From contig JAHDCO010000028.1 in the NCBI GenBank assembly GCA_020629835.1, positions 1 through 50,419 of the forward strand: a stretch of DNA of 50,419 nt, given 5' to 3'. A program made the position numbers and the translations under genes. The stretch's first letter is position 1, and every line of letters starts with the position of its first letter. This document shows positions 1 through 50,419 of the stretch, piece after piece. The notes under the pieces are model-generated. The model had not been told where the DNA came from and did no database searches. It saw only the letters and a program-made list of their open reading frames with translations. The DNA is from Granulosicoccaceae bacterium (GTDB lineage: Bacteria; Pseudomonadota; Gammaproteobacteria; Granulosicoccales; Granulosicoccaceae).

Positions 1-338
1 TCTGGACCATCATTTACGGATTCATCATCGCGTCAATTGGTATTGCGTGGAACGCAGCATCTGAGCAACAACAGCAAATTTTGTTCTGGGTAACGCTGGT
101 TAACTTCGTACTGAACTCCCTGTGGAGTTTCATGTTTTTTAAATGGCGCTTACTCGGTTGGGCCCTGGTCGAAATGACGGCGCTTTGGTTGTCCATAGTG
201 GTAATGATGATGGCCGTTTTCCCGTACTCCCACCTCAGTGGTTGGCTACTGTTTCCTTATCTGACCTGGGTCACTATTGCCTTTTTGCTAAACATGAGTA
301 TTTATCTAAAGAATCCTGCTGAGCGTGGGGCCGCTTAG
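1..338 (+). CDS. TspO/MBR family membrane protein, C-terminal part
   Basis: The 5' end lies outside the window; the frame is open from base 3 to the TAG at 336-338, giving about 111 residues. The segment begins WTIIYG and continues with a VNFVLNSLWSFMFF stretch, both typical of the second half of TspO/MBR proteins, followed by two more hydrophobic helices. TspO proteins are five-helix membrane proteins that bind tetrapyrroles and sterol-like ligands and act in stress or porphyrin sensing. An internal TTG at 81 is not the real start because coding sequence continues upstream. No partner gene is visible. Family assignment is from motif memory only. Confidence 0.75.
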   Translation, partial: WTIIYGFIIASIGIAWNAASEQQQQILFWVTLVNFVLNSLWSFMFFKWRLLGWALVEMTALWLSIVVMMMAVFPYSHLSGWLLFPYLTWVTIAFLLNMSIYLKNPAERGAA

Positions 339-389
339 TAGTGCGGCTCCAGTTGGGCTTATGACTTAACCTATTACGGAGAATTTGGT

Positions 390-678
390 GTGAAAAAGTC
401 AGTGTTACTGTGTCCCGTGTAACGATGATGATGAAAAAAACCGATGTATCGAGCTTGCTTTCTCCTCAACGCTACCTGAAGAAGTGTCGGAACAGCTAAC
501 GGCGGCAATTGAAAACCAGATAGATCATCCGGCTCCTGAAGGGTTTCTAGTGTCGGTTTTGACCACGTTCTATCTAGTTGCGGAGCCGGATACGTTGCGC
601 ACTCACTACTTTTCAAAAAATAGAACGGTTAAAACAATGGCTGATGACGGCTCTGACTGGACTGAAGCGTTAGGATGA
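390..678 (+). pseudogene. small gene, probably frameshifted
   Basis: A GTG at 390 lies 7 bases after a GGAGA ribosome binding site (378-382) and opens MKKSVLLC, but that frame stops at 420. Removing one C from the CCC at 414-416 joins it to a second open frame running to the TGA at 676-678, for a product of about 95 residues. The second half is acidic and soluble, containing CNDDDEKN and later ending DGSDWTEALG. No family is recognised. The alternative is a separate 64-residue ORF starting at GTG 484. The good ribosome site matched to an immediately broken frame is what favours a damaged gene. Confidence 0.4.
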
Positions 679-799
679 ACCCGATACGAATACTTCTATC
701 AATAAAGCCATGGTTATTGATAAAGTTGATCAGACGATGAGCCAACTAGACACTTCGGTATGAGTTCCCGATTTGTTGTTTTAAATACGTGGGAATAAA

Positions 800-1777
800 T
801 TGAATACCAATATTATTGTCAACCCTATTGGTCGGTACTCGCGCTACGCTCACTTGGTCATACCTTTAGCTGCTCTACTAGCGTGGCAGCCTGCGTGGTC
901 TGAAACGGTAATGCTTGAGTTCACCGGGTAGCCTGATGAGACAGCAACCGTTGATGTTTACCTGGACAGAATAACGGTAAGTGGCGGTCAGGAACACGTT
1001 GAACTGACAATGACAGGATCCTATCAATCGGTTACGTCATTGCACCCTGAAGGATTCTTAATTCGCACCGATCGACATGCGTTCACTATGGACAATGCAG
1101 CTGACGGTGCGGTGCCGCAACTCGACCCAGTCTTTGAGGCCTTACAAGCAATGGAGACCAGTACAGTGATATCTACTGACGGGAGCCTCATTAGACTTGA
1201 AAACCTGGAAGAGGCGATTAAGTCAACTCGAGGGCGGCTTGCACCAATGATTGAGGAGGTCCCAAGCCATCTTGAATCTTCGTTTCTCTCTATGCTAGAT
1301 CAGGCTCTGAGCGAGGAAATATTGACGCGCAGGGCCCAGGAGGAATGGACCTTTTTAGTGGGCTTGTGGAACAACGCGGAAATGGAAAAAGGTTATTTCT
1401 ATCCGGGCGATTATGCAGAAGCGGTCAATGAATTTGGCGGGATAACGCTGGGTTTCAATGCAGCTTATGAGTATCTTGGAGAAGTAGCATGCAATGAAGA
1501 TGATCAGTCCTTGGCGTGTGTAGAGGTGCATTTTGAGTCGTCAATACAGCCGGAATATTCAGAGCCACTGACAAGCGCAATTGTTGAACGCTTAGGTCTG
1601 TCCGCACAAGCAGATGTACTCGTGGCAAAAGATACTAACGTCCAACTAATTACTAACGCCAAAACATTGAGCCCCCACAAACTGATAAAGATTGAGCGGG
1701 TATTGAAAGTGGATGAAAACTACGAAGGTTGGGTTGAGCGAATCAATCGTTCGCAATATACCTATCGCTATCAGTGA
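800..1777 (+). pseudogene. exported protein of unknown function interrupted by an amber stop
   Basis: A TTG at 800, five bases after GGGA, opens a frame with a clear signal peptide: a basic N-terminus, the hydrophobic core LVIPLAALLAW and an A-W-S-E cleavage region. The same frame meets TAG at 929-931, after LEFTG, and then continues without another stop for 282 codons to 1777. Both sides of the stop read as natural coding sequence, so one nonsense change has separated the export signal from the body. An internal ATG at 1010 could express a 255-residue cytoplasmic fragment. The mature part is acidic, with two Cys in the stretch VACNEDDQSLAC. No family recognised. Confidence 0.65.
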
Positions 1778-1808
1778 ACCACTGCTGCCGGTGTGTTAAA
1801 AAAATGCG

Positions 1809-2719
1809 CTAGTACACGGGAGCAAGCACTCGCTTCAACTCCTCCGCTAATCCATCAAAAACCCGTCGTACCCGGGCACTGGTTCTAAGTTCTGCATGTG
1901 AGGTAAGCCAAACTGGTAACAAAAACTCAACGGTTTTTGGCATCAGGCGTTGCACGCTAGAAACTTTGTCCGCAATATTTATGTGTCCTAGGCCGATACC
2001 GCAATCACTCGTCACTAAATTCCATGTCATCACAGGGTCATCGCAGCGATAACGAAAAAACTCTTGGTCAATGGATATTCCCATCGCGCTTAAACCGGCA
2101 TTCACCTGATCGCTGTTCGCGTCACCGATAACGCTATGTCGCTGCAGTTCGCCAAATGATGTTGGGACGCCATGAGTATTGAGGTAACGTTTGGATGCAT
2201 ACAGGCCCAAGCGAATCTCGCCTATTTTTTTGCAATTAACGAGGTTTGTTGGGGGCGATACATGCGGATGGCGATATCGGCCTCACGCATTAGAAGATTA
2301 GTTGTTGCGTCGGTAACAACCAGGTCAAAGTTTATGCTGGGTTGGTCTTCCCCCAGCTTCTGCAAGACTGAGGGCAGGTAGGTAATGGCAAAACTTCGAC
2401 TGGCCGATATGCTTACGTCGCCAGCTATCACATCCGCCTGCCCATTCGCTGCCAGGTCGAACCGGGCGCCAGCCTCGTGTACCGCCTCAGCATATTGAAA
2501 CAGCTTGGCCCCGGACTCCGTTAGCACCAACCCGGTAGTGTGGCGATCGAACAGCGTAACGCTTAGCGCTGATTCAAGGATGGCGATATGGCGGCTTAAG
2601 GTGGGTAGGCTGCGGCCCTCTATCCGCGCCGCAGCGCCAAACGAACCATGTTTTGCTGCCCAATAAAACGATTGAATTTGGGCCAGGTTAGAGTGATCAA
2701 GCGCTTTTGGGCTTCTCAT
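1809..2719 (-). pseudogene. LysR-family transcriptional regulator with a frameshift
   Basis: The N-terminal half (from ATG 2719; a TTG at 2740 is possible) has the LysR winged helix-turn-helix, with GSFGAAARIEGRSLPTLSR followed by an LFDRHTTGLVLTESG wing, then the start of the effector domain. It stops at 2222-2224 right after a run of seven A on the coding strand (2225-2231). One more A would join it to the second frame, which continues the effector domain (GLYASKRYLNTHG) to 1809. The total, about 303 residues, is normal for LysR. A truncated DNA-binding protein may still be made. Slippage at the A run or a homopolymer sequencing error are alternatives. It is divergent from the membrane-protein gene at 2810. 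Confidence 0.8.
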
Positions 2720-2781
2720 AAACGAGAATCCGAATGCCAATTATGCGTATAGCCTACCATTATTGAAATCGCTAATCTGCA

Positions 2782-2801
2782 GACCTCCTAATTAGTAGGT
2801 C
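2782..2801. promoter_or_regulatory. near-perfect palindrome between divergent genes
   Basis: GACCTCCTAATTAGTAGGTC is a 20-base inverted repeat with one mismatched pair, centred in the gap between the LysR-type gene and the membrane-protein gene at 2810. It ends 8 bases before that ATG, so its right arm also supplies the probable ribosome site (AGGT). It could be an operator or a weak RNA structure over the ribosome site. Confidence 0.4.
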
Positions 2802-2809
2802 CAAAGATC

Positions 2810-3787
2810 ATGACATTTCAAACCGTAATCCCTCTTTTCAAAAACCGTCCAGCCCTGCTAGGGCTGACAGTTTGGCTCTTCGCAACGCTTGGCTATTTTG
2901 TGTTGACGGGCAGTGGATTCGAGGTAGCCCCGATCGCTGAAGAGGGCTTGATGAGCTTGATCAGCTTTTATATTCCCATCGTGTTGGTGGCAGTGTTTTT
3001 ACTGTTGTATTTAACGCGTAAACGTTCACCGGTTGAGTGGCAGACACTGTTCACTGTAAATAAGTCCACCGCAAAACGAGAGGCCTGGGTAGCGGTAGGT
3101 TATCTACTCAGCACGCAAGCGGTATTGGGTTTTGCATTCAATCAGGGCCTGCATTTTCCCGGTACCGACGTTTACACCAGTGGCAGTCATCACATGCGCG
3201 ATGTGGTGTTATGGATGGCCACTTACACATTGATATATGTCGTACTTCCTGTTCTTTGGTTACAGAAGCAGGGTTTCTCGTTTCGCAGGCTATTCGCCTC
3301 ATTTCGGTGGTTGCGGGATCTCTGGATTCTTGTCGCGTATTGGGCATTTGATTTTTTCGGTCCCATATTCGCAGGTATTACAGACTTCACCAGTGGCATG
3401 TCAATGAGTCAATATGCATTGGGCATTCCGTTAGGGGTACTTGTGAATACATTTGGTGCGGGTTTGCCCGTAGTAGTCATGATGCATTTGATTTTCATTC
3501 CACGGGTGGCGGTACTTGTCGACAGTAAACTTACTGTTGTCTTATTGGGAGGTTTGTTTTACGCGGTTTTTAGCTTATGTGACCCGGGTGTGGACTACAG
3601 CTCCTTGCAGACTGCCCTGACCAGTTTTACCTATATTTTAATGACTCAAACGTTAGTAGGTATGGGTAAAGCCACGTTTACCGTGGTGACAGGGAATCCT
3701 TTTATTCACTTTTTCACCTTACATGTTGTGAGTGCGCGTATTCCGTTTGATACGGGTATGTACGTGGATATATTTAAGGTGAAGTAA
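2810..3787 (+). CDS. multi-pass membrane protein, possibly CPBP/CAAX-protease-like
   Basis: A 325-residue protein with roughly eight hydrophobic segments (about residues 15-33, 48-68, 92-112, 130-150, 168-186, 204-226, 238-258 and 270-290). The C-terminal region, with a conserved-looking NPFIHFFTLHVVSA stretch, recalls the last helices of CPBP (CAAX amino-terminal protease) proteins, but the paired-Glu motif of active members is not visible, so enzymatic activity is doubtful. The start is the ATG at 2810, with a weak AGGT ribosome site inside the 2782-2801 palindrome. It is divergent from the broken LysR-type regulator, which may once have controlled it. Confidence 0.6.
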   Translation: MTFQTVIPLFKNRPALLGLTVWLFATLGYFVLTGSGFEVAPIAEEGLMSLISFYIPIVLVAVFLLLYLTRKRSPVEWQTLFTVNKSTAKREAWVAVGYLLSTQAVLGFAFNQGLHFPGTDVYTSGSHHMRDVVLWMATYTLIYVVLPVLWLQKQGFSFRRLFASFRWLRDLWILVAYWAFDFFGPIFAGITDFTSGMSMSQYALGIPLGVLVNTFGAGLPVVVMMHLIFIPRVAVLVDSKLTVVLLGGLFYAVFSLCDPGVDYSSLQTALTSFTYILMTQTLVGMGKATFTVVTGNPFIHFFTLHVVSARIPFDTGMYVDIFKVK

Positions 3788-3792
3788 AGCAG

Positions 3793-3823
3793 TGAGCCCT
3801 TGGATCAAAGATTCAAGGGCTCA
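3793..3823 (+). terminator. hairpin after the membrane-protein gene
   Basis: A perfect 10-base stem (TGAGCCCTTG with CAAGGGCTCA) and an 11-base loop begin five bases after the stop codon at 3787. No strong T run follows, so it may terminate weakly or protect the mRNA end. It could also serve the convergent lipoprotein gene. Confidence 0.5.
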
Positions 3824-3929
3824 TTCGATCAACGGTTTATTAGCGTATCGGCTGGTTTAGCTCGAATTATTTAGTTGATCTGTTTATTTAGTTAGTGTTT
3901 TTTACACAAACATACCGTAACTCACTAAT

Positions 3930-4940
3930 TTAATTAGTCACTCGCTTACGTGCGCGTGTGACGGTGAGCTTACCTCTTATTTCCTGACGAAGTTTTACGA
4001 GTGCCGGGTTGTCATGCATCATCAGAATTTTTTGATTTACTACGGTGTCTGAAGTTTTGGGTTTGTCAGTAAGTACGAAATGTGTAAAAACTTCGGCTGC
4101 GTCTTCCACAGGATTTGTTGATGCGTATTCGCTAATGAATCGATTTCGGTACTTCTCGTAAAAATCCGGGTCAGGATCTTCGCTTTCAATTGCCTTGTGT
4201 TCGTCAATGATGTCTGTCCAAAACGCTTGATAGAACTGGTTTATGTGAGAGCTGGCAAAGGAACAGCCTTCCTGAATGTTATAGGTGGGGCAATTATCAG
4301 TACCAGTCGGGTCGAGCTGGTCAATACCTAAAAACACAACATGACCAAATTCGTGAATGGTGGTATGAATAAATTCTTTATCTGACGGCCCAAAGTAATC
4401 CACATCATCGAATGCCAGGATCCATTTTCCTTCTGCGTTCTCATCAGTAGTCACGTAGGCTAAGGTGCCCGATTCACCGTCTGAATCAATGTGAAATTCC
4501 GAGAAGGCTTGCATAACGCGGGCCCTAGGTAAGATCTTACTGGCGTTTTGCCAGATAGCTTGAAAATTTTCCGCACTCTCAGGTTCAGCGTTATCAATCT
4601 CAACCAGAGACAGGTCTTCTTGTATATCAAAGCGTGCAATAGCTTCAGAACCTTCTGAATCTAACGGTCCGTTATAACTGTCTAAGACGAATTCATCGAA
4701 TGCGCTAAACGTCTCTTCTTCCAAAAGGTCACATTCAGCGTCGCTCAGTCCATCACAATCGATAAAACAAACATCTTCTTCTTCATCGTAGAACGAACCT
4801 ACGGGGCAGAATTCATTATCAGCTAGTTCATAATCGCTGGCGTCGTCTTCGTATGAATCGACGTAGTCGGTGTCGCTGCCTGTGCTTTCACAGCCAACTA
4901 AAGTGAATACAAGTATTAGCGGGGCGTAGTAGAGTTTCAT
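3930..4940 (-). CDS. lipoprotein with HExxH zinc-metalloprotease motif
   Basis: The ATG at 4940 (a TTG at 4949 is possible) gives a 336-residue protein. The signal peptide ends in the lipobox LVGC (lipid-bearing Cys17). A very acidic region, about residues 25-85, follows, with four Cys in its second half (FCPVG, VCFIDC, ECDLL). A catalytic-looking TTIHEFGH lies at about residues 193-200: His196, Glu197 and His200 form the zinc HExxH motif, and Glu279 or Glu283 in PVEDAAEVF could be the third ligand, as in gluzincins. The conserved motif supports a membrane-anchored peptidase facing the periplasm or surface; the substrate is unknown. It is transcribed alone, convergent with the gene at 2810. 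Confidence 0.7.
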   Translation of the reverse strand: MKLYYAPLILVFTLVGCESTGSDTDYVDSYEDDASDYELADNEFCPVGSFYDEEEDVCFIDCDGLSDAECDLLEEETFSAFDEFVLDSYNGPLDSEGSEAIARFDIQEDLSLVEIDNAEPESAENFQAIWQNASKILPRARVMQAFSEFHIDSDGESGTLAYVTTDENAEGKWILAFDDVDYFGPSDKEFIHTTIHEFGHVVFLGIDQLDPTGTDNCPTYNIQEGCSFASSHINQFYQAFWTDIIDEHKAIESEDPDPDFYEKYRNRFISEYASTNPVEDAAEVFTHFVLTDKPKTSDTVVNQKILMMHDNPALVKLRQEIRGKLTVTRARKRVTN

Positions 4941-4986
4941 TTTTTGCAATTTCGTCGTGTGCGCCGATAAGTGGTTAGTGTACTTA

Positions 4987-6528
4987 TCAGGGGCTGTGGT
5001 AAGCGGCCGTGGGCAGTTTGCTTAAATCAAAACATGATTCCAGTGTATCGGCCAAACGTTCGATTTCAGCTTCGCACAAGGCGTTATAGTCGATGGGCTG
5101 AATCGCTTTTGCTGCGCCTGCCCAGCTAAGTAAAGCTTTCTGGGCTGATATGTTGTCGAACACACCGTGAAGGTAGGTTCCTCTGACCAGATCGTCGTGT
5201 GAGCAAGCACCATCATTTCGGGTCTGCCCATCAGTTTGAGTTAGTCGTGCAAAGGGTTCCAATGGCTCACCGGTGGGGGTGGTGACGCCCATATGTATTT
5301 CATAGCCTGTGACGAGCGCTTCATCGAGTGTGAGGTGCCCACTGACATTTTCTAAGACCTTTTCAGGCTCTAATAGGGTTTCCACATCAAGCACACCTAA
5401 ACCGTCTGTGGTTCCTGGCGTACTCTCTATGCCTTGCGGATCGGCAACGCGGTGCCCTAGCATCTGATAACCACCACAGATTCCGAGGACTTTGCCACCG
5501 TAACGTAAGTGCCGCAAAATGCTTTGACCCCATCCCACTCGATGCAGGTGTTCTAAATCGTGTCGTACGGATTTCGTGCCGGGTAAAATGATCAGATCAC
5601 ATGGGGGAATAGCGGACTCAGGACCCACGTAATTCAGATTAATCGCTGGATTGAGCCGTAACGTATCGAAGTCGGTGTGGTTGCTAATTCTGGGGAATAC
5701 CGGTACGCAAACATGCAACGCTGATTCAGCAAGTGGCTGCGCAGATTGAATACTGTCTTCAGCTTCCAAATGAAAATCGTGTAAATACGGTACGACCGCA
5801 AGTACCGGTTTTTGAGTGCGTTTTTCTAACCAGTCGATACCGGGTTGCAGTAACGATTGATCCCCCCGAAACCGGTTTATTACAAACCCACAGATTCGAT
5901 CCTGCTCTGATTGGCTTAGGCAAGCAAGCGTGCCAATTAAATGGGCAAACGAGCCTCCACGGTCAATATCGGTCACCAAAACAACGGGGCAGTTAACGGC
6001 CTCGGCAAACCCCATGTTTGCGATGTCACCCTCGCGTAAATTTATTTCTGCAGGGCTACCCGCACCTTCGACCAGAATATGCGCATAGTCTTTCTGCAAA
6101 CGCTGGTAAGAATCCAGGACGTATTGCATGGCTTCAGCCTTGTACTTATGAAACTGTCCCGCTTCAAAGTTACCCAGCGCCTTTCCTTGCACGATCACTT
6201 GCGCACCGGTGTCGCTGGAGGGCTTAATCAGAATGGGGTTCATGTGCACTGATGTGGGTACCCCACAGGCGACGGCTTGCACAGCTTGCGCGCGACCAAT
6301 TTCGCCTCCGTCTGCGGTGACGGCGCTGTTTAGTGCCATATTTTGCGGTTTAAACGGCGCGACCTGTAAACCGCGTCGTGCCAGCAAGCGACCAAGGCCA
6401 GCTACCAGCGTGCTTTTACCGGCGTCAGAGGTTGTACCTTGAACCATCAGGGTGGTATTCATGCCAGCAACGTACACCGATTGTTGCGCGCTTTCCTTGT
6501 TGACAGCGGCATAGCCTGTCGTCTCCAT
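4987..6528 (-). CDS. cobQ: cobyric acid synthase (adenosylcobyric acid-forming)
   Basis: Catalyses ATP- and glutamine-dependent amidation of four side chains of adenosylcobyrinic acid a,c-diamide. The N-terminal dethiobiotin-synthetase-like domain has the P-loop [10 protein letters not shown] (residues 31-40) and [10 protein letters not shown] (58-67). The C-terminal class I glutamine amidotransferase domain has the nucleophile Cys351 in [11 protein letters not shown] and His454 in YLHGVFD. At 513 residues it is slightly long for the family, and Met23 (6462), directly before the P-loop domain, is a credible alternative start. No other cobalamin gene is in the window and I see no cobalamin riboswitch upstream, so it appears to be a detached cobalamin gene. 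Confidence 0.93.
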
Positions 6529-6656
6529 TCAGCTTCTTAGTAGATGAGCTTTGTGTGCTTTTGTGGTGCGCAGTTGGGCTAGTGGTGCGTATTCGTGGTG
6601 CAATCGACGAGCGCAGCGGTTAATTAGCTAACTTGTACTTATTACTTTATGTGATG

Positions 6657-7805
6657 CTAACCCGCAATGGATTCGAGTAACGAAGTTAAGTTGCTAGTGG
6701 TTAGTTCTATCGGGTTACCACCACAACTGGGGTCTTTCACCGCGGCTTCAGCCAATTTTTGGATATCGATATCGGTAACACCCATTGCGTTCAGCGTTTT
6801 TGGAATATCAAACTGATCATTGAAGCCATTGACGAACTCACAGAAGCCAGCGAACCCACCGCTTATACCCAAGTATCCGGCTGCTAAATCGAAGCGATCT
6901 TTTATCGCACTGGCATTAAACGCCAGGACGGCTGGCATGCACACCGCGTTGGTGGTGCCGTGGTGGGTATTGTGTACCGCGCCGATTGGATGGCTAAGAG
7001 CATGAATTGCCCCTAAGCCTTTTTGAAATGCTGTCGCACCCATAGCGGCAGCACTCATCATATTCGCTCGCGCTTCAATGTGATCAGGTTGCTGGTATGC
7101 AGTGGGCAGATTATCTATGACGAGGCGCATACCTTCCAGGGCAATGCCCTGGCTCATAGGGTGGTAGTGCGGGCTGGAGTAAGCTTCTACGCAGTGTGCG
7201 AACGCATCCAGTCCTGTTCCTGCGGTGATAAACGCAGGCATCCCGATCGTAAGTTCAGGATCACAGATCACCACCGCTGGTAGCATCTTTGGATGAAAGA
7301 TAATCTTCTTAACGTGTGTATTGGAATCGGTGATGACGCTGGCGCGACCCACTTCCGATCCGGTGCCTGCAGTGGTGGGCACGGCAACCACCGGAGCGAT
7401 GGCATCCGCGTTTGCACGAGTCCACCAATCACCGATATCTTCAAAGTCCCACAGCGGGCGCGTCTGACCTGCCATAAACGCAATGGCTTTACCTAAATCT
7501 AATGCAGAGCCACCGCCGAAGGCGACAACCCCATCAAAGCCACCATCAACATACGCTTTGACTCCGTTGTTTACGTTTGTGTCACTGGGGTTTGGGTCAA
7601 CGTCGCTGAAGGCATGTGCGCCCAATCCGGCTGCATCCAACAGTGACAGTGTGCGAACCGTGATGGGGTTGTCGGCCAGGCCTCGATCGGTAACAAGTAA
7701 TGGACGTTTAATCCCCGCAGCCTCGCAGCTTTCGGCGATTTCGCTAATTCGGCCCGCTCCAAATCGAACGGATGTTGGGTACGACCAGTTTCCAGTAAGT
7801 GACAT
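6657..7805 (-). CDS. iron-containing alcohol dehydrogenase
   Basis: Group III NAD-dependent alcohol dehydrogenase of 382 residues. The Rossmann-like domain carries GGGS (97-100) and AVPTTAGTGSE (141-151). Metal ligands fit the family pattern: Asp200 and His204 in TGLDAFAHCVEAY, His268 in GAIHALSHPIGA and His282 in HHGTTNA. It is the last gene of the minus-strand block and follows the aldehyde dehydrogenase by two bases, so the two are surely co-expressed. Context suggests it oxidises an alcohol group on the compound that the next enzyme takes as aldehyde. The substrate is inferred, not seen. Confidence 0.9.
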   Translation of the reverse strand: MSLTGNWSYPTSVRFGAGRISEIAESCEAAGIKRPLLVTDRGLADNPITVRTLSLLDAAGLGAHAFSDVDPNPSDTNVNNGVKAYVDGGFDGVVAFGGGSALDLGKAIAFMAGQTRPLWDFEDIGDWWTRANADAIAPVVAVPTTAGTGSEVGRASVITDSNTHVKKIIFHPKMLPAVVICDPELTIGMPAFITAGTGLDAFAHCVEAYSSPHYHPMSQGIALEGMRLVIDNLPTAYQQPDHIEARANMMSAAAMGATAFQKGLGAIHALSHPIGAVHNTHHGTTNAVCMPAVLAFNASAIKDRFDLAAGYLGISGGFAGFCEFVNGFNDQFDIPKTLNAMGVTDIDIQKLAEAAVKDPSCGGNPIELTTSNLTSLLESIAG

Positions 7806-7807
7806 GC

Positions 7808-9181
7808 TTAGTTCTTCTTAAAATGGTAGGACTTGGGACGGGTTACGTTATGAAAACCGATTTCAGACAAACTACCACCGCGACCAGTGTTTTTCACACC
7901 CGTCCAACATAACGAAGGGTCGAGGTAATCACAGCGGTTCATAAACACGGTGCCAGTCTCAATGTGGTTTCCCAGCGCGGCTGCTCGCTCGATGTCGGTG
8001 GTCCAAAGGGAGGCGGTTAGCCCAAATTCGCTGTCGTTCATCAGGGCCAGCGCTTCAGCGTCATTTTTTACCGGCATGATGCCCACCACAGGCCCAAAGG
8101 TTTCATCGCGCATAATGGCCATGGAATGATCGACGTTAACCAACAACTGTGGTGATAAATACGCGCCGCCATCGTCATTACTGAACGTGTTGATCAACGG
8201 TTTTGCGCCTGCCTGTACAGCGGCTTCAGTTTGTTCGCGTACCAACGCAGCAAAGCGCTTGTGTGCCATCGGCCCCAGCGTGGTATCCGCCTCTAGCGGG
8301 TTACCCAAGCGATAGCCATTAACAATGTCTGTCGCTTTTTGCACAAAGTCATCGAATACCGGTTCGGCCACATAAATGCGTTCAATACCGCAGCAGCTCT
8401 GACCTGAATTAAACATAGCGCCATCAATTAACGTATCAGCGGCGGCCTGAATATCGGCATCGTCCATCACGTACCCTGGGTCTTTGCCGCCAAGCTCTAA
8501 TCCCATGCCTGTGAAGGTACCGGCAGCGGATTTTTCCATTGATTGCCCACCGGGTACAGAGCCTGTAAAACTTAAAAAATCAAACGCATTTGCCGCTATC
8601 AGGGACGCTGTGGTGCCGTGATCTAAGCACAAATTTTGAAAGACACCGTCAGGTGCACCCGCCTCTAAAAATGCTTTTTCTAATCGCTCGCCAACCAGCG
8701 GGGTTTGAGACGCGTGTTTCAACACCACGGTATTGCCGGCCATTAAGGCCGGTGCTGCACTGTTTATCACCGTCATAAACGGGTAATTCCAAGGTGCCAC
8801 GATGAGCATGACGCCGTGCGGTACGCGGTGTATATGACGTTGAAATTGTTCGTTACTGCCTGTATCTATGGGCGCTAACGCGTCTTCTGCAATTGAAGCC
8901 ATGTATAACGCACGTTCTTCAAAGCCTGAGAATTCACCGCCGTAGCGGACGGGTCTTCCCATTTGCCACGCCAGTTCTGGCACGATTTCATCGTTCATCA
9001 TTCCGATGTTTGCAACCGCTCGACTGACGACGTCGATACGCTGCTCCAACGATTTCTCAGCCCAGGCTTTCTGCGCCTGTTGGGCTTTTTGAACGGCTTG
9101 TTCGGCGGCAGTTGTTGTCAGGTAATCACGCTCCGCAACCACGCTTCCGTCAACTGGGGAAATACACGTTAGCTTTGTCAT
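7808..9181 (-). CDS. NAD(P)-dependent aldehyde dehydrogenase
   Basis: A 457-residue enzyme of the aldehyde dehydrogenase superfamily, somewhat short for it. The cofactor-binding APWNYP motif contains the oxyanion Asn131; FTGSVPGG follows; general base Glu229 lies in LELGGK; nucleophile Cys263 or Cys264 lies in NSGQSCCG. The ATG at 9181 was chosen because it lies 13 bases after the ligase gene ends; the upstream start at 9220 would overlap that gene with non-homologous sequence. It oxidises an aldehyde to an acid, probably that produced by the adjacent alcohol dehydrogenase from a gamma-glutamylated intermediate. Whether NAD or NADP is used cannot be told. Confidence 0.9.
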   Translation of the reverse strand: MTKLTCISPVDGSVVAERDYLTTTAAEQAVQKAQQAQKAWAEKSLEQRIDVVSRAVANIGMMNDEIVPELAWQMGRPVRYGGEFSGFEERALYMASIAEDALAPIDTGSNEQFQRHIHRVPHGVMLIVAPWNYPFMTVINSAAPALMAGNTVVLKHASQTPLVGERLEKAFLEAGAPDGVFQNLCLDHGTTASLIAANAFDFLSFTGSVPGGQSMEKSAAGTFTGMGLELGGKDPGYVMDDADIQAAADTLIDGAMFNSGQSCCGIERIYVAEPVFDDFVQKATDIVNGYRLGNPLEADTTLGPMAHKRFAALVREQTEAAVQAGAKPLINTFSNDDGGAYLSPQLLVNVDHSMAIMRDETFGPVVGIMPVKNDAEALALMNDSEFGLTASLWTTDIERAAALGNHIETGTVFMNRCDYLDPSLCWTGVKNTGRGGSLSEIGFHNVTRPKSYHFKKN

Positions 9182-9194
9182 AGGGTTATCGTCA

Positions 9195-10559
9195 TCAGGC
9201 CCGTTCAAAACCGCGGGCAATTTCCCATTGGGTTACCGCACGATCAAATTGCTCTTGCTCCCACTCGGCGCAGCGCACGTAGTGATCAACCACGTCGTCA
9301 CCGAATGCTTTCCGCATAAAGGCAGACTGATTCAACGCGCTTGTGGCTTGGAGTAGGGTACTCGGAATCTCGGGCATACTGTCATCGTTGTACACATCAC
9401 CAGAGACTGGCGGCTGTAACTCTGCTTGCTCTTCAATGCCCTTTAAGCCTGCTGCCATCAGTGCCGCTTGCGCTAAATAGGGATTAATGTCGGCACCGGG
9501 TATACGGCACTCGATACGTATGCCCTTTGTACTTTCACCGCATAATCGAAATCCGGCGGTTCGGTTATCTACCGACCAAGCGATTTTAGTCGGGGCAAAT
9601 GAGCCTTTAACAAAGCGTTTGTAGGAATTGATATAGGGCGCTAAAAGTACAGTGAAGTCCGCTGCATACTTCAGTTGACCGGCCACAAAGTGTTGCATGG
9701 TGGTCGACATACCGTGTGCTGCCACTTCATCGTAGAATGCGTTTTCACCATCTCGTTGTAGCGATACATGCACGTGGCTGGCACTACCCACTCGGTCGCT
9801 ATGCCATTTGGATAAGAACGTTGCTGAGTGGCCTTGTTGCCAGGCAATTTCTTTGGTGGCGTGCTTTGCAATGGTGTGGTTGTCGGCACACGCTAAGGCT
9901 TCGTCGTAACGAATGTTTAATTCTTCTTGTCCCATCTCGGCTTCGCCCTTTGAATTTTCAACCGGAATGCCGGCCTCAAAGAGCGTATTGCGAAGCCGCC
10001 GCATGATCGGCTCTTCTTTCGTCGTTTGAAGGATGTGGTAATCCTCGTTGTAAGCGCTGATGGGTTCCAGATCCATGTAGTTCTGATTACGCAATTCATC
10101 CAACGGCGTTTTAAACAGAAAAAATTCCAACTCGGTGGCCATCATGGGTGTGAAGCCCATGTCCGCACAACGCCGAATTTGTTGTTTAAGGATTTGGCGA
10201 GGCGAATGTGAAATAGGTTGGTGAGTGTGATGGTCAATGATGTCGCACAGCACTAACGCGGTTCCCTCCAGCCACGGCATGGGGCGTAGTGTACTTAAAT
10301 CCGGCTTCATAACGTAGTCGCCATAGCCAGATTCCCAGCTGGTAGAGGCATAGCCATCTGGCGTCCCCATTTCTAAATCGGTTGCTAGCAAATAATTACA
10401 GCAATGGGTCTCTTCGTAACCGCTGTCCAGAAAATGTTGTACATGAAAGCGTTTACCCATGAGTCGACCTTGCATATCGACTAAGCACACCAGCACGGTA
10501 TCGATGCTGCCAGAGCTAGCAGCAGTTTTGAGGGCATCCAGAGTTAAGGTAGCGGTCAT
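9195..10559 (-). CDS. glutamine synthetase family protein, probable gamma-glutamyl-amine ligase
   Basis: A 454-residue glutamine-synthetase-fold ligase. Conserved elements are ATELEFF (metal-binding Glu143 and Glu145), EAEMGQEELN (from 206), SHVHVSL (His262/264), KGSFAPTKIAWSVDNRTAGFR (glutamate/ATP-site arginines) and RIECRIPGADINPYLA. It is embedded in a catabolic operon with aldehyde and alcohol dehydrogenases rather than nitrogen-regulation genes, as for PuuA and GlnA4-type enzymes that link glutamate to polyamines or ethanolamine. I therefore infer amine gamma-glutamylation rather than ammonia assimilation. The gene is 193 bases downstream of dctP, with a hairpin between them. The amine is unknown. 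Confidence 0.85.
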   Translation of the reverse strand: MTATLTLDALKTAASSGSIDTVLVCLVDMQGRLMGKRFHVQHFLDSGYEETHCCNYLLATDLEMGTPDGYASTSWESGYGDYVMKPDLSTLRPMPWLEGTALVLCDIIDHHTHQPISHSPRQILKQQIRRCADMGFTPMMATELEFFLFKTPLDELRNQNYMDLEPISAYNEDYHILQTTKEEPIMRRLRNTLFEAGIPVENSKGEAEMGQEELNIRYDEALACADNHTIAKHATKEIAWQQGHSATFLSKWHSDRVGSASHVHVSLQRDGENAFYDEVAAHGMSTTMQHFVAGQLKYAADFTVLLAPYINSYKRFVKGSFAPTKIAWSVDNRTAGFRLCGESTKGIRIECRIPGADINPYLAQAALMAAGLKGIEEQAELQPPVSGDVYNDDSMPEIPSTLLQATSALNQSAFMRKAFGDDVVDHYVRCAEWEQEQFDRAVTQWEIARGFERA

Positions 10560-10634
10560 GGTGTCTGTGCGCAGTAGGCGTAAGTGAAATTAGTGGTGAT
10601 GAGCTATTCAAAATTGAGTAAATATAACGAGTCA

Positions 10635-10658
10635 GAGAGCCTCTAAGATGAGGCTCTC
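10635..10658 (-). terminator. hairpin between TRAP binding-protein gene and ligase gene
   Basis: A perfect nine-base stem (GAGAGCCTC with GAGGCTCTC) and a six-base loop lie about 95 bases downstream of the dctP stop and 76 bases before the ligase start. There is no uninterrupted T run after it on the minus strand, so it may be a partial terminator or an mRNA-end stabiliser that lets the transport genes be expressed at a different level from the enzymes. Confidence 0.45.
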
Positions 10659-10752
10659 CTTAGTCACAGCAACAGGTGACCAAACAAGCAGTCGTCACTT
10701 GGTTATTTGGTCGCTTGTCGAGCGATTAAACGCATCGGGGATTGTGTCACCA

Positions 10753-11790
10753 TTATCCGTAACGATAAGGCCGTCCTGCCTTTTGCATATCATCATTGTA
10801 CTTACGGAAAATATCGACCACCTGTTTCTTTGTGTCAGATTCTGCGGCAATTTCATCCCAGAATTTCACCGCAGCGTTTTCAACCTGCGCCCATTCATCA
10901 TCAGGAATGGTGGTGAGTTGCATTTTCGTGCCATTAACTCGAAGGTCCGCTTCGCCACCCCAGTACCACCACTGACGATAATAATGGCTTTGTTCCATGC
11001 ATACGGTCAGAAGCGTCTTAAGGTGATCGGGAAGCTCTTCCCAGCGTTCCATATTGGCGAAGAAGTGGCCAATCCATGCACCCGATATGTTGTTGGTTAA
11101 GAAGTAGTTGGTTACATCAGCCCAACCGACCGTGTAGTCCTCAGTAATACCTGACCAGGCAATACCGTCGAGTTCGCCGGTTTGCATAGCCACTTCGATG
11201 TCTTCCCACGGCAGCGTCACCGGAATAACTCCGAACTGAGATAAAAATCGACCTGCGGTTGGGAATGTGAAGACTTTCTTTCCTTTCAAATCCTCTAAAG
11301 AATTGATGGGGTCTTTTGTGGCGAAGTGACATGGATCCCACGCACCGGCGGAGATGTGCTTTACACCCACTTTTGAATATTCGGCGTCCCAAATTTCGTT
11401 CAAGCCGTATTGATTGAACAGAACGGGCACGTCGAGTGAGTAGCGACTGCCAAACGGGAAGTAGCCACCGAACACCGTGACTTCAGTCGGGGATGCCATG
11501 GAATCATCATCTGATTGCACCGCATCGATGGTGCCGCGTTGCATGGCTTGAAAAAGCTCACCCGTTGGGACCAATTGATCAGCGAAGAACAGCTCAATCT
11601 CCATTTCATCGCCTGCGATGGCGTTGAATTTGTCGATAGCTGGCTTAATGACATGTTCAGCCAGTGACGAACCAGCGTAGGTTTGCAGCCGCCATTTAAT
11701 CTTTGATTGAGCAATGGCAGGTGCACCGGCTAGGGTGGCAGCAGGTACAGCAGCAGCTGCACCCTTAATAAACTTACGGCGTGTACTCAT
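10753..11790 (-). CDS. dctP: TRAP transporter solute-binding protein, Tat-exported
   Basis: Periplasmic DctP-type receptor of 345 residues, preceded by AAGGAGT at good spacing. The N-terminus has a twin-arginine signal (STRRKFIKGA, residues 2-11), a hydrophobic alanine-rich stretch and a cleavage site near AIAQ. The body has the TRAP receptor pattern of a ligand-contacting arginine region (FPTAGRFLSQFG) and YGLNEIWDAEYSKVGV. Tat-exported DctP proteins of this subgroup often bind 2-oxo acids or other carboxylates and dimerise, but the ligand here could be an amine-derived acid. It is downstream of dctQ and dctM, with a 61-base gap. Together they form a secondary transporter driven by a sodium gradient. 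Confidence 0.92.
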   Translation of the reverse strand: MSTRRKFIKGAAAAVPAATLAGAPAIAQSKIKWRLQTYAGSSLAEHVIKPAIDKFNAIAGDEMEIELFFADQLVPTGELFQAMQRGTIDAVQSDDDSMASPTEVTVFGGYFPFGSRYSLDVPVLFNQYGLNEIWDAEYSKVGVKHISAGAWDPCHFATKDPINSLEDLKGKKVFTFPTAGRFLSQFGVIPVTLPWEDIEVAMQTGELDGIAWSGITEDYTVGWADVTNYFLTNNISGAWIGHFFANMERWEELPDHLKTLLTVCMEQSHYYRQWWYWGGEADLRVNGTKMQLTTIPDDEWAQVENAAVKFWDEIAAESDTKKQVVDIFRKYNDDMQKAGRPYRYG

Positions 11791-11851
11791 AGTTACTGAC
11801 TCCTTAAGTTAGAAAAATACTCCACTTGCACTTCAACACGATTTGCAACGA

Positions 11852-13177
11852 TTAGTTGCCATACACGGTTTGAGGTAACCACAAGGCGATCTGTGGAAAC
11901 ACCATAACCAGAACTAGCGCAAAGACCATAACCAGGACAAACGGCACGATAGAGCGGTAAATATCCCCTAACGTAATACCCGGTGGTGACATTGCGCGCA
12001 TCAAAAACAGGTTGTATCCAAACGGCGGTGTCATGTAAGCAACCTGTGTGGTGATGGTATAGAGAACGCCATACCAAATTAAATCAAAGCCCAATGCACC
12101 CACCAGTGGTATGTAAAGCGGCGCCACAATAACCAACATAGCGGTGTCATCCAGGAAGGTGCCCATTAAGATAAAGCTGAGCTGCATTAGGATCAGAATC
12201 ATCCAGGGGCTCAAGCCTAAACGTTCGGTGAATAAACTTTCGATCGCTTTGACAGCCCCCAGGCCATCGAACACAGCGCCAAATGCCAGGGCGGCAAGAA
12301 TGATCCACATAAACATGCAGGTGATGCCCAGTGTGTTCCTGACCGATGTCTCGAATACGGTCCAGGTCATTCGGCGTTTAAGGCAGGCTGCGAGGAATGC
12401 GGCGATAGCACCAATCGCTGAACTTTCTACCAATGATGTCCAACCGTTGATAAACGGCACCATCATTGAAAAGAAAATTCCTAGTGGTAGTAAGCCTGAG
12501 ACCAGCAGCTTATATTTTTCAGCTGCGGGCATATCGCGTTCTTCAGGTGGCAACGCAGGGCCTAAGCTGGGGTTAAGCTTGCAGCGTAAAGCGATATACA
12601 CAATAAACAGTGTGGCCATCATCAGGCCAGGTACCACCCCAGCCAACCAGAGTTGGCCAACCGGCTGGCGTGCAATCATGGCGTACAGTACCAACACCAC
12701 AGAGGGCGGAACCAATATGCCCAGGGAACTGCCTGCTTGTACTACCCCCGTGACCATTCGTTTGTCATAACCACGCCTGAGTAGTTCCGGTAACGCGATA
12801 GTGGCACCTATCGCCATGCCGGCCACGGATAAACCGTTCATGGCCGACACCAGCACCATTAAGCCAATGGTGCCGATGGCAAGCCCGCCGCGTATACCGC
12901 CCATCCACACATGGAACATCCGATACAAGTCATCAGCAATACGACTCTCTGACAACACGTAACCCATAAACACAAACATAGGCACGGTCAACAGTGGGTA
13001 CCAGCGCATGAGTTTGATGGCCTGTGAGAAAGCTACATCAAACCCACCACGTTCACCCCACAGTACTAATGCGGCGATTACTGCAACAAACCCAATCGCT
13101 CCGAAGACGCGCTGCCCTGAAAACAGTAGCAACATCATGGACGAGAACATCAGCAAGGCGATGAGTTCGTAAGACAT
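11852..13177 (-). CDS. dctM: TRAP transporter large permease
   Basis: Inner-membrane DctM subunit of 441 residues with about 12 hydrophobic segments and the typical regions LTVPMFVFMGYVLSESRIADDLY, GLSVAGMAIGATIALPE and GSSLGILVPPSVVLVLYA. It forms the substrate-translocating channel. Its ATG shares one base with the dctQ stop codon (TGATG), so the two are translationally coupled. The C-terminal part includes TPPFGYNLFLMRA, a well-conserved TRAP large-subunit stretch. Length is normal for the family. Confidence 0.93.
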   Translation of the reverse strand: MSYELIALLMFSSMMLLLFSGQRVFGAIGFVAVIAALVLWGERGGFDVAFSQAIKLMRWYPLLTVPMFVFMGYVLSESRIADDLYRMFHVWMGGIRGGLAIGTIGLMVLVSAMNGLSVAGMAIGATIALPELLRRGYDKRMVTGVVQAGSSLGILVPPSVVLVLYAMIARQPVGQLWLAGVVPGLMMATLFIVYIALRCKLNPSLGPALPPEERDMPAAEKYKLLVSGLLPLGIFFSMMVPFINGWTSLVESSAIGAIAAFLAACLKRRMTWTVFETSVRNTLGITCMFMWIILAALAFGAVFDGLGAVKAIESLFTERLGLSPWMILILMQLSFILMGTFLDDTAMLVIVAPLYIPLVGALGFDLIWYGVLYTITTQVAYMTPPFGYNLFLMRAMSPPGITLGDIYRSIVPFVLVMVFALVLVMVFPQIALWLPQTVYGN

Positions 13178-13761
13178 CAGATAACCTCACCACGGATACG
13201 CAACACGTCTTTGAATAATTCTGAAAGGGTTTGCAAAATCATCAGGATAATTGCGATACACAATACGGCCTTTATCGGCCAAAGGTAGGGTCGCCAAATT
13301 GTACGGCTACGCTCCATGGTGCCGAGTACGTCGTCTTGGGTGCCACTCAAGAACGCACCAAAAAGTTTGGTAAAAAATTCAAATGGTGCGGAGCCGAAGT
13401 ACCCTAAAGAATAAGCCGTGGAACCCACGGCGCCCCACAGCAGCACGCACAGGTAGATAAGTAAACAGAACACTGTGACAGCGTCTGTCCAGGCTTTTCG
13501 TTTGACGGACCAGTTGTCGTAAAACAAATCCATCCGCACATGGGAGCCCAGTTGAATGGCGTAGGGCCCACCCAGGAAAACATACGCGATCATCGCGTAT
13601 TGCGCACCTTCCAGCGTCCACAGTGATGGTGTGTCCATCGATTTACTGACGATAGACCAAAGAAGAATTCCCATTAAAACAAAGATACCGAACATCACTA
13701 CACGACCAATGGCTTTATTGATCGCATCAACCACGATGATGTACGTTCTTAAAATACTCAT
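13177..13761 (-). CDS. dctQ: TRAP transporter small permease
   Basis: A 194-residue DctQ-type subunit with four predicted helices (about residues 18-38, 52-72, 94-116 and 162-182). It carries the family pattern of an aromatic-rich second helix followed by LGSHVRMDLFYD. It is slightly long because of a loop before the last helix. It overlaps the amidohydrolase-like gene upstream by four bases and dctM by one, so all three are in one transcript. Confidence 0.9.
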   Translation of the reverse strand: MSILRTYIIVVDAINKAIGRVVMFGIFVLMGILLWSIVSKSMDTPSLWTLEGAQYAMIAYVFLGGPYAIQLGSHVRMDLFYDNWSVKRKAWTDAVTVFCLLIYLCVLLWGAVGSTAYSLGYFGSAPFEFFTKLFGAFLSGTQDDVLGTMERSRTIWRPYLWPIKAVLCIAIILMILQTLSELFKDVLRIRGEVI

Positions 13762-14522
13762 AGCGGAACCTGGCGCTGTGAGGTTACCGGGAGTTTCAGG
13801 ACGTTAAGTAGCATCAACGCTTCAGTGAGCCAGCTGGCCAGTTGCATAGCCATACTTTCCTGTTGTGAGGCGGTTTCAATCAAATCGCTTCGTACTTCCA
13901 ACATGACATTTAAATAGTTATTGGGCAGGGCGTGTTCACGTAACGTGTGAGTTACACCGTCTGCGGGCCCGTAAGGCTGGTTTCTATCCGCCTGTAGGTT
14001 AGTTACGCAGCCGAGAAGTGCATCCGCTAAGCGGGTATCTGTGTCATGTAAAATTCCAAGCTCGGTGGTACGGGTAACGCCGTTATACACCGGTGTAAAG
14101 GAATGCACTGTGACGATTACAGGCTCTTGTTTGCTAGCTGTAAGGATGTTGCGCAGACACGTACGGAAGGGTTCGTAAAATGTATTTGCGCGCTCTTCTC
14201 GTTGCTGTGTGCTCAGATCAACATTGCCCGGGATGGTGTGCGATTCACTGTGAGAGGGAATGGCGCTCTGTGCTTCGGGCGGGCGGTTGCAGTCGTACAG
14301 TAGTCGTGATGCGTTGCTGTGCACGAGCGGACTATCGAACTTTCTGGCTAAGAGTTTAGCAACAGAGAGTGCGCCCGGATCCCACGCAATGTGGCTTTGG
14401 CGTAAAGGTGCATCCAGGCCCAAAAAGTTATAGTGCTCTGGCATGTAGGCGCTAGCGTGTTCACACACCAGAACAACCGGGTGTTGCCCGTTAGCGTTGT
14501 ATACGCCTGCCATCTCACTCAT
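13758..14522 (-). CDS. N-formylglutamate amidohydrolase family protein
   Basis: A 254-residue member of the FGase family, with the N-terminal VVLVCEHASAYMPEHY and IAWDPGALSVAKLLA blocks and the VTVHSFTPVYNG motif; the acids and histidines in these blocks are the likely metal site. Known members hydrolyse N-formyl-L-glutamate in histidine degradation, but no hut genes are present. It is the first gene of the TRAP operon, overlapping dctQ by ATGA, and the block also contains a gamma-glutamyl ligase-like enzyme. I infer that it hydrolyses an amide of glutamate or the imported compound itself. The ATG at 14513 is an alternative start. Confidence 0.85.
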   Translation of the reverse strand: MSEMAGVYNANGQHPVVLVCEHASAYMPEHYNFLGLDAPLRQSHIAWDPGALSVAKLLARKFDSPLVHSNASRLLYDCNRPPEAQSAIPSHSESHTIPGNVDLSTQQREERANTFYEPFRTCLRNILTASKQEPVIVTVHSFTPVYNGVTRTTELGILHDTDTRLADALLGCVTNLQADRNQPYGPADGVTHTLREHALPNNYLNVMLEVRSDLIETASQQESMAMQLASWLTEALMLLNVLKLPVTSQRQVPL

Positions 14523-14638
14523 GTGCCGACCATAGAGTTACTTAACCCCGCATCGTCAATGATGTAAAGTGTTATTCAGAAGAGCACTCGCTGTCAACTA
14601 TTATTCAAAACGCACGATTTAAGTGCAGAGGCTGCCAG

Positions 14639-15514
14639 ATGAGCAAAACCGGACCGAAAGTCACTATTGCAGAGAAGCTGCGCGAGCAGAGTGACGTACT
14701 GACCCGTTCAGAACGCCAACTCAGCGATGTCATTCTTCTTAATTACCCCGTTTCGGGGTTGGGTTCGATTACGGCATTAGCAGAAGCGGCTGAGGTATCC
14801 ACACCAACGGTTGCGCGACTGGTTCAGAAGTTGGGTTTCTCGGGTTTTCCAAGTTTCCAACAAGCGCTGCGTGAAGAGTTGGATGAGGCCATATCCAGCC
14901 CGCTGGCTAAACGTGAGCGATGGGTCAACGATGCCCCTGACGAGCACATCTTGAATCGTTTTACAAAAGCTGTAATAGACAATATCAGCCAGTCTTTGGA
15001 TGAAGTAGACCCAAAGGTGTTCAAGCGTGCTTGTGATCTTATTGCTGATCCCAAACGGCGGGTGTTTGTCGTTGGAGGGCGCATCACGCGAACACTGGCA
15101 GACTATTTCTTTTTGCACCTGCAAGTGGTCAGGGATCAGGTAACGCATGTGGCATCGAATTCAAATTCCTGGGCGCATTATCTGCTCGACACGCGCAAAA
15201 ATGATGTCGTGGTGATATTTGATATTCGCCGATACGAGAATTCAACCTTACGGTTGGCGGAAGCCGCTCGAGAGCGTAACGCCAAAATTATATTGTTTAC
15301 TGATCAATGGTCGTCACCGGTTGATGCTATTGCGGACATTACGTTTAAAAATCGTATTTCTGCACCCAGCGCGTGGGATTCGAATGTGTCGTCCATGTTG
15401 CTTGCCGAAATTGTTATAGCGGAAGTACAGGAGCGTAATTGGAAAACTACGCGTAAGCGGATGGAGACGCTTGAAGCGATGTTTGATAAGAGTCGGGTGT
15501 TTCGGAAGTTCTAG
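14639..15514 (+). CDS. MurR/RpiR family transcriptional regulator
   Basis: A 291-residue regulator with an N-terminal RpiR helix-turn-helix (about residues 10-85; ALAEAAEVSTPTVARLVQKLGFSGF is the recognition part) and a C-terminal SIS sugar-isomerase-like domain (about 125-250, starting with RRVFVVGGRITRTLA). It is divergent from the amidohydrolase-TRAP operon across 116 bases and is preceded by GAGG. RpiR proteins sense a phosphorylated sugar or similar small metabolite through the SIS domain. It is the natural candidate to control the operon. Copies of TTATTCA at 14572 and 14601 in the shared promoter region could be part of its site. Confidence 0.9.
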   Translation: MSKTGPKVTIAEKLREQSDVLTRSERQLSDVILLNYPVSGLGSITALAEAAEVSTPTVARLVQKLGFSGFPSFQQALREELDEAISSPLAKRERWVNDAPDEHILNRFTKAVIDNISQSLDEVDPKVFKRACDLIADPKRRVFVVGGRITRTLADYFFLHLQVVRDQVTHVASNSNSWAHYLLDTRKNDVVVIFDIRRYENSTLRLAEAARERNAKIILFTDQWSSPVDAIADITFKNRISAPSAWDSNVSSMLLAEIVIAEVQERNWKTTRKRMETLEAMFDKSRVFRKF

Positions 15515-15568
15515 CGTTTACAGTCAGTTTTCTGGAATACACGGTGGAGTGGAAGCTGGAGGAGTTTT

Positions 15569-15880
15569 TTGAGTTGCGATGATAATACTTTGATGAAGTC
15601 GCAAATTTCTATCTTTAAGGATTGGTCGAAAGTAAAGCGCTGGGTGGTGTTGGTAGCGGTACTTCTGCCAACCGCATGCTCGCAGCGCATCGCCATAAAA
15701 CCGTTTACAACCGATGGGTGTAGTGCTTTTCCAGATGGTTCCCCAACTGAAAATACAGTCTGGCTGTCATGTTGCGAAGCACACGATTTGGCTTACTGGA
15801 AAGGCGGTACACGTAAACAGCGAGCGGCCGCCGACGAAGAACTCGAACAGTTTGTGAGTGATGTAGGTGAGCCTGTTTGA
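15569..15880 (+). CDS. small exported phospholipase A2-like protein
   Basis: A 103-residue protein starting at TTG, five bases after a strong GGAGGAG (15557-15563); ATG 15593 is an alternative. A hydrophobic segment (about 25-36) ends in PTAC, a possible though imperfect lipobox. The rest has the phospholipase-A2-like signature: TDGCSAFPDG, then WLSCCEAHDLAYWKGGT with the Cys68-Cys69 pair and the His72-Asp73 dyad. Phospholipases of this fold use that dyad with a bound calcium. The sequence ends soon after the second helix, so it may be C-terminally short. The downstream gene is separate in function. Activity is uncertain. Confidence 0.6.
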   Translation: MSCDDNTLMKSQISIFKDWSKVKRWVVLVAVLLPTACSQRIAIKPFTTDGCSAFPDGSPTENTVWLSCCEAHDLAYWKGGTRKQRAAADEELEQFVSDVGEPV

Positions 15881-15965
15881 TTGGAATCTGGAATCCGAGT
15901 ATTGCAAATTACTTGCAAGCCGAATCGGTTCTGGCACACATCGACACGAAATTGTGAGGTTGAAA

Positions 15966-16340
15966 ATGAATTATGTTATTCGGTGGCAGCGTTTTGAGGG
16001 CCTTATTGTCTTTGTGGCGGCGGTGTTGATTTACGTTAACCTTCCGACGGCACTGCCTTGGTGGCTGGCGATCCTAGTGTTTTTTGCACCCGACTTAAGC
16101 TTTTTTGCCTACCTTTTTGGAACTAAGGTGGGTGCTTTTGCTTATAACCTGGTCCATGTCTATGCCTTCGGGGTTGTATTTCTAGCCCTCGGGAATCTGC
16201 TTCAACTTGAGTTGATGTTCGCACTTGGTGTGCTTTGGCTGGCGCATTCCGGTTTCGATCGAATGTTAGGGTATGGCCTTAAATTGCCCGAGGGATTTAA
16301 TAAAACACATCTGGGTTCGGTCGGTGTAAGTAAGTCATAA
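15966..16340 (+). CDS. DUF4260 family membrane protein
   Basis: The ATG at 15966, preceded by GAGG (15954-15957), gives a 124-residue protein beginning with the family-typical WQRFEGLIVF; an in-frame upstream GTG at 15867 would add 33 unrelated residues. Four hydrophobic segments are visible, with the hallmark APDLSFFAYLFGTKVGAFAYNLVHVYAFG in the centre and HSGFDRMLGYGLKLPEGF near the end. Function of the family is unknown. No obvious relation to the neighbours. Confidence 0.82.
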   Translation: MNYVIRWQRFEGLIVFVAAVLIYVNLPTALPWWLAILVFFAPDLSFFAYLFGTKVGAFAYNLVHVYAFGVVFLALGNLLQLELMFALGVLWLAHSGFDRMLGYGLKLPEGFNKTHLGSVGVSKS

Positions 16341-16452
16341 CGGTTAGCTAGTGCTGATCAAGGCTAGAGGGTATCTCCGTTCACATCTTGTAGATACCAT
16401 TGCATACGCAGTACAGTAGCTGCTCATTAGATTCAGACTGGCTCATTTGTGT

Positions 16453-17178
16453 ATGCGGCTAAAACATAAAAAAGCACTGGTAACCGGCGCCGCTGGTGGT
16501 ATTGGCCAGGCCATAGTATCGGCGCTTACTGCGGAAGGGGCGTTGGTTACCGGAACGGACCGGGCTAACCTAAGGATGAGCTTCAGCATAGAAGGGGATC
16601 TTTCTGACAAGGCATTCTGCGATAGCCTACCTGGGGAAGCCGCTCGGCTTATGGATGGTTTGGATATTGTTGTAAATAACGCGGGCATTATTACTCGAGG
16701 GGACATTTCACAAGCGACGGATTTAGATTTTCAGCAGACTATGGCCATAAATGTAGAGGCGCCGTTTCGAATTTGTCGGGCGGCTATTCCATTAATGGCT
16801 GCATCCGGTGGTGGCGCGATTGTGAATACATCGTCTTGCTGGGGTGTACATCCTGGTCCAAATCATCCGCTATACGTTATGTCTAAAGCGGCGGTCGCCT
16901 CACTCACGCAATGTCTCGGTATGGATCACGCGCATCAGAATATTCGGGTGAACGCGGTATGTCCTAATGAAGTCAACACACCCATGATTCGAACCGGGTT
17001 TGAAACACGTGGTCTGGATCCTGATAAAGCGATTGATGAATTAAACGCCTCTGTGCCGTTAGGGCGTATTGCGGAACCGGAAGATATTGCGGATGTGGTG
17101 GTTTTTCTTGCGTCAGATCAGTCTCGATATATGTGTGGTGCATTGTTAGAGGTAAATGGAGGTAAGTCGGTTCAATGA
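16453..17178 (+). CDS. SDR family oxidoreductase
   Basis: Classical short-chain dehydrogenase of about 242 residues. The nucleotide motif TGAAGGIG (11-18) and NNAG (75-78) are present, with the catalytic set Asn100, Ser127/128, Tyr141 and Lys145. D36 after the second strand suggests NAD preference. The C-terminal [21 protein letters not shown] and [13 protein letters not shown] are standard. It overlaps the next SDR gene by four bases (ATGA), so the two are coupled and may act on the same compound or as a dehydrogenase/epimerase pair. Substrate unknown. The TTG at 16447 is a minor alternative start. Confidence 0.88.
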
Positions 17179-17909
17179 CTTGCTTTAACGAAAAAGTGAT
17201 ACTGGTTACTGGAGGTAGCTCGGGCATTGGAGCTGCGTGTGTTCAGGCGTTTACGAAAGCCGGTGCAACGGTAGTAGCCGCGCAGCGCAGCAAAAGCGCG
17301 CAGGGAAACGCGATTTGTGCTGACTTCCTGGACCCGAGTGCACCACAGAGAGTAGTGAACGAGATTATTGATGTGTATGGACAGTTGGATGTGTTAATCA
17401 ATAACGCCGGACTTATGCTTGAGGGTGATGTAGTGGAAGCCACACCAGACGACTGGGCCAATACCCTTCAAGTCAATCTCACTGCCCCATTTTTATTAAC
17501 CAAGTACGCCATGCCGCATCTTAAAAGACGCCAAGGGTCAATCGTGAATATCGGCTCCATTGAGGGGCTTGGCTCTAACCCCCGTCATCCGGCTTACTGT
17601 GCATCTAAAGCAGGATTACATGGGCTAACGCGAGCTGTGGCTGTGGATCATGGCAAAGATGGTGTGCGGTGTAACGCTGTCGCGCCCGGTTGGATTGATA
17701 CTGAGCTGAATATCGCGTTCATCGAAAGCTTGGGTGACCCGGTGGAATTCAGAGAAAAAATTGGTGGTATTCACCCGGTAGGGCGTACTGGTCAGCCGGA
17801 AGAAGTGGCTGCGCTGGTTTTATGGCTGGCGTCTGATGACGCAAGTTTTGTTACCGGTCAGGTATGGACGGTGGATGGAGGGCGAACCAGCCAGCTAAGC
17901 TTGCCGTAG
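17175..17909 (+). CDS. SDR family oxidoreductase
   Basis: Second classical SDR, 244 residues, with TGGSSGIG (12-19), NNAG (76-79), Ser128, Tyr141 and Lys145 (YCASK), and a C-terminal [20 protein letters not shown]38 in the AAQRSKS segment after the second strand hints at NADP use, in contrast to the partner SDR. The coupled pair lies 0.9 kb downstream of the RpiR-type gene on the same strand and could extend the catabolic block, but there is no direct evidence of co-transcription with it. Confidence 0.88.
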
Positions 17910-17981
17910 TGAGTTGTTGCCGATTGGTTAACCGGTGTTATATTGTTCATTAGCTGACTGGAAACCATAGCAGAGGAGGTT

Positions 17982-20213
17982 GTGGCTAAAATCGATTCCT
18001 TGCATCGTTTCGCCGTGGCAATAACGCCACTTTTGCTGTTGATTTATTCATTCATTTCGACTGCTAATGCAACAGCTGATAGCGATAGGGTGTTGACCAA
18101 GCAATGGTTAGCGGCCATTGCTACCACCGAGCGAATTGAAGACAAACGCAACGCGTATTTAAACCTTTCGAATCAGTTTGCCACTGGCACAGAAAGCCTT
18201 CCCCAAAACGCACGGGCTGCGTTGCGGCTCTATCATCACGCGGCACAAATGGGGTACCCGAATTCAGGTTTGTCTGCACTCAGCGGCGTTGGACCAGGAT
18301 ACGTCGTGCAGCATCAGCGAAGGCAGCCTCCAACACCGGTAGCGAATTCCCTTGTTTTTACGCTCGATGAATATGACGTAATGGGTGACCTGCCATTACA
18401 CGTCAACGCTGAGTTGCATACACAGTCCAACGCTTCAGACTTTCTTTCTATTTGGGCACTAAAGCAACAAGATTCGACAGCGGATAGCTCTTGGGCTGAT
18501 TCCGGTTCGTTTGATCGAGTTTTTTGGCACATCGGTGAGTATTCATTACTTGCCGTAGCATTGGATCAGGAGGGGCGGCTTTATCGCCTGGGTAAAACTG
18601 TATCGGTAACGCGGGATACAGATTTGCCAACATCACCGGACGTACTGAATCCGAAGAACGCCCAAAGCGTGTCGCACACAGAACTTCAGACATTCGAGTG
18701 GGTCATGGCCAACGGTGCAACCTCCTATTATGTGGAAGTGTATTCACCAGACTCACAGCTTCTGGTTCGGATCGGGCCTTTGTTGGCGGCGGATGTCTGT
18801 CATGAAACGCTTTGTACAACAGAATCTGCGCGCGGTTTTGTGCTACCGGGCGTACATCAATGGCGCGTGTACGGGCTGAACGCAATGGGTTTGTCTGATA
18901 TTGCGCAAGGTGAATTCACCGTTGAATACCCGCAACCTGCGCAGTTTTGCCCTGTAGCTGATCCCGACACCCAACCGTACGTAGTAGAACCCTTGCCACT
19001 CACTGAGGGAGGCGACTTTCCACTGGCGCTTGGCGTTGCATCCATTGACCCTGCGTTTGGTAAACCCGTTACCCGAATAACAGATAACTCACCAGGTTCG
19101 TCGAGCTTTACACGCCACGTGTACTCCACTATGCAACCCTGGAACGCCGATGAGTCCCTTCTATTGATGTACCACAACGATGGAAACGTCATTGAGCACC
19201 GCCTGTACGATGGGAATACCTACGAATTTATAAAACCCTTAGTCATTCAGCCCTCTGATATTGAGGACATTTTTTGGAGCTATCACGACTCGACAAGTTT
19301 GTTTTACTTACCGCGAACTGGTCCGTACCGAGGGTTTTTGATTGCGCACAATGTGTTAACCGGTGAAGAAGAACCGATGGCTGATTTCCGTGCAGTGTGT
19401 GGCGCTAACCGGCCCGTGGCAGGAATCGATGTACAGATGCATAGCCTGGATAATGATTTGTTTGGTTTTCGTTGTGGTGACGGTAGCGATCAAACGATGA
19501 TTGCTTATCGTCATAGCGCAAATGAACTAAAAACGGCTTCACTTGGAGACGACTCTGATTGGTACCCTTGGATTGCGCCGGTCCCGTTTGCGTCAGGAAA
19601 TGGTTTTTACCTGAATGGGTTCAGTCTTACTGAGAACCTGGAGGCCGGCACAACTCCGCTGGATCTGAACTCTTTTTTTGAACACTCTTCCTTGGGTATG
19701 ACGGCGACCGGTGATTCGGCTTTATTTCAAGTGAGCTTCGGGGCATCACCGAACGGTTGTGGGGTTGATTCAAGCGAAGGCGTTGGTCAGATCATCATGC
19801 ATAACCTTGATTCGGGTGAGTGCGCAGGGTTGGTAACCGGTGATCAGGGTTATCCGTATCCGCATAGCGGAACTCACGTATCGGCTATATCGTATAAGCA
19901 GCCGGGTTGGGTAGTGGCCTCATCTATCGGTAATACCGAACAACTGCAGACCTACGTAGTGCCCAATGTCAGTAACAGTCCTGCACCCCCGTTGTTAAAT
20001 GAGATTTATCTTGCCAGCGCTGATTCTGACAACCGGGCTGTTTGTCGACTCGCACATCATCGATCGTTTGGCAGTCGTGCTGTCAATGGCAGCTACACCA
20101 AGTATTTTGGCGAACCTCATCCTGTGTTAAGTCCCAGTGGCACTCGAGTGCTGTTTGCATCTGACTGGTATGACTCGGGTAGTGTAAATGCTTATGTCAT
20201 TGATCTCGACTAA
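17982..20213 (+). CDS. large secreted protein with Sel1-like N-terminus and beta-propeller-like C-terminus
   Basis: A GTG at 17982 after AGAGGAGG gives 743 residues. A signal peptide (core ITPLLLLIYSFIS, cleavage near ANA, about residue 31) precedes a helical part with a Sel1-like element (ARAALRLYHHAAQMGYPNSGLSALSG, about 79-104). Residues about 120-310 look like beta-sandwich domains of fibronectin type (ATSYYVEVYSPDSQLL; HQWRVYGLNAMGLSD). The last 400 residues contain repeated WD40/PD40-like strands (WNADESLLLMYHNDG; HPVLSPSGTRVLFASDWYD) as in the TolB-like and oligogalacturonate-lyase-like propellers. It probably acts in the periplasm or outside the cell. A carbohydrate role is possible but unproven. 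Confidence 0.6.
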   Translation: MAKIDSLHRFAVAITPLLLLIYSFISTANATADSDRVLTKQWLAAIATTERIEDKRNAYLNLSNQFATGTESLPQNARAALRLYHHAAQMGYPNSGLSALSGVGPGYVVQHQRRQPPTPVANSLVFTLDEYDVMGDLPLHVNAELHTQSNASDFLSIWALKQQDSTADSSWADSGSFDRVFWHIGEYSLLAVALDQEGRLYRLGKTVSVTRDTDLPTSPDVLNPKNAQSVSHTELQTFEWVMANGATSYYVEVYSPDSQLLVRIGPLLAADVCHETLCTTESARGFVLPGVHQWRVYGLNAMGLSDIAQGEFTVEYPQPAQFCPVADPDTQPYVVEPLPLTEGGDFPLALGVASIDPAFGKPVTRITDNSPGSSSFTRHVYSTMQPWNADESLLLMYHNDGNVIEHRLYDGNTYEFIKPLVIQPSDIEDIFWSYHDSTSLFYLPRTGPYRGFLIAHNVLTGEEEPMADFRAVCGANRPVAGIDVQMHSLDNDLFGFRCGDGSDQTMIAYRHSANELKTASLGDDSDWYPWIAPVPFASGNGFYLNGFSLTENLEAGTTPLDLNSFFEHSSLGMTATGDSALFQVSFGASPNGCGVDSSEGVGQIIMHNLDSGECAGLVTGDQGYPYPHSGTHVSAISYKQPGWVVASSIGNTEQLQTYVVPNVSNSPAPPLLNEIYLASADSDNRAVCRLAHHRSFGSRAVNGSYTKYFGEPHPVLSPSGTRVLFASDWYDSGSVNAYVIDLD

Positions 20214-20275
20214 TCTGCATGAACAAAATTCACGGTAGAAGCATGCATCGCACGATGAAGAGCCAATAGACGACC

Positions 20276-20785
20276 ATGAAAGCGATTCAAATCGAACAGC
20301 ATAACCCCACATGGGCTGAAGACTTTGAACGGGAAGCGGCACAGCTTGTATCAGCGATTTCAATCGATGGAATGCGCGTGCACCACATTGGAAGCACAGC
20401 CGTCCCTCAGTTAGCAGCGAAGCCGATCATCGACATCTTATTAGAGGTGCCTAAGGTCGAATTGCTGGATTGCTGGAGCACAGAGTTTATCCAGCTCGGT
20501 TATGAAATTATGGGTGAATATGGAATTTCTGGCCGTCGTTACTTTCGCAAGGGAACCAATAGGCGCACACATCATATTCATTCGTTTGCAGCGAAGAGTT
20601 ATCACTGTAAACGTCATTTAGCGTTTCGGGATTATTTAGTAGCTCATCCACAGATTGCCAGAGAGTATGAAAGCGTGAAAGTTGCGGCCGCTAAAAAGAG
20701 TCTCGGCACTCTTGCCGATTACTGTGATTTGAAAAGCGATTTTGTGGTTTTTCACGAAGAACGAGCATTAGAGTGGTGCAATTAA
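20276..20785 (+). CDS. GrpB family protein
   Basis: A 169-residue member of the GrpB/UPF0157 family, which has a nucleotidyltransferase-like fold. The hallmark HHIGSTAVPQLAAKPIIDILLEV starts at about residue 36, and the N-terminal IEQHNPTWAEDFEREA matches the usual opening. A basic segment RRYFRKGTNRRTHHIH follows the core. Some members are fused to CoaE, but the biochemical role of standalone proteins is not established. It lies 62 bases after the secreted protein on the same strand and is convergent with the kinase gene. Confidence 0.88.
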   Translation: MKAIQIEQHNPTWAEDFEREAAQLVSAISIDGMRVHHIGSTAVPQLAAKPIIDILLEVPKVELLDCWSTEFIQLGYEIMGEYGISGRRYFRKGTNRRTHHIHSFAAKSYHCKRHLAFRDYLVAHPQIAREYESVKVAAAKKSLGTLADYCDLKSDFVVFHEERALEWCN

Positions 20786-20869
20786 TCTGACGACTGTCAT
20801 TGATTATTTTTTATCACTAAAACCCGGTTCAAGCTGCACAGGCGGCACCGAACTGATAGTTAAATTTAC

Positions 20870-23443
20870 TTAGGTCAATTCTAAATTCATTTGAACCAAC
20901 TCAATCAGCTCATTTTCAGTGTAAGGTTTTTGAAGTAGGCGAATACTGTTCTGTAAATCGGAAGGTGGTGGGTCGTTTCGATGGAAGCGCCCAGAGGTAA
21001 TTATGATGTTGCCATTTGGGTGATGTTCTAAGAATTGTCGAGCTATTTCCCACCCGGTCGCAGTACTTCCTAATTGAACATCTGTGAATAACAGTGCGCA
21101 GTCGTCTTCACTTTCTATAAGCCGCATGGCGGTTTCAGCGTCCGTAGCCTCAAGTATCGAAGCTCCGAGTATGCTCAAAGATGAAATGGCTTGAGCTAAC
21201 AGTTCAAGGTTATCTTCAACAATGAGTATTTTGCACCGGTCATAGGTATTGGATGAGATGGGTGAGACTGTACTGACAGCGTTGTCGTTAATTGGTACGG
21301 TCAAGGTTATTCGTGTGCCATCGCCTAGGGCACTATCAATATAAAGATCCCCACCTGACTGTTTAATAAAACCGTATACGATACTTAAACCTAATCCAGT
21401 TCCATTACTCCCGGTTTGTGTTGTAAAGAAGGGTTCGATGGCTCGGCGCGCAATTTCCTCGGTCATACCAGAACCAGTATCCCGAACCTCAATGCTTGCT
21501 AATGCGCTCTGAAGTAAGGACACCGTAATCGTGACTTTGCCTTGTCCATCAATGGCTTTTGCACTATTCAAACAGAGATTTAAAAGAGCGCTTTCTAACT
21601 GCAAAGGATCGATTGTCACATAGATCGATTGAGCGCACTCAGTGACTACAAACTCTATTTCTTCACCCAAGCTCAGAGAAATAAGATCACTAACACCTAC
21701 GACTAGCTCATTTAATTCAACTCGTTTAGGCTTCAGTTGTTGGCGTCGCGCAAACGCTAAGAGGCGATGCGTTAGTGAGCTGCCCAGATCCACTGCGTCG
21801 CTGATGCGACTTACCGCCGCTTGGTGTAAGGCAGGGTCTTCTCGTCGTGAGATTACTCGTGGTATGGTCGTTTGAATTGCACTCAACACGTTATTTACAT
21901 CATGGGCAACCTCGCCGGTAAGTTGTCCCAAGCTTTCGAGCCGCTGAAAGTGGCGAAGTTTCTCCTCAACGCGTCGACGTTCGGTAGTATCGGAAAACAA
22001 CCATACGTGGCCTCCATCAGGTAGAGGACTTAGTCGAACTTCGACCGTTTGGCCTAGTGAGTTTTGAAGATCTGAATAACCCGTGTGTTTTAGGGTGGTC
22101 ATGGAGTGACCAGTCATAGTGAAAATACTCGAAACTTTGCTGTACAAACTAGAACCTACATAGACTTCATTCTCATGGCCGAATAAGCAAAGGAGGTCAT
22201 TAAGCCGTGGATTTTTAGCGAGTACCAAGCCAGAGGAATTACTAATCGCCACCCCATCATTGATGTTGTTAAAGGTTGATTCAAACTGTGCAGTCTTTTG
22301 CTCCAACAGTCTAATCGTTCGGTTTAGGCTGAACGCATTTTTCTGGAAGACACTCAAGGCGGCCTGCAATCGGCCAATTTCATCATTACTTTGTTCTATG
22401 ACAGGTAGTTGCGATGAGAGGTTTCCTTCAGCCAATGCGGTCATCGCTGTCGTGATCGTATTAAGATTTCTAATGACATACCCTGCGATATAAACCGCGG
22501 CGAAAACGGCTAGCAGTATAGAAGCGAGGCTTACGAAGGCGATCAGTACGATCGCTCTTGTCAGACTGGCGGTCGTCGTTTCTCGCCGGTTTGCAATATC
22601 GTGTTCTGATTGCTGTATGACGTTTAGTACCTGTTCACTCAATGATTTCACTGTGCTACTAACGCTATTCAGTGCTCTGCGAGTCGCTATATTTTGTTGT
22701 AATACGGCATAGCGGCTTTCGAATAATCCTTCATTCCCTACGGCTAAGTTGTGCATGGATTTGTAGGCATTTTGAAAAGGAGAATTTGGGTCTTTCCAGT
22801 ATAGATTTTCTGTTTTCTTAAGATATTGCCGTCGATACTCGCCCAAGCTTAGAAAACTGTTGGCATGGGATGCGGCGAATAGCAAACTGGAAATAACTTC
22901 GGCGTGTGCTGCAGCACTCAGTTCTTCAAAAGAATTCAAACGGCTTTTTTGAGATCGGATGGTTTTGGATATACTCGATAATTCTGTTGTATAGCGGAGC
23001 GTTTGATCTTCAACTGTGGTTAAGTTTTCTACGACTGCTACTAGTTCAACCATGGAGATACGTAGTTTTTGCAACGTTTTTTCTACTTCAACAGTTTTAG
23101 TGTTTTTTAACGAGTTCGTTTTAATATCCTGTTGCCAGACACTGATGGATGAATCAATCAAATCTAACAGCTTATTGCCTTCGGATTTGATCAGGTACGA
23201 GGAGCGCAAGTTCAGAAAAAACGGTACTGACGTAGCGAAAACGGAGCTTTGGCGCGTTAACTCGTGCGATCGGTTAACTTGCTCTAGTGTCACACTGTGT
23301 AAGTCGCTGAGGATATTGTTAGATCGATTCAACCAATACAGCGTCGTTAATCCGATAACCATAGTAGCCAACGCCAGCAAGGTTACAGCGATTAGTAGGC
23401 GTGTTTGAATACTATGGTGTAGTGCGGCGAAGCGGGCTAACAC
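20870..23443 (-). CDS. hybrid sensor histidine kinase
   Basis: An 857-residue inner-membrane kinase. Domains in order: helix 1 (about 16-38), a long mostly helical periplasmic sensor (39-296), helix 2 (297-321), HAMP (320-373), PAS-like (385-487), dimerisation domain with the phosphorylated His514 in GEVAHDVNN, an ATPase domain (615-717; N box with Asn626, DTGSGM and GTGLGLSIVYG), and a C-terminal receiver (738-851; Asp788 in LLFTDVQ, Lys839). No phosphotransfer (HPt) domain is present. Its ATG follows the response-regulator stop by three bases. The size of the helical periplasmic region recalls TorS-like sensors, which read a periplasmic binding protein. Confidence 0.92.
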   Translation of the reverse strand: MLARFAALHHSIQTRLLIAVTLLALATMVIGLTTLYWLNRSNNILSDLHSVTLEQVNRSHELTRQSSVFATSVPFFLNLRSSYLIKSEGNKLLDLIDSSISVWQQDIKTNSLKNTKTVEVEKTLQKLRISMVELVAVVENLTTVEDQTLRYTTELSSISKTIRSQKSRLNSFEELSAAAHAEVISSLLFAASHANSFLSLGEYRRQYLKKTENLYWKDPNSPFQNAYKSMHNLAVGNEGLFESRYAVLQQNIATRRALNSVSSTVKSLSEQVLNVIQQSEHDIANRRETTTASLTRAIVLIAFVSLASILLAVFAAVYIAGYVIRNLNTITTAMTALAEGNLSSQLPVIEQSNDEIGRLQAALSVFQKNAFSLNRTIRLLEQKTAQFESTFNNINDGVAISNSSGLVLAKNPRLNDLLCLFGHENEVYVGSSLYSKVSSIFTMTGHSMTTLKHTGYSDLQNSLGQTVEVRLSPLPDGGHVWLFSDTTERRRVEEKLRHFQRLESLGQLTGEVAHDVNNVLSAIQTTIPRVISRREDPALHQAAVSRISDAVDLGSSLTHRLLAFARRQQLKPKRVELNELVVGVSDLISLSLGEEIEFVVTECAQSIYVTIDPLQLESALLNLCLNSAKAIDGQGKVTITVSLLQSALASIEVRDTGSGMTEEIARRAIEPFFTTQTGSNGTGLGLSIVYGFIKQSGGDLYIDSALGDGTRITLTVPINDNAVSTVSPISSNTYDRCKILIVEDNLELLAQAISSLSILGASILEATDAETAMRLIESEDDCALLFTDVQLGSTATGWEIARQFLEHHPNGNIIITSGRFHRNDPPPSDLQNSIRLLQKPYTENELIELVQMNLELT

Positions 23444-23446
23444 GCG

Positions 23447-24184
23447 TTAGTCCTGGCTAATATTGGGTTGCAGAACAAATACGTAACCCTTACCGCGACG
23501 AGTCTGTAAATGGACGGGCTTGGAAGGCGAGACTTCGATCTTTCCCCGTAATCTCAAAATCATGACATCTATCGTCCTATCTACGTATTGAGTTAAGTCA
23601 CCCCCAAGGTGGTTGAGCAGTTCGGGTCGATCAATAATTCGATCGTGATTTATTACCAAGTACTCTAATAAACGGAACTCGGCATTGGTGAGTGATACTT
23701 CCTGGCCTTTGTTATTGAACAGTAAACGATGGTTTATATCGACGGTGTGTGTGCCAAAGATAATTTTCCCAGGCGTTTCCTCTGTTGGAGACACAATGTG
23801 GGCCTGCTGGATGGCGTTGTAGCGTCGAAGCAAGGCTCGAATGCGTGCTATCAGTTCTCTGGGATTAAACGGTTTAGAGACAAAGTCATCGGCTCCAGCC
23901 TCTAGACCGATTGCTTTGTCGATTTCATCACCGACGCCGCTGAGCATTATGACGGGCGCGTTGCTGTTTCTGTACAGATCCCGCGTTATGTCTAAGCCAC
24001 TTTCATTGGCAAGTCTTAGATCGATTAGATAAAGATCGAAGTGATGTTGATTTGATCGTGCTAGTGATTCACTGTCTCTAAACGTGTAAGCGGCGAAACC
24101 ATTGTCATGCAGTAATTCCTCCAGTGCAGCGCTTAATAAAGGATCATCGTCAATCACCGCTATGGTTTGCCGATTAGAGGTCAC
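23447..24184 (-). CDS. OmpR/PhoB family response regulator
   Basis: A 245-residue regulator. The receiver domain (about 7-122) has Asp12/13, phosphoacceptor Asp55 in LYLIDLRL and Lys104 in VSKPFNP; the winged-helix DNA-binding domain (about 140-238) carries LTNAEFRLLEYLV and TRRGKGYVF. It is the first gene of the two-gene operon with the hybrid kinase and is divergent from the ABC transporter gene across 271 bases that contain a 19-base direct repeat. It is the likely activator of the transporter. Confidence 0.93.
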   Translation of the reverse strand: MTSNRQTIAVIDDDPLLSAALEELLHDNGFAAYTFRDSESLARSNQHHFDLYLIDLRLANESGLDITRDLYRNSNAPVIMLSGVGDEIDKAIGLEAGADDFVSKPFNPRELIARIRALLRRYNAIQQAHIVSPTEETPGKIIFGTHTVDINHRLLFNNKGQEVSLTNAEFRLLEYLVINHDRIIDRPELLNHLGGDLTQYVDRTIDVMILRLRGKIEVSPSKPVHLQTRRGKGYVFVLQPNISQD

Positions 24185-24274
24185 AGTGGTTGATGTTAGT
24201 TATTGGTGAATTGGAGGGTGTTAACGCAACGCGTCGTAGTAACCCTAGAACGTGGTAAGCGTTGTGAAAAATAA

Positions 24275-24341
24275 AGTTGTAATAATTGAAACATTCTCAA
24301 TTTAACCCATGAATTTCCAGATAGTTGTAATAATTGAAACA
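24275..24341. promoter_or_regulatory. perfect 19-base direct repeat, candidate response-regulator sites
   Basis: AGTTGTAATAATTGAAACA occurs at 24275-24293 and again, identical, at 24323-24341, a period of 48 bases. Each copy contains two TTG-led hexads nine bases apart (TTGTAA, TTGAAA). The pair sits between the response-regulator start (24184) and the transporter start (24456). OmpR-family regulators usually bind tandem direct repeats, so these are natural candidates for its sites. Confidence 0.6.
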
Positions 24342-24455
24342 AACGCGAAATACTGTCAATAGAGTTCGGCATGTCTGTTCATCATAATCGCTTTAGGGTG
24401 GTGTGTATCACCCAATTTTTGTCGATCAAACAATACTAATAACGGAGGTTTACTC

Positions 24456-25481
24456 ATGATGAAACGCACATTTGCCATCGCAGTTTTTGGTCTATCAGTG
24501 ATATCTGCGCAGGGGGTTCAGGCTGCGAACTCGCTAAATGTTGTATGCAGTGCCGAACAGTCGTGGTGCGATTTAATGGCTCGGGGTTTTTCGGATCAAT
24601 CCGGCATTGATGTAGCCATGGTTAGAAAAAGTACGGGAGAGACGCTTGCTCAGGTTAGAGCAGAGGCTGAGAACCCTAAAATCGATGTATGGTGGGGTGG
24701 GACAGGGGATCCCCATCTCATTGCAGCGTCTGAGGACTTATTGCAACCCTCAGGTGTGGATACCAGTGATTTACTGGGCTGGGCGCAAAATATGTCCAGG
24801 ATTTCTGAGGGTAAAACGGTTGGCATATACGCAGGAGCCTTAGGCGTCGCATATAACCGTGAATTACTGGCTGAAAAAAACCTGCAAGCACCGGCCTGCT
24901 GGAAAGACTTATCCGATCCTGCTTATGCTGGTGAAATTCAGGTGGCTAATCCGAACAGTTCGGGTACGGCGTATACCGAGCTCGCCACATTTGTGCAGCT
25001 ATTCGGTGAGGACGAGGCGTATGGACTGCTAACTGAAATTGGAAAAAACGTTAATCAGTACACCAAGTCAGGTTCAGCACCGAGTAAGGCCGCTGCCAGA
25101 GGCGAAACCACGATTTCTATTGGCTTCATGCACGACATGGTTAAGCTGGCCTCATCAGGATTTCCACTAGAAATCGTAGCCCCCTGTGAGGGGACTGGGT
25201 ATGAAGTTGGTGCGGTTAGCATTATTAAGGGGGCAAAGAACCCGGAAGCGGCCAAGCAGTGGGTTGAGTTTGCGTTGGACGCAGCGGTGCAGTCTCGATC
25301 GGTGGAAGTAAAGGCGTTTCAAGTGCCGTCAAACTCTAAGGCTACTGTGGCACCTGAATCACCGGATCTCGCTTCCATCAAGCTCATCGACTACGATTTC
25401 GCGACTTATGGTTCTACCGATACGCGGGAACGCTTATTGTCTCGCTGGGATGCAGAAGTAAAGAACGCACCGAAAAACTGA
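24456..25481 (+). CDS. ABC transporter substrate-binding protein, AfuA/FbpA-like
   Basis: A 341-residue periplasmic receptor, start ATG 24456 (or 24459) after CGGAGG. The signal peptide ends near VQAAN (about residue 24). The mature part follows the ferric/sugar-phosphate cluster D pattern: LNVVCSAEQSWCDLMARGF, WWGGTGDPHLIAA, GALGVAYNRELLAEK and NSSGTAYTELATFVQ, with GTGYEVGAVSIIKGAKNPEAAKQWVEF near the end. It has Cys pairs (31/38 and another at CWKDL/CEGTG). AfuA in Actinobacillus and enteric pathogens binds hexose phosphates; FbpA binds ferric iron. First gene of the transporter operon. Confidence 0.88.
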   Translation: MMKRTFAIAVFGLSVISAQGVQAANSLNVVCSAEQSWCDLMARGFSDQSGIDVAMVRKSTGETLAQVRAEAENPKIDVWWGGTGDPHLIAASEDLLQPSGVDTSDLLGWAQNMSRISEGKTVGIYAGALGVAYNRELLAEKNLQAPACWKDLSDPAYAGEIQVANPNSSGTAYTELATFVQLFGEDEAYGLLTEIGKNVNQYTKSGSAPSKAAARGETTISIGFMHDMVKLASSGFPLEIVAPCEGTGYEVGAVSIIKGAKNPEAAKQWVEFALDAAVQSRSVEVKAFQVPSNSKATVAPESPDLASIKLIDYDFATYGSTDTRERLLSRWDAEVKNAPKN

Positions 25482-25499
25482 TGTGTGATTTCCGGTAAG

Positions 25500-25560
25500 A
25501 AGGAATACGAACCTTTTTTCCGTAGTCCTTGAACCAGTGGCTGCAAACGGACATGCAGCC
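25500..25560 (+). promoter_or_regulatory. tandem hairpins in the gap after the binding-protein gene
   Basis: Two stem-loops: AAGGAATACG (25500-25509) with CGTAGTCCTT (25521-25530), 9 of 10 paired, and GGCTGCA (25539-25545) with TGCAGCC (25554-25560), perfect. Such elements often protect the 3' end of the binding-protein message so that it accumulates above the permease message. The first arm is followed by CCTTTTTTCC in its loop, so it is not a classic terminator. Confidence 0.45.
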
Positions 25561-25608
25561 AAATCGGTTCGTAGCACTTTCCCACCTTCACCCCTTAAAA
25601 AAACAGAC

Positions 25609-27822
25609 ATGAATAAATCCGCCTTTTTCTGGCTCATTGCTGGATTGGCCGGAGCCGCTCTTGTGCCATGGTATGCCATAGGTGACGGTTTCTGGTCTTT
25701 TGCTTGGCTTCGAACACCTACCGATGTCGATCATGCGTCTGCCTTCATGCAGGTTCTGCTGCATGGGCGGTGGTGGCTGTTGCCACCGATAGTTTTTTTT
25801 CTTATCACGCTCGTCTGCGTTGCGTTTATTCGACACCAGCGAACTAACGCGAAGTGCATTTTCGCCATGGGGTTACTCAGCTTACTCTGGGTTGTTTTTC
25901 AGGGATTCTGGGTCGGCCGTACGGGTCCAGAGTTTTGGGTAGGTAGTCTCGCTGGTACTGCTGCGGTTTTGGGTCAACCAGGATTAGGGGTTGGAGCGTT
26001 ATTAGTATCCGCTTCCTCTCTCTACCTCATCACACTTGGTATCTCTGGATTAAAGCGTGGTGGCGGCGACAATTTCATTGTTGGATTGATCGGCACAATC
26101 ATCCTACTGGTGGCGTTGTTTGTGTTTTTTCCTATCGCGCACGTGTTAGTGAGAGCGTTTGAATTGCCTGATGGTGGTTACGGGGCCATTCGCTTTTTAT
26201 CACGTTATTTCTCATCCGACGTTTGGGGTGTAGGATGTTTTTACGGTGCCGGATCTTGTGGCCCAGCGATCAACTCGTTGATGTTGGCTGTAGCAACCGG
26301 TGCCGGGACTACGATGCTGGGACTGTCCTTTGCGCTAGTTGCTACACGTACTGGTTTTCGACTTAAAAGATCACTCCGATTATTGACGGTGCTACCGATA
26401 ATCACTCCGCCGTTCGTCATTGGACTTGCTCTTATACTGCTGTTTGGTCGTACAGGTGTGGTGACCGAGTGGTCCCATGAGCTTTTTGATACCGAGAAAA
26501 CGCGCTGGTTGTACGGTTTCACTGGGGTTTACCTATCCCAACTTCTATCGTTCACACCCATTGCATTCTTGGTGATGATTGGTGTGGTTGAAGGAGTTAG
26601 CCCTTCGATGGAAGAAGCCTCACAAACGATGAATGCCAACCGGTGGCAGACATTTCGTTTTGTGTCGTTGCCATTGATGAGGCCAGGGTTAGCCAATGCG
26701 TTTTTACTCGGGTTTATAGAAAGCTTGGCCGACTTCGGAAACCCATTGGTGTTAGGCGGGGATTTCAATGTACTGTCTACCGAGATTTACTTCGCCATCG
26801 TTGGGGCGGTAGCCGACACCTCGCGTGCCGCAGTTCTGGGTATGGTGTTATTGACCTTAACGGTTCTTGCCTTTCTCACTCAGCGTCGGTGGCTTGGGAA
26901 AAAATCCTACGCAACAGTAACCGGTAAAGCTGACTCTGGTTCTCACAGCGGGTTAAGCGTCGGGCTTCGTTGGGCGTGTTATTTCACCGCAATCCCGTGG
27001 GCGGTGTTCACGGCTGTGGTGTATCTGATGATTGTTTACGGCAGCTTTGTCAAATTGTGGGGCTACGACAACTCGTTTACTTTAATGCACTACCTCGATG
27101 CCTTTGGAATACGTATTGATGGTGGTGTCAAGTTGGTGGGTTCGGCTTGGGACAGCTACATCACAACTCTGGAAATCGCAACGATTGCTGCACCCTTAAC
27201 TGCATTGGTTGGTTTGCTAACAGCGTATTTGTTGGTGAGACAACGTTTTGCAGGTAAGTCAGTATTTGAATTCAGCACCATGTTGAGTTTTGCCATACCA
27301 GGTACGGTTGTCGGGGTAAGTTACATTCTGGCCTTTAATGTTCCACCTGTCGAGCTGACCGGCACCGGCTTGATACTGATCATTGCGTTTATGTTTAGAA
27401 ATATGCCGGTCGGCGTTCGTGGTGGTATAGCCGCTATGTCTCAGTTAGATAAGAGTTTGGATGAAGCATCTACAACCCTAGGCGCGTCGAGTTTCACAAC
27501 GTTGCGACGCGTCATCGTACCGTTGTTGGGACCTGCCATATTGGCCGCACTTATCTACAGCTTTGTACGAGCTATAACCTCGGTGAGTGCTGTGATCTTT
27601 CTGGTCAGCGCACGCCATAACATGGCCACATCATTCATCGTCGGCCGCGTAGAGAATGGTGAGTTTGGAATCGCCATCGCATATTCAGCTGTACTGATAC
27701 TAACGATGCTCGCGGCGATATTAATTCTACAACTGCTCATCGGCCAACGAAAACTACGTCGAGACAATCGGGTTCAACAGGACTTCGGACGTCCCGCATC
27801 TAACAAAGCGCTATCCACATGA
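25609..27822 (+). CDS. ABC transporter permease, two fused permease halves
   Basis: A 737-residue inner-membrane protein containing two binding-protein-dependent transport domains in tandem, as in FbpB/AfuB. Each half carries an EAA loop that docks on the ATPase: MEEASQTMNANRWQTFRFVSLPLMRPG in the first and LDEASTTLGASSFTTLRRVIVPLLGPA in the second. About 14 membrane helices are visible, including extra ones at the N-terminus. The ATG at 25609 was chosen because the 24 residues before it are hydrophilic and cross the intergenic hairpins. The gene overlaps the ATPase gene by four bases. Confidence 0.9.
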   Translation: MNKSAFFWLIAGLAGAALVPWYAIGDGFWSFAWLRTPTDVDHASAFMQVLLHGRWWLLPPIVFFLITLVCVAFIRHQRTNAKCIFAMGLLSLLWVVFQGFWVGRTGPEFWVGSLAGTAAVLGQPGLGVGALLVSASSLYLITLGISGLKRGGGDNFIVGLIGTIILLVALFVFFPIAHVLVRAFELPDGGYGAIRFLSRYFSSDVWGVGCFYGAGSCGPAINSLMLAVATGAGTTMLGLSFALVATRTGFRLKRSLRLLTVLPIITPPFVIGLALILLFGRTGVVTEWSHELFDTEKTRWLYGFTGVYLSQLLSFTPIAFLVMIGVVEGVSPSMEEASQTMNANRWQTFRFVSLPLMRPGLANAFLLGFIESLADFGNPLVLGGDFNVLSTEIYFAIVGAVADTSRAAVLGMVLLTLTVLAFLTQRRWLGKKSYATVTGKADSGSHSGLSVGLRWACYFTAIPWAVFTAVVYLMIVYGSFVKLWGYDNSFTLMHYLDAFGIRIDGGVKLVGSAWDSYITTLEIATIAAPLTALVGLLTAYLLVRQRFAGKSVFEFSTMLSFAIPGTVVGVSYILAFNVPPVELTGTGLILIIAFMFRNMPVGVRGGIAAMSQLDKSLDEASTTLGASSFTTLRRVIVPLLGPAILAALIYSFVRAITSVSAVIFLVSARHNMATSFIVGRVENGEFGIAIAYSAVLILTMLAAILILQLLIGQRKLRRDNRVQQDFGRPASNKALST

Positions 27823-28892
27823 TTAATAACAAGACTTCATCCAGTGTCAGATTGTCAAACGTGCAAAAACGTTATGGTGATGTTTTGGCTATTGATAACG
27901 TGTCGCTAGATATACGAGCTGGGGAGTTGGTTACTCTACTAGGACCCAGTGGCTGTGGCAAAACCACCATGCTACGAATGATTGCTGGTCTAGAAGACGC
28001 AACATCTGGGGATATCTTTATTGGGCATCAGAATGTCACTCATCAGGCCGCTTCGTATCGAAATGTTGCGATGGTGTTTCAATCGTATGCATTATTTCCA
28101 CATATGACGGTACTGGAAAATGTCTGCTATGGGTTAAGTGTCTCTTCTAAGATGAAGAAGTCAGAACAGAAGAAAGTTGCTCTTCAAGGGTTGGACATGG
28201 TGGGCCTGGCAGGGTTTGAGAATCGATTACCCAGTGAGTTGTCCGGTGGTCAGCAACAGAGAGTCGCGGTCGCACGAGCCGTGGTGCTCGAGCCAGACGT
28301 GTTGCTCTTTGATGAGCCTCTCTCAAACCTTGATGCAAAATTGAGACGTCACGTGCGAAGTGAAATCCGACAGATACAGCAAGACTTAGGGCTAACGGCA
28401 GTATATGTAACGCACGATCAGGAAGAGGCCATGGCGGTCTCTGATCAAATTGTCGTTATGCAGGCAGGTGTCATAGCCCAAATGGGTAGTCCGTCTGAGA
28501 TTTACGAAAAGCCGAATTCTGAATTCATAGCAGATTTTATTGGTGATGCGAACGTCGTAAACTGCCGGGTGTTGTCTTGTAATAATCAGAATGCCATCGT
28601 TGAATTAAACGGCATTCAGTTGAGTACCCAGTTCAAAGGGAGTCCCTCAAAACGGGCCCGACTGGCCGTACACCCTCATGATGTAAGTTTGACTGAGGCC
28701 CGTGTAGAAAACTCATTTCCTGGGGAAGTGCTGAACGCCACGTATCTGGGTAAGCACGTTGAGTACGATGTGCGAACGGATGCGGGTGAGTTATTCGTTG
28801 TCGATCATCAGACTAGGACGTATTTTCAACGCGGTACGTCTGTTCATGTGAGAATCGCGGATGATAAGCCCGTCCTGCTGCCGACCGCATAG
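27819..28892 (+). CDS. ABC transporter ATP-binding protein
   Basis: A 357-residue ATPase with Walker A GPSGCGKTT (42-50), the Q-loop in VFQSYALFP, the signature LSGGQQQRVA (141-150), Walker B VLLFDEP (161-167, catalytic Glu166) and the switch His in VTHDQEEAM. A TOBE-type domain (about 285-355) follows, as in FbpC, PotA and MalK-class proteins. Overlap ATGA with the permease shows translational coupling. It energises the importer encoded by the two genes before it. Confidence 0.93.
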   Translation: MINNKTSSSVRLSNVQKRYGDVLAIDNVSLDIRAGELVTLLGPSGCGKTTMLRMIAGLEDATSGDIFIGHQNVTHQAASYRNVAMVFQSYALFPHMTVLENVCYGLSVSSKMKKSEQKKVALQGLDMVGLAGFENRLPSELSGGQQQRVAVARAVVLEPDVLLFDEPLSNLDAKLRRHVRSEIRQIQQDLGLTAVYVTHDQEEAMAVSDQIVVMQAGVIAQMGSPSEIYEKPNSEFIADFIGDANVVNCRVLSCNNQNAIVELNGIQLSTQFKGSPSKRARLAVHPHDVSLTEARVENSFPGEVLNATYLGKHVEYDVRTDAGELFVVDHQTRTYFQRGTSVHVRIADDKPVLLPTA

Positions 28893-28934
28893 CGCACTGA
28901 TTCAGGTGTCTCTTTCTTAATTTTCTCATTTTAT

Positions 28935-29540
28935 ATGCGAACTGGTATGGCAACGATAGATCTGTCGACTTACTCATTTGACGCAATGGTCTTTGATGTT
29001 GATGGGACCTTAGTACTAAGTGCGCCAACCCATTTCAAGGCATTTTCTCTAGCGCTGCGAGACCAATATACGTCAATGGATGAAGAGTGGTACCAGCAAA
29101 GACAGGGCTTGTCACGTTTTGAACTATTAACGGCACTAAACCAGAAAAATGGCGGAAAAATTGACGTAGCTCGTGCAGTTTCGGATAGTGAATCCTACTT
29201 TTTGGCTTGTATCCAAGAAGTTACTGAAATTGATGCGGTTGCAAGTATTGTCCGCCGTGAGGCTAGTCATTATCCAATGGCGGTTGCCTCCAGCGGGCAA
29301 CGGAGTAGTGTAGAAAAAGCCCTCGATGAGGTAGGTTTGCTGTCGTTCTTTACTATAATTTTGACCGCTGACGATATAACAGCCTGTAAACCGAATCCTG
29401 AGATATACATAACCGCTGCTGCTCGTTTGGGTCTATCACCTTCTCGCTGTCTGGTTTTCGAAGATTCCGACGAAGGTATAACCGCCGCATCCGTTGCGGG
29501 GTCAACTGTTATTGATGTAAGAGCATATACGGTTGGTTAA
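28935..29540 (+). CDS. HAD superfamily phosphatase, beta-phosphoglucomutase/YqaB-like
   Basis: A 201-residue HAD hydrolase with motif I VFDVDGTLV (Asp21 nucleophile, Asp23), an alpha-helical cap starting at PTHFKAF, motif II VASSG (Ser119/120), motif III Lys152 in CKPNPEIY and motif IV VFEDSDEG (Glu176, Asp177). This layout fits the sugar-phosphate phosphatase/phosphomutase branch. The gene lies 42 bases after the ATPase on the same strand, so it probably belongs to the transporter operon and acts on imported phosphorylated sugars. The ATG at 28947 is an alternative start. Confidence 0.85.
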   Translation: MRTGMATIDLSTYSFDAMVFDVDGTLVLSAPTHFKAFSLALRDQYTSMDEEWYQQRQGLSRFELLTALNQKNGGKIDVARAVSDSESYFLACIQEVTEIDAVASIVRREASHYPMAVASSGQRSSVEKALDEVGLLSFFTIILTADDITACKPNPEIYITAAARLGLSPSRCLVFEDSDEGITAASVAGSTVIDVRAYTVG

Positions 29541-29709
29541 ATGTACTGTTATCTAACTATGGGGTATTTTACTTTTCGACTCAGCTCGTTTTTCTCCCGC
29601 AACCCATAATTTCAGTCGTAACGAAACCTCGAGGACTACTGGCAAAATGGCCGGTATAAGTGTTCGCGTTGTACTTGACAGAGGTTTGTTGAGAAATCAG
29701 TATGTAGCT

Positions 29710-29819
29710 GTGGAAAGACAAACCCTCGTACAACTTGGAAAAATTATCATCATTCCATAGGAATGGTGGGTGCTTAGTGCAATAGCAGTAAAACTAACCC
29801 GCCTCAAAGGTGGGTTTTT
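29710..29819 (+). ncRNA. candidate small RNA or attenuated leader
   Basis: The 322-base gap 29541-29862 has no convincing ORF. It contains TTGACA at 29675-29680, 17 bases before CAGTAT (29698-29703), a perfect -35 with a mediocre -10, and a strong intrinsic terminator at 29796-29819. Transcription from this promoter would give about 110 nucleotides, with an internal CATTCC-ATA-GGAATG hairpin near 29751. It may be a free small RNA, or the leader of the kinase gene at 29863, whose ribosome site follows the terminator. No known RNA family is recognised. Confidence 0.35.
29796..29819 (+). terminator. intrinsic terminator upstream of the P-loop kinase gene
   Basis: AACCCGCC and GGTGGGTT form an eight-base stem with one G-U pair and a five-base loop TCAAA; the stem runs directly into TTTTTA. 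It is a classic rho-independent terminator located 44 bases before the next ATG, so it either ends a short upstream transcript or attenuates the gene at 29863. Confidence 0.75.
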
Positions 29820-29862
29820 AGTGTCCGCCTTCTGAAGCGATTTCTTGAAAGGAGACACTAGA

Positions 29863-30396
29863 ATGAAAAAAGTTGCTGTGTTCGGTAAACCGGCGAACGG
29901 GAAATCCACATTGAGCAAGGCCCTATCGGAAGCCACTGGTTTGCCGTTGTACCCGCTGGACGCCATTTTGTATCTACCCAATGGGGACGAAGTTGATCGG
30001 GAGGCTTACAACGTTGAACATGACAACATTCTGAGCTCTGATCAATGGATCATCGAAGGATTTAGCCCGCTGAATTCACTGGATTCGTTTTACAAGCGTC
30101 TGGAAGCGGCGGATACGCTGATCTATATCGACCTTCCGTATCCTGTGACCTACTGGTTGGTGGTGAAACGATTCCTCAAGGGGCTATTCGTCAAGCCTGC
30201 CGGTTGGCCTGAGGGTAGTTCAGTACTGCATGGCACTCTACAAAGCTTTAAGGTGTTGAAATTATGCCCAAAATTTTGGAATGAGTCATTTTTGCAGCGT
30301 GTGGAAGCCCTGTCTGAAAATAAAACGCTGCATGTTTTTTCGTCGCTCAGCGACCTAAATCGTTTCATAGATAGTTTGCGCGATGAAAAGCGCTAA
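29863..30396 (+). CDS. P-loop nucleoside-kinase-like protein
   Basis: A 177-residue cytoplasmic protein with an N-terminal Walker A VFGKPANGKSTLSKAL and the following LPLYPLDAILY, as in adenylate-kinase-like and FlaR-like topology-modulation proteins. The first Asp after the P-loop (PLDAI) is the likely substrate-side residue, and YIDLPYPVTYW resembles the Walker-B-like strand of that group. The ATG at 29863 follows AAAGGAG at good spacing; an upstream in-frame start at 29845 would lose that site. Substrate unknown. It lies behind an intrinsic terminator. Confidence 0.75.
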   Translation: MKKVAVFGKPANGKSTLSKALSEATGLPLYPLDAILYLPNGDEVDREAYNVEHDNILSSDQWIIEGFSPLNSLDSFYKRLEAADTLIYIDLPYPVTYWLVVKRFLKGLFVKPAGWPEGSSVLHGTLQSFKVLKLCPKFWNESFLQRVEALSENKTLHVFSSLSDLNRFIDSLRDEKR

Positions 30397-30565
30397 TACA
30401 CACGTCGAAGCTTAGAAATCAACAGACCACAGTTGATAGTTTTCATGGATTACCAAGTAAATCGTGCGTATGCGGAGTCAGAATAATCACAAGAATTGTG
30501 GCGGCTGAGTGAGCCATGTACTATCTCGCGTCAGACCATCCAAAAAGCTAAAAGAAGGCCTAAGT

Positions 30566-31042
30566 ATGAGTGTAAAAAAAGTTCTGTTGCTTCTTGTCTC
30601 TCACGGCGTCGTCGCCGCCGTTGGATTTGCGGCGGGCATTTATGCGCTCCCGATACTTACAGCACCTGAAGGTCCGTCTGTGGAAGCGGTTTCGTCCGTG
30701 GCGCAGAACGCGGCTTATACGGCTGAGTTTCGTAAAGACCTACAGGATAGCGACGCGTTTCATTGGGGTGAAGGTGAGGTGTCGGTAAGCGCATCTTCCA
30801 TTTCACTAATGGGTGAGCTCGCGCCAGGTCCAGACTATAAGTTGTACTTATCTACAGAGTTTGTCGAAACCGAGTCAGATTTCAAACGACTTAAACCGGA
30901 AATGGCGCTCGTGGGGGATGTAAAGACGTTTGATAATTTTTTAGTTGAAGTGCCACAAGGAATCGATCCGTCTCAATACAACACCGTTATTGTCTGGTGC
31001 GAATCGTTTGCACAGTTCATCACGTCAGCTCAGTATAAGTAA
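30566..31042 (+). CDS. DM13 domain protein, membrane-anchored or exported
   Basis: The ATG at 30566 follows AGAAGG. The 158-residue product has one N-terminal hydrophobic helix (about 5-27), then a linker and a DM13 domain (about 60-155) with the typical GEVSVSASSISL, APGPDYKLYLS, and the terminal IDPSQYNTVIVWCESF containing the conserved Cys145. DM13 domains in animals and bacteria have been proposed to act in extracytoplasmic electron transfer through that Cys. No redox partner is encoded nearby. Confidence 0.82.
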   Translation: MSVKKVLLLLVSHGVVAAVGFAAGIYALPILTAPEGPSVEAVSSVAQNAAYTAEFRKDLQDSDAFHWGEGEVSVSASSISLMGELAPGPDYKLYLSTEFVETESDFKRLKPEMALVGDVKTFDNFLVEVPQGIDPSQYNTVIVWCESFAQFITSAQYK

Positions 31043-31067
31043 AAGCTGCTAACTAACGATATCGCTT

Positions 31068-31385
31068 ATGTTTCGATCGCGCATCCGACTCTTCAATGGA
31101 CTGGTTATCGTGATACTCACGATCGCTGGTTTTCAGGGCTGGTCATTCCCTTTATGTGTTGTGTTGGGCGCGTGTGCTCAAACAACCGCTCGACTAGCGG
31201 GGCGTTACTGGACTACCAAAACCGGCTCGAAGGTAAAGCCAGGGACCTCTGCAGAAGCTGAAAAACCTGTCGACACACCAAGCATCTCTGCCGTCATATC
31301 GACTTTTCTGGTAATGGTTATTGTCAGCGTAATTTGGTATTTCGTAGGAGTTCTGGGGCTCTTTTTATTCAATTTTCTGGGATGA
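31068..31385 (+). CDS. small membrane protein of unknown function
   Basis: A 105-residue protein with two hydrophobic regions (about 8-40 and 72-103) separated by a basic then acidic loop (RYWTTKTGSKVKPGTSAEAEKP). No family recognised. It lies 25 bases after the DM13 gene and 39 before the acetyltransferase, so these genes may be co-transcribed. The start ATG has no strong ribosome site. Confidence 0.5.
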   Translation: MFRSRIRLFNGLVIVILTIAGFQGWSFPLCVVLGACAQTTARLAGRYWTTKTGSKVKPGTSAEAEKPVDTPSISAVISTFLVMVIVSVIWYFVGVLGLFLFNFLG

Positions 31386-31424
31386 TCATGTCCTGAATAA
31401 AAAATTTTAGATTGGAGAGTTTAG

Positions 31425-31919
31425 TTGTCAGAGCTAGTTATTCGTGAGGCAAGCGCTGAAGATGCCGAAGTCATCCTTGGCTTTGTTGTAGAGCTTGCAC
31501 GATATGAAAAAGCAGAAGAGGAAGTCGTTGCCAGCGTAGAACATATACGCACGAATTTGTTTGATGAAAACACGACCACTAAAGCGCTAATTTGTGAGTC
31601 TGATGGAGTACCCATAGGGTTTGCTGTGTACTTTCTAAATTTTTCCACTTGGTTGGGCAAGAACGGGCTTTATCTGGAAGATTTGTATGTTTCGCCATCG
31701 CATCGTGGTGTTGGGGCGGGTAAACGCTTGCTTCAGTATCTTGCCAAAGTTGCTGTAATGAATGATTGCCCGCGATTTGAGTGGAGCGTTTTGGATTGGA
31801 ATAAACCGGCCATTGAGTTTTACGACGCTATTGGCGCAAAACCAAAGTCTGAGTGGATAGGGTATCGACTGGAAGGCCAAGCACTGTTGAGTTTAGCTGC
31901 GCAAGACGAGGTGAAGTAA
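31425..31919 (+). CDS. GNAT acetyltransferase, diamine/spermidine N-acetyltransferase-like
   Basis: A 164-residue GNAT protein, TTG start about seven bases after GGAG. The opening IREASAEDAEVILGFVVELARYEKAEEEV, the strand GFAVYFLNFSTWLGKNGLYLEDLYV and the CoA loop HRGVGAGKRLL, then WSVLDWNKPAIEFYDAIGA, follow closely the layout of eukaryotic SAT1/SAT2 and related bacterial diamine or thialysine acetyltransferases. Acetylation of a polyamine or amino-acid side chain is therefore likely. The exact acceptor is not deducible from sequence. Confidence 0.82.
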   Translation: MSELVIREASAEDAEVILGFVVELARYEKAEEEVVASVEHIRTNLFDENTTTKALICESDGVPIGFAVYFLNFSTWLGKNGLYLEDLYVSPSHRGVGAGKRLLQYLAKVAVMNDCPRFEWSVLDWNKPAIEFYDAIGAKPKSEWIGYRLEGQALLSLAAQDEVK

Positions 31920-32015
31920 TCGAGGCAAGAAACACCTGATATGCTCTTCTCAGTAGTCGATTAATTAGAGCAGTGGTAGTTTTCCAAGCGCAAATCCAAC
32001 AGGATGCCGTCATCC

Positions 32016-32354
32016 ATGAAAATCAGTGTCGTGATTCCTGCCCATAACGAAGAGCAATACATTCAACGGTGTTTGCAATCAATCCAACGGCAGATAATAC
32101 CCACAGAATTGAATGTTCAGATCATCGTCGTATTGAACCGATGTACGGACAGAACTGGGGAAATTGCACAGAACTTTGGAGCCAAAATTCTGTGTGAAGA
32201 TTCCAAGAATCTATCGGCTATAAAGAACAAAGGCGTTCAGCACGCTGACACAGAGTGGGTGGTCACCATCGATGCGGATAGTTGGATGTCTGAGGGTGTG
32301 CTAGCGGAGATACACAGATACGCACAGTCACCTGATTGCCTGGGTGGAGGTTAA
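32016..32354 (+). pseudogene. truncated family 2 glycosyltransferase
   Basis: The frame (ATG 32016, or 32004) encodes only 112 residues of a GT-A fold: MKISVVIPAHNEE, the nucleotide-binding strand QIIVVLNRCTDRT, and the metal-binding DAD (86-88) in VTIDADSWM. It ends at CLGGG with TAA, where intact enzymes of this type continue for roughly another 100 residues of acceptor-binding domain. No remainder is found in other frames, because the next gene begins seven bases on and uses the GGAGG in this tail as ribosome site. It looks like a deletion remnant. Confidence 0.7.
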
Positions 32355-32360
32355 TTCAAC

Positions 32361-32705
32361 ATGATTCGCGAAGAGGTTTTAGAGGTATCAGAGAGGTACC
32401 TGCAGGAAATGTTGAAAGCCGATGATACAGCTGATTTTGCGTTGTACACCAAACGTTATGAACCTGAGTACCTGGAAGACTTTACGGTTGAGCGGTTTGA
32501 AAACGATATAGAAGGAATGCACAGTCGAAATGGCATGAATTCAAGTTACGAACTTTTAGGCCAGTTGCGTAATAGTGAATTTAACGGGCTTACCGTGTAT
32601 CGAACGGTTTGGAAAGGTATTTATGAAAAGCGAGATGCGGTTATAGAGATGGGGGTCTATCAAAAAGCAGGCGTATGGCACGTTATAAAATCTGCTGTGT
32701 ATTAA
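32361..32705 (+). CDS. small protein, possibly NTF2/SnoaL-like fold
   Basis: A 114-residue protein with an N-terminal helix pair (EVSERYLQEMLKADDTADFALYTKRYE) and a C-terminal run of alternating strands (LTVYRTVWKGIYEKRDAVIEMGVYQKAGVWHVIKSAVY), an arrangement compatible with the cone-shaped NTF2-like fold. No catalytic signature is visible. A GGAGG ribosome site lies 12 bases before the ATG inside the truncated glycosyltransferase, so both are on one message. Function unknown. Confidence 0.6.
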   Translation: MIREEVLEVSERYLQEMLKADDTADFALYTKRYEPEYLEDFTVERFENDIEGMHSRNGMNSSYELLGQLRNSEFNGLTVYRTVWKGIYEKRDAVIEMGVYQKAGVWHVIKSAVY

Positions 32706-32860
32706 TGAACACGCTAATATTTTTCGGGTAGTGGCTAATCCCTAAGCTGCGATACCTGATGTTCGGTACCGTATGCGAGCCTAGTCATAAAAAATGAAAC
32801 TATGCACTACACTGAAATACCGGCAGCCTTTCTAATTCGTGCGTTTCTGGGTAGGAATTT

Positions 32861-33601
32861 ATGAGATTCAGGATATTTTCCAAATTGCACTTGGTCGCCT
32901 TGTATACCATCATTGGCGTTTGTGTATGGAAGTCAAATATCGTAGAAAAAGTGACGGTTAAGCTCGGCATCGCGCAGCCTGCTGAGCTGGGTCCTTTTTA
33001 TAAAGAAATGACGCGTGCTTACCGTGGTGCGGACCGTGCTGTTCCAGATGGAAGTGTCATACTCATTGGGGATAGTATTACCCAAGGGCTGCCCGTAGCG
33101 CTTTTGGATACACCCAGTGCTAACTATGGGATCGGTTGGGATACAACGTATGGGGTACTGAAACGCCTTCCTGATTATACCGACTCTATTAGTCGCTCTT
33201 CCGCCGTTGTATTGGCCATCGGTGTGAACGATCTTAAACGCCGAAGTGATGCAGAAATACTAGCCAACTACGATGAAATTATTAGCGCACTGTTGCCATT
33301 GACCAGCAACATTTTGATCAGTGCGATTCAACCGCTAGATGGGTATTCAGTCGAATTCTCAGAGGACTTTAATAATGATCGTATAACCCTATTGAATCAA
33401 TCGCTGTTAAGTTCTGCTGAACAGGAACCTTCCGTTCGATATTTAAATTCTTACAAAAAAATGGCGAACTCTAATGGGCATCTCAGGGTGGACTATCACA
33501 CCGGAGATGGTATTCATTTAAATGCCGAGGGAAATTCAGCCTGGGCTGGATGCCTCCGCCGTGCACTGGGTTCCGCTGAACAGTTGATCACTTGTGAGTA
33601 A
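32861..33601 (+). CDS. SGNH/GDSL hydrolase family protein
   Basis: A 246-residue protein with an N-terminal hydrophobic signal-anchor (about 8-24). The SGNH blocks are all present: block I ILIGDSITQGLP with nucleophile Ser72, block II Gly in NYGIGWDTTYG, block III Asn123 in AIGVNDL, and block V Asp216-His219 in DGIHLNAEG. It is therefore an esterase or acetylhydrolase acting outside the cytoplasm, of unknown substrate. It overlaps the DUF1801 gene by eight bases. The ATG is preceded by TAGGAAT. Confidence 0.88.
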   Translation: MRFRIFSKLHLVALYTIIGVCVWKSNIVEKVTVKLGIAQPAELGPFYKEMTRAYRGADRAVPDGSVILIGDSITQGLPVALLDTPSANYGIGWDTTYGVLKRLPDYTDSISRSSAVVLAIGVNDLKRRSDAEILANYDEIISALLPLTSNILISAIQPLDGYSVEFSEDFNNDRITLLNQSLLSSAEQEPSVRYLNSYKKMANSNGHLRVDYHTGDGIHLNAEGNSAWAGCLRRALGSAEQLITCE

Positions 33602-34022
33602 GCAGGCGCTGATGCCTCAGAACAGTCCGATAGACGCGAGAATTGCAGACTATCCATCCCATGCGAAAAAGCGTTTCGCCACGGTCAGGCAATTACTTCA
33701 CGATACCGCTTTGACGTGTGGTTCTCAGCCTGTTGAAGAATCGTTGAAGTGGAGTGAGCCCAGTTTTGGTAGTCGGAACGGAAGCCCGGTTCGAATGGCG
33801 TGGAAGCAGGCGTCGCCAGATACGTTGTCCCTTTATTTCAATTGCAATACTAAGCTCGTGGCAACGTTTCGGGAAGTGTTACCGGACGAATTTGAGTATC
33901 ACGGCAATAGAGAGCTACGCCTGCCACTAACCGGTGTGTTGCCTGAAAGAGCACTTATTCGGGTGTTTGCGGCAGCGTTGCAGTACAAACAACTGAAGCA
34001 TCTTCCGTTATTAGGTATGTAA
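33594..34022 (+). CDS. DUF1801 domain protein
   Basis: A 142-residue cytoplasmic protein with the DUF1801/YdhG-like layout: an N-terminal helical part RIADYPSHAKKRFATVRQLLHD, the central EESLKWSEPSFGSRNGSPVRMAWK block and an SLYFNCNTKLVATFREVLPDEF strand. The GTG at 33594 overlaps the hydrolase gene; ATG 33612 is an alternative start. Role unknown; related fold members bind small molecules or iron-containing partners. It belongs to a chain of tightly packed plus-strand genes (33594, 34033, 34592). Confidence 0.8.
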   Translation: MSKQALMPQNSPIDARIADYPSHAKKRFATVRQLLHDTALTCGSQPVEESLKWSEPSFGSRNGSPVRMAWKQASPDTLSLYFNCNTKLVATFREVLPDEFEYHGNRELRLPLTGVLPERALIRVFAAALQYKQLKHLPLLGM

Positions 34023-34032
34023 CACGCAGCCA

Positions 34033-34602
34033 ATGGATATCACTGAGACAGTTAAACCTGGTAACCGAGAAGCGTGGCGAGAATGGCTACAGGCTAATCA
34101 TCAGGTGAGCAAAGAGATTTGGTTGCTTTTAGATGATCGAGAACAGTTAGCCACGGTGAGTTACTTAGATGCCGTGGAGGAAGCCATCTGTTTCGGTTGG
34201 ATCGATGGGATTCAGAAACGTCGTAATCAGTTTGAAAAAGCACAGCGATTCTCTCCACGGAAACCCAAAGGTAACTGGACAGAACTCAATAAAGCTCGAG
34301 CAAGGCGATTAATTCGATTAGGGCTTATGACCGAAGCCGGATTGAAAACGCTGCCTGATTTACATGCATCGTTTACGGTGCCCGCTTATGTGAAAGATGC
34401 ATTAAAGCAAACACCCGGTGCGATGAAATACTTTAAAACTTTCCCGTCGTTGTACGTTCGCGTCCGGGTGGGCTACATCGATGAAATGGTAAAAAAGCCA
34501 GTTGAACTTGAAAAACGGCTCTCGAACTTTGTAAAGCGCACGGCCGAAGGAAAACAATTCGGTAACTGGAACGATGGAGGGCGTTTGGAAGATGATGGTT
34601 GA
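34033..34602 (+). CDS. YdeI/OmpD-associated family protein
   Basis: A 189-residue protein with the YdeI-type pattern: an N-terminal REAWREWLQANHQVSKEIWLL, the LDAVEEAICFGWIDGIQKR block, a basic RFSPRKPKGNWTELNKARARRL segment, and a C-terminal region with GKQFGNWND. Related proteins are called bacteriocin-protection or OmpD-associated on limited evidence; the molecular role is not known. Its 3' end overlaps the next acetyltransferase gene by 11 bases. Confidence 0.85.
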   Translation: MDITETVKPGNREAWREWLQANHQVSKEIWLLLDDREQLATVSYLDAVEEAICFGWIDGIQKRRNQFEKAQRFSPRKPKGNWTELNKARARRLIRLGLMTEAGLKTLPDLHASFTVPAYVKDALKQTPGAMKYFKTFPSLYVRVRVGYIDEMVKKPVELEKRLSNFVKRTAEGKQFGNWNDGGRLEDDG

Positions 34603-35047
34603 AGATGGCTTTGATGTCCGTATAGCTAATCACCCCGATAAAGTGAAACTTAAGCATTTGTTGGAACAAAACAACCTACCCGTTGATGATATTGAAACAC
34701 TGGATTTGCAGCACTTCTTTGGTGCGCAGTCTACAGATACACTACTGGGGGTCGCAGGCATGGAACCTTATGGCTCTGATGCTCTGGTACGATCGTTGTC
34801 GGTTCGAGCTGATGCCCAAGGGCAAGGCATAGCGACAGCACTTTTGAAACACCTGGAACAACACGCTGTATCGCTTGGGGTTCAGCAAACGTATTTACTT
34901 ACTGAGACCGCTGATCGATTTTTTATACGTCACGGTTACACCATCGTTCCCAGGGCTACTGCCCCGGCTGGCATACAGCAGTCCAGTCAGTTCAGCGTCT
35001 TGTGCCCTGCTAGTGCCATATTTATGCATAAGGCCTTGGCTTCCTAG
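34592..35047 (+). CDS. GNAT acetyltransferase, ArsN2-like
   Basis: About 151 residues from ATG 34592, ten bases after GGAGGG; an in-frame ATG at 34574 is possible. It shows the ArsN2 layout: LKHLLEQNNLPVDDIE, GVAGMEPYGSDALVRSLSV, the CoA loop AQGQGIATALL, YLLTETADRFFIRHGYT, and the C-terminal SSQFSVLCPASAIFM. ArsN2 genes usually lie in arsenic resistance clusters, but no arsenic gene is visible here, so the acceptor is open. Start overlaps the YdeI-like gene by 11 bases, indicating coupling. Confidence 0.8.
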   Translation: MMVEDGFDVRIANHPDKVKLKHLLEQNNLPVDDIETLDLQHFFGAQSTDTLLGVAGMEPYGSDALVRSLSVRADAQGQGIATALLKHLEQHAVSLGVQQTYLLTETADRFFIRHGYTIVPRATAPAGIQQSSQFSVLCPASAIFMHKALAS

Positions 35048-35102
35048 TGTTTATTGACGTTTTAGAGGCAATCAACCGGGCGTGTGAGTACTAACTTTAT
35101 TA

Positions 35103-35735
35103 CTAATTCCGCTCTTCGAATGCGAGTTTTGCCGCCAGTCCGCCAAACACTGTGCCCAGGGCATAGTGTGCGAATTTTTCAAATGTTGGGCTGGTGGACA
35201 CTGAAGATACAGCGCGGCTTGCGATAAGAATGACTGTGCCGTTTACCCCCAAGCCTACGATATTTAAAATGATGGCCAATACAAAGATTTGAAGCCACAC
35301 AGGACCTACCGTTGGGTCGATAAACTGTGGAAACAGAGCCAGAAAAAACAGGGCAACTTTCGGGTTTAACACGTTGGATAAAAATCCTTGTCGAAACATG
35401 GTCGTCATACTGACGGCCACTGGTGTTTTACCCGGTTTCGTTGATGGTTGCGCCGAGCGGAAGGCTTGGTATGCCAGGTACGCAAGATACGCTGCTCCTA
35501 AATAACGTACGACATCGTAGGCAAAAGGAACAATTAAAAAAAGCTGCGATAATCCTATCGCTGAGGCCAAGGCATGAACGAATGAGCCTGCTGCGACGCC
35601 TAAGTACGTTGCAAAGCCAGCTGAACGCCCTTGGGCTGCGCTACGAGCGGCCACGATCATCATATCCGGGCCAGGAGTAGCGGTGAGGGCCAGTGAAGCA
35701 ACGGCGAATAACAGTAAGTTTGAAAGCTCTGGCAC
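35103..35735 (-). CDS. LysE/RhtB family amino-acid exporter
   Basis: A 210-residue membrane protein with six helices and the family motif TATPGPDMMIVAARSAAQGRSAGFATYLGVAAG at the N-terminus, then FRQGFLSNVLNPKVALFFLALFPQF in the middle. Family members export amino acids or homoserine-like compounds by proton exchange. It is convergent with the acetyltransferase gene and lies 40 bases after yitT-like on the same strand, possibly the same transcript. Confidence 0.92.
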   Translation of the reverse strand: MPELSNLLLFAVASLALTATPGPDMMIVAARSAAQGRSAGFATYLGVAAGSFVHALASAIGLSQLFLIVPFAYDVVRYLGAAYLAYLAYQAFRSAQPSTKPGKTPVAVSMTTMFRQGFLSNVLNPKVALFFLALFPQFIDPTVGPVWLQIFVLAIILNIVGLGVNGTVILIASRAVSSVSTSPTFEKFAHYALGTVFGGLAAKLAFEERN

Positions 35736-35775
35736 AGCCGTATCCTAGTCAGGAATCAGTGTAAAAAATTAACGG

Positions 35776-36390
35776 TTACGTAGCAATGTAACGGTCACGT
35801 CGATGATTGATTGCAATGACGTTGTTGAGAATAACCGCGCCAAACAACGACCAGCCTACGATGGGTAGTGGGAATAGAAAAGCCGCGATAGCAAAAATAA
35901 TGGTGTCAGCGATGAGTTGAACGTAACCGGCTTTAAAGCCTGTGTTGTCCTGGATTAATAGTGCGACAACGCTTAAACCACCTAAGGAACCGTTATGGCG
36001 GAACGTAGCAAGAAGTCCTAAGCCAACGCAGGCACCGAACGCCACGGCTGCGAAAAATGGTTCCGGATTACTTATCGGCAACCCGAACGGAAGCAGTTCG
36101 GTGATCAGCGACAACGCCGATACGCTGGCGATAGACTTGAGAGTGAATGCTAACCCTAAGCGGTAGTACGCTAGAAAGTAGAACGGGATATTAATAATAA
36201 AAAAAACGAAGCCGAAGGACCAGCCGGTTAAATAGCTGATTATGATGGCGATACCGGCTGTTTGTCCGGTGAATAGGCCTGCTGCTGTGAGAAGGTGCAC
36301 ACCCAGGGATGCGAGAATGATTCCAAGCGAAAGCCCTTGGACATCTTCCCACCGTGTGTGGTGGATGGTCGCTTGCTTGGTTAGCGGCAT
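35776..36390 (-). CDS. YitT family membrane protein
   Basis: A 204-residue YitT/DUF161-type protein with five or six helices. The N-terminal QGLSLGIILASLGVHLLTAAGLFTGQTAGIAIIISYLTG and FGFVFFIINIPFYFLAYYRLG match the family; the C-terminal cytoplasmic DUF2179 domain of longer YitT proteins is absent, as in many proteobacterial homologues. Role unknown. It is divergent from the ankyrin gene across 122 bases. Confidence 0.85.
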   Translation of the reverse strand: MPLTKQATIHHTRWEDVQGLSLGIILASLGVHLLTAAGLFTGQTAGIAIIISYLTGWSFGFVFFIINIPFYFLAYYRLGLAFTLKSIASVSALSLITELLPFGLPISNPEPFFAAVAFGACVGLGLLATFRHNGSLGGLSVVALLIQDNTGFKAGYVQLIADTIIFAIAAFLFPLPIVGWSLFGAVILNNVIAINHRRDRYIAT

Positions 36391-36512
36391 AAAATGGAGA
36401 TTGCTTCTTCTATTTGGAGTGTCAGGAAAACTCGGTAAGACGCTAGCATAGTGGTGATTGATAAGTCATTCTTTATACCCATGAAGCCTTGGCACGGGAA
36501 ACCATAGCGATA

Positions 36513-37184
36513 ATGTCGAAGATTTATATAGACAGCTCGATTGATTCCGTACGGCAGCTGCATGGCAGTCTGTTGGCAACTCCATACACGGAACTGACGA
36601 TATTGGAACGACTTAAACAGCAGGCGGATGCTGTTCTCACTGGCCATGAGCAGGGTAATCAAGCGGTTGCTTTTCATCTAGGCTGTTGGTGCTCGGACTT
36701 TATCGGTCTCTCACCTGAGGCTATTCTTGCGTCTGAGGTAACCGAAGCGCATGCGCAACAGACTATAGCGGCAGAGCACGGGTTTGAATCCTGGACAACG
36801 GTTATGGATATGGATGAGAGCACACTGGATGCTCAATTTGAACTAGCCGTAGACGCAGTAATCAATGGTGACGTAACAGAATTAGCACGCCGACTAACCG
36901 AATCCCCGGAAATTATTCGCCAAAGATCACAATACGGGCACGCAGCAACCTTACTGCACTACCTTGGAGCAAACGGGGTTGAGTCTTATCGACAAATAAC
37001 ACCGTTGAATGCGGTGGAGGTGGCTGAATTACTCATTGCGTGTGGCACGGATGTCAATTCAATAGCAAACATGTACGGCGGTAGCACCACATTAGCCTTG
37101 GTTCAAACCAGTGCGCACCCTCACCAGGCAGGAGTTGCATTCGAGTTGATCCATACCTTGAAGGCAGCCGGTGCCAACGAATAG
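36513..37184 (+). CDS. ankyrin-repeat protein
   Basis: From ATG 36513 (TTG 36489 possible) the product has 223 residues. The N-terminal part includes AAEHGFESWTTVMD, a lead-in seen in a family of bacterial ankyrin proteins. Ankyrin-like units follow: FELAVDAVINGDVTELARRLTE, HAATLLHYLGANGVE, AVEVAELLIACGTDVNSIANMYGGSTTLALVQTSAHPHQAG and FELIHTLKAAGANE. It is likely a protein-interaction scaffold in the cytoplasm; partners are unknown. It lies nine bases before the AAC(3)-I-like gene. Confidence 0.8.
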   Translation: MSKIYIDSSIDSVRQLHGSLLATPYTELTILERLKQQADAVLTGHEQGNQAVAFHLGCWCSDFIGLSPEAILASEVTEAHAQQTIAAEHGFESWTTVMDMDESTLDAQFELAVDAVINGDVTELARRLTESPEIIRQRSQYGHAATLLHYLGANGVESYRQITPLNAVEVAELLIACGTDVNSIANMYGGSTTLALVQTSAHPHQAGVAFELIHTLKAAGANE

Positions 37185-37193
37185 GAGAGGGGT

Positions 37194-37643
37194 ATGCCTT
37201 ATGAAATTCGGTCGTTAACTGACAACGACACAGCATTGATGTACGACATGCTTGATTGCTTCAGTTCTGTCTTTGATGAACCTGAGAACTATGCTGAGAA
37301 CCGTCCTGGCGTCGGGTATCTACATTCTCTACTCGGTAGTGGAATGTTTGTCGCAATGGCTGCAGTAGTGGATGGCAAGTTGGCCGGCGCTCTCGCAGCG
37401 TATGAGCTGAAAAAGTTTGAGCAGGAACGTAGCGAACTGTACATCTACGACCTGGGGGTCTACCCGGAATATCGTCGGCAGGGCATCGCAACGGCGCTTA
37501 TAAAAGCCATCCAACAAGAGGCGGTTAAGCGTGGGGCTTGGGTAGTGTATGTGCAGGCTGATTACGAAGATGACCCGGCCGTGCGTTTGTATTCAAAACT
37601 AGGTCACAAAGAGGAAGTGTTGCATTTTGATTTGCCGGTATAA
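37194..37643 (+). CDS. GNAT acetyltransferase similar to aminoglycoside AAC(3)-I
   Basis: A 149-residue GNAT protein preceded by GGAGAGGGG. It follows the AAC(3)-I family along its length: GVGYLHSLLGSGMFVAMAAVVDGKLAGALAAYELKKFEQERSELYIYDLGV, the CoA loop YRRQGIATALIKAI, then VVYVQADYEDDPAVRLYSKLGHKEEVLHFD. These blocks, including the YVQADY-DDPA-LY-KLG run, are shared with the gentamicin enzymes found in integrons. Here it is chromosomal, without cassette sites. Whether it acetylates aminoglycosides or a natural amine is unproven. Confidence 0.85.
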   Translation: MPYEIRSLTDNDTALMYDMLDCFSSVFDEPENYAENRPGVGYLHSLLGSGMFVAMAAVVDGKLAGALAAYELKKFEQERSELYIYDLGVYPEYRRQGIATALIKAIQQEAVKRGAWVVYVQADYEDDPAVRLYSKLGHKEEVLHFDLPV

Positions 37644-37644
37644 A

Positions 37645-37668
37645 ATTGCCCCCTAACCGGGGGGCAAT
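37645..37668. terminator. shared terminator of convergent genes
   Basis: ATTGCCCCC (37645-37653) pairs with GGGGGCAAT (37660-37668) around a six-base loop. Read on the minus strand the stem is followed by TTTTA, so it best terminates the lipoprotein operon coming from the right, and it also lies directly after the stop of the acetyltransferase on the plus strand. Confidence 0.7.
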
Positions 37669-37711
37669 CTCGACCGCAAATTGCTTGCGTTGATAACGCG
37701 TTGGTTTTTTG

Positions 37712-38710
37712 TTAGCCGTTTGGAAACAAAAATGGAATCACAAAGTCAATTGCTGCAGGCATTCCAAGATCGGGAAAGGCGTCTAGAAGACCCTGACGAT
37801 AATCATCTGCGTTATCCACGCTGCCGATAAGTTCGCCGGCTTTAGCTAGCCAGGCGATGTTTTCATCGTAAACGGCAGGAGTAGCGGGCACCCCATGGCC
37901 AGGCAGAACGATGGTGTATAGATTGCTGGTAGCGGCTAGATCGTTAAGAGCAACCGTCCATGTATCTACCTGTCCAGCAAGAATTAAATGCACTCCACTG
38001 TAAACGATATCACCAGTTGCAATTACTCCATGGTCTGGAAGTTTGACGATCATTTGCGCATGCGCTTCGGCATCAAGTACCTCCTCAAAAATAAAGTTAA
38101 CACCATCAATGGTCATGGCAGTTGGCTCGAGTACCTGAGGAACTACAAATGTGCTGGCGATTGCTTCAGCGCCGAAGTCAGCCTGTTTTTCGTCGATTTC
38201 AGCTTGTCCATTTTCAACGATAGCATCTACGACTTCCGCCAATGCGTACACAGGAACATCGCTGAACGCCTCGCTGCCCAGGAAGTGATCTGGGTGTTCA
38301 TGTGTGATAAACAGATGTGATATCGGTTTGCCTAACTCATCGGCAAAAGCGCGCATGTCCATGGCGTTCGGTAAAAGAAACTGAGTATCAACGGCGACTA
38401 AGCTATTTTCTGTTTCAAAGATATGCGTAGCGTTAGCAAATACCGCTTCAGGTGCTGTCAATGAATGCACTGTGAGACTTCCGAGTTGTAGAGAGCTAAC
38501 CGTTATTCCGCTTTCTCGGACACTCACTGTGGGTGCGGGGGTATCAGCACCTGAATCACTAGAGGTGAGGTTATTATTACTGTCACTGGCGCAACCGACT
38601 GTAAAGGCCGTAACCGTGAATACCAATGCCAGTTGCTTTAGACCATCTTTACGCATGTTCGCCAATGGGTTTAATTTTGAAAGTGATTGAAGGAAATTAG
38701 TTAAATACAT
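37712..38710 (-). CDS. metallo-beta-lactamase-fold lipoprotein
   Basis: A 332-residue exported hydrolase. The ATG at 38710 follows GGAGA; the signal sequence is long, with core LALVFTVTAFTVGC and lipid Cys at about residue 40, followed by a Ser/Asp/Thr-rich linker. The metal site motif THEHPDHFLG (HxHxDH) is present, with the later conserved His/Asp elements EAHAQMIV, TGDIVYSG and LPGHGVP. The substrate is unknown: class B lactamase, lactonase and other fold members look alike at this level. It is the second gene of an operon with the NTF2-like protein at 38746. Confidence 0.85.
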   Translation of the reverse strand: MYLTNFLQSLSKLNPLANMRKDGLKQLALVFTVTAFTVGCASDSNNNLTSSDSGADTPAPTVSVRESGITVSSLQLGSLTVHSLTAPEAVFANATHIFETENSLVAVDTQFLLPNAMDMRAFADELGKPISHLFITHEHPDHFLGSEAFSDVPVYALAEVVDAIVENGQAEIDEKQADFGAEAIASTFVVPQVLEPTAMTIDGVNFIFEEVLDAEAHAQMIVKLPDHGVIATGDIVYSGVHLILAGQVDTWTVALNDLAATSNLYTIVLPGHGVPATPAVYDENIAWLAKAGELIGSVDNADDYRQGLLDAFPDLGMPAAIDFVIPFLFPNG

Positions 38711-38745
38711 AGTCGTCTCCGAAATCATTGATTATTTGCCGTGGG

Positions 38746-39240
38746 TTATTTGTCGTGATAGGCCTGGCTGACGGCAAAGCTATCTTCGAACCAGTGCCAG
38801 AGAACAACCTGTCCGTCGCGAACTTTCGCTCTCAACGCAAAGGTAAATGGCCCAATGGCTTTTCCTGAATGTGTCGTAACACCATCCATTTTTCCGAACA
38901 CGGCGACCGTGTCACCCGATGCAAACGCATCGGTGTTTTCCCAAAGCGTTGTTTTTAAGTTGCTGGAAAACACACCCAGGAATTCGAAGATGGCTTCTTT
39001 ACCGACAGTTTCACCAATCCATGGAAGTGATGTGTCACCTTCGTTGTGCCAAACCATGTCATCAGCCATTAAGCTGGACATAGCCTCAGCATCACCGGCA
39101 CCCATAGCGCCCATAAAAGCCATAACCGTGTCGAATGACGCTTGACTCTGTTGGTCCATTGATTGTGCTCCTGCTAGATTTGTTGTGGAAAGTGCGACTA
39201 AAGCGGTAAGCCCGGTTGCAATAAACAGTCGGCGTTGCAT
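38746..39240 (-). CDS. exported SnoaL/NTF2-like protein
   Basis: A 164-residue protein with a signal peptide (MQRRLFIATGLTALVALSTTNLAGAQS; cleavage near residue 26) and an NTF2-like domain: helix FDTVMAFMGAMGAGDAEAMSSLMADDMVWHNEGD, a strand with GKEAIFEFLGVF, and a C-terminal VRDGQVVLWHWFEDSFAV. SnoaL-like folds include isomerases, hydrolases and binding proteins; no decisive active site is visible. GAGG precedes the start. It heads the two-gene operon with the lactamase-fold lipoprotein and is divergent from a LysR regulator. Confidence 0.82.
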   Translation of the reverse strand: MQRRLFIATGLTALVALSTTNLAGAQSMDQQSQASFDTVMAFMGAMGAGDAEAMSSLMADDMVWHNEGDTSLPWIGETVGKEAIFEFLGVFSSNLKTTLWENTDAFASGDTVAVFGKMDGVTTHSGKAIGPFTFALRAKVRDGQVVLWHWFEDSFAVSQAYHDK

Positions 39241-39457
39241 ATGTCGTGTACCTCGTTAAAATGAAGGGGTGGGCATCAGGTCTCGCACATCAACAAGTAA
39301 GTGGTGTGACGAATGTTGCCCAGTGAGAAAAGTGTAAAAAAAGGCACGCCGTTGGATAAGGGTGCTAAGCAGGAACGCTTTGTTCGCAAATACGGAACAG
39401 TGGCTGACGTAAACTGTGCGGCTGTATCTGCGGCGTAGGCTGCAACAGGACTACCCT

Positions 39458-40345
39458 ATGATTAACAACCTGCGCAGCATGGCCATTTTTGCAACGGTAG
39501 TGGAGCAGGGTTCATTTCGGGCGGCAGCGAAGCATTTAAGCCTCGCCCCGTCTCGAATTAGCCAAGCGGTTTCGGATCTTGAAAACGAACTCGGCGTAAC
39601 ACTGCTCTATCGATCAACCCGTCAGCTGACACTCACGCAAGAAGGGCAAGTGTTGCTCGGTAATGTGCAAACGATGATGCAGGCCGCAGAATCAGGCATA
39701 GATGCAATAGTAAAAACGTCTACCCATTTAACCGGGGAGATTAGCGTTACGGCACCGGAATTCATCAGCCAGACAGGCATGATGGATGTATTCACACAGT
39801 TTCTTGTTGCGCATCCCGATGTAACCTTACGGTTCAATTTTTCAGACCACGCAAAAGATCTTATAGCCGAAGGGTATGATGTAGCAATCCGCGCGGGTGA
39901 TGCAGCTGATAGCGAACTTATGTCTCGAACAATTGGCGAGTCAAAACGTTTGTTGGTGGCAAGCCCGCTATACGCTGCACAACACGCTACACCGACTCAC
40001 CCCGAAAACCTTCGCGACTGGCACTGGCTACAATTTTCAGTGCGTCCGTCGAAAATGGAGTTTACGTCGTCGATGGGTGTCACCAGTATCGTACCCAGTA
40101 CGCATCGTATAGAAGTTGATTCAGCGAATGCGCTGTACGAATTTGCCAGAAGAGGGATGGGGCTTACACCCCTTCCAGAAAGACATGCTGTCCGAGGTAT
40201 CGCCCGTGGGGACTTGGTGCATGTGTTGCCAGATTGGAGCCTTAAGCCATTGCAGTTACAGGCCATTTGGCCAGATCGGTCCCGCCGGGAAAGCTTGTCG
40301 TTAATGTTTGTGCGTTTTCTCGCGGATAAATCCTGGCAACTGTAA
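39458..40345 (+). CDS. LysR-family transcriptional regulator
   Basis: A 295-residue LysR protein from ATG 39458. The helix-turn-helix lies at about residues 5-60 (GSFRAAAKHLSLAPSRISQAVSDLENELGVTLLYRSTRQLTLTQEG) and an intact effector domain follows to residue 295. It is divergent from the SnoaL/lactamase-fold operon over 217 bases, the usual arrangement for a LysR regulator and its target. No inducer can be deduced. The extended frame from GTG 39416 adds 14 basic residues and is less likely. Confidence 0.93.
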   Translation: MINNLRSMAIFATVVEQGSFRAAAKHLSLAPSRISQAVSDLENELGVTLLYRSTRQLTLTQEGQVLLGNVQTMMQAAESGIDAIVKTSTHLTGEISVTAPEFISQTGMMDVFTQFLVAHPDVTLRFNFSDHAKDLIAEGYDVAIRAGDAADSELMSRTIGESKRLLVASPLYAAQHATPTHPENLRDWHWLQFSVRPSKMEFTSSMGVTSIVPSTHRIEVDSANALYEFARRGMGLTPLPERHAVRGIARGDLVHVLPDWSLKPLQLQAIWPDRSRRESLSLMFVRFLADKSWQL

Positions 40346-40596
40346 GTCTTCCTTATGCATTTAAATTGTCGGTTCTGACCCTTTATACGCTTCACAATCG
40401 TCCGAGCCGCAGTGTGGGCGCATTGCTCTTAAGCGATCTGATGGCACGGGTGCGCCGAATTGGTGCAATCACGTTTTATTCTGGCATCTAAAAAAAACAC
40501 CTTGTTTGATGGAGTTACTCAGCACGCATTAGCATTTGAACTATAGTGATACGAAAGGATAATCGAATAAACAAGCACTAGAGGTGCGAAAAGAAC

Positions 40597-42174
40597 ATGG
40601 ACCGTAGCGAGCTGTACTCGTTAATCACTAAGCTTTCAGCGTGGTACGACAAGCGTTTACAACCACATGCACAACACGAAGGTTTGGATACCTTTCCTGT
40701 AATCGATCCGCTGTACAACACAGCTGTTGCGCATCTACCCATAGTTGATGAGCAAATCATCGATAAGTTAGCACTGAGTTGCTCTAACGCCCAAGCGCTT
40801 TGGATGAGCCTGGACGACGCGGATAAATCGCTTCGGTTGCACGAAAGCGCTCGGCGTATTCGCGATCACCACACCATCATTGCCCCCTTGCTAGCGTTTG
40901 AAACCGGCAAAGCGCTTACGACCGAATGCCAGGGGGAGGTACAGCTGCTTGGTAATATCTTTGATTACTTTGCTGATGCGGTATCTGAGCTGGCAAAAGA
41001 AACGCCTTTAGCGGGCGCTGATGCTGAAGCCCACCCACTGCGTAAGGCCTACACCACGCGTCAGCCTTATGGGGTCGTGGGTTCGATCATTCCCTGGAAT
41101 GTGCCACTCATGTTTTTTGGCTATAAGGTGGCCACCCCGGTAGCCGCTGGCAATGCCGTGCTAGCAAAGTTGCCCGAACAAGCCTCTTATTCGCTGTTGT
41201 ACATCTCGCGCCTTATTGAGGATTTATACCCGCCCGGACTGATTGAAATTGCGACCGGTACTGGCGGTGTCACCGGGCAAGCTATTATTGCCCATGAGCG
41301 CGTGCGTAAAGTGTCGTTCACCGGTTCTGTTGCCACGGGCCGTCATGTTTACCGAACCGCAGCGCAAGGTTTAAAACCTGCATCCATGGAGCTCGGTGGC
41401 AAGAGTGCAATGGTGGTATTGCCAGGTAGTGATCTCAATCAAGTGGTAGCTGGTGCTTTTGAATCGGTCCGGTTTACGCGTTCAGGGCAGAGCTGTACAG
41501 CCTCAACACGGATATTTGTACCCAATGCGATAAAGGCAGCGTTTATTGATGAGCTGAGCAAGCAGTTACAGAAGATAAAGTACGGAGACCCGCTGGACCC
41601 GGAATCACAATGCGGCACCATTGTTACCCGGCAGCAGGCTGAGCGGGTCAACGGGTATATCGAGTCCGCGCAAGCGTGTGGTATCGACGTACGAATTTGT
41701 CGAGCGAATATCGATGAACAGCGGCAACGCTTCCCTCAGGCGAATTTCGTACCCGCCAGTTTGATTATCGACCCTCCGGTAACCGCGGAGATCTATCAAG
41801 AAGAAGTGTTTGGCCCAGTGACTTGCGTACTGGGCTACGAAGACATCGACGATGTGGTGGAGAAGGCTAACGCTTTGGAGTTTGGGTTGTCTGCAAGCGT
41901 GTGGGGAATAGACCTCGACACATGCGTCGCAATTGCTAACCGCTTAGAAGCGGGTATCGTGCAAATCAACCAAAACGCCATCATGCTGCCGGGTTTTCCG
42001 TATGGGGGCATTAAAAATTCAGGCTTTGGTAAAGAAGGCAGCGTTTCAGCCATGATTGAAGGCTATACCTACGAAAAACTGCACGTGGTAAATACCGCGC
42101 CGTATGAACCTGCGGTTCCGGTTAGTAGCGAGCAGGAAACTCACGCTACCGATGAGGCCCCTCTGGCTTCTTAG
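40597..42174 (+). CDS. NAD(P)-dependent aldehyde dehydrogenase
   Basis: A 525-residue ALDH superfamily enzyme with IIPWNVPL (oxyanion Asn168), Lys191, SFTGSVATG, general base Glu265 in MELGGKS, nucleophile Cys300 in SGQSCTAST and EEVFGPV further on. A 25-residue tail rich in Glu and Ala extends past the usual C-terminal KNSGFGKEG block. It is monocistronic; the 251 bases upstream contain no clear operator. The stop TAG overlaps the stop of the convergent fau gene. Substrate unknown; it is not closely similar to the aldehyde dehydrogenase at 7808, judging by motif sequence. Confidence 0.9.
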   Translation: MDRSELYSLITKLSAWYDKRLQPHAQHEGLDTFPVIDPLYNTAVAHLPIVDEQIIDKLALSCSNAQALWMSLDDADKSLRLHESARRIRDHHTIIAPLLAFETGKALTTECQGEVQLLGNIFDYFADAVSELAKETPLAGADAEAHPLRKAYTTRQPYGVVGSIIPWNVPLMFFGYKVATPVAAGNAVLAKLPEQASYSLLYISRLIEDLYPPGLIEIATGTGGVTGQAIIAHERVRKVSFTGSVATGRHVYRTAAQGLKPASMELGGKSAMVVLPGSDLNQVVAGAFESVRFTRSGQSCTASTRIFVPNAIKAAFIDELSKQLQKIKYGDPLDPESQCGTIVTRQQAERVNGYIESAQACGIDVRICRANIDEQRQRFPQANFVPASLIIDPPVTAEIYQEEVFGPVTCVLGYEDIDDVVEKANALEFGLSASVWGIDLDTCVAIANRLEAGIVQINQNAIMLPGFPYGGIKNSGFGKEGSVSAMIEGYTYEKLHVVNTAPYEPAVPVSSEQETHATDEAPLAS

Positions 42175-42791
42175 GTAAAGCTTTTCTCATCGGTGACGAT
42201 GTGGTCAAGCGGCACATCCCACCAGTCCGAGTGCACGGTTGGAACCTGTTGTAACTGGTGTGCCACACCGATTAGCCACGGAGGTGGGGAGCTGCGGCGT
42301 CTGTTGGCAAACGTTTTGTCATAAAAGCCGCCGCCCATGCCCATCCGGTGTTTACGTTCATCAAACGCAACCAGCGGTGCCAGCACAGCATCCATAGCGG
42401 ACGCGTCCAGCCATTCGGTCTTCGGTGTACTGGGTTCAACGATACCAAAGCGATTGGTGGTGCGTGGTGTGTTCGGTGACCACAAGGCAAACTGTAGGGT
42501 TTCGCCGTTTAGCATAGGGACGTAGGTTTCAATACCGTTTACACGTAGCGCATCCATCACCGGGCAAACATCGATTTCTCCCTGAAACGCTAAATACCCA
42601 GCCACCCGATTTAACGGTGTGGTTTGCTGCACGCTATCCAGTACCGCCATGACGTTGGGTTGTAGTTTGGCGGCGGCTTGTTGCAACGCCTGCGCGCTTA
42701 GTGACTTGCGCGCGCGACGCAAACGTTGGCGCAGCGCTTGGCGCGCGTCTTCGTGTTCAGAACCGCCGTTTTGTGAAGGTGTATCAACCAC
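42171..42791 (-). CDS. fau: 5-formyltetrahydrofolate cyclo-ligase
   Basis: A 206-residue enzyme converting 5-formyl-THF to 5,10-methenyl-THF with ATP. The ATP/folate motif GMGGGFYDKT (about 151-160) and the ARQALRQRLRRARKSLS N-terminal helix are typical. The GTG at 42791 was chosen because the longer TTG start at 42833 would lie in the conserved part of the 6S RNA. Its position next to 6S RNA and zapA is the classic gammaproteobacterial ssrS-fau arrangement. Its TAA at 42171-42173 overlaps the stop of the convergent aldehyde dehydrogenase gene. Confidence 0.88.
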   Translation of the reverse strand: MVDTPSQNGGSEHEDARQALRQRLRRARKSLSAQALQQAAAKLQPNVMAVLDSVQQTTPLNRVAGYLAFQGEIDVCPVMDALRVNGIETYVPMLNGETLQFALWSPNTPRTTNRFGIVEPSTPKTEWLDASAMDAVLAPLVAFDERKHRMGMGGGFYDKTFANRRRSSPPPWLIGVAHQLQQVPTVHSDWWDVPLDHIVTDEKSFT

Positions 42792-42970
42792 GAATGCCGT
42801 CTCAAGTGTGCTACCTTGAACCAGTCGGTTCAAGTGGGATCAGCCGGAACCGTATCAGGCTTTCCGCCTTGGCGGACGTGCACAACAACAGCGACCGAGC
42901 CGTTCCCGGGGTGCGAAAATAGGCTCAAGGGATATACCCAGCAAGATAACAAACACCGCAGATGATACAG
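42785..42970 (-). ncRNA. ssrS: 6S RNA
   Basis: The minus strand between zapA and fau contains CCCTTGAGCC (42931-42922) followed by GCTCGG (42900-42895) and, further on, the terminal hairpin CTTGAACC-GACT-GGTTCAAG. These correspond to CCCTGAGCC, GCTCGGTC and CTTGAACC..GGTTCAAG of known 6S RNA. 6S RNA binds the housekeeping RNA polymerase holoenzyme and in stationary phase represses many promoters. Both ends are estimates: the 5' end lies near 42970 and the 3' end near 42785, giving about 186 nucleotides, close to the family's usual 180-190. It overlaps or abuts the fau start, and sits in the conserved locus. Confidence 0.75.
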
Positions 42971-43054
42971 CTAGAAGCGTAGCACGCGGTTTTGTTTTTG
43001 GTGTGGGTTTGAGCCCAGGTTGTTAACTTATCGGTAGCCCCAGAGGTGCTTTGG

Positions 43055-43396
43055 TTAGGCCGACTCGGGCTCTTCTTCCAGAAGATCTTCCAGCTTGGCA
43101 TTCAGCGCTGATAGCCGCTCGGTAAGCTCTGGGTGCTCTCCGGACTTGGTCGAACGCGACTTCATGAGTTCGGCTGCAGTGTTTATAGCTGCCACAATGG
43201 CAATTTTTTCAATACTGGATGTGCTGTTGCGACCTTTCAGTTCAGTCATTGATCGATCAATGTAGGCGGCCGCTTTCGCAAGCTCGTCTTCCTCGCCCAC
43301 TTTGCACGCCAGCTGAACTTCTTTGTCCATGATGCGGAGCTTGACCGGACGCGTTTCAGATGCATTAGCGATGCGATTGGTGGGGCGGTTGTTCAT
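43055..43396 (-). CDS. zapA: cell division protein ZapA
   Basis: A 113-residue protein that stabilises FtsZ bundles at midcell. The N-terminal VKLRIMDKEVQLACKVGEEDELAKAAAYIDR is the characteristic globular part; a coiled-coil tail with SALNAKLEDLLEEEPE follows. It overlaps the zapB-like gene by four bases (ATGA) and lies next to 6S RNA as in other gammaproteobacteria. The C-terminal Glu-rich tail is slightly extended. Confidence 0.92.
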   Translation of the reverse strand: MNNRPTNRIANASETRPVKLRIMDKEVQLACKVGEEDELAKAAAYIDRSMTELKGRNSTSSIEKIAIVAAINTAAELMKSRSTKSGEHPELTERLSALNAKLEDLLEEEPESA

Positions 43397-43614
43397 GACG
43401 TGGCCTCCAGCGACTTCAAGCGAACAATCATTTGTTCTACCTTGGTGCGCGCTAATTCGTTTTTCTCAATGAGGCGTGCCCGCTCCTCGACCAAGCTGAC
43501 TTGCTGTTCTCTTAACGAGCGATTTTCCAAACGCAGCCGTTTGCACAGCGACGCAAGGTCGTTGAGCTGAGATTCAAGTTGTTCTACTTCTTCGTGTATG
43601 TCTGAATAGCTCAT
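43393..43614 (-). CDS. ZapB-like coiled-coil protein (TIGR02449 type)
   Basis: From ATG 43614 the product is 73 residues, nearly entirely coiled coil: DIHEEVEQLESQLNDLASLCKRLRLENRSLREQQ then EERARLIEKNELARTKVEQMIVRLKSLEA. The short helical proteins next to zapA are annotated TIGR02449/ZapB-like and are thought to link ZapA and the Z ring. An upstream in-frame start at 43674 would add 20 non-helical residues. It overlaps zapA by ATGA. Confidence 0.8.
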   Translation of the reverse strand: MSYSDIHEEVEQLESQLNDLASLCKRLRLENRSLREQQVSLVEERARLIEKNELARTKVEQMIVRLKSLEATS

Positions 43615-43690
43615 GGCATGGATCAGCGGTGGCTGTGCGCCCATTGTATACTTCATTGGGTAATGCGCTGGCAAGGTTAACTGCTCGGTT

Positions 43691-44257
43691 GTGAGAAAAA
43701 ACTACGACCTACGATCGGACGTGCTGGCGGAATTGTCAGTGCCGTTATCCGTATCGGAAGCCCACGGCATGGCTCTGGGCTTACTCTGTGGCCAAGTCAC
43801 GGGGCTTGCAAAAAGTCGCTGGCTGACCGAATTGCTGGATGCTGCGAACCTGAAAGCGGACGCCGTTCAGGCCAAAGCGGCACAAATCCGGGAGCTCGAT
43901 CGTTGGTTCGAGCAAACGGTCGCTGATCTGAACGATCCGGATCTCGGTTTCGCACCCGATATGCCTGATGAATCCTCCCCGCTAACTGAACGAGCCGTCG
44001 GGTTGGTGGATTTTTGCAGTGGTTTTAATTACGGGCTTGGCTTGTCCTCTGGCGGTCGTGACACCGCCAGCTTGCCGGCCGACACGCGTGAAGTCATATC
44101 AGACTTCCAGGCCATTCAGAACCTTGACCTGGACGAACTGGGTGAATCTGAAGAAGGTGCTTGGCAGGAACTCTACGAGTTTCTGCGTGTAGGGGTATTG
44201 CTGGTTTATGAAGAACTGCAGCCCGTGGTGGGCGGCAACCAAAGCCAAGTGCACTGA
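43691..44257 (+). CDS. ygfB: YgfB/UPF0149 family protein
   Basis: A 188-residue protein of the UPF0149 group with VSEAHGMALGLLCGQVTG near the N-terminus and LVDFCSGFNYGLGLSSGG in the middle, two conserved blocks; EELGESEEGAWQELYEFLRVGVLLVYEEL forms the C-terminal helices. Start GTG 43691. It precedes pepP by five bases, as in many gammaproteobacteria, and is divergent from the zap genes. In Pseudomonas the homologue binds an anti-repressor that controls cell-wall enzymes; here the role is not tested. Confidence 0.85.
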   Translation: MRKNYDLRSDVLAELSVPLSVSEAHGMALGLLCGQVTGLAKSRWLTELLDAANLKADAVQAKAAQIRELDRWFEQTVADLNDPDLGFAPDMPDESSPLTERAVGLVDFCSGFNYGLGLSSGGRDTASLPADTREVISDFQAIQNLDLDELGESEEGAWQELYEFLRVGVLLVYEELQPVVGGNQSQVH

Positions 44258-44262
44258 TCGGT

Positions 44263-45573
44263 ATGCTGAATAAAACTGAAATTAACGAGTACCGGCGTCG
44301 CCGGCGCACACTGATGCGTACTTTGGATGAAAACGCCATCGCGCTGATTCCGGCAGCACCGGTAGCCGTGCGCAGCCGTGACACGGAGTACGCTTACCGG
44401 CCCGATAGTAACTTTCGATATCTATCCGGGTTTTTGGAGCCTGAAGCGTTGTTGGTGCTTATACCGGGACGGAAGTCTGGTGAGTACCTGATGTTTTGTC
44501 GCGATCGAGACCCCGAGAAAGAAACCTGGCATGGCAGACGATTGGGTGTTGATCGGGCCCCAGAGGCACTGGGTGCTGACGATGCTTTCCCTATCGATGA
44601 TGTTGATGAAATTTTGCCTGGCCTTCTGGAAGGGCGGCAGCACGTGTATCACACCCTGGGAAAGAACCCCGCGTTTGATGCGCAATTGCTGGGTTGGCTG
44701 AAAAAATCCCGCCAGACACGCACCAGTAATGATGACCCGGATGCGTTCATTTCACTGGATTACCACTTGCACGACATGCGAGTGATAAAAACCCGCGCCG
44801 AACAAAAACAATTAAAGGCGGCCGCCAAGCTCAGTGCCAAAGGACACAACGCCGCTATGGCAGCGTGTAAGCCGGGAATGCCTGAATACGAGCTGGAAGC
44901 GTCACTCATCCACACCTACCGACGTGAAGGTGGAGAGCATGCGTTTTTGCCCATCGTAGGTGGTGGTGAGAATGGGTGCATCCTGCATTACACCGAAAAC
45001 ACCAGCAAACTTAATGACGGTGACTTAGTGTTAATCGACTCTGGCGCCGAGTTGGCGGGTTATGCGGGTGATATATCCCGAACTTTTCCAGTAAACGGCA
45101 AATTCTCCAAGGCGCAACGTGAGGTATACAGCATCGTACTGGAAGCCAACGAAACGGCGATTGAAGCGTGTCAGCCGGGCAACCACTGGAATGACCCGCA
45201 CGAAGCTGCGGTGCGGGTTCTCACCAAAGGCTTAAAAGACCTGGGCTTGTTAAAGGGCAGTCTGTCGACGCTGATAAAAAAAGAAGCCTACCGTCGGTTC
45301 TATATGCACCGTACCGGTCATTGGTTAGGTTTGGATGTGCATGACGTGGGTGACTACAAAATTGATGGGCAGTGGCGTTTACTTGAACCGGGTATGTGTT
45401 TAACCATTGAGCCTGGCCTGTACATCGGGCAAGGCCGGGGAATCCCAAAGGCGTATAAAAACATTGGTATCCGCATAGAAGATGATGTGCTGATTACCGC
45501 CAATGGCTATGAGGTCATCACGGCGGATACGCCCAAATCCATTGAAGACATTGAAGCACTGATGGCTGCGTAG
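44263..45573 (+). CDS. pepP: Xaa-Pro aminopeptidase
   Basis: A 436-residue aminopeptidase that removes N-terminal residues before proline. The creatinase-like N-terminal domain spans about 1-170. In the C-terminal pita-bread domain the two-metal site is Asp259, Asp270, His353 (HRTGHWLG), Glu383 (LTIEPGLY) and Glu406 (GIRIEDDV); numbering is the same as for the Escherichia coli enzyme to within one residue. It lies between ygfB and ubiH, the standard order. Confidence 0.95.
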   Translation: MLNKTEINEYRRRRRTLMRTLDENAIALIPAAPVAVRSRDTEYAYRPDSNFRYLSGFLEPEALLVLIPGRKSGEYLMFCRDRDPEKETWHGRRLGVDRAPEALGADDAFPIDDVDEILPGLLEGRQHVYHTLGKNPAFDAQLLGWLKKSRQTRTSNDDPDAFISLDYHLHDMRVIKTRAEQKQLKAAAKLSAKGHNAAMAACKPGMPEYELEASLIHTYRREGGEHAFLPIVGGGENGCILHYTENTSKLNDGDLVLIDSGAELAGYAGDISRTFPVNGKFSKAQREVYSIVLEANETAIEACQPGNHWNDPHEAAVRVLTKGLKDLGLLKGSLSTLIKKEAYRRFYMHRTGHWLGLDVHDVGDYKIDGQWRLLEPGMCLTIEPGLYIGQGRGIPKAYKNIGIRIEDDVLITANGYEVITADTPKSIEDIEALMAA

Positions 45574-45616
45574 TGAGGTTGCTGATGCTAACGGTGATCG
45601 TTAAGGCGTGTCGGTC

Positions 45617-46801
45617 ATGAATACTTCAGATGTGCTGGTCATCGGGGCAGGCTTGGCAGGATTGCCCACCGCCTTAGCCTGTGCTCAAGCCGGTTGGCAC
45701 GTCACTCTCGTTGATGAAAACCCTGCACCGCCCGCGTTGCCTGTCGATTCGTTAGATCAGCGCTGCACAGCCATCGGTTCAGCCAGCGTGCAGTTACTTC
45801 AACGATGGGGCCTATGGGATGCAATCAAAGCAAATGCACAGCGTATCCAGCAAGTGCATGTGGCACAACAAGGATACCTCGGCAGTTTGCGACTTCGGGC
45901 TGAGGAATGTGGCGTGGCTGCGTTAGGGTACGTCATAGAAAATCGTCAATGGGTGGTTGCGCTGGCTGAACTCGCTGCACAGCACCCCAACATCACGTTT
46001 GTGCGGGGCGAGACGGTGGTTTCGATATCTGAAACCGATGCTGAATACTTGGCGGTATCGCTTGAATCTGGTGAGTCGCTGAGCACGCGATTATTAATCG
46101 GCACCGATGGTGTGAATTCGTGCGTGCGTGCACAAGCAGGCGTTTCTCAAAATCACGTGGATTACGATCAAAGCGGGTTGATGTGTAGCGTAGCTGTGTC
46201 AAAACCGCACAACGGTGTGGCTTTTGAGCGTTTCACCCCCGACGGTCCGTTAGCGTTTTTACCTCGCCCTGGCAATGTCATGAGTTTGGTTTGGTGCATG
46301 AGCCCTGACGCTGCCGAGGTGATAAACCAAGCATCCGATGAGGAGATTTTGCAGCGCTTGCAAGCCGAATTTGGACAACGTTTAGGCGCGTTAACCGAAC
46401 TGGGGCCACGCACGGTTGTGCCACTGATACGCTTTGAGGCCACCGCACAAACCGGACGTCGGACGGCGTTACTCGGAAACGCGAATCGTTTACTGCACCC
46501 AGTAGCAGGTCAGGGTTTTAACCTGGCGCTGCGCGATATCGCGGGTTTGCTGGACGAAATGGGTTGGCGCACAGGAAATAAATCAGCGGACCCTGGAAGC
46601 GACGAAATTCTTGCGCGCTTTGTTGAACGCCGCACCGGTGATCAGCGTGAAGTGGTTTGGTTGACCGATGCATTAGCGCGAACCTTTCGTGGGCGCGCAA
46701 GCTTACCGGCGCATGTTCGCTCGCTTGGTTTACTCACATTGGACAAAGCAACACCGCTAAGGCACGCCTTTGCAAGGCGCACCATGGGGTATACCGGTTG
46801 A
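45617..46801 (+). CDS. ubiH: ubiquinone-biosynthesis FAD-dependent hydroxylase UbiH-like
   Basis: From ATG 45617 a 394-residue flavoprotein with the dinucleotide motif GAGLAGLPTALACAQAG and the C-terminal FAD block RTALLGNANRLLHPVAGQGFNLALRDIAGL, as in UbiH, UbiI and related hydroxylases that act on the prenyl-phenol ring. Gene order after pepP favours UbiH, but UbiI/VisC-type assignment cannot be excluded by motifs alone. No second ubi gene follows. It overlaps the CLC gene by four bases (TTGA). A GTG at 45608 is an alternative start. Confidence 0.88.
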   Translation: MNTSDVLVIGAGLAGLPTALACAQAGWHVTLVDENPAPPALPVDSLDQRCTAIGSASVQLLQRWGLWDAIKANAQRIQQVHVAQQGYLGSLRLRAEECGVAALGYVIENRQWVVALAELAAQHPNITFVRGETVVSISETDAEYLAVSLESGESLSTRLLIGTDGVNSCVRAQAGVSQNHVDYDQSGLMCSVAVSKPHNGVAFERFTPDGPLAFLPRPGNVMSLVWCMSPDAAEVINQASDEEILQRLQAEFGQRLGALTELGPRTVVPLIRFEATAQTGRRTALLGNANRLLHPVAGQGFNLALRDIAGLLDEMGWRTGNKSADPGSDEILARFVERRTGDQREVVWLTDALARTFRGRASLPAHVRSLGLLTLDKATPLRHAFARRTMGYTG

Positions 46802-48624
46802 ACCGTTTTGCGTTCTTCGCACTTGCTGCGTTGAGCGGGGCGGTTGTGGGTGTTTTTACACTACTTCTTATTCAGCTCATTCTGCTGGTTCAGTGGCTGG
46901 GGTTTGGGCAGGCCTCTGAGGAGCAATACGCAGCCATTGTGGCGTCCCAACCCGCGTGGCGAATCATTTTGGTTCCTACCCTGGGTGGTTTGGTTGTTGG
47001 CTTACTCATTTCGCGAATGCCAGGGCAGCGTTATCACGGTATTGCCGATGTTATGGAAGCTTGTGCTCTGAACAGTGCGCGCATGCCCACCCGCTCTGAT
47101 TTGTTTGCTGCGGTCGCCGCGGCTGTGTCACTCGGATCTGGCGCACCGCTGGGGCGAGAAGGTCCCGCCGTTCATATTGGTGCCTCGTTGTCAGCCTGGC
47201 TTGCCGAACGCTTACGACTGGATCGCAGCCAATCACTGGCTTTGCTCGGTTGCGGGGCTGCGGCGGCTGTTACTGTGTCATTTAACGCACCCGTGGCGGC
47301 GGTGATTTTTGCGCTGGAAGTGATCGTGGGCTACTACACCTTGCGAGTGTTCGCTCCCATCGTGGTGGCCTGCGTTGCCGCGGTAGTCGTGCGTCATTTG
47401 GCTTTGGGTGAAGAACGCTTTTTCGACTTACCCGATTATCAATTGTCGGCATTATGGGAATTGCCACTTTTTGCGCTGATCGGTGTCATCGGCGCAGGCG
47501 TGGTGTATGTCGTTATCGGTGTAGCTCATACAAGCCGCGTAGGTTGGGACCGGCTGTCGATGCCGAAGTGGTTACGACCCATGTTTGCAGGCTTGGTATT
47601 TGGCATCGTTGCTCTGGAATTGCCGTTAGTTTTGAGTGTGGGTTTTGAAGCAACCGACATGGCGCTCCGCGGCGCGTTGGCTGCCGACTGGGTGCTGCCG
47701 TTATTAATCGCCAAACTGTTGTTGGTCGGGTTAGCGATAGGCAGTGGCTGTGCAGGCGGCGTATTCGGGCCAGCGGTATTTTTAGGAGCGTTACTGGGCG
47801 CAGCCTGTTGGTCTGCTGTGCAATTTCTTGGGGCCGACCTGGCAGCCATTCTCCCCGGGCCTTTATCTGCCCCGGGGGTGTACGCGTTGGTCGGTACCGC
47901 GGCCGTTGCATCCGCCATGCTCGGGGCACCGATATCGACGGTTTTGATTGTTTTCGAAATGACCGGTGACTACGACATCACTGTTGCGGTCATGGTGGCA
48001 GCGGCGGTGTCGACTGTCACGATGCAGGCGGGGCCCTGGGGATCGTTTTTCCGATGGCAGTTGGCCAGTCGATCAGTCAACATCACAACGGGGCGTGATA
48101 TATCGCTGCTGATGACGCATCAAGTGGCGGATCGGGTCAGCCAACGCTTTACCGTTGCTCCAGCCACGATTGAGCCCCTTGCGCTTCAAGCGCAACTCGG
48201 ACGCGAACGATTACGCATTGCCTTATTGGTGGACGACGATCAGCAGTTCGCGGGCAGTGTATCTATGACAGCGCTTGTCTCTCACTGGCACGCCGCGGCC
48301 GTTAGTGATTCATCTGATGGCGCTGAGCCCGCTCAGGACTCTGGCGAAGACTATGAGCAATCTGATGCCGATTCTTTGATGCCTTTGACGCAGCTTCCTC
48401 TGGCTGGTTGCATGGAGCCTAAGGACGTAGCGGTGAGTAGCACCACCAATATTGTGACCGCGTTAAACTTAATGGCTGATCGACAGCTGGATTATTTGCC
48501 GGTTGTTGATAATCTATCCACCGACTCGCCAACCATAACCGGCGTACTGCTTAAAAGTGATTTGCTAGCGGCTCACTACGACGTGGTGAAGCAAGCACGG
48601 CAAGACGAATTTGGCATCACGTAA
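46798..48624 (+). CDS. CLC chloride channel/transporter with CBS domains
   Basis: A membrane CLC protein of 608 residues if translated from the TTG at 46798, which overlaps the ubiH stop (TTGA) and implies coupling; no better start is found. The anion filter GSGAPLGREGPAVHIGA (113-129) contains the gating Glu121, and the second filter GCAGGVFGPAVFLGA follows. About ten helices are visible. The C-terminal part has two CBS-like halves, interrupted by an acidic insertion around DGAEPAQDSGEDYEQSD. CLC proteins exchange chloride for protons or form chloride channels, and gating Glu present suggests antiport. Direct link to ubiquinone is not obvious. Confidence 0.9.
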   Translation: MNRFAFFALAALSGAVVGVFTLLLIQLILLVQWLGFGQASEEQYAAIVASQPAWRIILVPTLGGLVVGLLISRMPGQRYHGIADVMEACALNSARMPTRSDLFAAVAAAVSLGSGAPLGREGPAVHIGASLSAWLAERLRLDRSQSLALLGCGAAAAVTVSFNAPVAAVIFALEVIVGYYTLRVFAPIVVACVAAVVVRHLALGEERFFDLPDYQLSALWELPLFALIGVIGAGVVYVVIGVAHTSRVGWDRLSMPKWLRPMFAGLVFGIVALELPLVLSVGFEATDMALRGALAADWVLPLLIAKLLLVGLAIGSGCAGGVFGPAVFLGALLGAACWSAVQFLGADLAAILPGPLSAPGVYALVGTAAVASAMLGAPISTVLIVFEMTGDYDITVAVMVAAAVSTVTMQAGPWGSFFRWQLASRSVNITTGRDISLLMTHQVADRVSQRFTVAPATIEPLALQAQLGRERLRIALLVDDDQQFAGSVSMTALVSHWHAAAVSDSSDGAEPAQDSGEDYEQSDADSLMPLTQLPLAGCMEPKDVAVSSTTNIVTALNLMADRQLDYLPVVDNLSTDSPTITGVLLKSDLLAAHYDVVKQARQDEFGIT

Positions 48625-48661
48625 ACCACACGCCAACGCTTTACTTACTGGAGAAAACACC

Positions 48662-49972
48662 ATGGCCGGACCGAAACACTTCGGATTCGACACCCTGGCT
48701 CTGCACGCAGGCCAACAACCGGATACTGCCACCGGTGCCCGAGCCACGCCCATCTACCAGAGCACGTCCTTTGTGTTCGATGATGCAGATAAAGCCTCCA
48801 GTTTGTTTGACGTGGCCCGTGCTGGGCATGTGTATTCCAGAATCTCAAACCCCACGGTTGCCGTGCTGGAAGAACGTGTCGCGGCCCTGGAAGGTGGCGT
48901 TGGAGCTGTTGCAACCGCGAGTGGCATGGCTGCGATTCACTTGGGACTAACCACACTGTGTAGTGCGGGTGATCACATCGTGGCGTCACGCAGTTTGTAT
49001 GGTGGTACGCACAACTTACTCAGTTACACGCTGCCTCGATTTGGAATCGAAACGACCTTTGTTGATCCTCGTGACCCGGAGGCTTTTGCCGCCGCCATAC
49101 GTCCGAACACGCGCGTGGTGTTTGCCGAAACGGTAGGCAACCCGCGCTGCGAAGTGTTGGATATTCCTCGAGTTTCCGAAGTGGCTCATGCGGCGAAGCT
49201 TCCGCTGATGTTAGACGCTACGCTGTCCACTCCTCATTTACAAAAGACCTTCACGCAAGGCGCTGACATCGTGGTGCATTCATTAACCAAGTTCATGGGA
49301 GGTCATGGTGTTGCCGTGGGTGGTTGTCTGGTGGATTCGGGGCGCTTTGATTGGGAAGCCTCTGGCTTGTATACACAGTTCACCGAACCCTATGAAGGCT
49401 TTCATGGAATGGATTTTGTGGACGAGTTTGGCCCTTATGCCTTTATCATGCGTGCGCGCAAAGAAGGCCTACGTGATTTTGGTGCGGCTTTATCACCTGC
49501 GAATGCGTTTTACTTGATGCAGGGCATGGAAACCTTAAGTCTGCGCATGCAGCGTCACGTCAGTAACACCGAACAGTTAGTCGCCTTTCTAGATGACCAC
49601 GATGCCGTCAGTGTTGTGCATCACCCAGCCGTACCGACACACCCCGATCACGAATTAGCCAAAACGCTGCTGCCTAAAGGTACGGGAGCCGTTTTTAGTT
49701 TTGAAATCAAGGGTGGTCGACAAGCCGGAGCAGCGTTTATTGATTCGCTGCGTTTGTTCTCTCACCTGGCAAATGTTGGCGATGCAAAATCACTGGTCAT
49801 CCATCCAGCCAGTACGACGCATTCACGCATGGACGAAGCTGCGTTGATGGAGTCGGGTATTGAGCCGGGTCTCATTCGATTGTCCGTTGGATTGGAAGAG
49901 CCTGAAGACCTACTGGCGGATTTGGCTGTTGCTCTGAAAAGTGCGGCACGCGTTATGAAGGTGGCCTCATGA
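48662..49972 (+). CDS. metY: O-acetylhomoserine sulfhydrylase/aminocarboxypropyltransferase
   Basis: A 436-residue PLP enzyme that makes homocysteine (or methionine) from O-acetylhomoserine. The ATG at 48662 follows GGAG. Typical blocks are HFGFDTLALHAGQQPD, SRISNPTVAVLEERVAALEGG, VVHSLTKFMGGHG (the PLP Schiff-base Lys210) and the MetY-type long insertion with PYAFIMRARKEGLRDFG and GMETLSLRMQRH. Length and insertion favour MetY over MetZ or MetB. It overlaps the hydrolase gene that follows by ATGA. Confidence 0.92.
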   Translation: MAGPKHFGFDTLALHAGQQPDTATGARATPIYQSTSFVFDDADKASSLFDVARAGHVYSRISNPTVAVLEERVAALEGGVGAVATASGMAAIHLGLTTLCSAGDHIVASRSLYGGTHNLLSYTLPRFGIETTFVDPRDPEAFAAAIRPNTRVVFAETVGNPRCEVLDIPRVSEVAHAAKLPLMLDATLSTPHLQKTFTQGADIVVHSLTKFMGGHGVAVGGCLVDSGRFDWEASGLYTQFTEPYEGFHGMDFVDEFGPYAFIMRARKEGLRDFGAALSPANAFYLMQGMETLSLRMQRHVSNTEQLVAFLDDHDAVSVVHHPAVPTHPDHELAKTLLPKGTGAVFSFEIKGGRQAGAAFIDSLRLFSHLANVGDAKSLVIHPASTTHSRMDEAALMESGIEPGLIRLSVGLEEPEDLLADLAVALKSAARVMKVAS

Positions 49973-50419
49973 ATTTGGTTGTCAACGGCGATGCGGTGTT
50001 TGTTAGTACCGGGGGTGTTACCTGGAAACCGGATCAACCATCCCTGGTGCTGATTCATGGGGCAGGTTTGAATCGGACCGTCTGGACACTCTTTACACGT
50101 TACTTTGCGCGCCGCGGTTACAACGTCGTCGCACCAGACTTACCCGGTCATGGAAGTTCCGATGGGCAAGCGCTGCCGACGATTGAAGCGATGGCTCAAT
50201 GGGTCGCGCAACTGATCGATGCCTGCGGCGAGGCAGACCCTAATTGGTCAACTGACGATATTCGCATTGCCGGTCACAGCATGGGCTCGCTAGTTGTCTT
50301 GCATGCTGTTGGTAATGAGCCTCAGCGGTATGCGTCTGTTGCCTTACTTGGTACCGCTTACCCTATGCCGGTGGGTAAGCCTTTACTGGATGCCGCCAAG
50401 GCTAACGACTACGCGGCTA
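49969..50419 (+). CDS. alpha/beta hydrolase, N-terminal part
   Basis: The ATG at 49969 overlaps the metY stop; the frame is open to the window end (150 codons). The sequence has the alpha/beta hydrolase layout: oxyanion motif LVLIHGAGLNRTVW, VVAPDLPGHGSSDG, and nucleophile elbow IAGHSMGSLVVLHA with catalytic Ser105. The later acid and histidine lie outside the window. Co-translation with metY suggests co-expression, but a role in sulphur metabolism is not implied by the sequence. Substrate unknown. Confidence 0.88.
   Translation, partial: MNLVVNGDAVFVSTGGVTWKPDQPSLVLIHGAGLNRTVWTLFTRYFARRGYNVVAPDLPGHGSSDGQALPTIEAMAQWVAQLIDACGEADPNWSTDDIRIAGHSMGSLVVLHAVGNEPQRYASVALLGTAYPMPVGKPLLDAAKANDYAA

Follow-up and report, generated by a model that had tools for sequence, protein, structure and literature searches.

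The PuuA/PuuD pathway of Escherichia coli breaks down putrescine by glutamylation, oxidation and hydrolysis, with PuuD being a class-I amidotransferase-like enzyme. The operon described here would likewise glutamylate, oxidise and hydrolyse, but the putrescine pathway differs in substrate, oxidation enzymes and hydrolase class. For ethanolamine, a 2015 paper by Vetting is said to be the original one on Csal_0678 of Chromohalobacter salexigens and on the pathway. In Phaeobacter sp. MED193, the published gene order is RpiR, γ-glutamylglycine amidohydrolase (GGAH), EtoVWX, ethanolamine γ-glutamylase (ETAGA), aldehyde dehydrogenase (GAADDH) and alcohol dehydrogenase (GETADH); according to the cited passages of the same paper, five operon proteins increased on phosphorylethanolamine, ethanolamine binding by EtoX was measured, and closely related genes of C. 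salexigens and of A. tumefaciens C58 are called a "demonstrated" pathway for ethanolamine (PMC10132767). The wording in the cited parts of two other papers, both partly citing other works, is "predicted in an in silico approach" (PMC6529630) and "proposed" (PMC9397018). The GlnA4 pathway of Streptomyces coelicolor (SCO1611-SCO1615), likened here by description, has the same proposed chemistry and a last enzyme of the formylglutamate amidohydrolase family; unlike in the present operon, no TRAP importer is mentioned in the passages cited (PMC6529630). The preliminary description of our locus held that an FGase-type enzyme in place of PuuD would be new if true; this does not hold, because the Streptomyces paper already proposes such a last enzyme and the Phaeobacter operon order is published.

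Layout and conservation of the operon

In the window (the whole stretch of 50,419 nucleotides analysed here), seven minus-strand open reading frames (ORFs), all open, make up one operon at 6657-14522. The preliminary description had claimed a single minus-strand block between these coordinates; indeed, each ORF has Pfam support and the outer ORF ends match exactly. It had also placed an RpiR-type gene across the promoter, and a divergent plus-strand gene of this type, with HTH_6 and SIS domains (PF01418 and PF01380), lies at 14639-15514. On the minus strand, reading away from this gene, come an FGase-family hydrolase, probably a γ-glutamylglycine amidohydrolase (13758-14522; PF05013, 115 bits); the TRAP small permease DctQ (EtoV; 13177-13761; PF04290) and large permease DctM (EtoW; 11852-13177; PF06808); the TRAP solute-binding protein DctP (EtoX; 10753-11790), a predicted ethanolamine binder; a glutamine-synthetase-like ligase, probably an ethanolamine γ-glutamylase (9195-10559; PF00120, Gln-synt_C 343 bits); an aldehyde dehydrogenase, probably acting on γ-glutamylacetaldehyde (7808-9220; PF00171, Aldedh 384 bits); and an iron alcohol dehydrogenase, probably acting on γ-glutamylethanolamide (6657-7805; PF00465 and PF25137, Fe-ADH 169 bits). 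The aldehyde dehydrogenase ORF as listed begins with TTG within the ligase gene, and an in-frame ATG 13 codons downstream (MTKLTC...) is the likelier start. These are the same eight gene kinds in the same order, RpiR first, as in Phaeobacter sp. MED193, a different host, the likeness being one of published gene order.

With the ligase as the sole query, 80 related loci were retrieved, 58 of them with enough flanking DNA. All seven genes keep their order and orientation in 53 of the 80 loci (47 of the 58 that are well flanked), thus the arrangement is not a matter of chance. The divergent RpiR gene is present in 51 of the 53 complete loci, and an FGase relative is close to the ligase in 70 of the 80. 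The ligase occurs without any other operon gene in 2 of the 58 well-covered loci, and likewise at the partly covered locus L079. In the class as a whole, PF05013 is found in 46 of 185 genomes, and operon neighbours lie beside the PF05013 gene in only 2 of 29 loci, the window's own excluded and a flank of 1.5 kb examined. The genes and their conserved order are observed directly, as is the closeness of the importer and the ligase to solved proteins; the pathway is real but already described, with the same genes and order in other bacteria.

Predicted substrate and rival readings

The operon very probably serves ethanolamine utilisation via γ-glutamylation, although for the window itself we infer the substrate, all catalytic steps and the role of the regulator. 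In this route, the TRAP system EtoVWX would import ethanolamine, and the ligase would join it to glutamate at the expense of ATP, giving γ-glutamylethanolamide. The iron alcohol dehydrogenase would oxidise the hydroxyl end to γ-glutamylacetaldehyde, which the aldehyde dehydrogenase would convert to γ-glutamylglycine, and the FGase-family enzyme would release glutamate and glycine. The earlier proposal of γ-glutamylation of an amine or amino alcohol, including its FGase-type last step, is supported by homology, with the substrate narrowed to ethanolamine or possibly a close relative. A glycine decarboxylase present in the genome could take up the glycine. No EutB match was found in this 97% complete genome, and E. 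coli alone matched among 14 controls. The operon is probably under the control of the RpiR protein; a search for its operator gave no inverted repeat of at least 8 bases at 14490-14660 of the window. The 9-mers that are commonest across 52 FGase/RpiR gaps are not among the window's best, and the window's top gap 9-mer, present in 8 of the 52 gaps, falls where the coding sequence of the RpiR gene starts.

Among solved structures in the PDB comparison, the binding protein is closest to Csal_0678, with 625 bits to 4uab/4xf5 over a gapless 318 residues, and the next PDB match reaches 63 bits. By sequence, the window's solute-binding protein fits the Eto-type TRAP binding protein of the Csal_0678 kind. 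The cited part of PMC12410723 gives 4UAB as Csal_0678 with ethanolamine bound, and names Glu220 as the acidic residue holding the ligand. At position 220 of the aligned chain, the window protein and 69 of 71 homologues have Thr, and Glu217 is invariant (72 of 72); probably Glu217 is the same residue as Glu220, with a numbering offset of three. Ordinary TRAP binding proteins have a carboxylate-clamping Arg, and a remark on Csal_0678 in the cited passage of PMC4646407 agrees with a residue other than Arg at position 174. The window protein has Phe174, as against Arg in all six paralogues of the same genome that aligned (ten loci were tried, and four gave no row, including the two best for PF03480). 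Among 72 relatives this position is Phe in 52, Tyr in 20 and Arg in none. The family is also split at position 92 (Gln 51, His 20) and position 151 (Trp 51, Gln 20); taken per position, the counts at 92, 151 and 174 hint at two types of binding protein, which could mean different ligands.

This split bears on the reading that the main substrate is a related small amino alcohol, such as 2-amino-1-propanol, 1-amino-2-propanol or serinol, handled by the same chemistry. We take 4xf5 to be the same protein as 4uab holding 2-amino-1-propanol, which, together with the two residue types, speaks for such a ligand. However, at 92, 151 and 174 the window protein goes with the majority of the family, it scores as given above against Csal_0678, and a secondary alcohol would be oxidised to a ketone, thus leaving the aldehyde dehydrogenase without a role. 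We consider a related amino alcohol improbable as the main substrate.

For the enzymes, it is hardly credible that the ligase is an ordinary glutamine synthetase or makes γ-glutamylputrescine in the manner of PuuA. It does match the GlnA, glutamine synthetase type III and PuuA/GGputSyn (NF045547) models, but its scores of 254, 246 and 210 bits fall below the curated cut-offs of 429, 470 and 650. Its best PDB match, and nearest solved homologue, is 5dm3 (679 bits), presumably the C. salexigens ligase. Moreover, the operon has no amine-oxidase-type gene, its partners being alcohol and aldehyde dehydrogenases, and of the further glutamine-synthetase-family genes in the genome the top one scores higher than the ligase, at 459 bits. 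At the canonical ammonia-site motif, the alignment of the ligase with that protein sets a DGSS stretch against DGYA, but it is loose at this spot and we do not count it as evidence. The aldehyde dehydrogenase is below the cut-off of every NCBIfam model listed (25 of 43 matched). The Pfam family name FGase would suit a conventional N-formylglutamate deformylase from histidine degradation that is here by chance, and we give this reading practically no weight. The hydrolase scores 14.5 bits on the HutG model TIGR02017 (cut-off 278.75), where two proteins of HutG type from the same class reach 319 and 349 bits, and is 23% identical to one of these over 128 residues. No HutH match was found in the genome, whereas 5 of 14 control genomes matched, 4 of them above the cut-off; the frequent presence of an FGase relative close to the ligase also argues against chance. 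The hydrolase is the only FGase-family protein encoded in the genome, shares 51% identity with its counterpart in the Ruegeria pomeroyi operon, and has 2odf (Atu2144; 248 bits) as its sole PDB match. The passages of the citing literature on the pathway contain no enzyme assay in which the FGase was given γ-glutamylglycine.

Variation among ligase-bearing genomes

A close aldehyde dehydrogenase is absent in several ligase loci or genomes. Its absence beside the ligase looked at first like a sign of a different pathway; genome G212 has a copy, 69% identical, on a separate contig. The aldehyde dehydrogenase of G205 is also on a separate contig, and the ligase there lies at a contig end, thus making its missing neighbour uninformative. 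At 1e-80 no aldehyde dehydrogenase was found in G201 (63% complete), G209 and G214, and five of seven other genomes have only copies of at most 33% identity.

Within the genus of the window, 21 of 23 genomes have the ligase, and in 14 of these 21 no FGase-family gene was detected, 10 of the 14 being at least 90% complete. Since most ligase genomes of the genus are without a detected FGase, and several of the loci or genomes above without a close aldehyde dehydrogenase, neither step goes with the ligase in every case. The 11 ligase regions retrieved from the FGase-less genomes have the ethanolamine-type binding protein in 8, the aldehyde dehydrogenase in 9 and the alcohol dehydrogenase in all 11. 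Thus, another enzyme may perform the last step there, and we put the chance that this step is handed to a different enzyme in most members of the genus at slightly under even. If so, the FGase would have to be replaced, either by a γ-glutamylglycine hydrolase from a different family or by a γ-glutamyl peptidase of general action. A Pfam search for such a replacement near the ligase covered 30 ORFs next to the cluster in 9 of the 11 regions (no ORF of L177 is among the 30, and one of L176 was scanned separately). Six of the 30 match no Pfam family, so the replacement hydrolase could be one of these. Just one candidate recurs, a protein with a nitrilase domain that adjoins the cluster in L169, L175 and L178 by Pfam and in L176 by the separate scan; it was rejected because it is an ordinary NAD synthetase (829-837 bits, cut-off 473).

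In the sea, ethanolamine derived from membrane lipids commonly serves as a source of both nitrogen and carbon, as the cited part of PMC10132767 states. The operon would be an ethanolamine route that does not need a B12-dependent lyase of the EutB type. With the window, the operon gains a further host, which probably does not belong to the Roseobacter group, and the overall picture stays unchanged; a new question that can be tested arises only from the patchy absence of the FGase within the genus.

Operon layout and conservation

Seven minus-strand ORFs occupy 6657-14522 in the transcription order FGase-family hydrolase, DctQ, DctM, DctP, glutamine-synthetase-like ligase, aldehyde dehydrogenase and iron alcohol dehydrogenase, with an RpiR-type gene (14639-15514) divergent to them. 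The intergenic gaps are short; the widest, of 193 bases, separates DctP from the ligase. The preliminary description had outlined this gene block and a γ-glutamylation pathway for an imported amine or amino alcohol, and this outline holds: it is a real, well-conserved ethanolamine-type operon, of a kind already known. A cobyric acid synthase gene lies directly downstream (4987-6528) and has no evident role in the pathway; it adjoins the operon although the genome gave no EutB match.

Gene co-occurrence was checked with the ligase alone as query, taking the best 80 of 232 stretches encoding a relative and counting an operon as complete when all seven genes stood in the window's order and orientation with at least 35% identity. 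Within these best 80 of 232, the complete operon is present in 53/80 loci and in 47 of the 58 with sufficient flanking DNA, and the divergent RpiR gene accompanies 51 of the 53 complete loci; the arrangement is more than chance. The closest loci carry the label uncultured Granulosicoccaceae, a gammaproteobacterial family, and this group is therefore the probable source of the window. Among the 11 exceptions in the 58 well-flanked loci, the aldehyde dehydrogenase is absent in four (one of them also without the alcohol dehydrogenase), the FGase in one, the alcohol dehydrogenase in one and the TRAP genes in three, and two are ligase-only loci. One ligase-only locus, L019, shares its assembly with L042, where the whole operon stands, and is thus an additional ligase copy in that assembly; for a third ligase-only locus, L079, the upstream DNA is too short for full judgement. 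L019, L028 and L079 encode close ligase homologues (69-72%) with the other pathway genes absent nearby (L079 being partly covered). Three Litoreibacter loci (L060, L063, L065) lack the TRAP genes but keep the FGase, the ligase and the two dehydrogenases, and in L060 a DeoR-type regulator stands ahead of the FGase.

Assignment of importer, ligase and hydrolase

The best PDB match of DctP, the TRAP binding protein, is 4uab/4xf5, at 625 bits and gapless across 318 residues; the runner-up reaches 63 bits. PMC12410723 gives 4UAB as C. salexigens Csal_0678 with ethanolamine bound, and PMC4646407 describes this protein as lacking the arginine that holds the carboxylate in other TRAP binding proteins. 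The same position in the window is Phe174. Of 72 relatives, 52 have Phe there and 20 have Tyr, while the six same-genome paralogues that aligned all have Arg (out of ten paralogue loci tried, the other four yielding no row). The ethanolamine-holding residue is named as Glu220 in PMC12410723; the aligned chain has Thr at position 220, and Glu217, invariant in 72/72 relatives, probably corresponds to the named residue, with a shift in numbering. Counts taken position by position at DctP residues 92, 151 and 174 in the related loci (Q, W and F about 51 times each, H, Q and Y 20 times each) hint at two types of binding protein, which might have different ligands.

The ligase matches 5dm3 (679 bits) and 11zs (581 bits) best, the remaining 36 matching PDB sequences, mostly named glutamine synthetases, scoring below 200 bits. 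It falls below the curated cut-offs of the GlnA, type III GS and γ-glutamylputrescine synthetase models. The genome holds several further GS-family genes, one at 459 bits.

The window hydrolase is a PF05013 member, and no second PF05013 gene was found in its genome. Against TIGR02017, the model of the N-formylglutamate deformylase HutG, it scores 14.5 bits with a cut-off of 278.75, and 5/5 other operon FGases likewise fail (13-25 bits), whereas two HutG-type proteins of the same class reach 319 and 349 bits. Of the histidine-breakdown genes, HutH was the one searched for in the window's genome, and it was not found. N-formylglutamate is therefore an unlikely substrate. The hydrolase scores 248 bits against 2odf (Atu2144), and the Ruegeria pomeroyi operon FGase is 51% identical to it. 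Twelve class loci (L114-L117, L119, L120, L124-L127, L129, L130) hold FGase relatives at 31-38% identity to the window's, with operon genes absent within the DNA covered; these belong clearly neither with HutG nor with the operon enzymes and make up a third group.

The proposal that an FGase-type last step would be new does not stand, as it was published by 2019 at the latest. In PMC10132767 the Phaeobacter MED193 order is RpiR, γ-glutamylglycine amidohydrolase, EtoV, EtoW, EtoX, ethanolamine γ-glutamylase, aldehyde dehydrogenase and alcohol dehydrogenase; phosphorylethanolamine raised five of these operon proteins, and EtoX binds ethanolamine with a Kd of 7.9 uM. The same source calls closely related genes in C. 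salexigens and A. tumefaciens C58 'demonstrated to function', citing Vetting 2015; PMC6529630 proposes such chemistry for the Streptomyces coelicolor GlnA4 pathway, with a last enzyme of the formylglutamate-amidohydrolase family, and presents the C. salexigens pathway as an in silico prediction; PMC9397018 restates the proposed steps. The window FGase is a probable γ-glutamylglycine amidohydrolase. A glycine decarboxylase able to use the glycine is present in the genome. EutB was not found in the 97% complete assembly, and the B12-dependent route is therefore not evident.

Variation of the pathway within the genus

The ligase is present in 21/23 other same-genus genomes (E 1e-100 or better), being partial in G194 and G204. 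The FGase is found in 7/23 by protein search, and Pfam above cut-off gives the same seven; the Pfam search also covered G215, G216 and G217, which lie outside the ligase search. It shares the ligase's contig in six of the seven, the G197 copy (36% identical) being on another contig, and the G213 FGase has a stop inside the longer match. G196 has a below-cut-off FGase match and no ligase. Thus by protein search and Pfam the FGase was not detected in 14/21 ligase-bearing genomes, 10 of these 14 being at least 90% complete.

Eleven FGase-less regions (L169-L179) were fetched from these 14 genomes. DctP with Phe174 and Glu217 is kept in 8/11; L172 and L177 have no TRAP genes and L175 starts near a contig end. 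No replacement hydrolase was seen among the scanned neighbours. This pattern could also come from sequence missing in the assemblies, from strongly diverged FGases or from a general γ-glutamyl peptidase. On a ligase tree, the FGase state of 20 rows (19 genus genomes and the window, with G194 and G204 dropped) changes at least five times, by a quick method that left 5/29 inner branches open, and the genus ligases do not fall together but are scattered over the tree. Ten of them, eight without FGase, form a well-supported group apart from the window's ligase, and could therefore also have diverged in function.

The presence of the aldehyde dehydrogenase also varies among relatives. In the one-contig genome G214 (L155) the N-terminal and the C-terminal end are all that is left of it beside the ligase, and a search at 1e-80 gave no copy; L155, L143, L145 and L152 have no aldehyde dehydrogenase between ligase and alcohol dehydrogenase, L152 perhaps retaining a short scrap. 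The point of interest beyond the already known operon is the absent last enzyme in the genus relatives.
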